From: Methylophilales bacterium
Lineage (GTDB): Bacteria; Pseudomonadota; Gammaproteobacteria; Burkholderiales; Methylophilaceae
Length of the DNA: 64,000 bases
NCBI GenBank assembly: GCA_019823025.1
Contig: CP081940.1
Location: 558,001 to 622,000, forward strand
Direction: 5' to 3'
Positions 1-64,000 of the stretch are shown one piece after another. Position 1 is the first letter of the stretch. The number at the start of each line of letters is the position of its first letter. Made by a program: the position numbers and the translations under genes. The notes beneath the pieces were generated by a model, which had not been told where the DNA came from, made no database searches, and saw only the letters and a program-made list of their open reading frames with translations.

Positions 1-551
1 TCCTTTAAAACATTAAGCGCGAGCTGCATGCCACTCTTATTTTCATCTTTTAATTCAATAAATTCATTTTTTAAAAATCTCATCACATTTTTTGAATCAT
101 CAATATCTCTTGTTTGAATTAAAAAAAATTTCATAAGGGTATTATTTAAATTTTGCTTTGCTTCCATTTCAAAATTTGAAAAAAATTGTTTATTTACACC
201 GTAAGGCCAATCTTTTTTTTCAACAAAACATGGTGTTGTAGACATTAAAATTAATTTTTCAACAAATTCAGGCATTCTAATTGCCAAGTTCATGGCAACT
301 TGCCCTCCTAATGACCATCCTAGAATACTGCACTTCTTTATTGGCACATTAGCTTTTATCTCTTTTGCTAAATTATCTAATGTATATGGCGATATAGATG
401 AACTACCTCCCATGCCAGGAAGATCAACTACATAGACTGAAGTAAAAAACTTTAATTCATCTACCAAAGAAATCCATATTTTACTATTTACTCCCCAACC
501 ATGAATCATTAAAAGAGGCTCTCCCCTACCCCCTAGATAATTAATTTTCAT
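1..551 (-). CDS. bioH: Pimeloyl-ACP methyl ester esterase BioH, 3' end beyond window
   Basis: Alpha/beta hydrolase that frees pimeloyl-ACP from its methyl ester, ending the BioC/BioH route to the biotin precursor. The reverse strand is open from an ATG at 551 (MKINYLGGRGEP) to the window edge, about 183 codons. Visible are the oxyanion-hole motif HGWG near residue 18, the nucleophile elbow GWSLGG, and a TTPCF..DWPYG stretch matching the BioH family. The Asp and His of the triad lie past position 1. The start overlaps the end of bioF by 11 bases, so the two are probably translationally coupled in a bioB-bioF-bioH operon. The gene is cut by the window, not broken. The BioH assignment over other esterases rests on this context and the C-F..DWP motif. 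Confidence 0.85.
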   Translation of the reverse strand, partial: MKINYLGGRGEPLLMIHGWGVNSKIWISLVDELKFFTSVYVVDLPGMGGSSSISPYTLDNLAKEIKANVPIKKCSILGWSLGGQVAMNLAIRMPEFVEKLILMSTTPCFVEKKDWPYGVNKQFFSNFEMEAKQNLNNTLMKFFLIQTRDIDDSKNVMRFLKNEFIELKDENKSGMQLALNVLK

Positions 552-1728
552 TTTCAATTATTTTATTTATGGCTTGAGCTAATTTTTTGATATCCCCTTT
601 GGAATGAAGGGCTGAAATTGAAACTCTCAAGCGTGCACTTTCTTTAGGAACAGTCGGAGGTCTTATAGCTGGGACGTAGAAACCTAATTCAATAAGAAGG
701 TTAGAAATCTTTATTATCTTCTTATCATCTCCAATAACTAGTGGCTGAATCGGCGTAATAGAGTCTACTAAAAGATTTTTATGATTGATTAGCCTTCTAA
801 ATAAATATATATGGTCATTTACTTTCCTTCTCAGTGAGTGGTTTTTCTTAATAATGTCAAATGATCGTTTGATGCCATACATAAGTGCAGGTTGCTCAGC
901 TGTTGTATAGATATATGTTCTAGACTTATTTATAACAAGATCAACAATTTTTTTATTGGCGCATACTAGGGCTCCCGAAACACCTACAGCTTTGCTAAGA
1001 GTTAATGTATAGATAATCCTATCTTTTGCAATCTTCTTAATTGAATCCTTTTGTTCATAATGCTCCAATACTCCCTGACCACTTTTTCCCAAAACCCCAT
1101 AACCATGCGCATCGTCAATATATAAATATGCATCATATTTTTTAGCTAATTTTACTAATTCAGGAATGTTTGCTATATCGCCATCCATACTAAATACGCC
1201 ATCAGTAACAATAAACTTCTTCTTTTTTGTTTTGCTTTTTTTTAGATGATTTTCTAATGCGGCCATATCATTATGTGGAAACCGAATAAATTTCCCCCTA
1301 CTTAAAATACAGGCATCGTTAAGTGAGGCATGATTAAGTTTATCCGCATAAATAAATGAATCTTTTTCTGCAATTGTTGTGATTATCCCTAAATTTGCAA
1401 GATAGCCAGATGAAAATAATATTGATGATGCGAACCCTATATTATTTTTTGTAATTTTTTCTATATTTTGATGGGCTTCTGTATGACCTGAAACAAGATG
1501 GGAGCTACTTCCGCCATTCCCATATTTATTAATCCCACTAATAATAGCTTTTTTAATTGAGCTGTTTTGGGATAAGCCTAAATAATCATTACTTGCAAAA
1601 TTAATTAACCAACGTCCATTTATTTTAATTTGATTTTTTTTTCTTTCGCTAACAACAACTCTTTTTCTGAAAAGTGATCTTTTTTTTAAATCTTTAAGAA
1701 AGGAGTCAATTTCATCCAGCAGAATCAT
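541..1728 (-). CDS. bioF: 8-amino-7-oxononanoate synthase BioF
   Basis: PLP-dependent alpha-oxoamine synthase that condenses pimeloyl-ACP with alanine, the first committed step of biotin ring assembly; cytosolic. The 395-residue length matches the family. Seen: FASNDYLGL near 45-52, the GSGGS-like loop as GNGGSSSHLVSG at 70-81, the cofactor Asp in DDAHG near 206, and the PLP lysine K246 in TLSKAVG. The start ATG at 1728 directly abuts the stop of bioB, and the end overlaps bioH. The order bioB-bioF-bioH on one strand leaves little doubt about the substrate, compared with the similar Kbl or HemA-type synthases. Confidence 0.95.
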   Translation of the reverse strand: MILLDEIDSFLKDLKKRSLFRKRVVVSERKKNQIKINGRWLINFASNDYLGLSQNSSIKKAIISGINKYGNGGSSSHLVSGHTEAHQNIEKITKNNIGFASSILFSSGYLANLGIITTIAEKDSFIYADKLNHASLNDACILSRGKFIRFPHNDMAALENHLKKSKTKKKKFIVTDGVFSMDGDIANIPELVKLAKKYDAYLYIDDAHGYGVLGKSGQGVLEHYEQKDSIKKIAKDRIIYTLTLSKAVGVSGALVCANKKIVDLVINKSRTYIYTTAEQPALMYGIKRSFDIIKKNHSLRRKVNDHIYLFRRLINHKNLLVDSITPIQPLVIGDDKKIIKISNLLIELGFYVPAIRPPTVPKESARLRVSISALHSKGDIKKLAQAINKIIENEN

Positions 1729-2739
1729 TTATATAGGCTTTATGTCTAAACGCTTAAATAATTGCTGATCTTTTTCAACATCTGGGTTTCCTGTCGTTAA
1801 AAGCTCCTCACCATAAAAAATTGAGTTGGCTCCTGCAAAAAAAGCTAATGCTTGGATACCATCGCTCATACTCTCTCTTCCCGCAGAAAGCCTTACAAAA
1901 CTTTTGGGCATAGAGATTCTTGCGATTGCTATCATCCTGATAAACTCAAATTGATCAAGCTCGGATGCATCTATCAGAGGGGTACCTTCAACTTTGGTTA
2001 ATAAATTAATAGGCACACTCTCAGGGGGAACATTCATATTTGCAAGTTGGTAAATAAGATTAATACGATCTTCTCTTGACTCACCCATACCAACAATACC
2101 GCCGCAGCAAACATTAATGTCTGCATCTCTCACCCTGCTCAATGTGTCAAGTCTATCTTGGTATGTCCTAGTTGTAATAATATCTCCATAATATTCTGGG
2201 GAGGTATCCAAATTATGGTTATAGTAATCTAAGCCTGCCTCCTTTAACCTTTCTGCTTGACCATCTTTTAGCATACCTAAAGTTGCACATGTTTCTAAGC
2301 CAAGGGACTTAACCTCGGAAATCATCTCTTCAACTAAACCGATATCTTTTTCTTTAGGGCCTCTCCATGCGGCTCCCATACAAAATCTCGAAGCACCTGC
2401 ATCTTTAGCCTGTTTTGCTGCCGAAATTACATCCTTTATATTCATAATTGGCTCATTATCAACCGTCGTATCGTACCTTGCCGACTGGGGGCAATAGCCA
2501 CAATCTTCAGAACAGCCGCCCGTTTTAATTGATAATAAAGTGCTAAGCTGAACCTTATTGGGATTAAAATTATTTCTGTGAACTTGATGAGCTTGGAATA
2601 ACAAATCATTAAATGGTTGATCAAATAAGCCTTGAATGGCTACTTTTTTCCAAACTTCATTTTGAATTGTTTGTTTAGTTTTTTTGGGACTTATAAATGA
2701 AACAGTTTTTTCTTTTATCGCTGATTCTAATTTAGCCAT
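1729..2739 (-). CDS. bioB: Biotin synthase BioB
   Basis: Radical SAM enzyme that inserts sulfur into dethiobiotin. The CxxxCxxC cluster motif is seen as C76, C80 and C83 ([13 protein letters not shown]), followed by the conserved [12 protein letters not shown] and the [10 protein letters not shown] [2Fe-2S]-site motif. Length is 336 residues. The first ~30 residues are a lysine-rich extension compared with the E. coli enzyme, which starts close to the [18 protein letters not shown] region; a later start is not excluded, but no better ATG is visible. First gene of the bio operon, reading away from trmL; the promoter should lie in 2740-2831. bioA is not here but about 60 kb away at 61053-62354. 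Confidence 0.96.
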
Positions 2740-2831
2740 TGTAAATCCTATATACTTTTAACATACTTATTATAGATGAATTGTTAAGTTTTTTTATATT
2801 TTTTATTAACAACTGTATAAATTTTAATCAT

Positions 2832-3296
2832 ATGTTTAATTTAATTCTTTTTGAGCCAGAAATACCGCCTAATACTGGAAATATAATTCGTCTTTGTGCT
2901 AACACGGGCTCAAAGCTTCATCTGATAAAACCATACGCGTTTGACCTAAGTAGTAAGAATTTACGAAGAGCAGGTTTAGATTACATAGACCTCTCTAATG
3001 TCGAAGAGCACGATTCTATCAACGACTGCTTTACAACTTTATACAAAACAAGGTTTTTTGCTGTGACAACAAAAGCTACGTCTTTGTATACAAATTTCAG
3101 CTATCAGAAGAATGATTCTTTTATATTTGGACCTGAAACAAGAGGCCTGCCTCATGAGATACTAAATTCGGATGAAATTGATGAGAAAATTAGGATTCCA
3201 ATGGTCAAAAATAATAGAAGTTTAAATCTATCCAATAGTGTGGGGATTGTTGTATATGAGGCATGGCGCCAATTAAATTTTAAAAATGGAAGTTGA
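2832..3296 (+). CDS. trmL: tRNA (cytidine/uridine-2'-O-)-methyltransferase TrmL
   Basis: SPOUT-class methyltransferase that 2'-O-methylates the wobble base (position 34) of tRNA-Leu isoacceptors, using SAM bound in a trefoil knot. The product is 154 residues, close to the family norm. The knot motifs are clear: LFEPEIPPNTGNIIRLCANTG at the N-terminus, LRRAGLDY, FGPETRGLP, and IRIPM..NNRSLNLSNSVGIVVYEAWRQ at the end. The start at 2832 (MFNLILFEPEIP) is chosen because family members begin there; an in-frame ATG at 2781 would add 17 hydrophobic residues with no counterpart. It ends six bases from the convergent gpsA. The window also carries tRNA-Leu(CAA), a likely substrate. Confidence 0.94.
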   Translation: MFNLILFEPEIPPNTGNIIRLCANTGSKLHLIKPYAFDLSSKNLRRAGLDYIDLSNVEEHDSINDCFTTLYKTRFFAVTTKATSLYTNFSYQKNDSFIFGPETRGLPHEILNSDEIDEKIRIPMVKNNRSLNLSNSVGIVVYEAWRQLNFKNGS

Positions 3297-3302
3297 ACGT
3301 TG

Positions 3303-4298
3303 TTACTCTTGCGTGATTGGTCGTTGAATTAAATCTAAAACAGCCTCTTTAGCTGACTTTTCTTGAAAAAGAACATTATTAACTTCATTGGTAATGGGCA
3401 TATCAATATTAAGTAAAGATGCACGATTAGATACCTCTTTGGCTGTATAGACACCTTCAGCAACATGACCTAAGCCATCTAAAATAGATTGAAGTGATTC
3501 TCCCTTAGCCAGTCTTAAACCAACTTCACGATTTCTCGAATATTCACCTGTGCATGTCAGGACCAGATCACCCATCCCAGATAATCCTGAGAATGTCTCT
3601 GGGTTTGAACCTACCTTTAAACCAAATCTCTTTATCTCGCTAAGTCCTCTTGTGATTAAGGCCGCACGTGCATTATTACCAAAACCCATTCCATCAGAAA
3701 TCCCAGCGGCAATAGCAATTACATTTTTTAGTGCCCCTCCAACACAAACACCTGCAATATCTGAGCTAATGTAAGATCGCATATTATTATGATGAAAAAG
3801 AGGTGCAATTTTTTTTGAAAAATCTTCATTATTTGTCGCAATTGTGACAGCAGTAGGAAGACCTCTTATAAGCTCTGCTGCAAAACTTGGTCCAGATAAA
3901 ACTCCACAGCTTCTTGAATCATAATTTGAACTTGAAAATTCGTCATTAATAACTTCAAATGGGAGGTTTGCTGAAGAGGCTTCAAGCCCCTTATTGGCCC
4001 ATAAAATTGGGGCCTCAGAGCCTATACTTTTTAAATCTTTTAATGCTTTCCTAAACCCTGCAGTTGGTATTGCAGACAGAATAAAATCGCAATTTAATAC
4101 CGCATCCTTAAAATTATCATTCAATGACAATAAATCAGGAAACTTAAAATCTCCAAGATATTTTGGATTTGATTTTGATTTTTTCATACCAGAGATATGG
4201 CCTGCATCCCTTGCCCATAATGTCACAGAAGTATTTCTTGCCAGATGAATAGCGAGTGCAGTTCCCCACGCACCAGCCCCCAATACACAAACCTTCAC
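3303..4298 (-). CDS. gpsA: Glycerol-3-phosphate dehydrogenase [NAD(P)+] GpsA
   Basis: Makes sn-glycerol 3-phosphate from dihydroxyacetone phosphate for phospholipid synthesis. Seen: the Rossmann motif VLGAGAWGTALA at the N-terminus, NKGLEA, SGPSFAAEL, the catalytic lysine region GGALKNVIAIAAGISDG, and GLSGMGDLVLTCT. I take the GTG at 4298 as start because VKVCVLGAGAWG corresponds to the usual MK-x-x-VLGAG start, and the GTG lies one base after the TAG of the upstream SH3 gene. An ATG at 4325 would add nine residues and overlap the upstream gene by 26 bases. Last gene of the grxC-secB-SH3-gpsA strand run; secB-gpsA linkage is common in proteobacteria. Confidence 0.94.
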   Translation of the reverse strand: MKVCVLGAGAWGTALAIHLARNTSVTLWARDAGHISGMKKSKSNPKYLGDFKFPDLLSLNDNFKDAVLNCDFILSAIPTAGFRKALKDLKSIGSEAPILWANKGLEASSANLPFEVINDEFSSSNYDSRSCGVLSGPSFAAELIRGLPTAVTIATNNEDFSKKIAPLFHHNNMRSYISSDIAGVCVGGALKNVIAIAAGISDGMGFGNNARAALITRGLSEIKRFGLKVGSNPETFSGLSGMGDLVLTCTGEYSRNREVGLRLAKGESLQSILDGLGHVAEGVYTAKEVSNRASLLNIDMPITNEVNNVLFQEKSAKEAVLDLIQRPITQE

Positions 4299-4299
4299 C

Positions 4300-4782
4300 C
4301 TATAAGCCCCATACTTCTCTAGCATTTACGAAGCCTATTAGGCCTTCTATTTGCGTTTTTACCTGTGCCCAATTACCAAAAAGGATTGGGGAATTAAGTT
4401 TTAAAACCACGAATTTTTCCACATTGGCTAACTTATGGCTCTTTTCATTTGCTTGATTAAAAATCACTGCATCATCTTTTGTAATTAGGACAGTTCTTTC
4501 TTTATGTGTATATCTCGACTCTATCCAGCTAATTTTACCGTTGTGATCTTTAACTTTTTTCCAATCTTTGAGGCTGACAAGAACTTCAAGGGGGTAGCCT
4601 TCCGTTACAATATACATTTTTTCTGTTGTTTTAGACGGTCCCTCAAATAAAACAGCTTGCTTTACATTCACTGAAATAAAGTCAGCATGGACAAAAAAAC
4701 TAATTGCAATAAGAGAAAAAAATATTACGAACCTATAAAGTTTTTCAACCAAACTAATTAGCCCTTTTGGCAGCTCCCGCAT
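4300..4782 (-). CDS. Exported bacterial SH3-domain protein
   Basis: Secreted or periplasmic protein with an N-terminal hydrophobic signal (LYRFVIFFSLIAISFFVHA, cut probably after HA) followed by two SH3b-like repeats. The first has the pattern DWKKVKDHNGKISWIESRY, the second NWAQVKTQIEGLIGFV. This is the layout of the SH3_4 family, often annotated as an SH3 domain protein of unknown function and possibly cell-wall binding. The ATG at 4782 overlaps secB by 29 bases; a TTG at 4752, just after the secB stop with AAGGG upstream, gives a shorter and more ordinary signal peptide, so the start is uncertain. No ligand or function can be read from the sequence. Confidence 0.75.
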   Translation of the reverse strand: MRELPKGLISLVEKLYRFVIFFSLIAISFFVHADFISVNVKQAVLFEGPSKTTEKMYIVTEGYPLEVLVSLKDWKKVKDHNGKISWIESRYTHKERTVLITKDDAVIFNQANEKSHKLANVEKFVVLKLNSPILFGNWAQVKTQIEGLIGFVNAREVWGL

Positions 4783-5260
4783 CTTTCTCTTTTTGCTGCA
4801 TGTACATCGTTTCAAAATTAATCGGATTAAGAAGTACAGGTGAAAAGCCAGCTTTGGTAACTAAATCTGAAATAGCCTCTCTGGCATAAGGGAATAATAT
4901 ATTGGGGCATGTAATAGCTAAAACCATCTCCATTCCATCTTCTGGAACATTTAATATTTTAAAGATGCCTGACTGGGTAACTTCAACCAGAAATGCAGTT
5001 TCTTCAGATTGTTTTGATGTTACCGTAACTTGCAAACTAACTTCATAATAGCCATCTGATAAAGGTTTTGCGGCGTTATTGAGTTCAACAGAAATCTGAG
5101 GCGCCTCTCTGTTAGTGAAAATTTCAGGGGAATTAGGTATCTCGACAGAGACATCTTTTAGAAACAGCTTTTCGATGCCAAAGCCTGGCCCTTGGTTTTT
5201 TGATTCAGATGTTTCAGTTTTTGTTGAAGCTTTTTTCTTTGTTTTTTTATCTTCGGCCAT
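4754..5260 (-). CDS. secB: Protein-export chaperone SecB
   Basis: Cytosolic tetrameric chaperone that keeps outer-membrane and periplasmic precursors unfolded and hands them to SecA. At 168 residues it is of family length. Seen: the typical core FGIEKLFLKDVSVEIPNSPEIF, the GYYEVSLQVTVTSK strand, and the conserved CPNILFPYAREAISDLVTKAGFSP segment that marks SecB. The N-terminal 25 residues are a charged Lys/Thr/Glu tail. A Shine-Dalgarno-like AGGAAAA stands before the ATG at 5260. It sits between grxC and gpsA, the order grxC-secB-gpsA known from many proteobacteria. Confidence 0.96.
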   Translation of the reverse strand: MAEDKKTKKKASTKTETSESKNQGPGFGIEKLFLKDVSVEIPNSPEIFTNREAPQISVELNNAAKPLSDGYYEVSLQVTVTSKQSEETAFLVEVTQSGIFKILNVPEDGMEMVLAITCPNILFPYAREAISDLVTKAGFSPVLLNPINFETMYMQQKEKDAGAAKRAN

Positions 5261-5351
5261 GTTTTTTCCTAACTTTAATTTAAATTCAAATTTGTATAAC
5301 CCACATTCTATCCCCTAAACATAGAATAATAAATATTTGCTTTTACATAAT

Positions 5352-5612
5352 TCAATCTTCAAGGATAAGTTTGTCTAGATTTCCATCGTTATTAATTGAT
5401 CTTAATTGCTCAAAGCCTCCTATATGCTGATCGCCTATGAAGATTTGAGGCACAGTCTTCTCACCTGTAATTTTTATCATTTCATCCATATGAGAAGGAT
5501 TTTCATCAACCATAATTTTTTTAATTTTTTTAATTCCTTTGTTAAGGAGCAGTTTTTCCGCATTCACACAATATGGGCAAAACTGAGAACTGTACATAAG
5601 AATTTCTTTCAT
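5352..5612 (-). CDS. grxC: Glutaredoxin 3 GrxC
   Basis: Small glutathione-dependent thiol-disulfide oxidoreductase of 86 residues. The dithiol active site C12-P-Y-C15 is intact, and the cis-proline glutathione site is seen as KTVPQIFIGDQHIGGFEQL. First gene of the minus-strand run grxC-secB-SH3-gpsA, with 91 bases before secB in which no separate terminator is obvious. It diverges from gpmI, so the 98 bases at 5613-5710 should hold promoters for both directions. Confidence 0.94.
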   Translation of the reverse strand: MKEILMYSSQFCPYCVNAEKLLLNKGIKKIKKIMVDENPSHMDEMIKITGEKTVPQIFIGDQHIGGFEQLRSINNDGNLDKLILED

Positions 5613-5710
5613 AAATTAAATTCACTTAATATAAGATAATTAAATAGTAATGAATTGGTATTATAATTGATGTGTCAAATAAAAATAAATTCATTCCAAT
5701 AATTAATTAA

Positions 5711-7252
5711 ATGAAAAAAAATACTTTATTGCTGCTCATTCTTGATGGTTTTGGTCACAGCAGTGACAAAGAATATAATGCAATTTTCTCTGCGAATACA
5801 CCAAATTGGGATCACTTACTCAAAACTTATCCTAATAGCCTAATCAATGCATCAGAATCATTTGTCGGCCTACCTGAAGGCCAAATGGGAAATTCAGAAG
5901 TAGGTCATTTATGTATAGGTGCTGGAAGAGTTATTGACCAAGACTTAGATAGAATTAATAAATCAATAAAAGATGAGAGTTTTTTCTCAAATGATATATT
6001 AATTCCTGGATTAGAAAAAATTTCACAAAACAACAATGCCTTGCACATCTTAGGACTTCTATCTGATGGAGGTGTTCATAGCCACATAGATCATATTCTT
6101 GCTTTAATAAAATTAGCAAAGAAACAAAATGTTAAGCATGTATTTATTCATGCCATCCTCGATGGTCGCGATACTCCCCCTAAATCTGCCTCAAAATATA
6201 TAAAAAAACTGGAAGATTTTTGTAAAAAGATAAATCTTGGTGAAATTAAAACAGTTTCCGGACGGTTTTATGCTATGGATAGAGATAATAGATGGGATAG
6301 AACGCATTTGGCGTACGATGCAATTACTTGTGCATCTTCACCACATACTGAATCCTCAGCTCAGCAAGCCCTCAAAGAGTCATATGCTAGAGGAAAGTCT
6401 GATGAATTCGTAACCCCCACACTTATAAAAAAATCAGAAAGTTATTCAGGAATTAGTGATGATGACATGGTAGTTTTCATGAATTTTAGATCTGACAGAG
6501 CTCGACAGTTAACAGATAGCATCCTCAATGAATCCTTTAAAGAATTTGAACGACCTTCAAGACCTCACAATATTAATTATTTAACATTGACGAGTCATGA
6601 TGAAAAACAAAAAAAAGCTAAATGCATATTTAAACCAATTAATATAAAAAATTCTTTAGGTGAATATATTTCAGATCTAAATAAAACTCAACTTCGTATA
6701 GCTGAGACAGAAAAATATCCACACGTGACCTTTTTCTTTAATGGGGGTGTCGAAGAAAAATATAAAAACGAACAGAGAATCCTAGTTCCTTCACAAAACG
6801 TGGCTACGTATGATTTAAAGCCAGAAATGAGTGCATATGAAATTACAGAAAAACTACAAGAAGCTATCCTCTCCGAGAGCTATGATCTGATTGTCTGTAA
6901 CTATGCTAATGGAGATATGGTAGGACATACTGGAAATTTAGAGGCAGCAATTAAAGCCATTGAGGTACTTGATAAATGCATCCATGAAATATATAAAGCA
7001 ATAAAAAAAATAGGTGGTCAGATGATAATTACAGCAGACCATGGAAATGCAGAGGTAATGATGGATACTAAAAATCAACAAAAACATACTCAGCATACCG
7101 TGAATAAGGTGCCATTTGTTTATGTAGGGAGGGAAATAAAATCTATTAAGAATGGAGGACAGCTATCTGATATAGCACCAACTATCCTAGAGTTACTGGG
7201 TGAGAAAAAACCAAAAGAAATGACTGGAAAAAATTTAATTGAAATTATTTAA
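5711..7252 (+). CDS. gpmI: 2,3-bisphosphoglycerate-independent phosphoglycerate mutase GpmI
   Basis: Manganese-dependent interconversion of 3- and 2-phosphoglycerate in glycolysis and gluconeogenesis. At 513 residues it is of usual length. Seen: the metal-site LLILDGFG at the start, the phosphoserine loop in PEGQMGNSEVGHLCIGAGR, HAILDGRDTPPKS, GRFYAMDRDNRWDR, FMNFRSDRARQLT, and the second metal set CNYANGDMVGHTG and ITADHGNAE. No cofactor-dependent GpmA is seen nearby. The end overlaps the start of envC by 14 bases; the pair gpmI-envC is a known proteobacterial arrangement. Confidence 0.96.
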   Translation: MKKNTLLLLILDGFGHSSDKEYNAIFSANTPNWDHLLKTYPNSLINASESFVGLPEGQMGNSEVGHLCIGAGRVIDQDLDRINKSIKDESFFSNDILIPGLEKISQNNNALHILGLLSDGGVHSHIDHILALIKLAKKQNVKHVFIHAILDGRDTPPKSASKYIKKLEDFCKKINLGEIKTVSGRFYAMDRDNRWDRTHLAYDAITCASSPHTESSAQQALKESYARGKSDEFVTPTLIKKSESYSGISDDDMVVFMNFRSDRARQLTDSILNESFKEFERPSRPHNINYLTLTSHDEKQKKAKCIFKPINIKNSLGEYISDLNKTQLRIAETEKYPHVTFFFNGGVEEKYKNEQRILVPSQNVATYDLKPEMSAYEITEKLQEAILSESYDLIVCNYANGDMVGHTGNLEAAIKAIEVLDKCIHEIYKAIKKIGGQMIITADHGNAEVMMDTKNQQKHTQHTVNKVPFVYVGREIKSIKNGGQLSDIAPTILELLGEKKPKEMTGKNLIEII

Positions 7253-8441
7253 AAATATTCTGAACACACTCCTCATTATTATATTAGGCATTTCATCGTT
7301 AGCTCTTGTTGCCGGGGAAACTGATGACGCCAAAAGTAACTTAAATAAAATTCAAAAGCAAATCAATTCAATTGACAAACAAATTAAAAAAAATTCAAAA
7401 GTTAAAAAAGGGTTAAATAGATCATTAAAAAAACACGAAAAAGAAATTAGTGCCACAAAGAGAGAAATTTTTAAAGTAAAAAAGAAACAAAAAAATAACA
7501 AAAAAAAGTTATCCGCCTTAAGTAAAAAATTAAAAAAGTTAGAAATAGAATTGTTAAAAAGTAAAAAATTACAAAACGAAATACTCTACCAGACATATAT
7601 TAAGCCAAAACCAGGATACTTACAGTTGTTTATAGAAGGGATAAATCCTAATGAAGTTTCAAGACAAGTTAACTATATTGGCTACCTAACTAAAGCACAA
7701 AATGACAATATCCTTAAAATTAATAAAACAAAGGAGAAAATTAGTTCGACAAAAAAATCGACAAAAAAAATTCTCAAAGATGTAACGCAACTTAGAAAGA
7801 AGAAAGAAAAAAATGCAAGGAAGTTAGAAAAGAAAAAGAAAGCAAAAAAACTAACCTTAAATAAAATTTCAAAAAAACTTAAATCTCAAAAAAATAAGAA
7901 ACTAAAGTTACAGCAAGACGAGAAAAAATTAAGCTCTATTATCAAGAACCTGATGTTGAAGCTTAAGGCAGAAGAAAAAATAAGAAAAGCTGAAAAAAAA
8001 GATACTAAAAAAGAGAAAGTAGTCGTTGATAAAAAAGCTTATAAGATTAATTTTGCCAAACTTAAAAAGAAGCTAAAACTTCCTGTAAAAGGTAAAGTTT
8101 TATATAAGTACAATGCCAAGAGATGGGATACAGGAACAAGATGGAAGGGCCTATTTATTAAAGCTAAAGAGGGGTCGAATGTTAAATCTGTTGCTGCCGG
8201 ACAAGTTGTTTTTTCTGATTGGCTTAGAGGGTTTGGAAATATAATAATTATCGATCACGGAAAAAATTATATGAGCCTTTATGGGAATAATGATTCACTT
8301 TTAAAACAAAAAGGTGAATACATCAAAGGGGGAGAAATTATTGCTCTATCAGGAAACAGTGGGGGAAATAAGTATAACGGACTATATTATGAGCTGAGAC
8401 ACAACGGTAAACCCTTTAATCCTCTTAAATGGACCAAATAA
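7239..8441 (+). CDS. envC: EnvC-type murein hydrolase activator (degenerate LytM/M23)
   Basis: Periplasmic protein expected to work with FtsEX to activate cell-wall amidases during septum splitting. Seen: a signal peptide (residues 1-26), a very lysine-rich coiled coil over roughly 30-265, and a C-terminal LytM domain over about 280-400. The zinc and catalytic residues of active M23 peptidases are lost: the metal-His position reads WKGLFIKAKEG, and the HxH motif is replaced by YYELRHNGKPFNP. That loss is typical of EnvC activators. The gene overlaps gpmI by 14 bases. In many betaproteobacteria ctpA follows envC; here ctpA lies at 56417. Confidence 0.86.
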   Translation: MKLFKNILNTLLIIILGISSLALVAGETDDAKSNLNKIQKQINSIDKQIKKNSKVKKGLNRSLKKHEKEISATKREIFKVKKKQKNNKKKLSALSKKLKKLEIELLKSKKLQNEILYQTYIKPKPGYLQLFIEGINPNEVSRQVNYIGYLTKAQNDNILKINKTKEKISSTKKSTKKILKDVTQLRKKKEKNARKLEKKKKAKKLTLNKISKKLKSQKNKKLKLQQDEKKLSSIIKNLMLKLKAEEKIRKAEKKDTKKEKVVVDKKAYKINFAKLKKKLKLPVKGKVLYKYNAKRWDTGTRWKGLFIKAKEGSNVKSVAAGQVVFSDWLRGFGNIIIIDHGKNYMSLYGNNDSLLKQKGEYIKGGEIIALSGNSGGNKYNGLYYELRHNGKPFNPLKWTK

Positions 8442-8448
8442 AAAAAAT

Positions 8449-8868
8449 TCAGTCTCCAATAAAATGTAGATCTACAAACCTTTCAAAGCTACCAAATCGA
8501 TGTTCATAAAGAAAAATACCCTGCCACGTCCCTAAATTTATTTCTTTATTTTTTATTGAAAACGATAGATTGGTTTGAGTCAATGCAGTTCTTATATGGG
8601 CTGACATATCATCTGGCCCCTCTAAAATATGACTATATGCCTTGTCGCCATCAACAACTAATTTTGTAAGGAAATTTTCTAAATCTATCAAAACATCTGA
8701 ATCATAATTTTCATTTACTAAAAGGCTTGCAGACGTATGCTTAATATTTAACGTCAACAATCCTGTATTAACTTTTTCTGCATTTATCCAATCCTTTATT
8801 TTTGGTGTAATGTCGTAAAGCTTTCTACCATTTGTTAATTCAACAATATTTCCAAAAACTTGAATCAA
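8449..8868 (-). CDS. yjbQ: YjbQ family protein (UPF0047)
   Basis: Small 139-residue member of the YjbQ/UPF0047 family, whose E. coli member has weak thiamine-phosphate synthase activity; the physiological role is not settled. Family signatures seen: NIKHTSASLLVNENYDSDVLIDLE, GDKAYSHILEGPDDMSAHIRTALT, and the LGTWQGIFLYEHR turn with GSFERFV near the end. Last gene of the murJ-ribF-ileS-lspA-yjbQ run, starting eight bases after the lspA stop and ending seven bases from the convergent envC. Confidence 0.88.
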   Translation of the reverse strand: MIQVFGNIVELTNGRKLYDITPKIKDWINAEKVNTGLLTLNIKHTSASLLVNENYDSDVLIDLENFLTKLVVDGDKAYSHILEGPDDMSAHIRTALTQTNLSFSIKNKEINLGTWQGIFLYEHRFGSFERFVDLHFIGD

Positions 8869-8876
8869 ATTAGCCT

Positions 8877-9338
8877 CTATATCTTTTTATAATTTTTAAA
8901 TGAACCGTAAAGAAACAACAATACGCCTAGTGATATTGCACTATCGGCAACGTTAAATGCAGGCCAATAAAATTCATCAATGTGAAGATAGATAAAATCA
9001 ATAACATAACCATAGCTTATTCTGTCATAGAGGTTACCAATAGCTCCCCCAAGAATAAGAAGCAATCCTATTGCAATTAAGATATTTTTTTTATATTGAT
9101 TTATTAGCCACGGGATGTATAAAACAGCAAGCAATGAAATAGCAATCAAAAAATATCTTTGCCAACCACCTTGATCACTCAAAAAACTAAATGCTGCTCC
9201 TGTATTTTGAAAGTGCACAAGACTTAAAAAAGATGTTATCTCAAGTTGCTCACCATAGATTATTTTGTTTTGAATGAAATTTTTTGAAAGAATATCTAAC
9301 AAAAAAACAAATAAACTAATCAAGTATAATTTAAGCAT
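8877..9338 (-). CDS. lspA: Lipoprotein signal peptidase LspA
   Basis: Inner-membrane aspartyl protease (signal peptidase II) that removes signal peptides from diacylated prolipoproteins. It has 153 residues and four hydrophobic segments. The catalytic aspartates are D114 in GYVIDF, after the conserved GNLYDR, and D132 in [16 protein letters not shown] near residue 45-51 is also family-specific. Its start overlaps the ileS end by eight bases; ileS-lspA linkage is nearly universal in proteobacteria. A probable client, with a lipobox, is encoded at 33016-33717. Confidence 0.95.
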
Positions 9339-12099
9339 AAAGTCTTATTTCGCCATCCTCATAAAGATTGTTTATACACCTTCCACATAACTCTTTATGA
9401 CTTTCATCTAGACCGACATCCACGCAATAATGCCAACATCTCTCACACTTTTGATGCTCACTTTTATTTACATTTACTTCTAGTTTTTCATTTTTCTTGA
9501 TAGTAACTTTAGAGGCAATAAATATAAACTTTAGGTCCTCATGAAATACATTTAAGCTATTATAAATCTCTAACGGGGCACCAATCTCAATAACCGACTG
9601 TAGAGAGGATCCCACAATACCTTTTTCTCTGAGCTCTTCAATTTTTTTATTTACAAGACCTCTAATTTCTAAAATATTTTTCCAATCATTTAGGTTTTTA
9701 TCTTCTACCAAATTTTTTGGGAATTGGTACCAAGTCTCAGTAAAAATACTTTTTTTATTATTTTTAAAAATAGTTTGTGAAGCTTCGTGTGCAGTAAAGC
9801 TTAAGATTGGTGTCATAATCCTAATTAATGACTGCGTTATATGAAATAGGGCGCTTTGAGCTGACCTCCTTCCATGTGAGTTTTCCTTCATTGTATAAAG
9901 CCTATCCTTAATGACATCTAAATAAAATCCTCCTAAGTCTTCTGAGCAAAAGGAAACAAACTTTTGGATGCCTAAATAAAAATTAAATGAATCATAATCT
10001 TTTATTATTGATTCTTGAAGAACTTGAGTTTGATACAAGGCGAACCTATCAATAGATAACATTTTCTCTGGTGGCACCAATTGAGTTTCTTTATCTATAT
10101 CTTCAATATTAGAGATTAGAAATCTCAAGGTATTTCTAATTCTCCTATAGCTATCTGCCACTCTTTTAATAATCTCATCAGAGATATTTAGCTCTCCGGA
10201 GTAATCAGTAGTGGCTACCCATAGCCTCAAAATATCCGCCCCATATTGGTTAATAATTTTTTGGGGGGAAATTACATTACCTTTAGACTTACTCATCTTA
10301 TGGCCTTCACCATCAACGACAAATCCATGTGTTAATAAAGCCTTAAATGGAGCTGCGTCATTAATTGCACAGCCGGTCAACAAGCTTGATTGAAACCAAC
10401 CTCTATGCTGATCAGAACCCTCGAGATAAAGATCTGCAGGATAATTTAACTCTTCTCTGTCTTGAATTACCGATTGATGGGTAGTGCCAGAGTCAAACCA
10501 AACATCTAGTGTATCTGTTGATTTTAAATAGGCATCTGCATCAGCACCAAGCATCGAATTCATGTCTAAATTGAACCAGGCATCAACCCCTTCTTTTTCC
10601 ATCATTTTGGCAATTTTCTCAAAAAATGAAATAGATTCTGGATGCGGTAAATTTGTTTCCTTGTTTAGAAATATTGGAATTGGCACCCCCCAAGATCTTT
10701 GTCTTGAAATACACCAGTCAGGCCTCTTTTCAATCATTGATTTCAGCCTACCTTCCCCCCAATTTGGAAAAAAACTTGTTTTTTTAATTACTTCTTCAGC
10801 TTGACCACGCAACGAAATATTATTCTTATTTTTTATATCCATCCCAATAAACCATTGTTCCGTCGCTCTAAAAATAATTGGAGTTTTATGTCGCCAACAA
10901 TGCGGGTAACTATGGATAAAATTTTCTACAGATACTAGTGTTCCATTTGCCTTGAGTGTCTCTATAATTTTTTTATTTGCATCCCAAACATTCAATGACC
11001 CAACAATATCAGTCTCTTTGGTAAACTTTCCATTCTTATCTACCGGACTTTCAATCGGTAAGTTATAGCGACTTCCTACTACATAATCATCAACCCCATG
11101 GGCTGGCGCAGTATGAACCAAACCTGTACCAGTTTCTGTTGTTACATGAGATCCACAAATGATAGATACATCCTTTTCCTTAAAAGGATGACGGCATTGT
11201 ATATTTTCAAGCGCTGCCCCATCACATGAACCTACCAAATTGCCTTCAAGATCGTATGACTGCAGCTTTGTTTTTGATAAATCAGTTGAAAGTATCAAAA
11301 ATTTATCTTCTATCTCATATAACCCATACTCAAGTTTCGGATTGACACAAATTGCTTCATTGGCTGGAAGGGTCCAAGGCGTGGTTGTCCAAATAACAGC
11401 AAAAATATCTTTATTAATTTTACAATCAAAAATTCTTTCAATGGCCTCTCTATCTGAACAATTAAAGGCCACATCAACGGCTATTGATTTTTTGTCTTCA
11501 TATTCCACTTCAGCTTCAGCAAGAGCAGAACCACAATCTGTGCACCAATTAACTGGCTTTCCACCTTGATATAAATAGCCACTCTCGTAAATCTTTGCTA
11601 ATGACCTTACGATATTTGCTTCAATTTTATAATCCATTGTGAGATAAGGTTTATCCCATTCCCCGAAAACACCCAATCTTTGAAAATCCTTTTTTTGACT
11701 CTCTACTTGTTCTCGGGCATAAGTTCGGCAAAGGTCTCTAAACTCTTGAGGCTTTAAATTTTTCCCATGTTCTTTTTCAATAACTAATTCAATTGGCAAA
11801 CCATGGCAATCCCATCCTGGGATATAAGGAACATCAAAACCAGAAAAAGTTTTTGATTTAATAATAAAATCTTTTAAAATTTTATTTACGGCATGGCCAA
11901 TATGGATATTTCCATTTGCATAAGGTGGGCCATCATGAAGAATATATTTTTCCTTTCCTAACCGTGATTTTCTTATGGCGTCATAGATTTGTTTATCTTC
12001 CAGGCTCTTTAACCATTCAGGCTCTCTCTTAGCGAGGTTACCCCTCATTGGAAAGCTAGTTTCAGGGAGATTTAGTTTATATTTGTTTTGCTCTGTCAT
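9331..12099 (-). CDS. ileS: Isoleucyl-tRNA synthetase IleS
   Basis: Class Ia synthetase of 922 residues that charges tRNA-Ile. Seen: the HIGH motif at about 66-69 (NGNIHIGHA), the CP1 editing domain with the conserved [10 protein letters not shown] and [12 protein letters not shown], the KMSKS loop as HKMSKSKGN near residue 604, and a C-terminal zinc ribbon with CERC and CGRC in the last ~45 residues. The editing domain is complete, in contrast to proS in this window. The protein overlaps ribF by four bases and lspA by eight, so the operon is read as one unit. Confidence 0.97.
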
Positions 12100-12995
12100 A
12101 AATTCTTCTTATCAAAAAAAAGTTTTGCTTTAATTACATCTAATTTTATTTGCTCTTTTAATTCCTCAAGTGACTTAAACTTTTTTTCGTCTCTTAATTT
12201 TTTTAAAAAAATAACACTTACATGTTGGCCGTATAAATCTGAAGAAAAATTCAACAAATGCACCTCAAGTTGCAATTTTTTCTCTCCCTTGATTGAGGGT
12301 CTAATACCAAGATTAGCAACGCCAAAATGATTTTGGAATTTTACAGCAAAGACACCCTTTAATGGAGGACGATTATGCCGCATATGGATATTTGCAGTAG
12401 GAAAACCAATCTTTCTTCCCCTTTTTTCACCATGAACAACTTTGCCAGATATAGAATATGGCCTTCCTATATATTTATTTGCCTCATCAAGCTTATCGTT
12501 AGCCAGAAGATTTCTTATGAGCGTACTTGAAATTCTTTTTCCATCCATAAGGATTTTATTTTTAATATTTAGTTTCATGTTACTCGCCGATAACTGTTTT
12601 ATACTCCCTTCTCGACCCCTTCCAAAACAAAAGTCTTCTCCTACAACAATTTCTTTTACCTTTAATTGTTTGATTAATACGCTAATGAATTCATTAGCCG
12701 TTACCTTTGAAAATTCCTGATTAAATTTAATAATATGTACCCGATCTATTTTTATTTCGTTAAAGAGTTCTATTTTTTCTCTTAGGCTAGAAATTCTCGT
12801 TTGAGGTTTATTCTGAGAAAAATAATCTTTTGGATTAGGTTCAAAAGTAATTACTGCACTTTCTAATTTTAGATCATGGGCTCTTTTCTTGACTTCAGTT
12901 AATAAAGCTTGATGCCCTAAATGTACGCCATCAAAATTACCAATAGTTACGACACATGGGAATTGCTCTAAGTTAGTGTTCCTTATTATTTTCAC
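12096..12995 (-). CDS. ribF: Bifunctional riboflavin kinase / FAD synthetase RibF
   Basis: Makes FMN and FAD from riboflavin and ATP. The N-terminal nucleotidyltransferase domain has [14 protein letters not shown] at 17-30 and the [10 protein letters not shown] motif; the [10 protein letters not shown] segment follows near 155. The C-terminal kinase domain has [21 protein letters not shown] and a [13 protein letters not shown] end. Length 299 is near the norm. It overlaps both murJ and ileS by four bases (ATGA type), indicating translational coupling. Flavin demand in the window is high: the 1283-residue oxidoreductase needs FAD. Confidence 0.95.
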
Positions 12996-14536
12996 GATGA
13001 GTGATGAGATTTTCTAAAAAATGAATTAAATTCAAAACCTAAGAATTTTAAACTAACAAAATAAATTGCGCCACTTATACTAATTATAAGCAGTAAATTT
13101 GCTGCCCTTTGTATAAATGAGTAATCAACCCATTGGTCGATAGTACCCCGAAGAAAAAATAAACAAATGATCATTATGCCTAGAGCAATTACAATTTTGG
13201 TTAAAAATTTAAGCCAGCCTTTATTTAATATAAATAATTTCTCCTTCTTTAGAAAATAAAACAATAAACCTGCATTGATGCATGCTGCTATGCCAATTGC
13301 AAGAGCTAGACCTGCATGTTGTAAATATCCAATAAATAAGAGATTCATTGCTTGTGTACAAAATAAAGTAAAAATTGCAATTTTGACTGGTGTTTTAATG
13401 TTCTGCTGAGCATAAAAGGCTGGGGCTAATATTTTAATTAAAATTAAACCCACCAGACCAACGCTGTAGGCAATTAGCGCTGTTTGAGTCATTAAAATAT
13501 CATATTCAGTAAAGGCCCCGTAGTAAAAGAGCGTTGTAATAAGAGGAACACCGAGCATGGCTAGGCCTACTGCTGCCGGCGCTGCCAACAAAATACCCAA
13601 TTTAAGGGCCCAGTTTATTAATTCTGAATATTCTGATTTATCTTTATTAGATAAACTTTTTGATAGGCTAGGTAAAAGCAAAGTGCTTAATGCAACACCC
13701 AATATGCCTGCTGGAAATTCAAGTAATCTATCAGCATAGTAAAGCCATGAAATACTACCTACAGAGAGAAATGAAGCAAAAATTGTATTGATGAGAAGTG
13801 AAATTTGAGCCACAGACACACCTAATATAGAGGGGCCCATTAATTTCAAAACCCTCCATACACCATCTTCTTTAAAGTTAAAGTCAAGTTTTGGTATACA
13901 TCCAATTTGTTTTAAAAATGGAATTTGAAATATTAGCTGAAGAATTCCTCCAACAAAAACTGACCAAGCTAGAACATAAGCTGGCTGATTAAAATAATCA
14001 GCAAAAAATAATGCGCCTAGAATAAATGAGATATTTAACCAAACAGGTGTAAAAGCAGGCACAATAAATTTTCCAAATGTATTTAAGATCCCCCCCGCCA
14101 TAGATACAAGTGAAATAAAAAATATATAGGGGAAAGTGATCCTCAGCAAATCAACGGTTAGATTATATTTTTCAGGATTTGTCACAAACCCAGGTGCAGT
14201 TATGTAAATAATCCAAGGTGCGCCAAAAACTCCTAATAGCGTAATTAATATAAGGAAAAGACCTAGTAAGGTTGAAATTTTATTGATAAATGACTCTAAC
14301 TCAATAGAGGAGTTTTTTGTTTTATATTCAGACAATATAGGTATAAATGCCTGAGTGAAAGCCCCCTCAGCTGAAATTCTTCTCAATAAATTTGGAATTT
14401 TAAATGCAACAAAAAAAGCATCACTCTCTAAACCAGCTCCAAAAATTCTTGCAATAACTGTGTCCCTTATAAAACCAAGGATTCTTGATATTGTTGTCAT
14501 CCCACCAATACCAAAGAATGTTTTTAATAAGTTCAT
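12992..14536 (-). CDS. murJ: Lipid II flippase MurJ
   Basis: Inner-membrane MOP-superfamily flippase that moves lipid II to the periplasmic face for peptidoglycan synthesis. It has 514 residues with about fourteen hydrophobic segments. Seen: the family start TFFGIGGMTTISRILGFIRD, the DAFFVAFKIPNLLRRISAEGAFTQAFIP segment with its essential arginines, and ISWLYYADRLLEFPAGILGVAL. First gene of the operon with ribF and ileS, a well-known order. It diverges from rpsT; the shared 169 bases (14537-14705) hold the rpsT promoter. Confidence 0.95.
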   Translation of the reverse strand: MNLLKTFFGIGGMTTISRILGFIRDTVIARIFGAGLESDAFFVAFKIPNLLRRISAEGAFTQAFIPILSEYKTKNSSIELESFINKISTLLGLFLILITLLGVFGAPWIIYITAPGFVTNPEKYNLTVDLLRITFPYIFFISLVSMAGGILNTFGKFIVPAFTPVWLNISFILGALFFADYFNQPAYVLAWSVFVGGILQLIFQIPFLKQIGCIPKLDFNFKEDGVWRVLKLMGPSILGVSVAQISLLINTIFASFLSVGSISWLYYADRLLEFPAGILGVALSTLLLPSLSKSLSNKDKSEYSELINWALKLGILLAAPAAVGLAMLGVPLITTLFYYGAFTEYDILMTQTALIAYSVGLVGLILIKILAPAFYAQQNIKTPVKIAIFTLFCTQAMNLLFIGYLQHAGLALAIGIAACINAGLLFYFLKKEKLFILNKGWLKFLTKIVIALGIMIICLFFLRGTIDQWVDYSFIQRAANLLLIISISGAIYFVSLKFLGFEFNSFFRKSHHSS

Positions 14537-14643
14537 AGTCAGCTAAATTATACGATTAAAATTTTAGTTTAATTTTATCACGGTACCAGATTCAGATTTT
14601 ATTATGTTTAATCAATTATTTACCTATAAATATTTAATAAAAC

Positions 14644-14672
14644 TTGTATCTAATTCATAAAATGGATAAAAT
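14644..14672 (+). promoter_or_regulatory. Sigma70-type promoter of rpsT
   Basis: TTGTAT at 14644-14649 and TAAAAT at 14667-14672 are separated by 17 bases, giving a good -35/-10 pair. Transcription would start near 14679, about 27 bases before the rpsT ATG, and an AAGGA Shine-Dalgarno lies at 14694-14698. Read by eye from the sequence. Confidence 0.6.
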
Positions 14673-14705
14673 ACACAACTTAAAAATTGATGCAAGGATT
14701 AGCAC

Positions 14706-14966
14706 ATGGCCAATACGGCTCAAACAAGAAAAAGAGCAAGGCAAACAGTGAAACAAAGAGCTCATAATGTGGGTCTTCGTTCAACACTGAGGACAGCTAT
14801 TAAGAAAATTAAATCGGCAATTGAAGGCGGAGATAGTAAAGCTGCAAAAAAAGCTTTTGAAGAAAATGTTTCTGTTATAGACAGAATCGCTGATAAAAAA
14901 ATTATTCACAAAAATAAAGCAGCTCGTCATAAATCAAGACTAAACACAGCAATTAAATCTATGTAA
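14706..14966 (+). CDS. rpsT: 30S ribosomal protein bS20
   Basis: Primary 16S rRNA-binding protein of the small subunit, 86 residues and highly basic. Family signatures: [21 protein letters not shown] at the start, [10 protein letters not shown], and the C-terminal [20 protein letters not shown]. It is monocistronic between the divergent murJ and the convergent purK, the same murJ/rpsT neighbourhood seen in many proteobacteria. It is preceded by a recognisable promoter and an AAGGA ribosome-binding site eight bases from the ATG. Confidence 0.97.
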
Positions 14967-14971
14967 AACTT

Positions 14972-14996
14972 GGAAATGTAATTCTCTTACATTTCC
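14972..14996. terminator. Perfect 10-bp hairpin between rpsT and purK ends
   Basis: GGAAATGTAA at 14972-14981 pairs perfectly with TTACATTTCC at 14987-14996 across a five-base loop. It begins five bases after the rpsT stop and includes the purK stop codon and last codons. The U-run after it is weak on both strands, so it is a probable but not classic bidirectional terminator. Confidence 0.45.
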
Positions 14997-16132
14997 AGTA
15001 GTTTTAACCTTATTTCCTCAACCTTATTAATTAAATTCTCAAGCTTTTCTCCAACCACTGTGATGTGTCCCATTTTACGACCACTGCGTGGCTGATTTTT
15101 TCCATATAAATGTATATTTATCCCTGGTCCCTCTATTTCTTCAAAATTTGGTGTTTTAGGCTCTCCATTTTTGAACCATAAATCACCTAATAAATTTAAC
15201 ATCACAGCATTTTTCTCTAAATTAATTTCTATTAAACTTTTATCAACTAGACTCAACACTTGCAGATCGAATTGACTTACGTTACAGGCATCTAAACTAA
15301 AGTGACCTGAGTTATGAGGTCTAGGTGCAATCTCATTTACATAAAGCTTATCGTCGGAAATAAAAAATTCAACTGCAATTGTCCCAACATAGTTTAAATT
15401 TTTTGCTATCTTCAGTGCGTAACTAACAGCCTCTTTTTTAAAATTTTCGCTTACCCTTGCCGGTATAATAGATAAATCTAAAATACCTGCTTCATGTTGA
15501 TTTTCAATAACGGGAAATATTTCTGATGCGCCGTCTGATGATCTAGATAAAACCACAGAAATTTCTTTATCTAAATTTAATTTTTTTTCTAAAATAAACT
15601 CATTTTCATTTGACCCAATTAATATTGCTTTAACTTCACTGATTGAATTTACTAGATGCTGACCTTTTCCATCATAGCCAAACTTTGATTGTTTAAGAAT
15701 TGCTGGGAATAGCTTTTTATTTTCAAATTCTGAAAATGATTCAATAGAATTAATTGGTTCACAAGGCCCAATAGGAAGCTCGAGGCTCTTGATAAACTCT
15801 TTTTCTTTTATTCGCCTCTGAACAATCGAAATGGCTAGAGCATTTGGGTGGGTTCTAACCTTTTTCTCCAAATAACTAATAGTTTCCGATGGTATATTTT
15901 CAAATTCAGTCGAAATTGCCTCGCAGTTTTTAACCATTAAGTCTAGTGAGGATTTATCTGAAAATGAACTACAAATATGATGATCTGCTATTTTTCCAGC
16001 TGGGCTCTCTTGGTCAGGATCTAATACCGTCACCTCATAACCTAAATGGTGAGCAGCTTCAACAAAAAACTTTCCTAATTGACCTCCTCCCAACATTCCT
16101 AACATTGCAGGTGGCTTTATCGCTTTACTCAT
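14987..16132 (-). CDS. purK: 5-(carboxyamino)imidazole ribonucleotide synthase PurK
   Basis: ATP-grasp enzyme that carboxylates AIR to N5-CAIR in purine synthesis, acting just before PurE. Length is 381 residues. Seen: MLGMLGGGQLGKFFVEAAHHLG at the N-terminus, the ATP-binding KQSKFGYDGKGQ, EKKLNLDKEISVVLSR, and the metal and phosphate site YVNEIAPRPHNSGHFSLDAC. It follows purE by five bases, in the usual order purE-purK. Its stop lies within a hairpin shared with the convergent rpsT. Confidence 0.95.
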   Translation of the reverse strand: MSKAIKPPAMLGMLGGGQLGKFFVEAAHHLGYEVTVLDPDQESPAGKIADHHICSSFSDKSSLDLMVKNCEAISTEFENIPSETISYLEKKVRTHPNALAISIVQRRIKEKEFIKSLELPIGPCEPINSIESFSEFENKKLFPAILKQSKFGYDGKGQHLVNSISEVKAILIGSNENEFILEKKLNLDKEISVVLSRSSDGASEIFPVIENQHEAGILDLSIIPARVSENFKKEAVSYALKIAKNLNYVGTIAVEFFISDDKLYVNEIAPRPHNSGHFSLDACNVSQFDLQVLSLVDKSLIEINLEKNAVMLNLLGDLWFKNGEPKTPNFEEIEGPGINIHLYGKNQPRSGRKMGHITVVGEKLENLINKVEEIRLKLLEM

Positions 16133-16137
16133 AGTTA

Positions 16138-16632
16138 TTAGCTTTCTAGTTTCATATTAAAAACTTTTTGTTCTTGAGTTTTAGTAAACTCATTAAGTTT
16201 ATTTTTTAAGTCATTATTTGCCTCTGCAAGCAATCTCACTACAAATAGAGCAGCATTGAATGCGCCTGCTTCTCCAATTGCGAATGTTGCAACTGGAACT
16301 CCTTTGGGCATTTGGACAATGGAAAGTAAGGAATCTTTACCTTCTAAATATGTTGTTTTTATGGGCACCCCCAGAACAGGAAGGTTTGTTTTTGAGGCAA
16401 TCATGCCTGGTAAATGTGCCGCACCACCAGCGCCTGCAATAATTACTTTAAACCCATTAGCTTCTGCCTCATTTGCAAATGAATACATTAAATCAGGAGT
16501 TCTGTGAGCAGATACAACCTCAGCTTTATAACTTATTCCAAAATCATCTAAGATTGTTGCAGCATGCTTCATCGTGGGCCAGTCACTTTCTGAACCCATT
16601 ACAATGGCAACAACTTCCTTTTCTTTATTCAT
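16138..16632 (-). CDS. purE: N5-carboxyaminoimidazole ribonucleotide mutase PurE
   Basis: Class I PurE of 164 residues that rearranges N5-CAIR to CAIR. Seen: the substrate loop [14 protein letters not shown], the catalytic-His region [30 protein letters not shown], and the mutase-type [10 protein letters not shown]. The presence of purK confirms the bacterial two-step route. The start at 16632 stands 19 bases from the proB end, so it is probably cotranscribed with obgE-proB. Confidence 0.96.
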
Positions 16633-16650
16633 CCCCTCCCCCTTAAAACA

Positions 16651-17769
16651 TTATAGAACTACGAGATTATCCCTATGAATAATATTTACTTCATTTATGA
16701 AACCTAAAATAGATTCAATTTCATCACTTGAAACACCGCAAATCTTTTTTGAATCAACCGAATTATAGTTAACGAGTCCTTTAGCTATCTCGACTCCCTT
16801 GGCATTCACACATGACACAACCTCACCACGATCAAACTTTCCTTCTACCCCTAATATACCAATCGGAAGCAAGCTTTTACCTTTATCTGATATTGCTATA
16901 GATGCACCCTCGTCAAGGATTAATCTTCCACAACTCCTTAAATTATCTGCAAGCCATTTTTTCTTTGCTATTTTTTTCTCAAGTCTAGACTCTAAAAAAG
17001 TACCGACAGGATCATTATTGAATAACTTAAAAAATGTTTCATCAATCTTCCCATTTGCAATGATCGTATGTGTACCACTCAGGGATGCTCTTCTTGCGGC
17101 TTCAATTTTTGTCACCATACCTCCCGTACCAAATGTTGATGATGTTTTTTTTGCTAATAAATCTAGTTTCTCGTCATCAGTAAAAGCCTTCTTGATGAGA
17201 GAAGCATTTTTATCAACAGCTGGGTCATCAGAAAATAAACCTTCTTGATCAGTTAATAAAACAAGATAGTCTGCTTCAATTAAATTAGCTACCATCGCTG
17301 CAAGATTATCATTATCTCCAAATTGTATCTCTTCAGTTGAAACCGTATCATTTTCATTAATAATTGGCACTACACCATTGGTGATTAAGTTATTAATTGT
17401 TGATCTAGCATTTAAATATCGTTTTCTATCACTCAAATCTTCATGGGTCAGTAAAACTTGAGCTGCGATTTTATTATTTTGCGTAAAGACGTCTTTATAC
17501 ACTTGCGCCAAATCCATTTGTCCTATTGCTGCTGCTGCTTGAAGCTCACTCAAAACATTAGGCTTAGTACTAACCTTTAGTTTTCTTAAGCCTGCAAAAA
17601 TTGCTCCACTAGAAACAATTACTACTCCGATACCATTGTCTATCCAGGAAGAAACTTCGGAAGATAATTTATCTAAAAATTCTTTATCAAACCCATCATC
17701 ATTGGTTATTGTGCTTGTACCAATCTTGATTACGATTTTTTTTGAGTCAGAGAATTTAAGCTTTTTCAT
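16651..17769 (-). CDS. proB: Glutamate 5-kinase ProB
   Basis: First enzyme of proline synthesis, phosphorylating glutamate. The 372 residues comprise an amino-acid kinase domain (about 1-255) with VIKIGTSTITN, VVIVSSGAIFAGL, INENDTVS and FGDNDNLAAMVANLIEADYLVLLTDQEGLF, and a C-terminal PUA domain (about 280-355) with LDEGASIAISDKGKSLLPIGILGVEG. It follows obgE by four bases, an order seen in many proteobacteria. ProA is not in the window. Confidence 0.95.
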   Translation of the reverse strand: MKKLKFSDSKKIVIKIGTSTITNDDGFDKEFLDKLSSEVSSWIDNGIGVVIVSSGAIFAGLRKLKVSTKPNVLSELQAAAAIGQMDLAQVYKDVFTQNNKIAAQVLLTHEDLSDRKRYLNARSTINNLITNGVVPIINENDTVSTEEIQFGDNDNLAAMVANLIEADYLVLLTDQEGLFSDDPAVDKNASLIKKAFTDDEKLDLLAKKTSSTFGTGGMVTKIEAARRASLSGTHTIIANGKIDETFFKLFNNDPVGTFLESRLEKKIAKKKWLADNLRSCGRLILDEGASIAISDKGKSLLPIGILGVEGKFDRGEVVSCVNAKGVEIAKGLVNYNSVDSKKICGVSSDEIESILGFINEVNIIHRDNLVVL

Positions 17770-17773
17770 AATT

Positions 17774-18822
<1,049 letters not shown>

Positions 18823-18841
18823 ATTTTAAATTATTTTACTT

Positions 18842-19099
18842 TTAAGAAGGTGAAACGTGAACCAACCTTCTCTTTAAAGCACCTTTAGTTGTAAAGCTAA
18901 CTTTTCCAGCTACTTTTGCAAATAAGGTATGATCTTTACCAAGCCCAACATTTTCTCCTGGGTGCATTTTTGTACCTCGTTGCCTTAGAATAATTCCGCC
19001 AGCTTTTACAAACTGATCGCCAAATATTTTTAGACCTAATCTTTTAGATTCAGAATCTCTCCCGTTTCTGGAGCTACCGCCTGCTTTTTTATGTGCCAT
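18842..19099 (-). CDS. rpmA: 50S ribosomal protein bL27
   Basis: Large-subunit protein whose N-terminal tail reaches the peptidyl-transferase centre. It has 85 residues and starts [22 protein letters not shown], the standard N-terminus without the cleaved extension found in Firmicutes; next come GQFVKAG-type IILRQRGTK and [14 protein letters not shown]. It lies 12 bases after rplU in the same transcript. Confidence 0.97.
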
Positions 19100-19111
19100 T
19101 TATAAAATTCC

Positions 19112-19426
19112 TTATTTTACTGTTATTTTATCAATCTTAATTTCTGTAAAACTCTGTCTGTGGCCTTGAGATTTTTTATAGTGCTTTCTTCTATTCATCT
19201 TAAATATTTTAACTTTATCACCTCTGCCATGCGATACGACAGTAGTAGTCACAACTGCGCCTTTTACTAAAGGGGTTCCTATAGTAACTTTCTCCCCATC
19301 AATTACAGACAAAACGTTGTCTATGCTGTATGGCTTACCAACCTCAGCACTTAATTTTTCTACCTTCAGAAGTTGTCCTTCTGAAACTTTGAATTGTTTA
19401 CCACCTGTCTTGATTAATGCATACAT
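19112..19426 (-). CDS. rplU: 50S ribosomal protein bL21
   Basis: 23S rRNA-binding protein of 104 residues. Seen: [18 protein letters not shown] at the start and [19 protein letters not shown] near the end, both diagnostic. First gene of the rplU-rpmA operon, with a near-consensus sigma70 promoter 34-62 bases upstream of its ATG. Confidence 0.97.
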
Positions 19427-19459
19427 CAGAACGACCTTTATATCTTTAATTAGACCGCG

Positions 19460-19488
19460 ATTATACTGAAAAAATAATAATTTATCAA
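19460..19488 (-). promoter_or_regulatory. Sigma70 promoter of rplU-rpmA
   Basis: On the minus strand TTGATA (19488-19483) and TATAAT (19465-19460) are 17 bases apart; the -10 is perfect. Transcription would start near 19453, some 27 bases before the rplU ATG. Confidence 0.75.
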
Positions 19489-19616
19489 TTAATTACAATG
19501 GCTTGATCATAGCTTGATCTAATTTTTGACTTAAAATATGTTGATTCATTTATCTGCTCATTTATTTTTACGTATGTTAAAATTTGATCACATTCAGTAG
19601 ACTACCAAGACACATA

Positions 19617-20585
19617 GTGAATCTCAAAGAAATCACAAAACCTATTCATAAAGACCTTAATTTCGTTGATAAAGTAATTAAAAGTCATTTAAGCTCTGAC
19701 ATACCGGTAATTAATCAGATATCAACCTATATCTTGAATAGTGGGGGAAAGAAAATGAGGCCTATTTTCCACTTATTATTAGCTGGTCTAGATGGTGAAA
19801 TAACTGAATCTAATCATGAAGTAGCTTCCATCATAGAATTTATTCATACAGCCACGTTGCTTCATGATGATGTTGTTGATCAGTCGACAAAAAGAAGAAA
19901 TATTCAAACTGCTAATACAGTCTTTGGTAATTCAGCAAGTATTTTGGTTGGAGATTTTTTATACTCTCGTTCATTTCAAATGATGGTCAAAATAGATAAC
20001 ATGAGTGTAATGCAGGTTCTTGCCGATGCTACGAATAAAATTTCTGAAGGTGAGGTGCTTCAACTTATAAATAGCCATAATCCTCAAATAAATGAATCAC
20101 AATATTTCGAGGTTATTGAGTTCAAAACTGCAAAACTTTTTGAGGCTTGCGGGAGAATTGCAGCGATCATTAATAATAAAGATCAAAACCAAGTTGAGCT
20201 TTATTCAACAATTGGCAAACATTTTGGAATTATCTTTCAATTAGCTGATGATATTCTTGACTATTCTGGGAATTCAAATGAGATTGGAAAGAACATAGGT
20301 GATGACCTTAGAGAAGGTAAAGTAACCCTTCCATTAATACTCACAATAAAAATGTCGAATAGTAAAGATAGGGAAATCCTTACTAGAGCTATTAAAACAG
20401 GTGATATTAATTATTTGCCAAGCATAGTATCGCTAATTAAAAAAAGTGGTGCAATAGATGAGATTAAAGGAATTTCAAAACAGCACCTAAATAAAATTGA
20501 AGTTCTTCTTGATGGAAAGCATAATAAAAAATACCAAGACAGCTTATTAAAGCTAGCTAGATTCTCATTATTTAGATCCGTTTAA
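19617..20585 (+). CDS. ispB: Octaprenyl diphosphate synthase IspB
   Basis: Trans-polyprenyl synthase that builds the ubiquinone side chain. Seen: NSGGKKMRPIFHLLLAGL, the first aspartate-rich motif LLHDDVVDQSTKRRN, VGDFLYSRSFQ, EGEVLQL, and the second motif FQLADDILDYSG. The GTG at 19617 is chosen because VNLKEITKPIHKDL matches the family N-terminus; a TTG at 19584 would add 11 residues. It diverges from rplU, again a classical neighbour. It fits with coq7 at 57817 in the ubiquinone pathway. C-terminus ends nine bases from the convergent orphan. Confidence 0.93.
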   Translation: MNLKEITKPIHKDLNFVDKVIKSHLSSDIPVINQISTYILNSGGKKMRPIFHLLLAGLDGEITESNHEVASIIEFIHTATLLHDDVVDQSTKRRNIQTANTVFGNSASILVGDFLYSRSFQMMVKIDNMSVMQVLADATNKISEGEVLQLINSHNPQINESQYFEVIEFKTAKLFEACGRIAAIINNKDQNQVELYSTIGKHFGIIFQLADDILDYSGNSNEIGKNIGDDLREGKVTLPLILTIKMSNSKDREILTRAIKTGDINYLPSIVSLIKKSGAIDEIKGISKQHLNKIEVLLDGKHNKKYQDSLLKLARFSLFRSV

Positions 20586-20593
20586 AAGTTTAA

Positions 20594-20935
20594 TCAATGA
20601 AGTGAAATTTTTTCACCATCATCAATATTGTAATAGCTTAATTTAGCAATTGGATTTCTTTTTTCGATTAGGTCACCATCAAAAACTGGCTTTTCATCAA
20701 TTAAGACCGATGCATGACCAGAATGATATAGCGTTATTTCTGCATTTTGTTGTTTAAACTTCAGATGATAAGAGACATAATGTTCATTCTCTGATTCTGA
20801 CCATATTTCCCAGCCAATTCCACCAGTCAGTTGCTCAAGCCACTTACCTAAATCTAACTCAACTTTACAGATTACTGCATCAGATAAGAGCAAATTATCA
20901 TTATCAAGCTTATTATTTTTTATATTATCTTTCAT
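20594..20935 (-). CDS. Small acidic protein of unknown function
   Basis: I do not recognise this 113-residue protein. It has no signal peptide and no membrane segment. It begins with an Asn/Lys/Asp-rich stretch; the core reads as alternating beta strands (LDLGKWLEQLTGGIGWEIWS, HYVSYHLKFKQQNAEITLYHSG, HASVLIDEKPVFDGD), suggesting a small beta-rich soluble domain. It faces ispB with only eight bases between stops and diverges from coaE. The compact setting and intact frame argue that it is real. A function cannot be stated. Confidence 0.6.
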   Translation of the reverse strand: MKDNIKNNKLDNDNLLLSDAVICKVELDLGKWLEQLTGGIGWEIWSESENEHYVSYHLKFKQQNAEITLYHSGHASVLIDEKPVFDGDLIEKRNPIAKLSYYNIDDGEKISLH

Positions 20936-21008
20936 ACCTATACTTATAAGTTATCATATAATCATTATCATTAATATGGGGATAGTTTAAAAAATATAAA
21001 GGTTAACT

Positions 21009-21608
21009 ATGTTTATTATTGGATTAACTGGTGGCATAGGTTCAGGTAAAAGTGCTGCAGCAACAATACTTAAAAGACTAGGTTTAAAAATTATTGACCT
21101 TGATCAAATCACCCATGATCTTATGAAGCCGCGTGAGCTTGGTTATATAGAAATTAAAAAAGAATTTGGTGAAAAATATATAGACACAAAAGGGGCAATT
21201 GATAGAAAGCTTCTTCGAGAAGAGATATTCTCATCATTAGATTTAAAAAAAAGAATTGAATCAATTTTACATCCAATTATTTTTGAAGAATGCAGTAAAC
21301 AATTAAATAAATTTAAGCATGAAAAATATATAGTATTAGTTATTCCACTGCTCTTTGAAACAAAGAATTATATAAGTCTTATTGATGAGTCCTTATTAAT
21401 TGATTGCGACCTTGAAATACAAATTGAGCGCGTTATGAAAAGAGATAGCGTTTCAAAGGCATTAGCCAATAGGATTATTAAGAACCAAATGAATCGACAA
21501 GAGAAACAGTTATTAGCGGATAAAGTAATTGTGAATGATGGAAATATTAACCATCTGAAAACTCAATTAGATAGCTATTATAAAAAATTACTCAAGGATA
21601 TAAATTAA
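21009..21608 (+). CDS. coaE: Dephospho-CoA kinase CoaE
   Basis: Last step of coenzyme A synthesis: phosphorylates the 3'-OH of dephospho-CoA. It has 199 residues with P-loop GLTGGIGSGKSAAA at the N-terminus, the DLDQITHDLM substrate motif, LHPII, VIPLLFET and the RxxxRD lid in IERVMKRDSVSKALANRIIKNQM. The stop overlaps the start of zapD by one base (TAATG). coaE-zapD-yacG is a conserved order in beta- and gammaproteobacteria, where pilD often precedes it; here no pilin peptidase is seen. Confidence 0.95.
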   Translation: MFIIGLTGGIGSGKSAAATILKRLGLKIIDLDQITHDLMKPRELGYIEIKKEFGEKYIDTKGAIDRKLLREEIFSSLDLKKRIESILHPIIFEECSKQLNKFKHEKYIVLVIPLLFETKNYISLIDESLLIDCDLEIQIERVMKRDSVSKALANRIIKNQMNRQEKQLLADKVIVNDGNINHLKTQLDSYYKKLLKDIN

Positions 21609-22348
21609 TGTACAAATTTGAATTACCTCTTAATGAGAGAACAAGAAGGCTTATGTCTATTGAGAATATTTTCATAAGACTTAATACTCAAATTAAAAAT
21701 ATGACTAACTTTTCAGAAGTTGCCTGCTTTGAATCATATTTTAATATACGTTCTACATCGTCCAGGGCAGATATAAAAATTGAAATTTCACAAGAACTTG
21801 ACAAGCTTATTTTAAAAAAAAAGCAATTGAATAAAACTAAAAAAATTATAAATCAAATTAAAAAATTAATGGATGCAAAAAAGAGTTTGAGTAAAATAAA
21901 TTTACCACAAGGAAATTTTTTTGGTAATGATAAGTTTTTACAAGAGATCAAGACCTCTTCATTATCTCCAACCGGCATTGTGAGTAGCGATCTTCCTCAG
22001 CTACAACTCTGGTTGAAGCAATTAAGTCCGAAAGCCAAACAGCAATATTTTTTTAGCAAGATAGATCCCTACCTACCTATTTTTAATAGCATCACAACCT
22101 ATTTGAATACTTTAAGAGATTCAGTCAAATTGGAATCTATAGAAAGTAACAAAAATGGTCTAGTAAACTATCAATTAAATCCTTCATTTAAACATGACTT
22201 TATTCAACTTCAACTCCCACAAAAAATGGATTTATACCCTAATTTAACATCTAATAAATATACTATAAATATTCAATTTTCGTCTCTTACGAAAAACACT
22301 GATACTGGGAAAAAGATAAAATTTAAGATGGGTGTTAGTCAACAGTAG
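21608..22348 (+). CDS. zapD: Cell-division protein ZapD
   Basis: Cytosolic FtsZ-binding protein that bundles protofilaments and stabilises the Z ring. It has 246 residues and matches the family from the first line: YKFELPLNERTRRLMSIENIF, then DLPQLQLWLKQLSPKAKQQYF in the middle, and a beta-rich C-terminal half ending FQLQLPQKMDLYP and YTINIQFSSL. It lies between coaE and yacG, the standard position. It is more Lys/Ile-rich than the E. coli protein, as expected from the base composition. Confidence 0.92.
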   Translation: MYKFELPLNERTRRLMSIENIFIRLNTQIKNMTNFSEVACFESYFNIRSTSSRADIKIEISQELDKLILKKKQLNKTKKIINQIKKLMDAKKSLSKINLPQGNFFGNDKFLQEIKTSSLSPTGIVSSDLPQLQLWLKQLSPKAKQQYFFSKIDPYLPIFNSITTYLNTLRDSVKLESIESNKNGLVNYQLNPSFKHDFIQLQLPQKMDLYPNLTSNKYTINIQFSSLTKNTDTGKKIKFKMGVSQQ

Positions 22349-22354
22349 TCTTTT

Positions 22355-22525
22355 ATGAAAAAACATTGTCCAACATGCTCAAAGATTTTTAACTACATTC
22401 AAAATAACCCAAGTAATCCTTTCTGTTCTGATAGATGTAAGCTATTAGACCTTGGCGCTTGGGCTTCAGAACAATTTACTATTAAAGGAAAAGAAAATGA
22501 TACGTCATCTGAAAATGAAGCTTAG
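22355..22525 (+). CDS. yacG: DNA gyrase inhibitor YacG (zinc finger)
   Basis: Small 56-residue zinc-binding protein that blocks DNA binding by GyrB in E. coli. The ATG at 22355 opens a frame MKKHCPTCSK, with the second half of the zinc site as FCSDRCKLLDLGAWASEQ, exactly the YacG C-x2-C ... C-x3-C pattern. It stands six bases after zapD in the conserved coaE-zapD-yacG order. Its 3' end overlaps the start of the following copper-chaperone gene by about 29 bases. It is easily missed because of its size. Confidence 0.9.
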   Translation: MKKHCPTCSKIFNYIQNNPSNPFCSDRCKLLDLGAWASEQFTIKGKENDTSSENEA

Positions 22526-22931
22526 TTTTTTTACATTAATTTTAATTTCATCATTTGCCTTTGGTGTAGATGAAATAACAGTTTCAAAGGCATTTATAAA
22601 AATGCCAAGGCCAGGTGTTGATGTTACGGCTGGTTTTGCAACAATTAAAGCTACTACTAACCTTAAGATTATAGAGGTTTCCAATAAAAATTTTAAAAAT
22701 ATTGAGTTACATTCAATGAAGATGACTTATGGTGTCATGGAAATGCGGAAATTAATTGAGCCGAAATTAGGGCCTAACTCTCCATTAGTTTTGTCGCCGG
22801 GTAATGACCACTTGATGTTGTTTGGTATTGTAGAAAAATTAAAGCCTGGGGAAAATTTAGATCTAACTTTTGTTTTTAAGGATGACAAAGACAATAAAAT
22901 AACAAAAGTATTTAAGTTTGTTGTTAAATAA
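22497..22931 (+). CDS. Periplasmic copper chaperone of the PCuAC family
   Basis: Exported protein expected to bind Cu(I) and deliver it to the CuA or CuB centre of cytochrome oxidase. Seen: a signal peptide ending SSFAFG, VSKAFIKMPRPGVDVTAGF, and the Cu ligands HSM...M near 77-91 and PGNDHLMLFG, the H-x-M ... H-x-M pattern of PCuAC. The ATG at 22497 is preferred because AAAGGA lies about eight bases upstream; ATG 22515 is the alternative. The genes for its likely client, the aa3-type oxidase, lie at 44-49 kb. It ends four bases from the convergent Nudix-TenI gene. Confidence 0.86.
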   Translation: MIRHLKMKLSFFTLILISSFAFGVDEITVSKAFIKMPRPGVDVTAGFATIKATTNLKIIEVSNKNFKNIELHSMKMTYGVMEMRKLIEPKLGPNSPLVLSPGNDHLMLFGIVEKLKPGENLDLTFVFKDDKDNKITKVFKFVVK

Positions 22932-22935
22932 TAAT

Positions 22936-23889
22936 CTATTTAGACCATATAGCTCGCTGAGAAGCAATTCCTATCGCGCCATGGTCAAAAGATGATGGAA
23001 TATCATTATTCGTCATACCTCCGATTGAGTAAATTGGTATATTAGAGTTAGCAACTAATTTATTAAATTTTGCCCAACCGATAGGTTCAATACCAGGATG
23101 AGTGAGGGTTTCTTTAACTGATCCGAGAACTGCAAAATCTGCATTTTTTTCCTCGGCCACCATAAGATCATTTTCCGAATGACATGAAGCGCCCACCAGT
23201 AAATCTTTAGGGAAATGACTTAATTCGTGCAATTGTTTTGAATTCAAGTGCACGCCATCCAGTTTATATTCATAAGCCAAGTCTATGCATGAATTAATTA
23301 TAATTCTTACATTGGTATGTTGAAGTATTTTTTTTATTCGAATGATTAAAGCTTCTAACTCAGCTTCTATGAGATTTTTCTCTCTTATCTGTATAAGCCT
23401 GAGACCATCATTAACCTGTCTTTTTAGTGCTTGAAAAAAATTGTCAGATGATATTTCTTGCAAATTAGTGATTGCGTAGATATCAGGTAAGTTATTTTTT
23501 AAGGCATGATGAATAACTTGATTTGGCGGTAAAACTTTTGTTGCGTTATATTTTTTTAAATTAACCCACTGTAATTCTTGGCCTTCCCTTCCCTCTGCCA
23601 TCCCCGTCCATGAGGTTATTAAGAAAAAATATAGGATTGTTATTTTATTTTTTTCAACCACCCTTCTTGTTGTCCATTGTTTATATTTTTTGATGACAAC
23701 ACCAAGCTCTTCAAAGATCTCTCTTCTTAGTGCTTCAGACGGGCTTTCATTGATCTCTAATTTACCTCCAGGAAATTCCCACCAACCTGCCCAACTTTGA
23801 GAATCTAGTCTTTTTCCCAATAAATATTTACCATCGGAATCTTTAAGAATTCCAACAGCGACTTGGATATTTTTATTGTTATGTTCTAT
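22936..23889 (-). CDS. Nudix hydrolase fused to TenI/ThiE-like domain
   Basis: Two-domain protein of the proteobacterial MutT-TenI fusion type. The Nudix box is complete (GGKLEINESPSEALRREIFEELG), so cleansing of oxidised nucleotides (8-oxo-dGTP) is the likely activity. The C-terminal TIM barrel has QIREKNL, GASCHSENDL, FAVLGSV and YSIGGM, but the ThiE metal aspartates are gone (INSCIDLA in place of IND, HLNSKQL in place of HxGQED), so thiamine-phosphate synthesis is unlikely. Start problem: the first strand (NIQVAVGILKDSDGKYLL) has no ATG, GTG or TTG before it; the open frame runs to 23898 with only ATT, CTG, ATA and ATC candidates. I place the start at the ATA at 23889; TTG 23820 would cut off the first strand. 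It overlaps argJ by a few bases. Confidence 0.8.
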   Translation of the reverse strand: MEHNNKNIQVAVGILKDSDGKYLLGKRLDSQSWAGWWEFPGGKLEINESPSEALRREIFEELGVVIKKYKQWTTRRVVEKNKITILYFFLITSWTGMAEGREGQELQWVNLKKYNATKVLPPNQVIHHALKNNLPDIYAITNLQEISSDNFFQALKRQVNDGLRLIQIREKNLIEAELEALIIRIKKILQHTNVRIIINSCIDLAYEYKLDGVHLNSKQLHELSHFPKDLLVGASCHSENDLMVAEEKNADFAVLGSVKETLTHPGIEPIGWAKFNKLVANSNIPIYSIGGMTNNDIPSSFDHGAIGIASQRAIWSK

Positions 23890-25102
23890 ATTCAGAATTA
23901 ATTTCTATATACTTATGTGATAGATCAGTTGTCCATATCGTAGCTTCTTCTGTACCTCTTCCAAGCATTATATGAAGGCTTATTTCATCTTTTTTCATCT
24001 CTGATGAAATTTTTATTTCATCAAATGGATCTGAAATTGCCCCTGCCTTAGCAAATAAAATTTTATTTATATAAATATCAATCTTATTTAAATCAAGATC
24101 ATTTACTTGGCTATTACCAATCGCAGATAGCACTCTGCCAAGATTTGCATCTGAGGCAAAAAAAGCTGTTTTTACTAGTGGTGAATTTGCTATAGCCATT
24201 CCAATCATCTTTGCCTCATTATGGCTTAATGATTTAGTTACAGATATTGTTAAAAATTTTGTTACTCCCTCTCCATCTCTTATGATTGATTGCGCTAGAA
24301 AGGATGCCGCATCAAAAATAGCTACTTTAATTTTTTGATAATCATCACTATTTTTTTTCAGCATAAAACCTTTATCTGCAGGTATGCTCATTAAAATAAA
24401 TGAGTCATTTGTAGATGTGTCCCCATCAACAGAAATACAATTAAAGCTTTTTTCACAAACTTCAGAAATGAGTTCATTCAGTAAGTCACTAGGGATATTT
24501 ATATCAACCGCTATAAAAGCTAACATCGTTGCCATATTTGGATATATCATGCCAGATCCCTTACATATCCCTGTGATAGTGACATCTCTATCTTTTAGAT
24601 TAATAACTTTTGAATATACTTTGGGAACTGTATCTGTAGTCATGATTGATTCTGCAGCTTCAAACCAATTATTTTCATTCAAATCATTTAAAGCATTTGG
24701 TATTGCTTTGACAATCTTTTCAACTGGTAATTTTGACATAATGAGTCCTGTTGAAAATGATAAAACTTGTCTTTCATTTATATCAAGATGCTTTGCCAAG
24801 GACTTACAAACTGTTTTTGCATCATCCATACCTTGTTGGCCCATTCCCGCATTCGCACAACCACTATTAATGACAAGCGCCCTAATATTGTCACCTTGCG
24901 CTAGGTGATCTTTAGATACTATTACTGGGGCTGCACAAAATTGATTTTGAGTAAATAAACCAGCAACGGAACTGTTATCTGGAAGTGAAACAACTAATAA
25001 ATCTGATGCATCATCCTTGATACCGGCATTTGTTATTCCTAATCTAAGTCCCTTTATATTATTGATATCATTCTTTAATATTTTTTTCAAATTAATGGCC
25101 AT
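23879..25102 (-). CDS. argJ: Glutamate N-acetyltransferase / amino-acid acetyltransferase ArgJ
   Basis: Transfers acetyl from N-acetylornithine to glutamate in the arginine cycle, and may also make acetylglutamate from acetyl-CoA. The precursor cleaves itself; the site is seen in GICKGSGMIYPNMATMLAF, with the Thr of ATML as new N-terminus of the beta chain. Also seen: DGDTSTNDS. The start ATG at 25102 shares a base with the stop of cysS (TAATG); an ATG 15 bases upstream lies inside cysS and is not needed. Product 407 residues, normal for the family. Together with the Nudix-TenI gene it is read after cysS. Confidence 0.94.
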   Translation of the reverse strand: MAINLKKILKNDINNIKGLRLGITNAGIKDDASDLLVVSLPDNSSVAGLFTQNQFCAAPVIVSKDHLAQGDNIRALVINSGCANAGMGQQGMDDAKTVCKSLAKHLDINERQVLSFSTGLIMSKLPVEKIVKAIPNALNDLNENNWFEAAESIMTTDTVPKVYSKVINLKDRDVTITGICKGSGMIYPNMATMLAFIAVDINIPSDLLNELISEVCEKSFNCISVDGDTSTNDSFILMSIPADKGFMLKKNSDDYQKIKVAIFDAASFLAQSIIRDGEGVTKFLTISVTKSLSHNEAKMIGMAIANSPLVKTAFFASDANLGRVLSAIGNSQVNDLDLNKIDIYINKILFAKAGAISDPFDEIKISSEMKKDEISLHIMLGRGTEEATIWTTDLSHKYIEINSEYRT

Positions 25103-26463
25103 TATTTTCTTCTCCAAACAGTCCCTGAAGGAGTATCTTCAATTAAAATATTCTTTTCGAGTAAATCATTTCTTAGCTTATCTGCCGTATGATAATCTTT
25201 AGCAGCTTTTGCTTTGTCTCTCTGCTTTATAATACCCTCCACGTCAATTTCTTCGCTAAGATTATCCTGTAAAAAATCTTCAGCATCGTGACTTAAAATG
25301 CCAATTACGTTTCCTAATTTTACTAATAAATTAATATCTTCAATATTTTGATTTTTGTTTATTTCTAAAGCTAGCTCAAAAAGGACTGCTATCGCGTCAG
25401 GAGTATTAAAATCATCATTCAGCGCTTTTTTAAAATCATTGGCATATTTTAAATTCCAATTAATCTTGTATTCTTTGTTCGCTTTTGAATTTCTAATACT
25501 TAGGTAAAGCTTTGTAATTGCTTGCTTTGATTCATCAAGGTTTTTTTGAGAAAAATTCAAGGGACTTCTGTAGTGGGCCTTTAAAATAAAAAATCTCACC
25601 ACCTCTGCCTGATACTTTTCCAAAACACTTCTAATTGTAAAGAAATTACCTAGTGACTTTGACATTTTTTCATCATCTATCTTTACGAATCCATTATGAA
25701 TCCAATAGTTAGCCATTTGACAGCTATTAACAGCTTCAGATTGCGCAATTTCGTTTTCATGATGTGGAAATTGAAGGTCCTGCCCACCACCATGAATATC
25801 GAAGGTTTGGCCTAACAGGTTGTTACTCATTGTCGAACACTCTATATGCCAACCAGGCCTCCCATCTCCCCATGGTGAGTCCCATGATGGTTCATTTGGT
25901 TTAGCTGACTTCCATAAAACAAAATCATTGTTATCTCTTTTAAATTCATCGACTTCTACCCTAGACCCTGCTCTCAGGTCTTTAAGTGATTTTCCGGACA
26001 ATTTTCCATAACTTTCAAATTTTGAGACTGCATAAAAGACATCATTATTATCAGCTTTATAGGCATATCCTTTACTTATTAAATCCTCAATCATCTTTAT
26101 CATTTCTTCTATGTGATCTGTAGCCTTTGGTTCTAGCGTTGGCGGAATAATACCGAGTTGTTCAGCATCGTGATCCATCTCTTTGATAAAATTTTCTGTT
26201 ATAACTTTATAGTCAACATTATCAACAATCGCTTTTTTTATGATTTTGTCATCAATGTCTGTAATGTTTCTTACATAGGTCACCTCATACCCACTTTCTC
26301 TTAACCACCTTGTGATCATGTCAAATACAATTAGGACGCGCGCATGTCCAATATGGCAGAAATCGTAAACAGTCATTCCACAGACATACATCTTGACTTT
26401 ACTAGGCTCAATAGATTTAAAAATCTCTTTTTTATTATTTAAGGTGTTGTAGATTGAAAGCAT
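25102..26463 (-). CDS. cysS: Cysteinyl-tRNA synthetase CysS
   Basis: Class Ia synthetase of 453 residues. Seen: the zinc cysteine and HIGH region CGMTVYDFCHIGHARV, WHIECSTMS, the zinc HGGGQDLQFPHHENEIAQSE, and the KMSKS loop EKMSKSLGN. C-terminal helical anticodon domain follows. First gene of a minus-strand run cysS-argJ-Nudix/TenI, diverging from the periplasmic cyclophilin. cysS next to a cyclophilin gene is a familiar proteobacterial neighbourhood. Confidence 0.96.
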   Translation of the reverse strand: MLSIYNTLNNKKEIFKSIEPSKVKMYVCGMTVYDFCHIGHARVLIVFDMITRWLRESGYEVTYVRNITDIDDKIIKKAIVDNVDYKVITENFIKEMDHDAEQLGIIPPTLEPKATDHIEEMIKMIEDLISKGYAYKADNNDVFYAVSKFESYGKLSGKSLKDLRAGSRVEVDEFKRDNNDFVLWKSAKPNEPSWDSPWGDGRPGWHIECSTMSNNLLGQTFDIHGGGQDLQFPHHENEIAQSEAVNSCQMANYWIHNGFVKIDDEKMSKSLGNFFTIRSVLEKYQAEVVRFFILKAHYRSPLNFSQKNLDESKQAITKLYLSIRNSKANKEYKINWNLKYANDFKKALNDDFNTPDAIAVLFELALEINKNQNIEDINLLVKLGNVIGILSHDAEDFLQDNLSEEIDVEGIIKQRDKAKAAKDYHTADKLRNDLLEKNILIEDTPSGTVWRRK

Positions 26464-26603
26464 AATAAATAAACTTTGAAGGGCTCTCCTTTATTGGTAG
26501 ACGAAATTAATATATGATAGATTTCGCATTAAATATGCAAAAATTATAACACGCAGAATTTATGCTAATTACGTTAACCTACAAATACAATTGGAGTTAT
26601 ATT

Positions 26604-27167
26604 TTGAAATACACTTTAAAACTGTTTATTATTTTTTTATTATCTTTTGTAAGCACAAGTATTTTCGCAGAAAAAAATGTTCAATTTCTCATAAATACTT
26701 CCAAAGGAAATATTGTTATAGAAACATACCCTGAGAAAGCACCCATCACTGTCAAAAACTTTGAGAGTTATGTTAATAAAGGTTTTTATAATGACACTAT
26801 ATTTCACCGTGTCATAGATGGCTTTATGATTCAAGGTGGCGGATTCACAAAAGATATGTCACAAAAACAAACTGATGCGCCAATCAAAATTGAATCTGAT
26901 AACGGCCTTAAAAATAAAAAGTACACCATTGCTATGGCAAGAACTTCAATACCAGATTCTGCAACCTCTCAATTCTTTATAAATGTTAAAAATAATGATT
27001 TTTTGGATTACTCAGGACAAAGTAATCCTGGTTACTGTGTTTTTGGAAAAGTCATTGAAGGTCAAGATGTTGTCGACAAGATCGGTAAATTAAAAACAAG
27101 AGTCAAGAATGGGATGGGTGATGTTCCTATCAAAACAGTTAAAATTAATTCTATAAAGGTCAAATAA
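26604..27167 (+). CDS. ppiA: Periplasmic peptidyl-prolyl cis-trans isomerase (cyclophilin)
   Basis: Exported cyclophilin that speeds proline isomerisation of secreted proteins. I place the start at TTG 26604, with GGAG seven bases upstream, giving a normal signal peptide (KYTLKLFIIFLLSFVSTSIFA) and a 187-residue product, close to the 190 of E. coli PpiA. An ATG at 26562 would add an unusual polar extension. Core motifs: FHRVIDGFMIQGGGF with the catalytic Arg, ATSQFFINV and GYCVFGKVIEGQDVVDKI. Tandem with the cytosolic copy three bases downstream; the two share an 80-base identical block. Confidence 0.92.
   Translation: MKYTLKLFIIFLLSFVSTSIFAEKNVQFLINTSKGNIVIETYPEKAPITVKNFESYVNKGFYNDTIFHRVIDGFMIQGGGFTKDMSQKQTDAPIKIESDNGLKNKKYTIAMARTSIPDSATSQFFINVKNNDFLDYSGQSNPGYCVFGKVIEGQDVVDKIGKLKTRVKNGMGDVPIKTVKINSIKVK
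26790..26869 (+). repeat. 80-base perfect repeat, copy 1, in ppiA
   Basis: This stretch, coding for the NDTIFHRVIDGFMIQ active-site region, is identical base for base to 27285-27364 in the next gene (offset 495). Sequence on both sides differs at many codon third positions, so the identity is sharper than protein conservation requires. Confidence 0.9.
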
Positions 27168-27170
27168 TTT

Positions 27171-27659
27171 ATGAGTAACGTAACTATAAAAACAAATTTA
27201 GGATCACTCGTGTTGGAGCTTAATGAAAAGGCAGCCCCGATCACTGTTAAGAACTTTGAAAGCTATGTTAGTAAAGGCTTTTTTAATGACACTATATTTC
27301 ACCGTGTCATAGATGGCTTTATGATTCAAGGTGGCGGATTCACAAAAGATATGTCACAAAAACAGACTGACGCACCTATCAAAAATGAAGCCGATAATGG
27401 GCTTAAAAATGAAAAGTATAGTATCGCAATGGCAAGAACACAGGATCCAGACTCAGCCTCATCGCAATTTTTTATTAATGTAAATAATAATAATTTCTTA
27501 GATTTTCCTGGCCAAGATGGTGCTGGGTACTGCGTTTTTGGTAAGGTTATTGAGGGACAGGATGTCGTAGATAAAATTGCAAAGGTATCAACTGGTTCTG
27601 CAAATGGTCATCAAGACGTTCCTAATGAACATATCATAATAGAGGAAGCTTCCGCCTGA
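27171..27659 (+). CDS. ppiB: Cytosolic peptidyl-prolyl cis-trans isomerase (cyclophilin)
   Basis: Cyclophilin of 162 residues without signal peptide, starting MSNVTIKTNLGSLVLELNEKAAPITVKNFESYV; E. coli PpiB has 164 residues. FHRVIDGFMIQGGGF, ASSQFFINV and GYCVFGKVIEGQDVVDKI are all present. It lies directly behind the periplasmic paralogue, so the pair gives isomerase activity on both sides of the inner membrane. Its TGA shares its A with the apparent ATT start of lpxH, and the ppiB-lpxH order is common in proteobacteria. Confidence 0.95.
   Translation: MSNVTIKTNLGSLVLELNEKAAPITVKNFESYVSKGFFNDTIFHRVIDGFMIQGGGFTKDMSQKQTDAPIKNEADNGLKNEKYSIAMARTQDPDSASSQFFINVNNNNFLDFPGQDGAGYCVFGKVIEGQDVVDKIAKVSTGSANGHQDVPNEHIIIEEASA
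27285..27364 (+). repeat. 80-base perfect repeat, copy 2, in ppiB
   Basis: Second copy of the block at 26790-26869. It covers the active-site strands of the cytosolic cyclophilin. The exact match suggests recent gene conversion between the tandem genes. Confidence 0.9.
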
Positions 27660-28381
27660 TTCATATAAAAGATAGCGCTATATTTTTTTCAGACATTCAT
27701 CTTGATGACTCGTCCAAAAAAGATATAGCCTACTTTGTTTCATTCATAAATAACTATGTTAAAAATTATCCAAATATTTTTATTTTAGGTGATTTATTTG
27801 ACTGGTGGCCAGGTGATGATACCAATCAATTTAAAAAGGTTATTGCTTTATTGAAACAAGTATCCAATAAATCAAAAATATTTTTTATTTGTGGAAATCG
27901 AGATTACTTAATTGGTAAAAAATTTGCTAAAGAAACAAATATCACTATTCTTCCAGATCACCAACTAATTAAGCTTGGAAAAGAAAAAGCAATTATCCTT
28001 CACGGGGATACTTTATGTACAGATGACAAGAAATACCAAAGGTTTAGAAAATTTTCAAGATCTTGGATTAGTAAAAAGGGTTTTTTATTGTTTCCAAAAT
28101 ATTTAAAGGATTGTATATTTAACTTTGCTAGGAAGAAAAGTAACTATGATAAAAGTTCTAAAAATAAAGAGATCATGGATGTTAATGAACTTGCTGTAAA
28201 AAAATTATTTAATGAATTTAATAATCCTCCCATAATGATTCACGGACATACACATCGACCAAAAATTCATACCTATAAAATTAACGGGCTTGAATCAAAG
28301 AGAGTGGTTTTAAGCGATTGGCACGAATCAGGAAGTTTTTTACTTTGGGAAAGGGGAAAATTAAAAAATATTAAGATTTAA
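27659..28381 (+). CDS. lpxH: UDP-2,3-diacylglucosamine diphosphatase LpxH, apparent ATT start
   Basis: Metallophosphoesterase that makes lipid X from UDP-2,3-diacylglucosamine in lipid A synthesis, at the inner membrane. Metal motifs are complete: SDIHL (D12, H14), GDLFDWW, CGNRDYL, LHGDTLCTDD and HGHTHRP. The frame has no ATG, GTG or TTG before the first metal motif; the first is a TTG at codon 65, beyond GDLFDWW. The ATT at 27659 overlaps the ppiB TGA (TGATT), has AGAGGAAG upstream at 27641-27648, and gives exactly 240 residues, the length of the E. coli enzyme. I therefore take ATT as start. It ends with a four-base convergent overlap on nusB. It implies an LPS-bearing outer membrane. Confidence 0.88.
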   Translation: MHIKDSAIFFSDIHLDDSSKKDIAYFVSFINNYVKNYPNIFILGDLFDWWPGDDTNQFKKVIALLKQVSNKSKIFFICGNRDYLIGKKFAKETNITILPDHQLIKLGKEKAIILHGDTLCTDDKKYQRFRKFSRSWISKKGFLLFPKYLKDCIFNFARKKSNYDKSSKNKEIMDVNELAVKKLFNEFNNPPIMIHGHTHRPKIHTYKINGLESKRVVLSDWHESGSFLLWERGKLKNIKI

Positions 28382-28839
28382 GCTCTCTTTACCTCATTAA
28401 CTCTATTTGCTTTGGCAGCTTGATTAAGTATTCCATTAATATATTTATAGCCATCCGCCCCACCATAGGTTTTTGCAATTTCAACCGCTTCATTTATAAC
28501 CACTTTATATGGTACGGACATAGAATACTTAAGTTCATATAATGAGAAATATATAATTGATAACTCAATTGGGCTTAGTTCCTCATAACTTCTATCAATA
28601 TATGATTCAATTTCTTGCTTTAAAGAGTCAATATTTTTAAAGACTCCAGATAATATTTCTTCATACAAGTCTTGATCTGCTCGAATAAAGTCTGGGTCAT
28701 CTTGTATGTCTTTTTTAATTTGAGTGATATCAATTTGATTTACGAGACCCCGATAAACACTTTTCATGACCAATTCTCGTGACTTACGCCTATTGTTGAT
28801 CTTTTTTTTTCTTGATTGTGGTTTTGGTTTTAAAGTCAT
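28378..28839 (-). CDS. nusB: Transcription antitermination factor NusB
   Basis: All-helical RNA-binding factor that acts with NusE/S10 in antitermination on rRNA operons. It has 153 residues. Seen: RRKSRELVMKSVYRGLVN near the N-terminus, LSPIELSIIYFSLYELKYSMSVPYKVVINEAVEIAKTYGG and YKYINGILNQAAK at the C-terminus. It overlaps ribH by four bases; ribH-nusB is a near-universal pair. Confidence 0.95.
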   Translation of the reverse strand: MTLKPKPQSRKKKINNRRKSRELVMKSVYRGLVNQIDITQIKKDIQDDPDFIRADQDLYEEILSGVFKNIDSLKQEIESYIDRSYEELSPIELSIIYFSLYELKYSMSVPYKVVINEAVEIAKTYGGADGYKYINGILNQAAKANRVNEVKRA

Positions 28840-29276
28840 ATATCACTTACTAATAAAGCCATTTCAATAGCACCGGCAGCAGCTTCTTTACCTTTTATTT
28901 TGGTCCTCGCAAAAGCTTCTTCGCCTGAATTTGTAGTGATAATTGCATTAATAACCGGAATGTTATGCCTTAATTGAACTTGCATTAGACCGTTAGCTGA
29001 TTGATCGGATACTACCTCAAAGTGATATGTTTCTCCCCGAATTACGGCTCCAACACCGATTAGTACATCAAACTTTTTTTTTGTTGCATAAGCATTGATC
29101 ATCATTGGAATTTCAAGTGCGCCTGGAACCTCTTTTTTCAAAATATGATTTTCATCAATACCCTCATGTATTAACTGGTCGACACAGGAATTCAGCAACT
29201 CTTTTACAACGGACTCATTGAAACGAGAATAAACAATACCTACATTTAAGCTTTTAATATCTTTCTTGCTCAACAT
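28836..29276 (-). CDS. ribH: 6,7-dimethyl-8-ribityllumazine synthase RibH
   Basis: Penultimate step of riboflavin synthesis. It has 146 residues. Seen: VGIVYSRFNESVVKELL, VPGALEIPMMINAYA, and the catalytic-His segment GAVIRGETYHFEVVSDQSANGL. Typically follows ribBA; here the upstream neighbour is a transporter 12 bases away on the same strand, so the riboflavin genes are scattered. Precursor supply links to ribF at 12096. Confidence 0.95.
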   Translation of the reverse strand: MLSKKDIKSLNVGIVYSRFNESVVKELLNSCVDQLIHEGIDENHILKKEVPGALEIPMMINAYATKKKFDVLIGVGAVIRGETYHFEVVSDQSANGLMQVQLRHNIPVINAIITTNSGEEAFARTKIKGKEAAAGAIEMALLVSDI

Positions 29277-29288
29277 TTAATCCTTAGT

Positions 29289-30842
29289 TTAAAGAAAGAT
29301 GATTATACCTTTTTGTAGGGCATTAAGAATTCCTAAAGTGATAGGCACTCCAACTACAATCCAGGCAAGAGGTAGTAGAATCTTTTGCATTGAGGTATTT
29401 GTAACAGATGCAACTACTGGTGAATTGGTTTGAGTTCCTTTTATTGCACCTTGTTCAGCTTTTAACTCTTCTGGTGTCATACCAAACTTTTTATTTACTG
29501 GCTTAACTAATAAATTCAAAATAAAGCCTGCAACTAAAAGCATTGCCAAAATTTTAAAACTTGAGTTATAAGCTTGGTCTGTTGGAATACCCATGCTTAA
29601 TTGATATTCTCTTAGGTAAGAAATAAGCATTGGTCCTACAATTCCAGCTAATGACCATGCTGTCAAAAGTCTGCCATGAATAGCACCAACGTGTTGTGTT
29701 CCGAAAATATCCGCTAAATAAGCAGGAATCGTTGCAAAACCTCCTCCATACATTGTAAGAATAACCAATGTAATAAGAACAAAAGTAGCTATATATTGAT
29801 TTATGCCTGCCCATGGAGCTGCCAAATAAAGCGCTGTTCCTAGACTAAAAAATATTGCATATGTTAACTTCCTGCCAAGAAAATCAGATGATGATGCCCA
29901 AAAAATTCTTCCTATAATATTGGCTAATGATAGCAATGCACCAAATCCTGTGGCAATTGCACCTATAATAAGTGGGTCAAAACTACTCGCTGCAATCTCT
30001 TGAAACATTGGCTTTGCGACAGACAATACACCAATACCCGCAGAAACATTTAAGCATAGAACTCCCCATAACAACCAAAATTGTGGAGTTTTGTGAGCAT
30101 TGCTAACATGAACATGACTTGAAGAAATCATATTGTTTGTTTTTCTTGCAACCTGATTCCACCCTTCTGGCTTCCAACCCTCAGCAGGAACACGATATCC
30201 AAATGCACCGATGGTCATCGCAATAAGATATATTAATCCCATAATGAAAAAAGTTTCTCCCACTCCATTCGCTTTAATTAGATAATCTCCTAAAGGCATT
30301 CCAATCATAGCGCCACCTCCAAATCCCATGATTGCCATTCCAGTCGCTAAGCCTCTTCGATCAGGAAACCATTTAATCAAAGTTGAGACAGGTGAAATAT
30401 AACCAAGACCCAATCCTATACCGCCTATTACACCAGCACCCAACCAAATAAGCCATAATTGATGAAGTGATACTCCTAAGGATGTCACCATAAGACCGCC
30501 ACCCCAAAATATAGCAGCAGCTACGCCTGCCTTTCTTGGTCCGGCTTTTTCTAACCAATGTCCAAATAGAGCTGCTGCCAGTCCTAAAAAAACAATTGCA
30601 ATAGCGAAAGTCCAGACAACATCACTCCGCATCCAATCACACGAAGTAATAAAAATGCGCTCAAAGAAACTTACATCGGCACCACATTCAGTACCTACCA
30701 ATTTTGTAAGTTCAGGCCAAAAAATACTAAACCCATAAATCATTCCAATTGATAAGTGAATCATTAATGCTGCAGGAGGCACCATCCACCTATTAAAAGA
30801 TTTATCTGCGACAATTTTGTTTTTTGCAAGAGAATCAAACAT
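29289..30842 (-). CDS. MFS transporter of the oxalate/formate antiporter (OFA) type
   Basis: Inner-membrane transporter of 517 residues with twelve or more hydrophobic segments. Seen: PAALMIHLSIGMIYGFSIFWP in the first segment, FGGGAMIGMPLGDYL, an MFS motif A-like loop at ASSDFLGRKLTYAIFF, and GGGFATIPAYLADIFGTQHVGAIHGR, which is typical of OFA-family members. Two charged insertions lie before and after the second half, and the C-terminus carries a further hydrophobic segment. Substrate is probably a small carboxylate; formate would suit a methylotroph, but that is a guess. It diverges from phoB; 132 bases lie between the starts. Confidence 0.78.
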   Translation of the reverse strand: MFDSLAKNKIVADKSFNRWMVPPAALMIHLSIGMIYGFSIFWPELTKLVGTECGADVSFFERIFITSCDWMRSDVVWTFAIAIVFLGLAAALFGHWLEKAGPRKAGVAAAIFWGGGLMVTSLGVSLHQLWLIWLGAGVIGGIGLGLGYISPVSTLIKWFPDRRGLATGMAIMGFGGGAMIGMPLGDYLIKANGVGETFFIMGLIYLIAMTIGAFGYRVPAEGWKPEGWNQVARKTNNMISSSHVHVSNAHKTPQFWLLWGVLCLNVSAGIGVLSVAKPMFQEIAASSFDPLIIGAIATGFGALLSLANIIGRIFWASSSDFLGRKLTYAIFFSLGTALYLAAPWAGINQYIATFVLITLVILTMYGGGFATIPAYLADIFGTQHVGAIHGRLLTAWSLAGIVGPMLISYLREYQLSMGIPTDQAYNSSFKILAMLLVAGFILNLLVKPVNKKFGMTPEELKAEQGAIKGTQTNSPVVASVTNTSMQKILLPLAWIVVGVPITLGILNALQKGIIIFL

Positions 30843-30935
30843 GAAAAGATATCCTAGAATTTTTATTTAATTGTTTTTTTTAATAATACTACATGAAAAA
30901 AAATATTCAGGATGTAAAAAAAAATACTTAATTAA

Positions 30936-30964
30936 TGTCATAAATTTGTCATATTAATGTCATA
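30936..30964 (+). promoter_or_regulatory. Triple Pho box upstream of phoB
   Basis: The heptamer TGTCATA occurs at 30936, 30947 and 30958, exactly 11 bases apart. The first two form TGTCATAAATTTGTCAT, a near-perfect match to the enterobacterial PhoB site. The array ends ten bases before the phoB ATG at 30975, and CATAAT at 30961-30966 could serve as -10. Autoregulation of phoBR by phosphate limitation is the straightforward reading. Confidence 0.8.
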
Positions 30965-30974
30965 ATATAAAATA

Positions 30975-31670
30975 ATGGCAGCTAATATACTTATCGTAGA
31001 AGATGAAAATGCAATTTTAGAATTAATTGCTCTAAATCTTCATCAATCGGGTTTTAATCCCCTAAGAGCAATCAGTGCAGAAATTGCCGACAGCCTAGTC
31101 AAAAATACATTACCGGATTTAATCGTTTTAGATTGGATGTTGCCCGGTATGGATGGCATTACTTTTGCTAAAAGACTGCGTGCTAATTCTGATACAAAAA
31201 AAATTCCAATTATCATGTTAACTGCTAAAAGTGAGGAAGATAATAAAATTATGGGTTTAAATTCTGGAATTGACGATTATCTCACCAAACCCTTCAGCCC
31301 AAAAGAGCTTATCGCAAGAATCAATGCTCTGCTTCGAAGAAGCTCTCCTGAATTAACTGATGAACCAGTAAATATTTTAGATCTTTCTTTGGACCCCCTC
31401 CAGCATCAATTAACTATCAAAGGCAAACTAATTAAAATTGGGCCAACTGAATTTAAAATACTTCACTTATTTATAAAAAATTTAAATAAAGTTTTTAGTA
31501 GAAATCAAATTATGGATAGAGTCTGGGGAAATAAATCTGAAATTGATGATAGAACAGTTGATGTTCATATCAAAAGAATCCGTGCCTGCCTTGCAAATGA
31601 AGGCTATGATAAAATCATCAGAACAATACGGGGTGCAGGTTATAGCGTTTCGGAAAAACATCTCTCATAA
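30975..31670 (+). CDS. phoB: Phosphate regulon response regulator PhoB
   Basis: OmpR-class response regulator of 231 residues. Receiver domain at 1-120 with acidic pair ED at 9-11, phospho-acceptor D53 (VLDWMLPGMDG) and K105 in LTKPFSP. C-terminal winged helix at 130-228 with GPTEFKILHLFIKN, DRTVDVHIKRIRACL and RTIRGAGYSV. A triple Pho box and no Shine-Dalgarno stand in front of the ATG. It is followed by phoR after 50 bases. The identification as PhoB rather than another OmpR member rests on both sequence and the Pho box. Confidence 0.93.
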   Translation: MAANILIVEDENAILELIALNLHQSGFNPLRAISAEIADSLVKNTLPDLIVLDWMLPGMDGITFAKRLRANSDTKKIPIIMLTAKSEEDNKIMGLNSGIDDYLTKPFSPKELIARINALLRRSSPELTDEPVNILDLSLDPLQHQLTIKGKLIKIGPTEFKILHLFIKNLNKVFSRNQIMDRVWGNKSEIDDRTVDVHIKRIRACLANEGYDKIIRTIRGAGYSVSEKHLS

Positions 31671-31720
31671 AAATATAAAGTTATAATGAATTTAATTTTT
31701 AACATTAAAGAATAATTGCC

Positions 31721-33019
31721 TTGCAAGATATTAGACTCCGAACCTTCATATTTATTACTCTCATCTTTCTATTAAGCATTGTTGTCTCAAAATTATTTAG
31801 CTTCGATATAGCAGTTATTTTTTTCATAATAAGTTTAATTATTTATCTCATTTCTCATATCTTTTGGATAAATGAATTATCTAAATGGCTAGATAAACCT
31901 AAAGCCTCAGAAATTCCTGATGGAAAGGGTATTTGGCAAGACATATTTTCTAAAATATACAAAAACTACAGATTCGATACCAAATCAAAAAAAGATCTCA
32001 CTACTGCTATGGAACAGTTTGTCCAGGCAGCAGACGCCCTCTTAGATGGTGTTGTTTCATTAAATGATTCAAACGAAATTATTTGGTGCAACAAAAGAGC
32101 GCAGCTAATGTTTGGCATACATCCAAAAAAAGACTTAAATAAACCTATTCAGCATATTTTTAGGAATTCAGAATTTAAAAAATATCTTGACGCGGGAGAT
32201 TATGAAACTCCACTTCAAATTGATACTGAAAACTATATTAATCATATCGAAGTAAAAATAATTCCTTTTGGAAGGTATCAAAAACTCCTTACAGCAAGAG
32301 ATATATCATCAATACTTAAAAATGAATTAGTTAGAAAAGAATTTGTGTCTAATTTTACCCATGAATTAAAAACACCTCTCACCGTGATAACAGGTTTTAT
32401 CGAAACACTAGATCAGCCAAAAAATAATCTTACTAAAGATACAAAAGAAATATTTACGCTCATGAGTGATCAGGCAAATAGGATGAAGGATCTAATAAAT
32501 GATTTATTACTACTTTCAAATATTGAAGCGAGCCTAAACAAAAATAGGTCGGAAAAAATTTCTGTTAAAAGATTGTTTGAAAATATCAAGATATCCACAA
32601 CCAAAATAAACAAAAAGAAACAGAAAATTAAATTTGATATCGATAATGAATTAAATATTTATGGATCAAAAAGTGAAATACAAAGTGCATTCACAAATCT
32701 AATCAGCAATGCTGTCCGCTATACACCTGAGAAAGGTAATATTCTTATTACATGGCGCCTTATAAATAACTTACCAATTATGGAAGTAACTGATAGTGGC
32801 GTAGGAATACCAAAAGATAAAATTAACAGGATCACCGAGCGATTTTATCGAGTAGATGAGGATAGAAGCAGATCTTCGGGAGGCACAGGGCTTGGCCTAT
32901 CAATTGTAAAAAATATTATGTTGCAACATCAGGGCCAATTAGAAATATCAAGTGAATTAAATAACGGGAGTACCTTTAAGCTAATATTCCCTAAAGATAG
33001 AATAATAAAATCTTCATGA
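31721..33019 (+). CDS. phoR: Phosphate regulon sensor histidine kinase PhoR
   Basis: Inner-membrane kinase of 432 residues. Two hydrophobic segments near 8-25 and 30-50 with almost no periplasmic loop, a linker, a PAS domain at about 95-195, HisKA with H214 (SNFTHELKTPLTV) and HATPase with NLISNAVRYTP, DSGVGIP and GGTGLGLSIVKN. The short periplasmic part is the PhoR signature, since signalling goes through PstSCAB/PhoU. The start is a TTG (LQDIRLR). No pst or phoU genes follow; a lipoprotein gene overlaps the end by four bases instead. Confidence 0.93.
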   Translation: MQDIRLRTFIFITLIFLLSIVVSKLFSFDIAVIFFIISLIIYLISHIFWINELSKWLDKPKASEIPDGKGIWQDIFSKIYKNYRFDTKSKKDLTTAMEQFVQAADALLDGVVSLNDSNEIIWCNKRAQLMFGIHPKKDLNKPIQHIFRNSEFKKYLDAGDYETPLQIDTENYINHIEVKIIPFGRYQKLLTARDISSILKNELVRKEFVSNFTHELKTPLTVITGFIETLDQPKNNLTKDTKEIFTLMSDQANRMKDLINDLLLLSNIEASLNKNRSEKISVKRLFENIKISTTKINKKKQKIKFDIDNELNIYGSKSEIQSAFTNLISNAVRYTPEKGNILITWRLINNLPIMEVTDSGVGIPKDKINRITERFYRVDEDRSRSSGGTGLGLSIVKNIMLQHQGQLEISSELNNGSTFKLIFPKDRIIKSS

Positions 33020-33717
33020 GAAGATTTTTTTTAATTCTCTCTTTATTTTTAATGGGTTGTAATTCGTCATTAGAAAGGAAGGATTCTACACAATATGACA
33101 AAGGCTCTTTCAATCAGCTCACAAAGACAGATTTTGACAGAATGGCTGATTATGAAATTAAAGAGAATACCGAAAGTTTAAGAATTCTTGCGTTAAAGTT
33201 TTATAAAAAAAATCCTGCGGAGCTGAGGAAAACCACATCAGACAGCCCTGAAGTTACAGTCAACTGGCTATTTACAACCCAACATAGCTGGAAATTTAAA
33301 GAAATTAACGATGCCCAAGGAATTGAAGCACTTGATCAAGTGTTTGATGAGAATTTCAAAGGTGACAGAGTGCTGTCACTTATTACCGGTTTATACACTA
33401 TGCTAATAACGGCCCATGACAATCAAAAAGAATTTGATATGTTTGATTCACTTGACCCACAACTTATCTACAACGCCGCTCGAAATGTTGAAGTCATTGT
33501 TTGGCGACTATCGACAAAAAAGAAAAAAAATGGAGAGCTATTCCTTGTTACAAATGAAATTAATGATGATTCTCAAAACCTATCATTTGAAAGAGAGTTT
33601 GGAAAAATTATTGGTAGAACGGATTATTTTGCTTACGTATTATCTGAAAAAAAAGAGCGGTACATAACAAGAGCCGTTCAAGGCACGACATTGAATATAT
33701 TATTACCATTTCTATAA
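33016..33717 (+). CDS. Predicted lipoprotein of unknown function, behind phoBR
   Basis: The product has 233 residues and a clear type II signal ([14 protein letters not shown], lipobox LMGC with Cys15), so it should be lipid-anchored in the periplasm after LspA processing. The remainder is soluble with alternating helices and strands; I recognise no domain. The region [20 protein letters not shown] resembles proteins annotated only as hypothetical in betaproteobacteria, but I cannot name the family. Start overlaps the phoR stop (ATGA), so expression with phoBR is likely. The end overlaps the convergent oxidoreductase by six bases. Confidence 0.72.
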
Positions 33718-36700
33718 CAATATTTTTTCGATTCCACCTTTTGTTGCCTTTTCAACATAGTCTTCAAGCCAACCTTCTCCCAGGTTATGTTTAGCTAATT
33801 CAACAACAATATAATCAGCAGTTGTTTTAGTATCATCCCCATACCGCTGAAGTCCCTGAAGGCATGATGGACAAGACGTTAAAATCTTAACTGGTTTTTC
33901 ATCCATCGTTGCATTAACAGGCAACTCTGAAATTCCTTTTTGAATTTCTTCTTGTTTTCTTAATTTCACCTGTGACGCTATATCTGGTCTGCTGGCTGCA
34001 AATGTTCCAGACTCACCACAGCATTTGTCATTCAAAGGCACAGATTGATTCATCAGAGTGCTTGCCACCTTTGTAGGCTCATATGTTTTCATTGGGCTAT
34101 GACATGGATCATGATACATATATTGTTGACCCGAAATTCCATCCATCTTAATATTTTTTTCCATCAGGTACTCATGAATGTCTAAAAGGCGACATCCAGG
34201 AAATATCTTTTCAAATTCATATTTTTGTAGTTGATCCATACAAGTACCACAAGACACAATTACCGTTTTAATATCTAAATAATTTAGAGTGTTTGCGACC
34301 CTGTGGAACTGAACTTGATTGTCTGACGTAATCTCCTGACCTTTAATTTCATCACCTGACGAAGTTTGAGGATACCCACAACAAAGGTATCCGGGCGGTA
34401 ACACTGTGACCGCTCCAACTTCAAATAACATAGCTTGAGTTGCAAGGCCTACTTGAGAAAATAATCTTTCAGACCCGCAGCCAGGAAAATAAAAAACAGC
34501 CTCAGATTCTTCATTCGTTTTACTTATATTTCTGATTACGGGAACTACTTTATCATCCTCAATACCCAATAATCCTCTAGATGTTTTTGTTGGCATATTT
34601 TTAGGCATTGGCCTATTCAAAAAATGAATAGTTTGTGTAATTACGTCAGGTTTTTTAACGGTTGCAGCTGGTGATATTTTAGAAAAATTTGTTAATTTTA
34701 ATTTTTTTAAAACCTTATGTCCCCATCGTTGAATTTTATAGCCATAATCAATCATCACTTTTCTCATTAGTTTGATTGTTAATGGGTCCTTTAAATTTAG
34801 ATAGGTAATTGCAATTGAGTTTCCAAAATTAAAGTGCTTCTTACCTTGTTCTCTTAAAAAATTTCTCATTGAAATTGAGACTTCACCGTAATCAATATCA
34901 ACGGGACATGGAGCTAAACATTTGTGGCAAACTGTACAATGATCTGCGACATCGTTAAATTCATCAAAATGTTTAATTGAAATGCCTCTTCTAGTTTGCT
35001 CTTCATATAAAAAAGCTTCGACAAGCAATGATGTTGCCAAAATCTTATTTCTAGGGCTATAAAGCAAATTAGCTCTTGGCACATGAGTGGCGCATACCGG
35101 CTTACATTTACCGCACCTCAGACAATCACTCACTGAATCTGCGATAGAGCCAATTGTTGACTGATTCATAATAATTGATTCCTGCTCCAATAAGCCAAAG
35201 CTCGGTGTATAAGCATTCATCAACCCTGAGCCAGGTAACAACTTACCTCTATTAAAGTTTCCATTAGGGTCGACCTTATTCTTATATTCAGCAAAGGTAT
35301 TTATTGCTGATGGTTCTAAGAATTCCATCTTTGTAATTCCAATGCCATGCTCTCCAGAAATAACGCCATCTAAACTTTTAGCCAGATTCATGACACGAGC
35401 AACAATTTTTTGAGCCTCTTGCATCATTTCATAATTGTCTGAATTTACAGGAATGTTTGTATGGATATTGCCATCACCCGCATGCATATGAAGTGCCACA
35501 AAGAGTCTTGATTTCAAAATGTCTTGATGCTTTTTATTGATAATCTCTCTTATATCAGCGTATTCTCTCCCATTAAATATATCCTCTAAAGGTTTTTTTA
35601 ATTCACTCTTCCATGAGATCGTTAGTTTATGGGATTGTATTAGGTCAAAAATTGTATTATCGCCAATGAATTCAGATAATTCTGGATAATCTTTTGAAGT
35701 CGTTTGAAACCCATCCAAATAGCTTACCCATTTACTTTTAACAGAAGCAAGATGTTTTAGTGCGATATGTTTCTTTTCTTCAATAACGCCTTCATCCAAA
35801 TCATTTTTAAAATTGCTTAAAAAATTAAAATTAAATAACGCTTCCAACTCTGTAATTAATTTTAATTTATTAGAAATAGATTGTTCGATATTTATTTTTT
35901 CAATTTCATTGGCATACCTACCAAGATTGGGCAGGGGAATAACAACATCTTCATTTATTTTAAAAGCATTTGTATGTTTAGCGATTGCCGCTGTTCTAGC
36001 CCTATCTAGCCAAAACCTCTTTCTGGCTTCCGCCGAAACTGCAATAAAACCCTCTCCATTTTTTATGTTTGCAATTTGAACAACTTTTGAAGCAACTGAA
36101 CCAAGCTCATCTTCATCATTTGAGGCAATATCTGCAATTAATACCATCTTGGGTCTCTCTGATCTTGTTGCTTTTGTAGAATAACCAACAGCTCTTATGT
36201 ACCTCTCATCTAAGTGCTCAAGACCAGCCAGGGAAACGCCTTCAAATTCTTTTAAATATTCTGTAATTTGGACGATAGAAGGAACAGCGTCGCTGACACT
36301 TCCAAAAAATTCTAAGCAGACGGTCCTGATATGTTCAGGCATTTTATGGAGAATAAATCTTGCTGAAGTTATTAGTCCGTCACATCCCTCTTTCTGAACA
36401 CCTGGCAGCCCACTTAAAAACTTATCAGTGACATCCTTACCTAATCCAGCTTTTCTAAAGTTAGCGCCAGATATTTCAAGAATTTCAGGGTTTTCTTTAG
36501 GGTTGATACCATTTTCATCAAACTTAGTTATCTGAAATTTAACTGTTTCAGTATCATGAACCTTGCCTAAGTTGTGAGCCAACCTTTCAATTTCAACCCA
36601 ATCTCCATTAGGATCAACCATCTTCCAAGAAGCAAGGTTATCTAAAGCCGTTCCCCAAAGAACAGCTTTTTTTCCACCCGCGTTCATCGCAACGTTTCCA

Positions 36701-37563
36701 CCTATGCATGAAGCATCAGCAGAAGTCGGATCTGTTGCAAATTCTAAACCTGCATTTGATGCAACTTCCATCGCTCTTCTTGTAACAAGCCCTGCGCCAC
36801 AATGAATTGTTGGAACTGTTTGGGTAATTCCAGGTAAATTTTTATATTCGACTTGACTCACACTGTCTAGCTTTTCTGTATTTATTACTACTGACTGAGA
36901 TACTAGTGGGATTGCACCACCAGTGTAGCCAGTCCCCCCGCCTCGAGGTATTATCGTTAAACCTAACTTGATGCAAGCCTTTACGATGGTGGACACTTCC
37001 AATTCAGTGTCCGGATTTACTACTACGAACGGTAACTCAACACGCCAATCAGTAGCATCTGTAACATGAGAAACTCTTGCTAAGCCATCAAACTGAATGT
37101 TGTGTTTTTTAGTATATTTCTTAAGTCTAGAATAAACTTTTTTTCTTAACTTTTTTACTTGTTGGAACTCTAACTCAAATTCATCAATCGCAGTTCTAGC
37201 AGCTTTTGTTAACTGCGCTGCCTTCATGTTGCCAAAGCTTCTATCTTCAATACTCTGAACCCTGTGGCGCATTGCTTTCAGAAGCATATTTAGTCTTTTT
37301 TTATTTTCTAATAAGTCATCTTGGAGATAAGGATTTCTTTTCACGACCCATAAATCACCTAAAACTTCAAAAAGCATTTTTGCAGAACGCCCAGTTTTTC
37401 TCTCAGATCTTAACTCTAGGATGATATTCCATATATCATGGCCAAGAAAACGTATAACAATTTCTTTATCCGAAAAAGAGGTGTAGTTGTAAGGTATCTC
37501 TCTTAATCTATCTGAAGAAGAGGATGGAAGCTTAGCTAATACAGATGATAGGGGTGCGTTCAT
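33712..37563 (-). CDS. Giant FAD-binding oxidase / Fe-S / CCG-domain oxidoreductase (DUF3683 type)
   Basis: Single chain of 1283 residues. Roughly in order: an N-terminal DUF3683-like helical region (1-165); an FAD-binding type 4 domain with [13 protein letters not shown] near 205; a glycolate/D-lactate dehydrogenase-like C-terminal part to about 780 with [14 protein letters not shown] and GEHGIGI; two [4Fe-4S] motifs, [11 protein letters not shown] near 812 and [12 protein letters not shown] near 871; and two CCG halves with CCGYP near 1057 and CCGESG near 1179. It is a fused GlcD/GlcF- or Dld-like 2-hydroxyacid dehydrogenase expected to feed quinone. The substrate is unknown. The same fusion is known from other betaproteobacteria. 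Confidence 0.85.
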
Positions 37564-37691
37564 TTAATACAGTCGTTTTTAAGGGTTAAGAATACCATGC
37601 AAGGATTTCGGTACAAAGTATTATTTAATTATAGTATCTCTCATAACATATGAGAGAATATATATATGATTATTCAGTATTATTAAAGTTC

Positions 37692-38105
37692 ATGCTTTGG
37701 ATTAAATCTTTTCATATCATCTTTATGGTTACTTGGTTTGCCGGGCTGTTTTATCTTCCAAGATTGTTTGTCTACCATTCAATGGCCGTTGATAAAATAA
37801 GTATTGATAGATTTATTATTATGGAAAGAAAACTTTTGTATGGAATTATGACACCGGGAGGCATTCTTACAATTGCATTTGGTTTTTGGTTAATGTTTCA
37901 ATATAACTATTCAGGCATATGGCTGCATCTTAAAATCCTTTGTGTATTACTTTTAAGTATTTATCATTTATATTGTTTTAAATATTTTTTTGCTTTTAAA
38001 GAAAATAAAAATAAACACAGTCATATTTTTTTTAGATGGTTTAATGAAGTCCCAGTTGCATTTCTTATAATTATAATTTTTTTAGTGGTATTTAAACCTT
38101 TATGA
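37692..38105 (+). CDS. hemJ: Protoporphyrinogen IX oxidase HemJ
   Basis: Membrane protein with four hydrophobic segments that oxidises protoporphyrinogen IX in heme synthesis. Seen: FHIIFMVTWFAGLFYLPRLFVYH at the N-terminus, the second-half LHLKILCVLLLSIYHLYCF, and FFRWFNEVPVAFLI, all HemJ signatures. The start ATG at 37692 (MLWIKSFHIIF) corresponds to the family; an ATG at 37650 adds 14 residues. It gives heme for the oxidase cluster a few kilobases away. The end overlaps the PfkB gene by four bases. Confidence 0.87.
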   Translation: MLWIKSFHIIFMVTWFAGLFYLPRLFVYHSMAVDKISIDRFIIMERKLLYGIMTPGGILTIAFGFWLMFQYNYSGIWLHLKILCVLLLSIYHLYCFKYFFAFKENKNKHSHIFFRWFNEVPVAFLIIIIFLVVFKPL

Positions 38106-39028
38106 AAAATATCTTAATTTCAGGTTCGTTGGCCTACGATTCTATTATGGTCTTCCAAGATTATTTTAAAAATCATATTTTGCCTGATCAAATTCATAAG
38201 CTAAGTGTTTCTTTTTTTGTACCTGAACTTAAAAGAAATTTTGGTGGGACAGCGGGTAACATTGCCTATAATTTGTCATTACTTAATTCAAACTCAATTT
38301 TAATGGCAACCGTAGGAGAAGACTTCAGTTCTTATGAAAAACGACTGAGTAGGCTTGATATTGTCCAAGACTATGTTAAAGAAGTTACCGATAGTCTGAC
38401 AGCACAAGCTTACATCACTACTGATTTAGATGATAATCAAATTACGGCCTTTCATCCAGGTGCGATGATGGAATCTCATCAAAATAGTATTTCAAGTGTT
38501 ACTGAGAAAGTTGATTTAGCAATTATTGCACCAGCAGGGAAAGAAGGAATGATAAAGCACGCACACGAATGTTCTGAAAAAAATATCCCTTTTATTTTTG
38601 ATCCAGGCCAAGGCCTTCCGATGTTTGATAAAGATGAATTGAATACATTTATAGACCAAGCAACCTATATTGCCGTTAATGATTATGAAGCTGAGCTTCT
38701 TATTAAAGTTTCAGAGTTAAGTGTCAGCAAAATCCAAAGTAAGGTTGAAGCTCTAATAATTACAAAAGGTGCACAAGGCTCAGAGATTTATTGTGATAAA
38801 AAGATTACGATACCTTCAATAAAAGCAGATTCTCCAGTAGACCCAACTGGATGCGGCGATGCTTACAGAGCGGGTTTGCTTTATGGGATCGCAAACGAAC
38901 TAGGTTGGGAGAATACAGGAAAGCTTGCCTCGGTTATGGGAAGCATAAAAATTAAAACACAAGGTGGACAAAACCATACTCCATCACTATCAGAAATAGA
39001 AGGATTATTTGGTAAGAAACTAATTTAA
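38102..39028 (+). CDS. PfkB-family carbohydrate/nucleoside kinase
   Basis: Ribokinase-like enzyme of 308 residues. Seen: FGGTAGNIAYNLSLL for the substrate pocket, GADFSSYE-like region, and the catalytic and anion-hole motif PVDPTGCGDAYRAGLLYG with the general base Asp. The family includes ribokinase, adenosine kinase and sugar kinases; the N-terminal ISGSLAYDSIMVFQDYF resembles adenosine-kinase-like proteins of betaproteobacteria. The substrate cannot be decided. It is coupled to hemJ by a four-base overlap, probably without functional meaning, and overlaps apaH tail to tail by nine bases. Confidence 0.82.
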   Translation: MKNILISGSLAYDSIMVFQDYFKNHILPDQIHKLSVSFFVPELKRNFGGTAGNIAYNLSLLNSNSILMATVGEDFSSYEKRLSRLDIVQDYVKEVTDSLTAQAYITTDLDDNQITAFHPGAMMESHQNSISSVTEKVDLAIIAPAGKEGMIKHAHECSEKNIPFIFDPGQGLPMFDKDELNTFIDQATYIAVNDYEAELLIKVSELSVSKIQSKVEALIITKGAQGSEIYCDKKITIPSIKADSPVDPTGCGDAYRAGLLYGIANELGWENTGKLASVMGSIKIKTQGGQNHTPSLSEIEGLFGKKLI

Positions 39029-39832
39029 ATCTTTCTTGTTAACCGCAACAGAAAAGGTTTTATTATCTTCCAAACGCAATGCCGTTAATTTCTTTCCCCA
39101 AATACAGGCTGAATCGATTGATGTGCCGTAAGGATGGTGATGAAGCTCGATTGCTGACCAATGTCCAGAAATTATTCTTTTATCTCTTTTGAAAATAGAC
39201 TTAAAACTAAACCAGGGTTTTAAGTGAGCTGGGAGATTATTCAAAGATCCGTTATATTTAAAATCTAGTGATTGATCTTTATTTAGGCAACGCATTCGCG
39301 TTAATGCATTTACAGAAAATCTCATTTTTTCATCTCTACTCATCTCCCCACTCCAAATATTTGGCATATTTCCATACATAACCTTAAAAAAATGTTCTGG
39401 ATCAGATTGCATGAGTACACAGGTTTCGTTGGAATTTTTATATGCCTCATCAAAGGACCAGCATGGATGAATGCCTGCATGCACGAGAATTTTTTTTTCG
39501 CCAATAAATGTTAAAGGCCAAGTTAACACCCATTCGACCAATTGATTAATTTCTTTAGATTCAAGCAAGGAATTTAATGTATCTTTTTTATTATGCCTTC
39601 TTTGCTTAAAAAAAATGGCTAGGAAGTGAAGGTCATGGTTACCTAAGACAATTTTGATATTACTTCTATTTTCGAAACACCAGGAAAGTGTTTCCATTGA
39701 GAATTTACCTCGATTAACAATGTCACCGACAAACCAAAGCTCATCCTTAGTTGAATCAAATGGTATTTTTTTTATTAAGTCTTGTAGTGAGTAATAGCAA
39801 CCTTGAACATCACCAATAGCAAAAGTTGCCAT
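39020..39832 (-). CDS. apaH: Diadenosine tetraphosphatase ApaH (symmetrical)
   Basis: Metallophosphoesterase of 270 residues that splits Ap4A into two ADP, and can remove NpnN caps from RNA. Seen: IGDVQGCYYSLQDLI, FVGDIVNRGKFSMETL, IVLGNHDLHFLAI, VHAGIHPCW and ISGHWSAIE. The length and the C-terminal half match ApaH rather than the related serine/threonine phosphatases. It lies after the cytochrome c5 gene on the same strand with 16 bases between. Confidence 0.93.
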   Translation of the reverse strand: MATFAIGDVQGCYYSLQDLIKKIPFDSTKDELWFVGDIVNRGKFSMETLSWCFENRSNIKIVLGNHDLHFLAIFFKQRRHNKKDTLNSLLESKEINQLVEWVLTWPLTFIGEKKILVHAGIHPCWSFDEAYKNSNETCVLMQSDPEHFFKVMYGNMPNIWSGEMSRDEKMRFSVNALTRMRCLNKDQSLDFKYNGSLNNLPAHLKPWFSFKSIFKRDKRIISGHWSAIELHHHPYGTSIDSACIWGKKLTALRLEDNKTFSVAVNKKDLN

Positions 39833-39848
39833 TTAGATTTCTAACGCT

Positions 39849-40337
39849 TTATAAGTTACCACCTGATGAATTTGCCATCCAAACAACAGCTGCAGCAACT
39901 TCTGCATCTGAAAGTGATGGATTTCCACCTTTAGCAGGCATAGTTCTAATACCCATAATTGCATTGTTTACAAGCATTTCTTTACCTTGAGCTATTCTTG
40001 GCGCCCACTGCTCTTTATCTCCAATCTTAGGTGAATTCATCATCCCACTTGCATGGCATAACGCACAATTTTTTTGGGCAATTTTTTCACCTGAAATGCT
40101 GCCGCTATCTCCAGCTTTTTCTGTTGCTGCCTCAGCCACCTTAACTTCTGCTACAGGTTTTACATCGGCTTCAGCAACTTTTTCCTCGACCACTGTATTC
40201 TCGACTACATTTTTTGTAGGTTCAGGACTCTCTTTTTTTGTAGCAGCTACAATAACAACTATTGCAAAAATAAAGCTGCCCACAACAACTCCTACAGTTT
40301 CTAAAACGCTTCTTAAATGACTATTTTCCTTGCTCAT
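39849..40337 (-). CDS. Membrane-anchored cytochrome c5-type protein
   Basis: Electron carrier of 162 residues: N-terminal membrane anchor at about 12-32, an Ala/Val/Glu/Lys-rich linker at 35-75, and a class I cytochrome c domain with C91-A-L-C-H95 and a probable axial methionine M133 in GIRTMPAKGG. Family resemblance is to c5/CytC proteins with DKEQWAPRIAQGKEML. It is expected to be on the periplasmic side, shuttling electrons to the oxidase encoded downstream of this cluster. It is read after ctaA-cyoE on the same strand. Confidence 0.88.
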   Translation of the reverse strand: MSKENSHLRSVLETVGVVVGSFIFAIVVIVAATKKESPEPTKNVVENTVVEEKVAEADVKPVAEVKVAEAATEKAGDSGSISGEKIAQKNCALCHASGMMNSPKIGDKEQWAPRIAQGKEMLVNNAIMGIRTMPAKGGNPSLSDAEVAAAVVWMANSSGGNL

Positions 40338-40363
40338 AAAACCCTCTCTTACTAAATTAAAAG

Positions 40364-41275
40364 TTAAACAAAAATAAATTTATAGTAGTGATCGACTAAA
40401 AAAGCCGCAAATATTAAACTCAGATATAAAATCGAATAATTAAATACTTTTTTTGATAGTTTATCAGAATAATTCCTGTACAACACAACAACATAATAAA
40501 GAAATACAGCGTTTAATATTGTTGCAAAGAATAAATAAATAAGCCCTGACATACCAACACTAAAGGGCATGAGAGTAACTATCGCCAAAATAATAGTGTA
40601 TAAAATGATATGTAGTAAAGTAAATTTTTCACCATGCGTTACGGGCAACATTGGGATACCAACTTTGGCATATTCCTCGCGACGGTAAAGTGCCAAAGCC
40701 CAGAAATGCGGAGGCGTCCAACAGAATATTATTAAAAAAAGAATCCACGCTTCAGGTGAAAGTTGGTTATTGACTGCGGCCCAACCTAATACAGGTGGCA
40801 TTGCTCCAGAGGCACCTCCAATAACGATATTCATTGGGGTAGCAGGTTTTAAGAATACTGTGTAGATCGCCGCGTAAGCAAAAAAAGTTATTAACGTGAG
40901 CCACATAGTGAGGAAGTTTACAAAAAAGAACAGGACTGCTAATCCTATGAGGCCAACTATAGATGCTAGAACTAATGTTTCTTGCTGGTTAATTTTTCCA
41001 GTGCCAAGAGGTCTGGCTCGAGTTCTTGCCATTTTCTTATCAATACTCTCCTCAATCAGGCAATTAAATGCTGCTGCTGCTGCTGCCACAAAACCTATTC
41101 CTAAAATGCCTGACAATAAAATATTCCATGGGACCATCCCAGGTGTACTTAAAAACATCCCAATAACTGCTGTAAAAACGATTAGTGAGTTAACTCTTAA
41201 TTTACAAAGAGTCAGAAAATTTTTAATCTTTTCTGCGTTTATTTGAAATTCATTATTTTCAAGTGCTTTAGTCAT
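40364..41275 (-). CDS. cyoE: Protoheme IX farnesyltransferase (heme O synthase) CyoE/CtaB
   Basis: Membrane prenyltransferase of 303 residues that adds the farnesyl chain to heme b. Seen: FLTLCKLRVNSLIVFTAVIGM, the N-x3-D substrate motif NCLIEESIDKKMARTRARPLGTG, GGASGAMPPVLGWAAV and WTPPHFWALALYRREEYAK. About nine hydrophobic segments. The start overlaps the ctaA stop by eight bases; the two successive enzymes of heme A synthesis are therefore made together. Confidence 0.95.
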   Translation of the reverse strand: MTKALENNEFQINAEKIKNFLTLCKLRVNSLIVFTAVIGMFLSTPGMVPWNILLSGILGIGFVAAAAAAFNCLIEESIDKKMARTRARPLGTGKINQQETLVLASIVGLIGLAVLFFFVNFLTMWLTLITFFAYAAIYTVFLKPATPMNIVIGGASGAMPPVLGWAAVNNQLSPEAWILFLIIFCWTPPHFWALALYRREEYAKVGIPMLPVTHGEKFTLLHIILYTIILAIVTLMPFSVGMSGLIYLFFATILNAVFLYYVVVLYRNYSDKLSKKVFNYSILYLSLIFAAFLVDHYYKFIFV

Positions 41276-42257
41276 ACTTTGGTGTAATTCTTGAATTAAT
41301 AATAACCGTTATTATAACTAATAAAGCAGCGCCAAGGTTATGCATTGTTGCTAATGCTAATGGTAAATGGAGAAGTAAGTTTAGAACTCCAATAACAAAC
41401 TGAAAGCCTATAACTATGATTAGAAGATTTCTATATAGATTACATGACTTAAACTTACTCATTAAATAAATAACGTATAAAAAATAGGAGACAAAGATAA
41501 AAGCCCCAACTCTATGAACCCATTGAATTGCTTGAAGTGCCTGAAGGGTTAAAGCCTCACCTTCGGAAGTGACACCCAATTCTCTCCACAAAGAGAAGCC
41601 ATTACTAAAATCCATAGGTGGTATAAGTTCACCGTGACATGTTGGGAAATCGGTGCAGGCAAGTGCTGCATAATTTGTACTTGTCCAGCCTCCTAAAAAA
41701 ATTTGAATAAATAGAATCACAAATGAAAATCTTATTATTTTTATAGAGGCAGGGTTTAAGCTAATTAATTTATCACTGACTGTGCCCCAATGACGATGTG
41801 AAATATAAGTCAATAATCCTAACGTTGTCATACCTCCAAGCAAATGCAATGAGACTATTATGGGCATTAAAAGCTCTGTTACCGTCCACATCCCTAACAT
41901 CCCCTGCGCAATTACAAGTCCTAATAACCCATAAACAAGTGACGGTTTCACATTTATCTCATCTTTTTTTCTATATGCTAAGAAAGCTAAAGATAAAATT
42001 AAAAAACCTAAAATAGCTGCAATGTATCGATGAATCATTTCAATCCACGCTTTTTTATTATCAATTGAGCTCTCAGGATAATTAGCTTGAGCTTTTTCGA
42101 TTGCAGCCACACTTTCTGGGACCGTTAAAGTTCCATAACAACCAGGCCAATCAGGGCAACCCAGACCCGCATCTGTTAATCGAACATACGCACCAAATAC
42201 AACCACACATAAGGCAAGCATCGTAGCACCAAGTACTATATTTTTGAACCAAATCAT
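41268..42257 (-). CDS. ctaA: Heme A synthase CtaA
   Basis: Eight-segment membrane protein of 329 residues that converts heme O to heme A. Seen: VRLTDAGLGCPDWPGCYG near residue 27, WIEMIHRYIAAILGFLI with heme-ligand His, QIFLGGWTSTNYAALACTDFPTCHG and WVHRVGAFIF with the second-half His pair. The COX15/CtaA type with paired cysteine loops. Divergent from the TlpA-like gene at 42312. Confidence 0.95.
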   Translation of the reverse strand: MIWFKNIVLGATMLALCVVVFGAYVRLTDAGLGCPDWPGCYGTLTVPESVAAIEKAQANYPESSIDNKKAWIEMIHRYIAAILGFLILSLAFLAYRKKDEINVKPSLVYGLLGLVIAQGMLGMWTVTELLMPIIVSLHLLGGMTTLGLLTYISHRHWGTVSDKLISLNPASIKIIRFSFVILFIQIFLGGWTSTNYAALACTDFPTCHGELIPPMDFSNGFSLWRELGVTSEGEALTLQALQAIQWVHRVGAFIFVSYFLYVIYLMSKFKSCNLYRNLLIIVIGFQFVIGVLNLLLHLPLALATMHNLGAALLVIITVIINSRITPKYD

Positions 42258-42311
42258 ACCTATCCTCTCATTAAGAAGTATTCATTACCGGTTATAATAA
42301 ATACTTTAAAC

Positions 42312-42821
42312 ATGTATCTAAAAAAATCTAAATTGAAAAACAATAAAATCATATCTATCTTGCTTATTGCTTTTGTTACTGTACTTTTATTTTTAAGCCT
42401 ACAAACTACAACTATTAAAGATCTGAATCTAACCACTATCAGTGGTGAAAAAATAACTTCACAGCAGCTGCTAGGTAAAATCACACTTATTAATTTTTGG
42501 GCAACTGATTGTCCAGGCTGCATCAATGAAATGCCTGGACTTATTGAAACTTACAATCAATATAAGGACCAAGGGTTGGAGGTAATTGCTGTAGCAATGT
42601 ACTATGATCCCCCAAGTCGAGTCATCAGTTTTACTAAAAATAATAATCTTCCTTTTCCTGTCGTACTTGATACTAATAAAGAAATAATAAATAAGTTTAA
42701 CAACGTCAAACTAACTCCAACATCAATAATACTTGATGAAAATGGCTATGTAATAAACACCATTATTGGAGAAATTGATTTTAATGAATTTAATAAAAAA
42801 CTTATTAAACTTTTAAAATAA
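42312..42821 (+). CDS. TlpA/ResA-like membrane-anchored thiol-disulfide protein
   Basis: Thioredoxin-fold protein of 169 residues with a membrane anchor at about 12-31 and active site C67-P-G-C70 in NFWATDCPGCINEMP. The cis-Pro loop reads KLTPTSIILDENG. The fold family reduces periplasmic cysteines, for example in cytochrome c apoproteins or the CuA site; location between ctaA and the SCO-like gene suggests service to the oxidase. CPGC differs from the CPPC and CEPC more usual in ResA. It ends adjacent to the convergent SCO-like gene with no spacer. Confidence 0.85.
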   Translation: MYLKKSKLKNNKIISILLIAFVTVLLFLSLQTTTIKDLNLTTISGEKITSQQLLGKITLINFWATDCPGCINEMPGLIETYNQYKDQGLEVIAVAMYYDPPSRVISFTKNNNLPFPVVLDTNKEIINKFNNVKLTPTSIILDENGYVINTIIGEIDFNEFNKKLIKLLK

Positions 42822-43403
42822 TTATTTCTGGTTCCTAATAAGTCTTTCAATGTCCTTAATAGTTCCCATAGGGTTGGCATCTAATTTATATTTCATCATC
42901 AAAAAACCAAATGGGTCAATCAAGTAAGTCCCACTAATATCAAATTTAGGATACTCTTCAAATTTTTTAACAAGACGTTCATAATCCTTACTTTTCGGAT
43001 CAATGTATTTCTGCCCATTAAACGAATCTGAAAATGCTTCCCATGACTGAATTTTTGTTGATACCAAAAGACGGTCAACCTTATCCCTATCCTTACCCAA
43101 GGCAAGCCTGATTTGCCTTACTTCATAGAGCTTATCTTCACAAAATTGATTACATTCTGATTCTACGAAAAAGACTAAAGTCCATTTGTCATTTATTGAT
43201 GAGACAGCATCATTCTTGATATCGTAAACTTCTAACTCTCCCAATGAGATAACTGGAGAAATGATCGTACCTTTTTGTGTACCTCCATCTTCTTTTTTAA
43301 ATTCAGTAAAGAAAACCAAATACCAACTCACAAAAATAGGGATTATGAATATTAAAGCGACACCTAATAGAATGATTCTCGCTTTTGACTTTTTATTTAC
43401 CAT
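42822..43403 (-). CDS. SCO/thioredoxin-like membrane protein of the oxidase cluster
   Basis: Membrane-anchored (about 10-31) periplasmic protein of 193 residues with a thioredoxin-like core. C84-x3-C88 (ESECNQFCEDKLYEVRQ) stands where SCO1 has its copper cysteines, but the SCO histidine (usually VDHS) is replaced by LIDPFG. The family is a known companion of betaproteobacterial cox clusters. A thiol rather than copper role is an inference. Its start overlaps the surf1 stop by 11 bases. Confidence 0.8.
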   Translation of the reverse strand: MVNKKSKARIILLGVALIFIIPIFVSWYLVFFTEFKKEDGGTQKGTIISPVISLGELEVYDIKNDAVSSINDKWTLVFFVESECNQFCEDKLYEVRQIRLALGKDRDKVDRLLVSTKIQSWEAFSDSFNGQKYIDPKSKDYERLVKKFEEYPKFDISGTYLIDPFGFLMMKYKLDANPMGTIKDIERLIRNQK

Positions 43404-44133
43404 TGGATTTCCTTTTCATACTAAGCCTTATAAAAATAATTAAAAGAGTAATTGCAAATGCAAACCATTGAAAGGCATATCCATAATTCTTTTGTGAGTC
43501 AGGTGCAGGTAATTTAAAATTCTCATAAAACTCTTTATCAATAATTGGATTAAGATAAATCATGTAAGGCATTACATTCGCCGAGAGAAAATAATCAAGT
43601 TCTAGTTTATCTAGCCTTTGGAACCTAAAAATTTGAGAATTAAGTGTCTCAATGCTATTTTTTCCTAATTTTATTCCGCTTACTGGAAAATCGGCAACAT
43701 ATCCTAAGAGCAATATTTTTCCTTCAATCTCATTAATAACTGGGAGCATCTCACGATTTTTTAAATTTGGGTGCCAGCCTCTATTAACTAAAACTATAGA
43801 ATCTGAGCCTTTGATTTTAAACGGTGTAATAATGTTAAAACCAGCAATTTGATTAAATATTTGATTATCTAAAATAATATTTTGTTTATTTATAAATGAA
43901 CCTTCAAACTCAACCTTTCTCCATAGAAGGCTCGATTTTTCATCAATTACATTATTTTTATCAAGAACGATAGCAGCTTCTTGTTGTCTATCTGTATAAT
44001 TTGAATTTAGAGCATTTTTTTGATCGGCCCTATCAATTTGCCAGAAACCTAGGGCAATAAAGCCACAAAAGGTAATTGCAAATATTAATGCAGGAAAAAG
44101 TTTAAATTTAAATGTATAGTTTTTTAAAAGCAC
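43393..44133 (-). CDS. SURF1-family cytochrome oxidase biogenesis protein
   Basis: Inner-membrane protein of 246 residues with one hydrophobic segment at each end (about 12-30 and 220-238) and a periplasmic domain. Seen: GFIALGFWQIDRADQKNAL, WRKVEFEGSFINKQNIILDNQ, GFNIITPFKI, VLVNRGWHPN and NYGYAFQWFAFAITL. SURF1 assists heme A insertion into subunit I. It diverges from the DUF2909 gene and lies upstream of the SCO-like gene. Confidence 0.9.
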   Translation of the reverse strand: MLLKNYTFKFKLFPALIFAITFCGFIALGFWQIDRADQKNALNSNYTDRQQEAAIVLDKNNVIDEKSSLLWRKVEFEGSFINKQNIILDNQIFNQIAGFNIITPFKIKGSDSIVLVNRGWHPNLKNREMLPVINEIEGKILLLGYVADFPVSGIKLGKNSIETLNSQIFRFQRLDKLELDYFLSANVMPYMIYLNPIIDKEFYENFKLPAPDSQKNYGYAFQWFAFAITLLIIFIRLSMKRKSNGK

Positions 44134-44155
44134 ATTTATCCTTGGGGAAATTATT

Positions 44156-44371
44156 TTGGATGCAGCATCTATTTATAAGTTCATCGTTATAGCACTTCTT
44201 GTATTAATTTTACTTTCATTAACCAAAGGATTACATTTCTTGATGAAAGATGATGAGAAATCTTTTAACATGGTCAAATCTTTGACCGTAAGAATTGTCT
44301 TATCGATTTTACTATTTATCTTATTGTTCTTTGGGTTTTATATGGGTTGGTTATCTCCGAACTATGCATAA
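44156..44371 (+). CDS. Twin-transmembrane DUF2909 protein
   Basis: 71-residue membrane protein with two hydrophobic helices (about 6-27 and 45-66) joined by the charged loop LMKDDEKSFNMVKSLTVRI. It matches the DUF2909/twin TM small protein found in cox clusters of proteobacteria; no biochemical role is known to me. The start is a TTG at 44156 with GGGGA eight bases upstream. It is the only plus-strand gene between surf1 and coxC and ends at a bidirectional terminator. Confidence 0.82.
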   Translation: MDAASIYKFIVIALLVLILLSLTKGLHFLMKDDEKSFNMVKSLTVRIVLSILLFILLFFGFYMGWLSPNYA

Positions 44372-44402
44372 AAAAAAGGTTACCTACTGATAACCTTTTT
44401 TT
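44371..44402. terminator. Bidirectional rho-independent terminator
   Basis: A perfect 12-base inverted repeat: AAAAAAAGGTTA at 44371-44382 and TAACCTTTTTTT at 44391-44402, with an eight-base loop. The A and T runs give U-tracts in both directions, so it can stop the DUF2909 transcript (plus) and the cox operon (minus, after coxC at 44413). Confidence 0.88.
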
Positions 44403-44412
44403 TCAATTAAAC

Positions 44413-45291
44413 CTAAATCCAATATACGAAAATAAATAATCCAAGCCAAACTACATCAACAAAGTGCCAGTACCAGGCAACGGCTTCAAATGCGAAATGA
44501 TCTTTTTTGCTGAAGTGCCCTTTTATTGATCTATACAAAATAATAGCTAACATTAATGCACCCATGCTCACATGAAAACCATGGAAGCCAGTCAACATAT
44601 AAAATGTTGACCCATAAATACCACCCTTCAATGTCAAATCAAGCGCTTGATGCGCATGGACATACTCATAAACTTGAAAACCAAGAAAGATTAAACCTAG
44701 AAGAACTGTCGCAGCTAACCATGAACAAAGTTGTTTACGATTATTTTTTTGTAATGCCCAATGAGCTAGTGTAACAGTTACACCGCTTAACAACAGTAAT
44801 GTAGTGTTAAGTGCAGGTACTCCAAATGCTGGTATAACATTGGTGTATTGAGTGTATCTTGATGGATCTGGCATAACATTCATAGGCCACGCAGCTTGAA
44901 ATGCTGGCCATAGAAACTCATGTGTCCCGTTGTGCCCTCCATTACCTTCTCCACTTAACCAAGGAATAGAGAATTCTCTTGCATAATATAGAGCGCCAAA
45001 GAAAGCTGCGAAAAACATAACTTCTGAAAGAATAAACCAACCCATACCCATTCTAAAACTAACATCGACTTGTTTACTATATTTTCCTGCTAAACTTTCC
45101 TTGATAACATCCTTAAACCAACCATGAAACATATAAACTACTGCAGCTAAACCAATAAATAGTATAAATTTTCCAATATCTCCACCGTTAAACCAAACGG
45201 CACCACCTAAGAAAGATGTAAATAGTGCAAGGGTTGCGATAATTGGCCATTTACTGCCATCAGGGACGTAATAAAGTTCTTGAGATGCCAT
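44413..45291 (-). CDS. coxC: Cytochrome c oxidase subunit III
   Basis: 292-residue membrane protein with seven hydrophobic segments. Seen: the N-terminal YYVPDGSKWPIIATLALF, MGMGWFILSEVMFFAAFFGALYYAREF, LLLSGVTVTLAHWALQKNN, FYMLTGFHGFHVSMGALML and the final AVAWYWHFVDVVWLGLFIFVY. It is the last gene of the coxB-coxA-small-ctaG-coxC operon and ends next to the bidirectional terminator. The aa3-type identity follows from the heme A genes upstream. Confidence 0.96.
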   Translation of the reverse strand: MASQELYYVPDGSKWPIIATLALFTSFLGGAVWFNGGDIGKFILFIGLAAVVYMFHGWFKDVIKESLAGKYSKQVDVSFRMGMGWFILSEVMFFAAFFGALYYAREFSIPWLSGEGNGGHNGTHEFLWPAFQAAWPMNVMPDPSRYTQYTNVIPAFGVPALNTTLLLLSGVTVTLAHWALQKNNRKQLCSWLAATVLLGLIFLGFQVYEYVHAHQALDLTLKGGIYGSTFYMLTGFHGFHVSMGALMLAIILYRSIKGHFSKKDHFAFEAVAWYWHFVDVVWLGLFIFVYWI

Positions 45292-45328
45292 AGTTTTTCC
45301 TATTTATATATTTTTAATTAAATAACTT

Positions 45329-45862
45329 TTAGTTAACTGCTACTTTTTTTGCTCTAAAAAAAGTATAAGACAATGTTAAGGCAGTTACTTCCTCCGGTAA
45401 ATCTTTATCAACTTCAAACCTTACTACCATTTCTTTAACTTCGCCAGGTTTTAATAACTGGTTTATAAAACAAAAGCATTCAGCTTTTTTAAAATATAAC
45501 GATGCAATCTGAGGAGAAACACTCGGTATAGCCTGTCCTGTCACATCACCGTTATACAGATTCTCAACGACGTAAGTCGCCTCATAAAATTTGCCTGGCT
45601 GAACCTTCATGGTCTTAACATTTGACTTTAATTTCCAAGGCAAATCACCATTAATATTTGAATCAAACCTTATTTTCACAATTCGATCAGACTTGTATTC
45701 TTCTTTCACATCACTCTCAACTACACGAATTGTTTTGCCATTTAACCCTGTGATTTTACAAAATACATCATACAATGGGACCATAGCATAACCAAAACCA
45801 AACATTAGTATCGTCACTAAAAACAAAGTGATGGCAGTCTTTTTTGTACCCCTATTACCCAT
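45329..45862 (-). CDS. ctaG: Cytochrome c oxidase assembly protein CtaG/Cox11
   Basis: Copper chaperone for the CuB site, 177 residues, with one N-terminal membrane helix at about 10-30 and a periplasmic immunoglobulin-like domain. Seen: GYAMVPLYDVFCKITGLNG and the copper-binding YFKKAECFCFINQLLKPGE (the C-x-C motif), then VRFEVDKDLPE and LSYTFF. Its ATG follows the stop of the 38-residue gene directly. Confidence 0.94.
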   Translation of the reverse strand: MGNRGTKKTAITLFLVTILMFGFGYAMVPLYDVFCKITGLNGKTIRVVESDVKEEYKSDRIVKIRFDSNINGDLPWKLKSNVKTMKVQPGKFYEATYVVENLYNGDVTGQAIPSVSPQIASLYFKKAECFCFINQLLKPGEVKEMVVRFEVDKDLPEEVTALTLSYTFFRAKKVAVN

Positions 45863-45979
45863 TTAAAATGTAAACATCAAAACAAATAACCCGTAAAAAG
45901 AGCAAGCCATTAAACCTAATATTATTGCTAATCGCTTATTTTTTTTATTAAGCTTTACCTTCCTATCAGACGACTTCAT
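45863..45979 (-). CDS. 38-residue cytochrome oxidase small assembly protein
   Basis: A very short reading frame exactly fills the space between coxA and ctaG. Its ATG at 45979 overlaps the coxA stop (TAATG) and its TAA abuts the ctaG ATG. The product begins MKSSDRKVKLNKKNKRLA, a basic cytosolic tail, followed by one hydrophobic helix (IILGLMACSFYGLFVLMF). Short single-helix proteins at this position are annotated as cytochrome oxidase small assembly protein in betaproteobacteria. Size, position and helix fit; the sequence itself is too short for certainty. Confidence 0.75.
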   Translation of the reverse strand: MKSSDRKVKLNKKNKRLAIILGLMACSFYGLFVLMFTF

Positions 45980-47577
45980 TAACCGTTTTCAAGCATTTCT
46001 TTTCTAATTTTAGGCGGTGTTTCGAATGTATGGAATGGTGCAGGTGATGGAACTGTCCATTCAAGACCTCTCGCGCCCTCCCAAGATACTGCTTTCGCTT
46101 TTTTACCACCTAGAGCACACTTTATTACAATATAGATAAATAGTAACTGTGTAAGGCCATAAGCAAATCCACCAATACTTGATATCATATTGAAATCAGC
46201 AAATTGGATATTATAGTCGGGTATTCTTCTTGGCATTCCTGCAAGTCCTAAGAAATGCTGAGGGAAGAAAAGTATATTAGCTGCTATTGTAGAAAGCCAA
46301 AAGTGTATCTTTCCTAGCCTTTCGTCATACATGTGGCCTGTCCATTTTGGAAGCCAGTAGTATACTGCCCCCATTAAGGCAAATACCGCACCTGTGAGAA
46401 GAACATAATGAAAATGAGCAACAACAAAATAAGTATCATGATACTGAAAGTCAACTGGAGTAATACCTAACATCAGTCCAGAAAAACCACCGATAGTAAA
46501 TAATATAACGAATGCTATTGCAAATAACATAGGAGTTTCAAAGGTCATTGATCCCCTCCACATAGTGGCCATCCAGTTAAATACTTTTACCCCAGTAGGA
46601 ACAGCAATCAACATTGTTGCATACATGAAGAACAATTCACCTTTGATGGGAAGCCCTACAGTAAACATATGGTGAGCCCAAACAAAAAATGACAGAATTG
46701 CAATCGAGGCAGTCGCGTAAACCATAGATGCATAGCCAAATAATGGCTTTCTTGAAAATGTTGGGATAATTGAAGAAACTATTCCAAAGGCTGGCAAGGC
46801 TAAAATATAAACTTCAGGATGCCCAAAGAACCAGAAAATGTGTTGGAATAATACAGGGTCCCCTCCACCAGCTGCACTAAAAAAACTCGTTCCGAAGTAT
46901 TTGTCTGTGAGAAGCATTGTTACTGCTCCTGCTAAAACTGGTAATGAAGCAATTAATAAAAATGAAGTAATAACCCAAGTCCAAACAAATAATGGCATTT
47001 GCATCAATGACATACCTGGTGCTCTCATATTGAACACTGTCGCAATAATGTTAATTGCACCCATTATTGATGATATCCCTAAAAAATGGACAGCAAATAT
47101 CAGAAACGGGAATGCATCTCCTGTTTGAAGAACCAGGGGCGGATACATCGTCCATCCCCCTGCAGGCCCACCACCTTGCATAAATATTGTGCTTAAAAGC
47201 AAAGCAAAAGCAAATGGGAGTATCCAAAAACTCATATTATTCATTCTAGGTAAAGCCATATCTGGCGCACCAATCATTAGCGGTATCATCCAATTTGCAA
47301 GACCTACACCTGCTGGCATAACTGCACCAAATATCATTACTAATGCATGAATGGTCACCATAGAGTTATAAAATTGAGGGTCTACAAATTGTAAGCCTGG
47401 TTGAAACAACTCAGCACGAATAATCATGGCCATAGCACCGCCAACAAAAAACATTGTCAGGGCAAATATCAAATATAACGTACCAATATCTTTGTGGTTA
47501 GTAGAGAAAAACCAACGTTTCAATCCGGTTGGCTTGTGATCATGATCATGATGTGTGTCTTTTGCTAATGTGCTCAT
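45979..47577 (-). CDS. coxA: Cytochrome c oxidase subunit I
   Basis: Catalytic subunit with heme a, heme a3 and CuB, 532 residues and twelve membrane helices. Seen: STNHKDIGTLYLIFA, the low-spin heme His in TIHALVMIFG, the CuB/Tyr segment WFFGHPEVYILALPAFG, FVWAHHMFTVGL, the HDTYFVVAHFHYVL end and a K-channel-like region. Canonical A-type mitochondrial-like oxidase. The His-rich start (KDTHHDHDHKPTG) is unusual but may only be a disordered tail. It follows coxB by 29 bases. Confidence 0.97.
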   Translation of the reverse strand: MSTLAKDTHHDHDHKPTGLKRWFFSTNHKDIGTLYLIFALTMFFVGGAMAMIIRAELFQPGLQFVDPQFYNSMVTIHALVMIFGAVMPAGVGLANWMIPLMIGAPDMALPRMNNMSFWILPFAFALLLSTIFMQGGGPAGGWTMYPPLVLQTGDAFPFLIFAVHFLGISSIMGAINIIATVFNMRAPGMSLMQMPLFVWTWVITSFLLIASLPVLAGAVTMLLTDKYFGTSFFSAAGGGDPVLFQHIFWFFGHPEVYILALPAFGIVSSIIPTFSRKPLFGYASMVYATASIAILSFFVWAHHMFTVGLPIKGELFFMYATMLIAVPTGVKVFNWMATMWRGSMTFETPMLFAIAFVILFTIGGFSGLMLGITPVDFQYHDTYFVVAHFHYVLLTGAVFALMGAVYYWLPKWTGHMYDERLGKIHFWLSTIAANILFFPQHFLGLAGMPRRIPDYNIQFADFNMISSIGGFAYGLTQLLFIYIVIKCALGGKKAKAVSWEGARGLEWTVPSPAPFHTFETPPKIRKEMLENG

Positions 47578-47606
47578 AATTGCTTCCTAAATTAAAATTT
47601 TAAATA

Positions 47607-48746
47607 TTATTTTGTTTGATTCTTTCTTGCTTCAGCTACTTCTTTTGGTTGTATAAGGTCACCCGTATTATTTCCCCAAGCATTTCTCTCGTATGTGGTT
47701 ACTGTCGCTATTTCAACGTCAGAGAGTTGGTCACCAAATTTTGGCATCAGATTTTTACCATAAATAATTCTATATAAGTGCTCAAGTGTATTTTCTTTTT
47801 TCAATGCAATTTCACTTCCAGCCAGAGCAGGGAATGCACCAGGGACACCTTCACCATTTGCTTGGTGGCACATTAGACATTGTTTTTTATAAACTTTCTC
47901 TCCCTCAGCCATTGACTCATCCATTGTCAAAGTTTTATTTTGTGACTCTAATGCAGCCAATTTTAATGCCTTTCTATCATCTATCCATGCTTCGTAATCT
48001 TCCATTGAAACAGCCTTAACAACAATCGGCATATATCCATGTCCTTTACCACATATTTCAGTACAATTTCCTCGATAAGTTCCAGGCTCCTCGATTATTG
48101 CCCAATTGTCGTTTATGAACCCGGGTATTGCATCTCGCTTCCAACCCAGCTCAGGAACCCACCAAGCATGAATTACATCCTCAGCAGTTGTTAATATTCT
48201 TAATTTTGTATTAATTGGAACAACAAGAGGCTCATCTACATCTAGAAGATAGTTTTCATATTCCATCGGATTTTGTCCAGAATCTCTTTGAGCAACTTCT
48301 TGGCTTTTAGGATCAAGTGAACTATATAAAGTAATATCTTCATCCAAGTAATCATATTTCCATTTCCATTGAATGCCTGTAGCTTTAATGGTTATTTTTG
48401 CTTCGGAAGTATCATCCATTTTAATAAGTAATTTTGTTGCAGGAATAGCCAGTGCAATAATTATTGCAGTAGGAACTATTGTCCATATAATTTCAACAGT
48501 TGTGCTGTGGGAAAATTTAGAAGCCTTAGCTCCCTTAGATTTTCTATGATGAAATATTGACCAGAACATAACACCAAATACTAAGATACCAATTATAGTT
48601 ACCACCCAAAGTGTAAGCATATGCATATCATAAATTTCTTTACTGATGGGAGTCACTCCCTGAGTCATGTTAAGACCCCAGTCAGCTAATGCTGTGAGTG
48701 GAGTAAATAGTATAAGGGCAAGAAACTTTTGATAAATTGATTTCAA
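47607..48746 (-). CDS. coxB: Cytochrome c oxidase subunit II with fused cytochrome c domain
   Basis: 379 residues: a signal peptide (to about 21), two membrane helices (42-64 and 85-108), the CuA cupredoxin domain with H193, C228, E230, C232, H236 and M239 (CTEICGKGHGYMPI), and a C-terminal cytochrome c domain with C290-L-M-C-H294 and M334 as probable axial ligand. This is the caa3-like layout in which the oxidase carries its own electron donor. First gene of the cox operon; promoter in 48747-48911. Confidence 0.96.
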   Translation of the reverse strand: MKSIYQKFLALILFTPLTALADWGLNMTQGVTPISKEIYDMHMLTLWVVTIIGILVFGVMFWSIFHHRKSKGAKASKFSHSTTVEIIWTIVPTAIIIALAIPATKLLIKMDDTSEAKITIKATGIQWKWKYDYLDEDITLYSSLDPKSQEVAQRDSGQNPMEYENYLLDVDEPLVVPINTKLRILTTAEDVIHAWWVPELGWKRDAIPGFINDNWAIIEEPGTYRGNCTEICGKGHGYMPIVVKAVSMEDYEAWIDDRKALKLAALESQNKTLTMDESMAEGEKVYKKQCLMCHQANGEGVPGAFPALAGSEIALKKENTLEHLYRIIYGKNLMPKFGDQLSDVEIATVTTYERNAWGNNTGDLIQPKEVAEARKNQTK

Positions 48747-48911
48747 TTTGAATTACCTTTAATTAAGTTATTTAGTTTATTAAATTTCATTACAAAGAAC
48801 TCTTGTTAGTGACTCAACAAAGCCATTAAAATTCCAACAAATAGATTCACTCGAGAATATTAACTCAGATTTTTTCTGATATTGTTAATAAATTGTAACA
48901 ATTTTATCAGC
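48747..48911. promoter_or_regulatory. Regulatory region upstream of coxB
   Basis: No gene fits here. It holds an inverted repeat ATTGTTA (48881-48887) / TAACAAT (48896-48902) with an eight-base gap and a second one TCAGA/TCTGA around 48865-48879. Both lie about 120-155 bases upstream of coxB and may be operator sites. I cannot assign a regulator or a sure -10/-35 pair. Confidence 0.35.
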
Positions 48912-48941
48912 AAAAAAAAAGTATTTCAATTACTCAAATAC
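48912..48941 (-). terminator. Terminator after the DUF2244 gene
   Basis: GTATTT (48921-48926) and AAATAC (48936-48941) form a six-pair stem around a nine-base loop; on the minus strand nine Ts follow at once (48920-48912). It lies six bases after the DUF2244 stop. The stem is AT-rich and short, so strength is uncertain. Confidence 0.6.
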
Positions 48942-48947
48942 AATTTT

Positions 48948-49409
48948 TTAAAATCTTTTTAATAAATTAAACAATTTTTTCCTATTCTCTTCATTTACTT
49001 TTGCTCCAATATAGGTTTTTTTTCCCGACTTTGATATATATATCTCTGAATGTTTCAGATTGGTTGGAGGATTAAAAGAAAATTTTGACCACTCTTTAAT
49101 AAATTTTACATTAGAGATTTTTTTTCCTTGAACAAAAGAAATTTCTATTTCAGTCGGGCCTATAATAATCTTTTCATAGAACGTGCTCTTCAAAGCAGTT
49201 ATATATAGGGCATATCCTAAAAATATCGTTTCAACCCCATAAAATGGAATTGCTAAATAAAGATTTATATAACTTAAAATAATTGCGATGATTAGGATTA
49301 AAATAACAAAACAAAGATATATTTTTTTTATTAATGACCATGACATTGCTGGATTAGGCCGAACAATAATCTCATGCGTCTCTGGTTTAATTAACTTATG
49401 TTCAATCAT
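48948..49409 (-). CDS. DUF2244 membrane protein
   Basis: 153-residue protein with two adjacent membrane helices at about 24-70 (LIKKIYLCFVILILIIAII and LAIPFYGVETIFLGYAL). The DUF2244 hallmarks are RPNPAMSW near the start and the later GPTEIEISFVQGKK and KEWSKFSF. The start ATG at 49409 is chosen: the frame continues upstream through the tRNA gene, but that part is tRNA and not protein. DUF2244 genes sit next to cox clusters in alpha- and betaproteobacteria; function is unknown. Confidence 0.84.
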   Translation of the reverse strand: MIEHKLIKPETHEIIVRPNPAMSWSLIKKIYLCFVILILIIAIILSYINLYLAIPFYGVETIFLGYALYITALKSTFYEKIIIGPTEIEISFVQGKKISNVKFIKEWSKFSFNPPTNLKHSEIYISKSGKKTYIGAKVNEENRKKLFNLLKRF

Positions 49410-49430
49410 GATTAAATTTTTAATATTTAT

Positions 49431-49517
49431 TGGTGCCGAGAGAGAGAATCGAACTCTCACGCTGTTGCCAGCGCGGGATTTTGAATCCCGTGCGTCTACC
49501 AGTTCCGCCATCCCGGC
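49431..49517 (-). tRNA. tRNA-Leu (anticodon CAA)
   Basis: 87-base class II tRNA. On the minus strand it begins GCCGGGATGGCGGAACTGG and ends in encoded CCA. The acceptor stem is paired with one G-U, the anticodon stem-loop is CGGGA-TTCAAAA-TCCCG giving CAA (reads UUG), the long variable arm CGCTG/CAGCG is present, and the T-loop is TTCGATT. Single tRNA between the DUF2244 and queA genes. Its wobble cytidine is the expected target of TrmL encoded at 2832. Confidence 0.97.
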
Positions 49518-49553
49518 TGAAATAAGCCGTAAGTATATCAACCAATGACGCTT

Positions 49554-50603
49554 ATGGAAATCGATGATTTTGATTATGAACTCCCAACAAACTTAATTGC
49601 TCAGCAACCTCCAAAAGTCCGTGGTGACAGCAAATTATTGATTGTAAATCCAAACAAAACTAGCCTACTAGATAGTCATTGTAAAAATTTTTATGACTAC
49701 TTATCTCCCAAAGATCTATTAATTTTTAATGATACCAAAGTAATTAAGGCAAGATTATTTGGAGAAAAAGCCACGGGGGGAAAGGTTGAGCTTTTAATAG
49801 AAAATATCATAGACCCTAATCATGCACTTACAATGATTAAAACTTCAAAAAAAATACACATTGGGCTCAAAATATTTATTTCTAAATCAATTTTTTTAGA
49901 AGTAACAAAACTAGATGAAAAATTATTCCGTGTTAAATTATTTGGATCTAATTTTACAAGGTTGCTTGAAGAATTTGGTCATGTCCCACTACCTCCATAT
50001 ATCAATAGGAAAGATCAAGCAGAAGACTTAGAAAGATACCAAACTACGTTTGCTAAAAATTTAGGTGCAGTAGCAGCTCCAACGGCTGGCCTCCACTTTA
50101 CAGAAAATGATTTCATAAGATTTAAACAACATAAAATTAGCTATAACTTTTTAACATTGCATGTAGGGTCTGGGACATTCCAACCTGTCAAAACCAAAAA
50201 TATTTCTGATCACCAAATGCACTTTGAATATTTTAATATCACTGAACAGCTAAAAGATCAAATTCTAAATACTAAAAAGGAAGGTGGTCGTATTATTGCG
50301 ATTGGAACAACTTGCATGCGGGCGCTTGAAGCATCATTTATGGATAATGAAATTAAAACTGGTAATCAAAAGACTAATATATTTATAACACCTGGATATA
50401 AATTTAATATTGTTGATGGTTTATTCACTAACTTTCACCTTCCAAAAAGTACACTTCTTATGTTAGTGTCTGCTTTTGCTGGATATGAATTTACAAAAGA
50501 AATATATACTCACGCTATTAGTAAAAAATACCGGTTCTTTAGCTATGGTGATGCAATATTTATTGAACAAAAAATGCTTAAAGAAGACTTACATAATAAT
50601 TAA
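49554..50603 (+). CDS. queA: S-adenosylmethionine:tRNA ribosyltransferase-isomerase QueA
   Basis: Makes epoxyqueuosine at the wobble position of GUN-anticodon tRNAs. Product 349 residues. Seen: DFDYELPTNLIAQQP at the start, FNDTKVIKARLFGEK, YINRKDQAEDLERYQTTFAKNLGAVAAPTAGLHFT, HVGSGTFQPVKT and FHLPKSTLLMLVSAFAG. I start at ATG 49554 because MEIDDFDYELP lines up with MRVTDFSFELP of E. coli; ATG 49545 adds three residues. The usual partner tgt is not in the window. Confidence 0.95.
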   Translation: MEIDDFDYELPTNLIAQQPPKVRGDSKLLIVNPNKTSLLDSHCKNFYDYLSPKDLLIFNDTKVIKARLFGEKATGGKVELLIENIIDPNHALTMIKTSKKIHIGLKIFISKSIFLEVTKLDEKLFRVKLFGSNFTRLLEEFGHVPLPPYINRKDQAEDLERYQTTFAKNLGAVAAPTAGLHFTENDFIRFKQHKISYNFLTLHVGSGTFQPVKTKNISDHQMHFEYFNITEQLKDQILNTKKEGGRIIAIGTTCMRALEASFMDNEIKTGNQKTNIFITPGYKFNIVDGLFTNFHLPKSTLLMLVSAFAGYEFTKEIYTHAISKKYRFFSYGDAIFIEQKMLKEDLHNN

Positions 50604-50623
50604 TTGAAAACGGAATAATTAAA

Positions 50624-51496
50624 ATGAAAAAATTGCTGCTTGTTTTACTATCAACCGCTACAGTTTTTGCAAGTAACATCAATGCCGAGATTAAGGAACA
50701 GGCAGAACTAGTTTTTAAGATTCCTCTCAAAAAACAACCAACAACTAGGCCACAAACACTCGCCTATATTCCAGTAGAAAAAAAATATTATATTGCTGAT
50801 GGTGGATTAGCACCCATGGGTTCTAACAGTCAGGCACCCATATCTAAATCTTTAATCCATACATACGATGACAAGGGTAACTATATTGAATCAACCCGAC
50901 CCGGCTTTGACAACCGATCAATTTATTTCAATACCAAAAAAGCTGAACTGGAAACAATTACATACAATGTATCAGCTTCAGCTGGATTCGCTCCTATGAC
51001 AGGAATCTACACTTTAGAACTTGATGATGATGGATTATTAACAGGTAAATCAAACGATATTATCAATACAGTTTTTGCTTTTGAAAGCTCAGGCACAATG
51101 CCCTCTTATGATGGTAAAAATAACCTATATTTTGCGAAACAAGAAAAATCAAACAAAGTCATCGTTGTAGATGCAGAAGAGTTTACTGCTAAAAAAACAA
51201 TAGAACTTGATTTTAAAACACCAAATGTTAAGCCCTTTGATGTCGCAAGTCATTTTATTGCTTTCACAGATGTTAAAGATAACGAGTTAATTTTACTTGA
51301 TGTTGAAAATAAACGATTTTTGATTTATGACACCGAAGGTAAATATAAAGGAGAAAGTAAGTTACCTAAGAAATTAAAGTTACGCTCAAAAAATTATTTT
51401 AACGGGCTAGGTTACACGCTTAACGGATATTACTTCGTTTATATTGACTCTGAGGGTGAGTTTGGTACTTATCATGCATACAAGGTACTGGACTAA
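50624..51496 (+). CDS. Exported protein of unknown function, beta-propeller-like
   Basis: 290 residues with a clean signal peptide (MKKLLLVLLSTATVFASNINA). The mature part consists of repeated short strands with Gly/Asp turns (LAYIPVEKKYYIADGG, LIHTYDDKGNYIEST, KVIVVDAEEFTAKKTIELDF, NELILLDVENKRFLIYDTEGKYKGES), as in NHL or WD-like propellers. I do not recognise a named family. It follows queA by 20 bases on the same strand and its stop abuts the stop of convergent proS. Periplasmic location is likely; no catalytic motif is visible. Confidence 0.72.
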   Translation: MKKLLLVLLSTATVFASNINAEIKEQAELVFKIPLKKQPTTRPQTLAYIPVEKKYYIADGGLAPMGSNSQAPISKSLIHTYDDKGNYIESTRPGFDNRSIYFNTKKAELETITYNVSASAGFAPMTGIYTLELDDDGLLTGKSNDIINTVFAFESSGTMPSYDGKNNLYFAKQEKSNKVIVVDAEEFTAKKTIELDFKTPNVKPFDVASHFIAFTDVKDNELILLDVENKRFLIYDTEGKYKGESKLPKKLKLRSKNYFNGLGYTLNGYYFVYIDSEGEFGTYHAYKVLD

Positions 51497-52729
51497 CTAA
51501 TTCTTAAGTTTACCTAACAACTCCTCGAGATTAATAACTAATGAGCTCTGCTCACTTCGTCCTTTATACTCATATTTGTTATCTTTTATCGTTTTATCCC
51601 CTACCGTCACCCTATGAGGTATACCGATTAGATCGGCTTCACTAAACATCACGCCTGGGCGGAGGCCTCTATCATCTAGAAGGACATCAAAGCCCTGTTT
51701 AATTAAGTCATCATAAAGTTTATCTGCATAGCTTCTCACTTCCTTGTTTTTATCATATCCAATAGGCGTAATAATCACTTCGAAAGGTGCAATTGATGAA
51801 GGAAAGATGATACCGCTTTCATCGTGGCTTTGTTCAATTGTCGCTGCCACAATTCTTGAAACACCTATCCCATAACAACCCATGATGACAGGTTTTGACG
51901 ATCCATCTTCTGCAATAAAATTAGCAGACATTTTTTCAGAATATTTTGATCCTAATTGAAAAATGTGACCGACCTCAATACCTCGACAGGTTTTAAATTT
52001 ATCAATATTAGGGTTATCTTTTGCTAATTCAATATTCGCAGCATAATCAGAATGCTCATCATAGACTAGAACGTCTTCGCCAGAATCTGCAAGAACATGA
52101 AACTCGTGAGATGCATCGCCTCCGATAGCCCCATTATCTGCTGACACAGCTCTAAACTTTAATCCAATGCGATTAAATATATTCTCATATACCTTAAACA
52201 TTTTTTGGTATGTTTCTTTGAGACAATCAAAATTGGTATGGAATGAATATGCATCTTTCATTAAAAATTCTCTAGCCCTCATAACGCCAAACCTAGGTCT
52301 TATCTCGTCTCTAAATTTCATTTGAATTTGGTAGAAATTGATAGGTAATTGTTTATAGCTGTTAATTTCTTTTCTTATAATATCTGTGATCACTTCCTCA
52401 TGCGTAGGCCCAAAACAAAACTCTTTCTCATGCCTATCTTTAATTTTTAACATTTGAGGACCAAACTCCTCCCAACGTTCGGACTCCTTCCATAAGTCAG
52501 CAGGCTGAATGGCTGGCATTAAAAGCTCTATGCAATCTGCCTTATTAAGCTCATCCCTTATAATCATTTCAATTTTTTTTAACACCCGGAGGCCCAATGG
52601 CATAATGGTGTATAGGCCTGACCCAAGCAATCTAACCATACCTGCCCTTACAAGCAACTGATGACTTAAAAGTTCAGCCTCCGCTGGAGATTCCTTCCTT
52701 GTTGCAATGTAGAATTTTGATGCTCGCAT
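51497..52729 (-). CDS. proS: Prolyl-tRNA synthetase without editing domain
   Basis: Class II synthetase of only 410 residues; the usual beta/gammaproteobacterial enzyme has about 570. Motif 2 ([27 protein letters not shown], near 138-164) and motif 3 ([13 protein letters not shown], near 284-296) are intact, as is the C-terminal anticodon domain. Between [10 protein letters not shown] (ends 236) and [13 protein letters not shown] (from 248) only about eleven residues remain, where E. coli ProRS carries the ~180-residue INS domain that hydrolyses Ala-tRNA-Pro. The flanks are so E. coli-like that this is a clean loss rather than a different subfamily. The frame is open and in an operon, so it is not a pseudogene. 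Confidence 0.95.
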
Positions 52730-52731
52730 TT

Positions 52732-53187
52732 TTAATTATTTCCTTTCATTTCACCTTGTAATGATGATTGGATATCATGCCATAACTTTTTCTTCTTATC
52801 CGGGTTTGACAACATTTCATCTAACGATGGCAATGATTTAATAGTTACATCTAAATCATGTAACCCCATTGAGTTCGATCCCCCTATGAAGAATATGTGA
52901 ATTATTGAGTTCTTCTTTAATATTACATCAATCTCCCCTTCTTCTATATTCCCCAAGTATTTTGAATTTACTGAAATAGAATTCATATACACATGAATAT
53001 TTTTAAATAATTCTTTTGCATCATTGGTTAAGCTATCAAGCTCGGGCACTATAATTGAAATATTTAATTCTTTAAAAAAATATAAGCCAATGTTAGAAAA
53101 GGCCTGTGTAGTTTTTTTCGGACTTTTTTTATTCAGCCAAATTGGGAGTAAATTCAGTTCCTCGTATGCAACCTTTTTTTCTATCAT
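52732..53187 (-). CDS. Possible DNA polymerase III psi subunit (HolD-like)
   Basis: 151-residue soluble protein, highly diverged. Three parts fit E. coli psi: [14 protein letters not shown] (psi: LQQLGITQWSLRR), [18 protein letters not shown] (psi: LPALTDPLVSDVLRAL) and, best, [21 protein letters not shown] (psi: SPALTDLRANPTARAALWQQI). In E. coli holD lies next to rimI; here it also follows rimI, between it and proS. If correct, it links the clamp loader to chi and SSB. The alignment was done by eye from memory of the E. coli protein, so the call is moderate. Confidence 0.55.
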
Positions 53188-53193
53188 ATTTAT

Positions 53194-53658
53194 TTAAAAG
53201 CTTAACGCCATTAAAATGGCATCTTCATTTCCATTTGATGTTTTGTAGTAATTTGGTCGAATTCCAACCTCATTGAAACCTTTTTTTTCATATAACAGAA
53301 TAGCATTTTTATTTGACCTTCTGACCTCTAAAAATAGATTTGACACTTTTCTTTCTAAACAATTTTTAACTAGGTGACTTATTATAATTTTCCCAAAGCC
53401 TTGCTTATGAAAATGCTTGTTTACCGTGATATTTAGGAGTTCACATTCATCGGCTGCGAAGCTTGCAATGTAATAACCTATAATTAATTCATCACCTTTT
53501 AACACTTGAAATAGATTGCCAGCACTTATCGAATCAAGAAGATTTTTTTTTGACCAAGGCGAAATATGGCAATCTGCTTCAATCAAGACAATTTTTTCTA
53601 TATCACTCAACTCTACATTTATGAAGCTAAATTTTTCTTTCTTTGGCTTTAAGATCAA
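53194..53658 (-). CDS. rimI: Ribosomal protein alanine acetyltransferase-like RimI (GNAT)
   Basis: GNAT-fold N-acetyltransferase. Seen: ISPWSKKNLLDSI, the acetyl-CoA loop KQGFGKIIISHL, LFLEVRRSNKNAILLYEKKGFNEVGIRPNYY and NEDAILMAL, which closely follow RimI. The start is uncertain: an ATG at 53715 would overlap tsaB by 89 bases, while the TTG at 53658 gives 154 residues (E. coli: 148). I use 53658. Lies between tsaB and the holD-like gene; tsaB-rimI pairing is conserved in many bacteria. Confidence 0.86.
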   Translation of the reverse strand: MILKPKKEKFSFINVELSDIEKIVLIEADCHISPWSKKNLLDSISAGNLFQVLKGDELIIGYYIASFAADECELLNITVNKHFHKQGFGKIIISHLVKNCLERKVSNLFLEVRRSNKNAILLYEKKGFNEVGIRPNYYKTSNGNEDAILMALSF

Positions 53659-54325
53659 TTTCTCTTTCACTGATAGTTTTGGCAACGTTATTCCTAATAT
53701 ATATAGGTGCGGCATTTTTAAGATTAAAATTTTTATCTAGCCTTTTTATGCTTAATTGAGCAATTGCACCTGCTAATGGGTATTCATTCTCATCAATTAT
53801 AACTTTTTGGTCTTGGTATCTCTCAATTAGAATTTTTTTATATTCAAAAACACCTGACCCGGCGATAACACCATCTACTAAATCTAAATTAGGTAAATCG
53901 CATGGCTCAAAGACACCGCTATCAATAATTGAAACCAGCTCACCATTGACCCTCTTATATGCGCCCATATATAACTCTCCCATCCTTGCATCCACGCAAG
54001 GTATGACGACATCTTTATTTACTTTTTTGGCAATAGCCTCTAGATTATTGATTCCTACAATAGGTAAATTATGGGCATATGCAATACCGTATGCCACACC
54101 CGCAGCAATTCTGACCCCTGTAAATGATCCTGGGCCTGCGCCAAAGGCAACACCATTAAGATCACTAAAATTAATATCACTTATATCCATTAAGTTTTTC
54201 AATAAAGGTAGGATATTTTCAGAATGTTTTTTATCAGATGAATACGATTCCTCAATTAAAGAATCATTTTTTAGTAAAGCAATAGATAAAAGTTGACCCG
54301 AGGTGTCGATTGATAAAATGTTCAT
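53627..54325 (-). CDS. tsaB: tRNA threonylcarbamoyladenosine protein TsaB
   Basis: Non-catalytic partner of TsaD in formation of t6A37 in ANN-decoding tRNAs. It has 232 residues. Seen: MNILSIDTSGQLLSIAL, GAGPGSFTGVRIAAGVAYGIAYA and PCVDARMGELYMGAYKR, the ASKHA-like N-terminal half. Its start overlaps the dinG-type helicase by four bases and its end overlaps rimI. Confidence 0.93.
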   Translation of the reverse strand: MNILSIDTSGQLLSIALLKNDSLIEESYSSDKKHSENILPLLKNLMDISDINFSDLNGVAFGAGPGSFTGVRIAAGVAYGIAYAHNLPIVGINNLEAIAKKVNKDVVIPCVDARMGELYMGAYKRVNGELVSIIDSGVFEPCDLPNLDLVDGVIAGSGVFEYKKILIERYQDQKVIIDENEYPLAGAIAQLSIKRLDKNFNLKNAAPIYIRNNVAKTISEREIDLKAKERKI

Positions 54326-56265
54326 TCTAATTCTTCCAAAAAATTAATAACGGCAGATTCATTCCTTGTTCTCTTAAAAGGAGGGAGGCTTTTCCAAATC
54401 TTAATACCATATGACTTTTCAATAATTCTTTTATCACAAATAACCATAACCCCTTTATCATGATCGTCCCTAATAAGTCTTCCCACCCCCTGCTTAAGCC
54501 TTATGATCGCTTCAGGCAGTTGCATCGACATAAAAGCATTTATCCCCTCTTCAGATAATAATTTAATTTTTGATTCAAATACAGGATCTCCTGGTGATTG
54601 AAATGGAAGCTTATCAATTATAACTAAACTCAATGCCCGACCTCTTACATCGATACCCTCCCAAAAACTTAATGAACCAATTAAAATTGCATTTCCATGT
54701 TTTTTAAATTGCTGCAATAAGTCACTTTTAGGGCCCTCTCCTTGTGTAATTACTGGATAATCAATTTCATTTTTTTTGAGTTCATCCTTTAATAAAGCAC
54801 CAATTTGCTCCATTGATTTTAAGCTTGTGGCCAAAACGAACGCCCTACCTTTTGATGCTTTGAGAAGGGGTAATGCCTTTTTAACCAAAACTAAATTGAA
54901 TAATTCATCCTTTGAATCTGGGATTTCTTTTGGCACATATAAAAATGCATTTTCACTATAATTAAATGGGCTCTGTAAATATTGGGTCATTGCTTTTTCA
55001 AGTCCGAGTAGCTTCACAAAGTGATCAAAGCTCCCATTGATTGATAAGGTTGCCGAAGTGAATATCCATGCACTTTCACTTTTCTCTTGAAATTTATTAA
55101 ATTGTTCAGAAATACTTATGGGGGTTTCATTAAATTGAACTGTCCTGGCAAAAACCTCTAACCAATAAATATTATTTTGATTATCTTTTTTCAACCAAGA
55201 GCTAAATCTTATATTAAGCTCCGAAGATCTTTCAAACAGCTTTTGTAGCTCTGCATTTTCCTCAGAATGCTTTGATAAAGTAATTCCTAATAATTCTAAT
55301 TTTTCAATTAGAGAATTATAAGTTTTTTCAAAATTTTCGTAGTTCTTAAGATTGTTGATATTTAGTCTGGCAGGAAATGGGCTTACTATTTTTTTTAACT
55401 CAAAAACAATTTCTTGAAAGTCTTTTGATAAAGTATCTAAAACCTTAATGGTATCTGGATATTTTTTTAATCCTTGTTGACAGTCTTGGATTAAATTAGA
55501 TATTTGACTAGAAGAAATGGATTGACCCAGAAAAAAAGATGCAACTAATGGAACTTGATGGGCCTCATCAAAAATTATCGTATTCGCTTTGGGGAGAATC
55601 TCTGATAATTCTTCATCTTTTAAGACAAAATCAGCAAAAAATAAATGGTGATTTACTATAAGCACCTCTGATTCTAGTGCCTCTTTACGTGCTTTTACTA
55701 AAAAACATTCCTTATAAAATTCACAATCCTGTCCCAGACAATTTTCCTTTGTCGAAGTGACCATTGGCCATATAGTTGAAGTCTCTGGTATTTCACTGAT
55801 TTCAGACACCTCACCGGAATCGGTGTTATCTGAAAAAGCCTTAATTAGATGTAAATGTTGAGCATCCTCTTTGTTAAAAAACATGCCCTCCTGAATTGTA
55901 TTTTCCATCCTAAGTTTACAAATATAGTTTCCTCTTCCCTTTAAAATATTTACCTTCACGGAGATTTTAAGAGCCTCTCTTATTTTAGGAATATCGTTGA
56001 AAAAAAGTTGGTCTTGTAAGTTTTTCGTCGCTGTTGATATAACAACCTTACCTCCCTTTAAAAGTGCTGGATATAAATAGGCAAAGGTTTTACCAACGCC
56101 CGTTCCAGCCTCTACAACTAAAGATGATGTGTCTTCAATCGTGCCAATAATTGATTTTGCCATTTCAACTTGCTCGGTCCTTAGTTGATAATCTTCAAGG
56201 CAATCATTTAAAGGGCCATTTACACTAAAGAAATCGTCAGTCGTAGAATTTTGATGGGCAGTCAT
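54322..56265 (-). CDS. DinG/YoaA-family ATP-dependent DNA helicase with Fe-S cluster
   Basis: XPD-like superfamily 2 helicase of 647 residues. Seen: the Q-loop and Walker A VVEAGTGVGKTFAYLYPALL, cysteines of the Fe-S domain in ENCLGQDCEFYKECFLVKAR, the DEAH box TIIFDEAHQVP, FTSATL, the helicase C-terminal IGSLSFWEGIDVRGRAL and QGVGRLIRDDHDKG. Size and sequence fit YoaA rather than the larger DinG. First gene of the dinG-tsaB-rimI-holD-proS run. Probably acts in repair of replication forks, with YoaA being a partner of chi in E. coli; a psi-like gene in the same operon is of interest. Confidence 0.88.
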   Translation of the reverse strand: MTAHQNSTTDDFFSVNGPLNDCLEDYQLRTEQVEMAKSIIGTIEDTSSLVVEAGTGVGKTFAYLYPALLKGGKVVISTATKNLQDQLFFNDIPKIREALKISVKVNILKGRGNYICKLRMENTIQEGMFFNKEDAQHLHLIKAFSDNTDSGEVSEISEIPETSTIWPMVTSTKENCLGQDCEFYKECFLVKARKEALESEVLIVNHHLFFADFVLKDEELSEILPKANTIIFDEAHQVPLVASFFLGQSISSSQISNLIQDCQQGLKKYPDTIKVLDTLSKDFQEIVFELKKIVSPFPARLNINNLKNYENFEKTYNSLIEKLELLGITLSKHSEENAELQKLFERSSELNIRFSSWLKKDNQNNIYWLEVFARTVQFNETPISISEQFNKFQEKSESAWIFTSATLSINGSFDHFVKLLGLEKAMTQYLQSPFNYSENAFLYVPKEIPDSKDELFNLVLVKKALPLLKASKGRAFVLATSLKSMEQIGALLKDELKKNEIDYPVITQGEGPKSDLLQQFKKHGNAILIGSLSFWEGIDVRGRALSLVIIDKLPFQSPGDPVFESKIKLLSEEGINAFMSMQLPEAIIRLKQGVGRLIRDDHDKGVMVICDKRIIEKSYGIKIWKSLPPFKRTRNESAVINFLEELE

Positions 56266-56416
56266 AGTTTAAAGGTTAACTCACATGGAACTTAAATTCA
56301 TAAATATATGTCAGTTGAGGGTTAATATAGAATTATTTTTTTATAAAGTGTTTATGCATTAAAATAATAATAATTCTTATATATTTTTTTTTAAAAAAAT
56401 CAATAAAGGTCATTAG

Positions 56417-57811
56417 ATGCGTTCAAAATTTGAAAAATTCTCACTTGTATTAGTCGGCGCCTTAATAGGTATTTTATTTACATTTAACCTGCCTGTTTTC
56501 GCCGACAAAAATAATCCAAATAATTTACCCATTGATAAGCTGAGAACTTTCGCAGAAGTATTCGGTAAGATTAAATCGGATTATGTTGATCAGATTGGAG
56601 ATCCAAAATTACTAGATGAAGCACTTAAAGGCATGTTATCTGGATTGGACCCACATTCCGTCTACCTCGATAAAGATAAATATAAGGATCTATCACAAGG
56701 TACTGCCGGTGAATTTGGTGGCTTAGGAATCGAAGTAGGAATGAAAGATGGATTTGTTGAAGTCATCACGCCAATCGAGGACACACCAGCATTCAATGCC
56801 GGCCTCAAGAGCGGTGATTTAATTATCAAGCTTGATGATACCTTAGTAAAAGGGCTCACCTTAAATGATGCCGTTAAACTAATGAGGGGTAAGCCAGGTA
56901 CCTCGATTGACATTAGAGTTCTACGAGAAGATGTTGAAGATCCAATTGATATCAAAATCACTCGAGCGCAAATTAAAACTAAAAGCGTTAAAGCAAAGTT
57001 AATAGAACCGGATTATGCTTATCTCAGAGTTACACAGTTCCAAGATAGGACGGGTGAAGATTTAGCTAAAGCAATTAAAAAATTAAGGAAAGAAAATAAA
57101 CATGCATTTAATGGGATCATTTTAGATATGAGAAATAATCCCGGCGGCTTACTAACCCAAGCGGTATCGGTTTCAGCTGCCTTTCTTGATGATGATGAGT
57201 TAGTTGTTTATACCGAAGGGCGTGCACCTGATTCTAAAATGCGCCTTACTACCGCACCAGAAAATTATATAAGACCAGGGGGTGATTTTGAAAAAAATAA
57301 TTATATAAAGTCTCTGCCTAAAGATATTAAGGATGTTCCAATGGTCGTCATCATTAATAATGGGTCTGCTTCAGCGGCTGAAATTGTAACTGGCGCTCTT
57401 AAAGACCATAAAAGAGCAACTATATTAGGTACACGCAGCTTTGGTAAAGGTTCGGTTCAAAGCATACTGCCAATGATGAATGGTTCAGCGATCAAATTAA
57501 CTACAGCTAGATACTTCACACCAAATGGAACATCTATACAAGGTAAAGGAATCGAACCAGATATAACTGTTAAAGATGGAACTGAATCACTGGCTTATCG
57601 CGAGGAAGATATTCCTGATAGCCTCTCAAATCCACAAGATAAAGGTAAAAGAGATGACAAACCCATAACAAATGGGCCGACACCTGAACAAAAAGAAGCG
57701 CTTAAAAATTTCAAGCCGATTAAGTTTGGTACAGATGAAGATATCCAATACGTTGAAGCACTAAAGATTCTCAAAGGAATGGGTGATCAAGCTTCAATGT
57801 TAAAAAATTAA
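56417..57811 (+). CDS. ctpA: C-terminal processing protease CtpA (S41)
   Basis: Periplasmic, membrane-anchored (about 9-29) serine protease of 464 residues. Order: N-terminal helical part with LSGLDPHSVYLDKDKY; PDZ domain at about 95-175 (GGLGIEVGMKDG, GLKSGDLIIKLDD); S41 core with IILDMRNNPGGLL, the serine motif NNGSASAAEIVTGALKD near 315-330 and the lysine in SFGKGSVQ (K344). The C-terminal tail is Lys/Asp-rich. In betaproteobacteria it often stands after envC; here it is separate, leading a plus-strand run with coq7 and DUF2322. Confidence 0.93.
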   Translation: MRSKFEKFSLVLVGALIGILFTFNLPVFADKNNPNNLPIDKLRTFAEVFGKIKSDYVDQIGDPKLLDEALKGMLSGLDPHSVYLDKDKYKDLSQGTAGEFGGLGIEVGMKDGFVEVITPIEDTPAFNAGLKSGDLIIKLDDTLVKGLTLNDAVKLMRGKPGTSIDIRVLREDVEDPIDIKITRAQIKTKSVKAKLIEPDYAYLRVTQFQDRTGEDLAKAIKKLRKENKHAFNGIILDMRNNPGGLLTQAVSVSAAFLDDDELVVYTEGRAPDSKMRLTTAPENYIRPGGDFEKNNYIKSLPKDIKDVPMVVIINNGSASAAEIVTGALKDHKRATILGTRSFGKGSVQSILPMMNGSAIKLTTARYFTPNGTSIQGKGIEPDITVKDGTESLAYREEDIPDSLSNPQDKGKRDDKPITNGPTPEQKEALKNFKPIKFGTDEDIQYVEALKILKGMGDQASMLKN

Positions 57812-57816
57812 AATAA

Positions 57817-58443
57817 ATGGTCATCGACAAATTTATTGATGAAATTGAGTTTGGGTTAAAAATCTTATTTAGCCCAAGCTCATCAAAGAGACCTAGACCC
57901 GATAAAAAAATTCTAAATAAACAAGACCTCAACCCTGAGGTTAAGAAAAAACATGCTCAATTGATGCGAGTAAACCATTCAGGAGAGATTTGTGCGCAAG
58001 CTCTGTATAGGGGGCAACTGCTTTTCAATAAAGATAAATTGATTGAAAAAAATTTACAAAAAGCAGCCAGTGAAGAAATTGATCATCTTGCTTGGTGTGA
58101 AGAAAGGATTGACGAGTTAAGTGGAAAAACGAGCTTACTTAATCCTATTCTCTATATTGGATCAATTGGAATTGGGGGTATTGCAAGCATCATTGATAAA
58201 AAATATAACTTAGGGTTTTTGGCTGAAACAGAGAAACAGGTTTCCTCTCATCTCGATAAGCATCTTGTTAAGCTTTCTAAATATGATGTAAAGACAAAAA
58301 AAATTTTAGAGCAGATGAAGTTTGATGAGCACCAACATGAAATTTCTGCGAAGGAATTAGGTGCCGCCGAACTACCAAAACCAATAAAAAAAGTTATGGG
58401 TATCACATCAAAAATTATGACTACACTAACCTACAAAATTTAA
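57817..58443 (+). CDS. coq7: Demethoxyubiquinone hydroxylase Coq7
   Basis: Di-iron monooxygenase of 208 residues that hydroxylates position 6 of the ubiquinone ring. The four-helix carboxylate/histidine set is complete: RVNHSGEICAQALYRGQ, EEIDHLAWCEERI, FLAETEKQVSSHLDKHL and MKFDEHQHEISAKE. It is the Coq7 type found in alpha- and betaproteobacteria in place of flavin-dependent UbiF. With ispB it points to ubiquinone-8-based respiration. Confidence 0.93.
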   Translation: MVIDKFIDEIEFGLKILFSPSSSKRPRPDKKILNKQDLNPEVKKKHAQLMRVNHSGEICAQALYRGQLLFNKDKLIEKNLQKAASEEIDHLAWCEERIDELSGKTSLLNPILYIGSIGIGGIASIIDKKYNLGFLAETEKQVSSHLDKHLVKLSKYDVKTKKILEQMKFDEHQHEISAKELGAAELPKPIKKVMGITSKIMTTLTYKI

Positions 58444-58448
58444 TTATT

Positions 58449-58769
58449 ATGACTCAATCATTCAAACAGGTTTTAAACGTTCTGCCCGACATCGAGCATA
58501 TAGACAAAATTAATCTTTATGATCTAAATGATAATTTAGTCGATGCCATTGAAAATATGCAAGGGACCCAAGGGTCATTGAAGGTATATTTTTATTTGTA
58601 TAAAAACTTCAAAGAAATAAATCTTGCGGCAGCTCAAAAAGGCTTAGAACTATTTTCGGAACATACAGCTGAGGCAAAAAAAAATCCCGGAAGTCATCCA
58701 AATATTGATCGTTTGATTAATATAGTAAAAACTAATGACGCACTTAGGGTTGAAACTATTCTTCGCTAA
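58449..58769 (+). CDS. DUF2322 family protein
   Basis: 106-residue soluble protein. Family signatures are QGSLKVYFYLYKNF, a run of helix around NLAAAQKGLELFSEHTAEAKKNPGSHPNIDRLI, matching the DUF2322 proteins of beta- and gammaproteobacteria. No function is known to me. It follows coq7 by five bases and its 3' end overlaps the convergent osmC gene by 14 bases, coding on both strands there. Confidence 0.82.
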   Translation: MTQSFKQVLNVLPDIEHIDKINLYDLNDNLVDAIENMQGTQGSLKVYFYLYKNFKEINLAAAQKGLELFSEHTAEAKKNPGSHPNIDRLINIVKTNDALRVETILR

Positions 58770-59172
58770 TTACAAAGTCATGCGTTATTTTCACGCTTTT
58801 ACCTAACATAATTGAAGCTGAACAATATTTATTAGCTGATAATTCAATTGCTCTCTCAACAGCCTTTTCTTGAAGATCAATACCTTTAATTAAAAAATGG
58901 ATATGGATACTTGTGAACACCTTAGGAATTTCATCTGCTCTTGTCGCTTCAATTTCGGCAATACATCCGGTAATTTGCTGCCTTGATCTTTTTAAAATAG
59001 TGACCACATCAAATGACGTACATCCACCCATTCCTATCAGCATCATTTCCATGGGTCTCATGCCTAAACCCTTCCCCCCGAGTTCTTTAGGGCCGTCTAA
59101 TACAACTTCATGTCCAGATTCAGAACTCCCTTTAAAGCTGACGTCCTGCATCCATTTTATTTTAGTTTTCAA
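58756..59172 (-). CDS. OsmC/Ohr-family thiol protein (YhfA type)
   Basis: 138-residue protein with both conserved cysteines: C51 in GMGGCTSFDVV and C117 in ANKYCSAS. The family reduces organic hydroperoxides with lipoyl or thioredoxin partners. The MRPMEMMLIGMGGCTSFD and HIHFLIKGIDL pattern resembles the YhfA-type subgroup, whose role is less clear than that of OsmC or Ohr proper. It follows the FKBP gene by two bases. Confidence 0.87.
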   Translation of the reverse strand: MKTKIKWMQDVSFKGSSESGHEVVLDGPKELGGKGLGMRPMEMMLIGMGGCTSFDVVTILKRSRQQITGCIAEIEATRADEIPKVFTSIHIHFLIKGIDLQEKAVERAIELSANKYCSASIMLGKSVKITHDFVISEE

Positions 59173-59174
59173 AA

Positions 59175-59618
59175 TTACTGAATCTCAATCAACTCAACTT
59201 CAAATATAAGATCTGAGTTTGGTGGGATAACATCTCCCGCCCCTCTTGAACCATAACCCATACTTGATGGGATTATAATGGTACGACTTCCACCAACCTG
59301 CATCCCGCTTACCCCGTTGTCCCATCCCTTTATAACTTGACCCACTCCAAGAACAAAACTAAATGGCTCTCTTCTATCAACTGAGCTGTCAAACTTTGTA
59401 GTTTTTTCTCCATTCTCATAAAGCCAGCCTGTATAGTGAACAGTCACAGTAAGTCCTTTTTCAGCCTCACGCCCGTCACCAACTTTGTTATCTGTAATAA
59501 TTAAATCTGAAATTCCTTTGTCTTGCATTTTGCTTTTCTCCTCGTTAACAAGTTCTATTGCATATGATAATGAAGTGCAGCATAACATCGTAATTAATAT
59601 CAATATATTTTTTATCAT
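59175..59618 (-). CDS. Exported FKBP-type peptidyl-prolyl isomerase
   Basis: 147-residue protein with a signal peptide (MIKNILILITMLCCTSLSYA) and one complete FKBP domain: VTVHYTGWLYENGEKTTKFDSS, PFSFVLGVGQVIKGWDNGVSGMQVGGSRTIIIP, MGYGSRGAGDVIPPNSDLIFEVELI. The aromatic pocket residues (Tyr, Phe, Trp) are kept, so activity is likely. Periplasmic; it complements the exported cyclophilin at 26604. CC in the signal could also be read as a poor lipobox, which I do not favour. Confidence 0.9.
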   Translation of the reverse strand: MIKNILILITMLCCTSLSYAIELVNEEKSKMQDKGISDLIITDNKVGDGREAEKGLTVTVHYTGWLYENGEKTTKFDSSVDRREPFSFVLGVGQVIKGWDNGVSGMQVGGSRTIIIPSSMGYGSRGAGDVIPPNSDLIFEVELIEIQ

Positions 59619-59641
59619 TTCTTTAATCCTCGAGTAATATT

Positions 59642-61066
59642 TTAAATTGATTCGAACGCTAAATTAATCAGCTCATTTTGAAAGTTATAGGATTTATTTG
59701 CCTCTTTATCGTTCATTAAAAAAATTAATATTTTTTTATTTTTATCTTTATCAACCAAATATCCTGCGAGTGCACTTACGTTTTTTAATGACCCCGTCTT
59801 GAAATGACCATTTTTTTTTGCCTTAGAAAATGGCATTTTGGTTTCTAGTGTGCCATCTTCATTTAAAATGGAAAAGGAGGATAGCATTTCTGGCATATAG
59901 GGATGTTCAAAAATTTTTTCCATTATCTCCAGAAGACTGTCAGCATTAATAAAAGTCTTCCTTGATAATCCAGCTCCATTTTCAACAAAAATATTATTGG
60001 TAGAAATATCATTATTACCTAACCAATTCAAAACAAATAGATTTACATCGTCTTCTGTGACTTGCCTTTTTAAATCCTCTTTCATCACGGTTAATATTAA
60101 GTTTCTTGACATCAAGTTTAAGCTATACTTATTCATGTCGCGAATAAGAACACCGAGTGGTCTTGATAAATGACTTGCAAGTAACTTACCATCAAGCTTT
60201 TGTTTATCATTAACCCAATAACCCCCCAAAAAACTTCCCCCATTTTGTGTCCATAGATACTTAAAAGCTTCATAAAAATATCTACTATTATCAGTGACAG
60301 ATAAATCAATTTCTTTGTTAAAGCATTTCTTACTCAAGAAACCTTGAAAAATAATCGTGTCATCCAAAAAATCATTAGATTTTTGATAATCGAGTGACTG
60401 TTTCCATGAGACACAATTTTTATTACTTAGCCGTAAGTTATTCTTTATCTTTAGATAGTTTAGCTTTGGTTTAACATCAATGTTAACTTTGTTATCAAGG
60501 GGTGTGAATTTAAAATTTATCGTATTTGATTGAATTGAAATAGCATTTGGTAAAACATTGTAAGCCCGCATTGGGTCAGCATCAAAATCAATTATGTTAG
60601 GGATTTTACCAAAATAACTTTTATCTAAAATTAAATTCCCCTCTATTTTTTTTACCCCTTTTTTTTGTATCTCTCTTATTAGAAATTCTAAATTATCTAT
60701 TGAAAAACTCGCATCCCCCCTGCCAACAAAAATTAAATCTCCTTGAAGAGTGTCATCTTTTAACTGACCCGTATAATAAAAGTCAGATTTCCATTTATAA
60801 TTAGGCCCTAATTTATCAAGTGCTATAAATGATGTAATTATTTTGGTAAGTGAAGCTGGATTAAAATTTTTACTGCCATTGTAGATAATTGCTTTTTTTT
60901 CGGGGGCAGTTAGATTTTTTACTACAATGCTAAAACTATCTTTTTTAAAATTATATTTATTTATTAATTTCTTATATGGCTGCGGCAGTTCCGCAGAAAC
61001 GGAGACAGAAACAATAATCCATAAGAAAAAAAATATTTTCAGGGTCAGTCTGTTATGTGCTTGCAT
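59642..61066 (-). CDS. dacB: D-alanyl-D-alanine carboxypeptidase/endopeptidase DacB (PBP4)
   Basis: Periplasmic S13-family penicillin-binding protein of 474 residues with signal peptide. Catalytic motifs: SxxK as NPASLTKIITSF near residue 70, the SxN-like YSLNLMSRNL, and KTG as GHFKTGSLKN. Two inserted domains lie between the first and second motif, as in PBP4. It trims pentapeptides and cuts cross-links. The start overlaps the bioA stop by 14 bases; no functional tie is implied. Confidence 0.92.
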   Translation of the reverse strand: MQAHNRLTLKIFFFLWIIVSVSVSAELPQPYKKLINKYNFKKDSFSIVVKNLTAPEKKAIIYNGSKNFNPASLTKIITSFIALDKLGPNYKWKSDFYYTGQLKDDTLQGDLIFVGRGDASFSIDNLEFLIREIQKKGVKKIEGNLILDKSYFGKIPNIIDFDADPMRAYNVLPNAISIQSNTINFKFTPLDNKVNIDVKPKLNYLKIKNNLRLSNKNCVSWKQSLDYQKSNDFLDDTIIFQGFLSKKCFNKEIDLSVTDNSRYFYEAFKYLWTQNGGSFLGGYWVNDKQKLDGKLLASHLSRPLGVLIRDMNKYSLNLMSRNLILTVMKEDLKRQVTEDDVNLFVLNWLGNNDISTNNIFVENGAGLSRKTFINADSLLEIMEKIFEHPYMPEMLSSFSILNEDGTLETKMPFSKAKKNGHFKTGSLKNVSALAGYLVDKDKNKKILIFLMNDKEANKSYNFQNELINLAFESI

Positions 61067-62354
61067 ACAAAATTGCTTCTCGAGTTATCTTTATCATTTC
61101 TCTAGCCTCAGTCTCTTTCATGCAGTATGGGGGCATAAAGTAAATAGTATTATCTATAGGTCGAATTAATACGCCCTTATTTAAAGAATACGCCAGAACT
61201 TTATCTATTGATATTTTCGAATCTAACTCAAATGCCCAAATCATTCCAATATTTCTGAGATCAGTTATTGGAAGATCTTCTAGAGATGAAAATAACCGAT
61301 TTATTTTTTTTGACAATATGAGGTTTTTTTTCAAAACATTATCAGACTCAAAAATAGATAAAGTTCCCAATGCTGCACTACATGCTAATGGATTTCCTGT
61401 ATAGCTATGCGAATGTAGGAATCCCTTTTTAATATCATCATCATAGAATGCACTGTAGACTTTATCTGAGGTCAAGGTGACGGACATTGGAAGATACCCA
61501 CCCGTCAAACCTTTAGATAAACATACAAAATCTGGTGTAATTTTTGCATGCTGATGAGCAAACATTTTTCCTGTTCGCCCAAACCCAACAGCAATTTCGT
61601 CTGCAATAAGATGAACTTCATACTGATCGCATAACTTTCTTACTCCTTGGAGAAACCTGGCATCGTAAATACCCATTCCTGATGCACATTGCACCATCGG
61701 CTCTATGATAATGCTTGCAGTGACTTGATGATTTTTTTCAAAAATTTTTGTTAATTTTTTTAATTTTTCGTCAAGAAACTCATCAGATGACTGATTATTT
61801 TTTTTTAGTCTTAAATCTGGTGAATCTGTCTTTATATAATTTTTTATTAAAGCTCCGTAGTGAGCTCTGAAAATTGGAACATCTGTAACCGCAAGCGCCC
61901 CAAGTGTTTCGCCATGGTAACTATTTTCTAAATAAATATATTTATTCTTTGAGGGAAAACCTATTTGATTCCAATAATGAGAGCTCATTTTTAGTGCAAT
62001 TTCTACTGCATTTGCTCCATCGCTTCCATAAGAACAATGCCCCAAATTAGTTAATTTACTTAATTTTTCTGATAGCTCTATCACGGGGGAATGGGTAAGC
62101 CCAGCTAACATAGAATGTTCGAGGGTATTTAGTTGTCTAGTGATATATTTTTTTATTATTTTGTTATTGTGCCCAAATAAATTTACCCACCAAGAACTAG
62201 TCACATCAAGATACTTTTTCCCATCAAAATCGTATAGGCAAGTCCCTTTTCCCTTTTCAATAGCGATCAGAGGAAGATTTTCATGATGCTTCATCTGAGT
62301 GCAAGGATGCCAAACCGACTTGACGCTTCTCTTTATATATTTTTTGTTATTCAT
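61053..62354 (-). CDS. bioA: Adenosylmethionine-8-amino-7-oxononanoate aminotransferase BioA
   Basis: PLP enzyme of 433 residues converting KAPA to DAPA with SAM as amino donor. Seen: VWHPCTQMKHHENLP at the N-terminus (specific to BioA), SSWWVNLFGHNN, GSDGANAVEIALKMS, ADEIAVGFGRTGKMFA and the PLP lysine in CLSKGLTGGYLPM. It is separated from bioB/bioF/bioH by about 58 kb in this window; bioD is not seen. Cotranscribed with the aldo/keto reductase (five-base gap) and dacB. Confidence 0.95.
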   Translation of the reverse strand: MNNKKYIKRSVKSVWHPCTQMKHHENLPLIAIEKGKGTCLYDFDGKKYLDVTSSWWVNLFGHNNKIIKKYITRQLNTLEHSMLAGLTHSPVIELSEKLSKLTNLGHCSYGSDGANAVEIALKMSSHYWNQIGFPSKNKYIYLENSYHGETLGALAVTDVPIFRAHYGALIKNYIKTDSPDLRLKKNNQSSDEFLDEKLKKLTKIFEKNHQVTASIIIEPMVQCASGMGIYDARFLQGVRKLCDQYEVHLIADEIAVGFGRTGKMFAHQHAKITPDFVCLSKGLTGGYLPMSVTLTSDKVYSAFYDDDIKKGFLHSHSYTGNPLACSAALGTLSIFESDNVLKKNLILSKKINRLFSSLEDLPITDLRNIGMIWAFELDSKISIDKVLAYSLNKGVLIRPIDNTIYFMPPYCMKETEAREMIKITREAILYAST

Positions 62355-62359
62355 GGTAT

Positions 62360-63430
62360 TTAAGGTGCTGGGTTCATTACATCAAGATGTATAGCATCAA
62401 TTTCTTGAATTAGTTCTTCATCAACAGTATCTAAACCGTAAGCTGCAATGTTCTGTTTTAGTTGATTCATATTTGTAGCTCCAATCACAGTGCTTGTCAC
62501 GAACCATTGTGAATAAACGAAACTTAATGCTAAGTCAGTTAAGCTCATATTTCTTTTAGCTGCTAACGCATCATATTTTTCGATTGCTTTTTTGACACCA
62601 CTCTTGTTATATCTTCGACCATAGCCTGGAAAAAGATTAACTCGTCCTGGTGCCTTCGGATCCTTAAGATACTTTCCACTAAGGTGGCCAAATCCTAATG
62701 GAGAATATGAAAAAAATGATAATTTCTCTCTAAAGAATATTTCAGTCATGCCTAGTTCAACGATTCTATTAATTAAGCTATAGCTATTTTGCAAAGTGCA
62801 AACTAAAGGTAAATTTTTAATTTTTGCAAGCCTTATAAATTCCATTAAACCCCAAGGCCACTCATTTGATAAAGCGAAATATCTCACCTTTCCTGCTTTA
62901 ATTAAATGTTTGATACTTAAAAGTTGTTCTTCAATTGATACCCAGTTAATTTTTTCTTTATTTAGAAAATCATCTTTGGGATCAAATTTATAACCTCCAA
63001 ACATGGGAACATTTCTCTCTGGCCAATGAAGATATAAGAGATCTACATAGTCTGTTTTTAATCTTTTCAAGGAATCATTAACGGCCTCATTAATATTTTC
63101 TCTATCTAATGATTTTGGCCCCCCCCTTATCCAATCAATAGATCTCCTAGGACCTGCAATCTTCGTCGAGATAACAAAATCTTCTCTTTTTTTACCTTCA
63201 AGCCAATTCCCAATGATTTCTTCAGTTCGATGGCATGTAGTTGCTTTTGGAGGTACGGGGTACATCTCAGCAACATCAATACTATTGATTCCTTTTGATG
63301 CGGCATAGTCTAACTGCTCAAAAGCATCACTTTGAGTATTCTGGTCTCCAAAAGTCATCGTCCCAAGTGTGATGGGTGAAACTCTTAGTTCGGTTTGACC
63401 GACTTTTCTATAGTTATTTTTCGTAAACAT
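62360..63430 (-). CDS. Aldo/keto reductase (Tas-like)
   Basis: NAD(P)H-dependent TIM-barrel oxidoreductase of 356 residues. Catalytic tetrad: Asp and Tyr in NSIDVAEMYPVPP, Lys in FVISTKIAG, His in LLYLHWPERNVP. The N-terminal YRKVGQTELRVSPITLGTMTFG and the inserted loop resemble E. coli Tas. The substrate is unknown. Starts 154 bases from groES on the opposite strand; part of that space holds the groES promoter. Confidence 0.88.
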   Translation of the reverse strand: MFTKNNYRKVGQTELRVSPITLGTMTFGDQNTQSDAFEQLDYAASKGINSIDVAEMYPVPPKATTCHRTEEIIGNWLEGKKREDFVISTKIAGPRRSIDWIRGGPKSLDRENINEAVNDSLKRLKTDYVDLLYLHWPERNVPMFGGYKFDPKDDFLNKEKINWVSIEEQLLSIKHLIKAGKVRYFALSNEWPWGLMEFIRLAKIKNLPLVCTLQNSYSLINRIVELGMTEIFFREKLSFFSYSPLGFGHLSGKYLKDPKAPGRVNLFPGYGRRYNKSGVKKAIEKYDALAAKRNMSLTDLALSFVYSQWFVTSTVIGATNMNQLKQNIAAYGLDTVDEELIQEIDAIHLDVMNPAP

Positions 63431-63464
63431 AAGAATTTAAATTATAAATAAATTTGTTGAAGAC

Positions 63465-63493
63465 TTGAAATTTGTAGTATTCATCTCTATTAT
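63465..63493 (+). promoter_or_regulatory. Sigma70 promoter of groESL
   Basis: TTGAAA at 63465-63470 and TATTAT at 63488-63493 are exactly 17 bases apart. The -10 touches the first base of the CIRCE repeat, so a repressor bound there would cover the transcription start near 63500. Confidence 0.8.
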
Positions 63494-63519
63494 TAGCACT
63501 CTAATAAATAGAGTGCTAG
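63493..63519 (+). promoter_or_regulatory. CIRCE operator (HrcA site)
   Basis: TTAGCACTC (63493-63501), nine bases, GAGTGCTAG (63511-63519). This matches the CIRCE consensus TTAGCACTC-N9-GAGTGCTAA in all but the last base. HrcA should therefore repress groESL, with release on heat shock. hrcA itself is not in the window. Confidence 0.95.
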
Positions 63520-63584
63520 TTTTAGTCTCAGACTAACTCTAAAATAAATTTTAATAAAGAATACACTACTAGGAGAACTTATAT

Positions 63585-63875
63585 ATGAAAATTCGTCCTT
63601 TACACGATCGCTTGATAGTAAGGCGACAAGAAGAAGAGCGTACCACTGCATCAGGAATTGTAATTCCAGAAAGTGCGTCAGCCGAAAAACCAGATCAAGG
63701 CGTTGTTAAAGCAGTTGGTAATGGAAAGCTGCTTGATGATGGTAATGTCAGAAAATTAGACGTAAATGTGGGTGACAAAGTAATTTTCGGCAAATATGCT
63801 GGACAAGCAGTAAAAGTTGATGGTGATGAACTCCTTGTTATGAAAGAAGAAGATGTTATGGGAATCATTGAGTAA
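63585..63875 (+). CDS. groES: Co-chaperonin GroES
   Basis: 96-residue lid of the GroEL chamber. Seen: [31 protein letters not shown] with the mobile loop, [34 protein letters not shown] at the end. AGGAG stands before the ATG. It is followed after 35 bases by groEL and preceded by a CIRCE/sigma70 control region. Confidence 0.98.
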
Positions 63876-63910
63876 AAATTTAAATAAATACACAAATTTG
63901 GAGAAAATAA

Positions 63911-64000
63911 ATGGCAGCTAAAGATGTAAGATTTGGTGACGAGGTTCGCCAAAAGATGGTAGTAGGTGTAAACACACTTGCTAATGCAGTAAAAGTAACA
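63911..64000 (+). CDS. groEL: Chaperonin GroEL, 5' end only
   Basis: The window ends 30 codons into this gene. The first residues [20 protein letters not shown] and [10 protein letters not shown] are the standard GroEL N-terminus. A GGAG ribosome site precedes the ATG. Truncated only by the window edge. Encoded with groES under HrcA/CIRCE control. Confidence 0.97.

Follow-up and report, generated by a model that had tools for sequence, protein, structure and literature searches.

The gene proS lies on the minus strand of the window, by which we mean the whole 64,000-nucleotide stretch of DNA analysed, and encodes a prolyl-tRNA synthetase (ProRS) of the bacterial type in which the INS editing domain, otherwise located between motifs 2 and 3, is absent. 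The genome from which the window was taken (G000) consists of one contig of 1,336,408 bases, with an estimated completeness of 96.77%. The following features compose the locus:

49545..51496, plus strand: queA and a gene of 290 aa, convergent with proS (locus context)
51497..52729, minus strand: proS, INS-less bacterial-type ProRS, 410 aa (open reading frame with ATG start, phmmer, Pfam, NCBIfam)
51497..51985, minus strand: motif 3 part of the catalytic domain and anticodon-binding domain, residues 249-410, stop codon included (phmmer, Pfam)
51986..52021, minus strand: deletion junction, residues 237-248 (12 residues), the place of INS in relatives (alignment)
52022..52729, minus strand: N-terminal part of the catalytic domain, residues 1-236, as far as the INS insertion point (gap-free alignment with Pseudomonas ProRS 9-248)
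52732..53187, minus strand: gene of 151 aa upstream of proS, probable holD (DNA polymerase III psi; PF03603 at 20.7 bits, cut-off 22.2)
53194..56265, minus strand: rimI-tsaB-dinG block (shared locus context of proS)

The names rimI, tsaB and dinG are presumed from similarity. The holD-like gene diverges fast, with about 26-32% identity between congeners beyond the nearest species. The 290-aa gene (50624-51496, plus strand) keeps its position in the family stretches examined and has sub-threshold Pfam matches only, the best being DUF4221. The longest open reading frame of the window, 1283 aa, is found at 33712-37563 on the minus strand.

When compared by phmmer with the Pseudomonas ProRS (5ucm, 579 aa), residues 1-240 and 247-405 of the proS product align to residues 9-248 and 411-570, respectively, and the INS block is absent. 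The last ~10 residues of the junction, immediately before RGIE, match in the alignment the C-terminal flank of INS in relatives (SPDGKGKLKLC). Pfam identified PF00587 and PF03129 in the product and gave no match to PF04073 at E<=0.001. The proposal of the first-pass annotation that the whole editing domain had been lost is borne out by these data; its estimate of some 180 missing residues had to be corrected to about 151-162 (about 151 relative to INS-bearing congeners), since, counted from the conserved start, the product has 410 aa, INS-bearing congeners have 561-566 and the Escherichia coli enzyme 572. The product scores above the cut-offs of the general bacterial ProRS model NF006625 (638 versus 558 bits) and of the bacterial-type model TIGR00409 (596.2 versus 306.7 bits), and narrowly under that of the 'exception' model NF008979 (547.9 versus 550 bits), which we take to represent the alphaproteobacterial short form. 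INS-less members are also part of the bacterial-type family, so that the membership of the proS product stands despite the absence of INS. It is the only ProRS found in the genome, where the second of two matches is the threonyl-tRNA synthetase (ThrRS). Its AlphaFold2 model has a middling overall mean pLDDT of 67.6 (80-84 in blocks 231-250) and is given no weight in the argument. The analysis confirmed proS as a complete single-copy gene for an E. coli-type ProRS from which INS is cleanly absent.

INS-less ProRSs as such are already known: according to the accessible part of one paper, 34% of bacteria are without a functional ProRS editing domain, and many of these depend on ProXp-ala (PMC3973320). 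The alphaproteobacterial INS-less (mini-INS) ProRS accompanied by ProXp-ala, for example in Caulobacter, and the Rhodopseudomonas palustris enzyme (2I4L) are likewise bacterial-type without functional INS. Nevertheless, the studied enzyme contains GPTHEE and MGCYGIG where that of R. palustris has GPTNEE and GGSYG (differing at H110 and C443), and its core groups with Methylophilaceae ProRSs, as expected from the proposed deletion in the organism's own lineage, and not with the single R. palustris row, which is present in pieces only and served as outgroup. The studied genome also differs from the alphaproteobacterial system in having no ProXp-ala or YbaK relative. With the E. coli-type INS-bearing ProRS, a form still present in congeners, the enzyme shares family and core, and it differs by the missing block.

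Among 31 genomes of the genus, 17 carry a one-piece INS-less ProRS, one (G029) an INS-less but interrupted copy and nine an INS-bearing enzyme; no ProRS was found in the other four, which are 60-69% complete. Could the short gene reflect an error of sequencing or assembly, or be a pseudogene in decay, as the interrupted copy in G029 might suggest? In that stretch (L053) queA, the 290-aa gene, proS, tsaB and dinG are all interrupted, and since the neighbour genes are broken as well, assembly errors are the likely cause. The identical junction is shared by 17 genomes and by the metagenome proteins listed: in a search of 5.8 billion proteins, the best 120 of 8000 scored matches were 340-411 aa long and none contained PF04073, and one cluster among the listed matches was found on 128 contigs. 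Seven ProRS pairs gave dN/dS values of 0.03-0.08, and the short proS is under purifying selection; moreover, the genome has no second ProRS. The error or pseudogene explanation is rejected on the sharing among genomes, the metagenome proteins and dN/dS, and we assign it a negligible probability. The read error raised by the first-pass annotation fails on the same grounds: relatives with INS do exist, yet the short form is common to the whole sub-clade. Named INS-less relatives, at 90-97% identity, comprise a BACL14 Methylophilales metagenome-assembled genome, a Methylophilaceae isolate record, and Methylobacillus sp. and Nitrosomonadales records. The OM43 clade is placed in Nitrosomonadales by NCBI, and we infer that the studied genome, that of a small-genome methylotroph, belongs to this marine group or near it.

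In a tree of the ProRS core, built without the INS columns, the 17 INS-less rows form one clade (support 100/99) that adjoins the nine INS-bearing congeners (100/97), both being joined at 97/84 inside the family. The INS-less species are again one clade (100/99) when the tree is built from six other genes of 18 genomes (2275 columns); in this tree the INS-bearing clade and the outgroup were flagged for long branches. The ThrRS tree of the 31 genomes is compatible with the INS-less clade and leaves open forks among INS-less lineages, which the six-gene tree resolved. The order dinG-tsaB-rimI-proS, with convergent queA and 290-aa gene, is shared by the INS-less and INS-bearing congener stretches examined and by G031 and G033, from other genera; G032 and G036 have part of it, including the queA/290-aa arrangement, and in G050, from another family, proS stands alone. 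Between rimI and proS, a match to the holD-like gene was obtained for the INS-less stretches and for G008.

Similar short enzymes exist in SAR86 and other lineages, and proS could in principle have been acquired by horizontal transfer from an INS-less lineage, alphaproteobacterial or SAR86-like. Against this, the core adjoins that of INS-bearing congeners with strong support, the locus is common to INS-bearing relatives, and a topology in which all 27 INS-less rows are held together was rejected (p-AU 0.00015). Trees, AU test and gene order rule out a transfer at this sampling, which leaves it a very low probability, and the specifically alphaproteobacterial transfer considered earlier as the alternative to a deletion is contradicted by both the ProRS-core tree and the 71-row tree described below.

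The INS domains of the INS-bearing congeners have an INS/core distance ratio of 2.7-3.0 versus 1.6-2.5 elsewhere (2.5 in G031), with raw distances near saturation. They retain K279, D350 and H369, presumably the functional INS residues. These observations lend modest support to a relaxation of INS preceding its loss; we do not claim that INS is inactive in the sister species.

We searched for a protein that could replace the lost domain. PF04073, the family of INS, YbaK and ProXp, has no match in the studied genome, whereas 12 of 14 control genomes match. Within the genus it is found in nine of the 31 genomes, once in each and inside a frame of 566-571 aa, that is, the ProRS, and no free-standing PF04073 protein was seen in any of the 31. 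A genus-tuned INS profile (three INS domains of the genus, two of the family and two free-standing relatives) detected at E<=1 the same nine genomes only, the studied one not being among them. The first-pass annotation had noted no trans-editor in the window, and this observation now extends to a genome-wide search for PF04073 proteins. Beyond the genus, the domain is matched in every one of the 30 genomes of a relatives sample (six of the family and 24 of the order) and in 390 of 399 in an order sample; the nine without a match are the studied genome, six of 11 from the genus g323 and two others. The domain is present in the remaining five sampled g323 genomes, whose sizes span 1.7-2.8 Mb across the genus sample, making g323 a possible second case of loss within a genus. 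The genus g305, of the same family and with genomes of 1.3 Mb, keeps PF04073 in ProRS-length frames in four of four sampled genomes, so genome size alone is insufficient to explain the loss.

AlaX-like proteins and extra B3/4 deacylases were also considered as candidates, and none was found in the genome beyond synthetase-length frames. The two tRNA_SAD matches fall in the ThrRS frame and in a frame of 886 aa, by its length the AlaRS, and the single B3/4 match falls in a frame of 787 aa, by its length the beta subunit of PheRS. The statement that IleS in the window keeps its editing domain holds, as the 922-aa IleRS was matched over 15-838. AlaRS, ThrRS, PheRS and IleRS all retain their editing domains in this genome.

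Ala-tRNA-Pro may still be removed by a trans-editor that has no relation to PF04073 or has diverged too far from it. Most described INS-less bacteria use a trans-editor, as far as the accessible parts of two reports go (PMC3973320, PMC10164551), and deacylases of other folds exist according to the available portion of a third (PMC11415595). In addition, PF04073 fails to recognise the ProRS inserts of two other genomes (G281 and G071, see below), and for this reason an unusual trans-editor is conceivable here. Two profiles without a PF04073 match and the confinement of the tRNA_SAD and B3/4 matches to synthetase-length frames argue against a hidden editor, which we regard as unlikely. Taken with the trees and the locus, these results make it probable that a single in-place deletion removed INS in this genus, in the ancestor of the sub-clade, and that no recognisable INS-family trans-editor was gained. 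A comparable state is described for Mollicutes, which according to the accessible part of the source neither edit in cis by their ProRS nor have homologues of YbaK, ProX or AlaX (PMC4014445). Both cases combine a reduced genome with a tRNA-Pro without any known editing; Mollicutes differ, as far as the same partial text goes, in having a ProRS of the eukaryotic/archaeal type and other synthetases whose editing domains are mutated, whereas here an E. coli-type ProRS lacks INS and the other synthetases named above keep theirs.

The recurrence of this state was surveyed across the class in 370 sampled genomes, each at least 90% complete, where PF04073 matched 333 and was absent from 37, including the studied genome. 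Searching the other 36 with the studied ProRS revealed 19 with a one-piece INS-less ProRS (50-60% identity, genomes of 0.9-2.0 Mb), two with an insert not recognised by PF04073 (G281 and G071, in agreement with Pfam), 14 with weak matches only and one with none. The weak matches are to ThrRS, or are short matches in frames of ~500 aa that we take for archaeal/eukaryal-type ProRSs. The inserts of G281 (L090) and G071 (L091) stand at the INS position and are perhaps decaying INS domains; a family mate of G281, G181, matches PF04073 at 9e-10. Genomes that are INS-less and without PF04073 amount to 20 of 85 up to 2.0 Mb versus none of 285 larger ones (Fisher p ~2e-14, kinship ignored; counted by hand from rounded genome sizes). 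The most reduced genomes of the class sample, G076 and G210 (0.3-0.4 Mb), have a ProRS with INS retained, which again indicates that size by itself is insufficient.

Both INS states are found within families f52, f109 and f179. In a 71-row core tree, in which the row of G218 comprises only the open part because of an in-frame stop, the INS state requires nine changes (7-9 in bootstraps), and starred branches force at least four; several long rows and many open deep forks make this number unsure. In this tree G311 is the partner of the SAR86 contig L039 (100/100), and deletion junctions differ between INS-less lineages. A single origin of INS-less ProRS is rejected, and several independent losses occurred in the class. 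The independent loss proposed at first is one among several, and it goes back to the ancestor from which a sub-clade of a single genus descends.

The substrates of the enzyme were also inspected. Two tRNA-Pro genes, with anticodons UGG and GGG, were identified in a scan of 30 of 36 tRNA matches, and both have C1:G72 and A73, the elements given for bacterial tRNA-Pro in the accessible part of PMC10164551. An altered tRNA-Pro was considered and discarded, both genes being canonical at positions 1, 72 and 73.

It is also conceivable that the loss is compensated, the INS-less site being more selective against alanine or better at hydrolysing Ala-AMP, so that an editing domain is not needed. Loss of the editing domain goes with higher substrate specificity in bacterial-type ProRSs, according to the available portion of PMC11415595. 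In our alignment, 13 core columns differ from the INS-bearing consensus in at least four of 13 INS-less groups. At one position near the site, following F415, Gln is found in 40 of 41 INS-bearing rows, and Lys and Glu replace it in five and one, respectively, of the 13 INS-less groups. The studied enzyme retains this Gln, and the INS-bearing chains of Enterococcus and Staphylococcus type (2j3l, 5znj) also have Lys, for which reasons we do not read the Lys as compensation. T109, E111, R140 and C443 (E. coli numbering), which we take to be pocket residues, are invariant in 27 of 27 INS-less rows. H110 is replaced by Phe in four INS-less rows, the GHIFQLG stretch is variable, and G251 has Gln at H413, a replacement also seen in some INS-bearing rows. 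Judged from the core alignment, no convincing change would support a tightened synthetic site, changes elsewhere being possible, and we regard compensation as a doubtful, though not negligible, explanation.

Most likely, these cells lack any INS-type clearance of Ala-tRNA-Pro and depend on the accuracy of the first sieve. The ProRS would charge tRNA-Pro and presumably activate some alanine and cysteine, like other ProRSs, with no second sieve in cis. Only rejection or hydrolysis at the synthetic site, the ratio of the amino acid pools and later translation steps would then limit Ala-tRNA-Pro; as no YbaK was found, Cys-tRNA-Pro would be under the same limits. We infer that no unrelated protein edits the product and that the cost is bearable. 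In the accessible part of PMC10164551, E. coli ProRS discriminates 23,000-fold against alanine, effectively only ~1200-fold at 168 uM Ala and 9 uM Pro, and clearance of Ala-tRNA-Pro is considered likely to be required for this reason. Proline makes up 3.66% of residues in the window open reading frames, about 11 per 300 residues, and with the E. coli effective discrimination one Ala-for-Pro substitution would be expected in an estimated ~1% of proteins of 300 residues. A larger proline pool would reduce this rate in proportion, and the predicted errors would vanish if INS-less ProRSs have the higher specificity indicated in the available portion of PMC11415595. A low proline content is unsupported as a reason for the loss, since proline is not lower in INS-less (4.1-4.4%) than in INS-bearing (3.9-4.1%) congener stretches. 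On proline as an osmolyte in this group, the texts searched gave one passage about putP in relatives and nothing decisive.

The broader interpretation, which we consider evenly balanced, is that small-genome bacteria, among them the near-OM43 sub-clade and cells of SAR86 type, have repeatedly and independently cut INS from an E. coli-type ProRS without replacement in trans. Translation of proline codons would then lack all post-transfer proofreading, a standing alanine (and cysteine) error being tolerated or limited by pools. In the open-access literature, which misses most subscription papers, we found no description of the INS-less, editor-less state for small-genome Methylophilaceae or SAR86, nor of recurrent deletion of INS from an E. 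coli-type ProRS. Because both states occur in one genus, among species that agree in gene order and are close in genome size, and the loss recurs in several unrelated small-genome lineages, these lineages constitute natural replicates for the worth of editing. They could tell how the cost of the loss is met, through an improved active site, through the amino acid pools or by bearing the errors. If the interpretation is true, proline proofreading would be a dispensable trait tied to genome reduction in non-parasitic bacteria, differing even between sister species.
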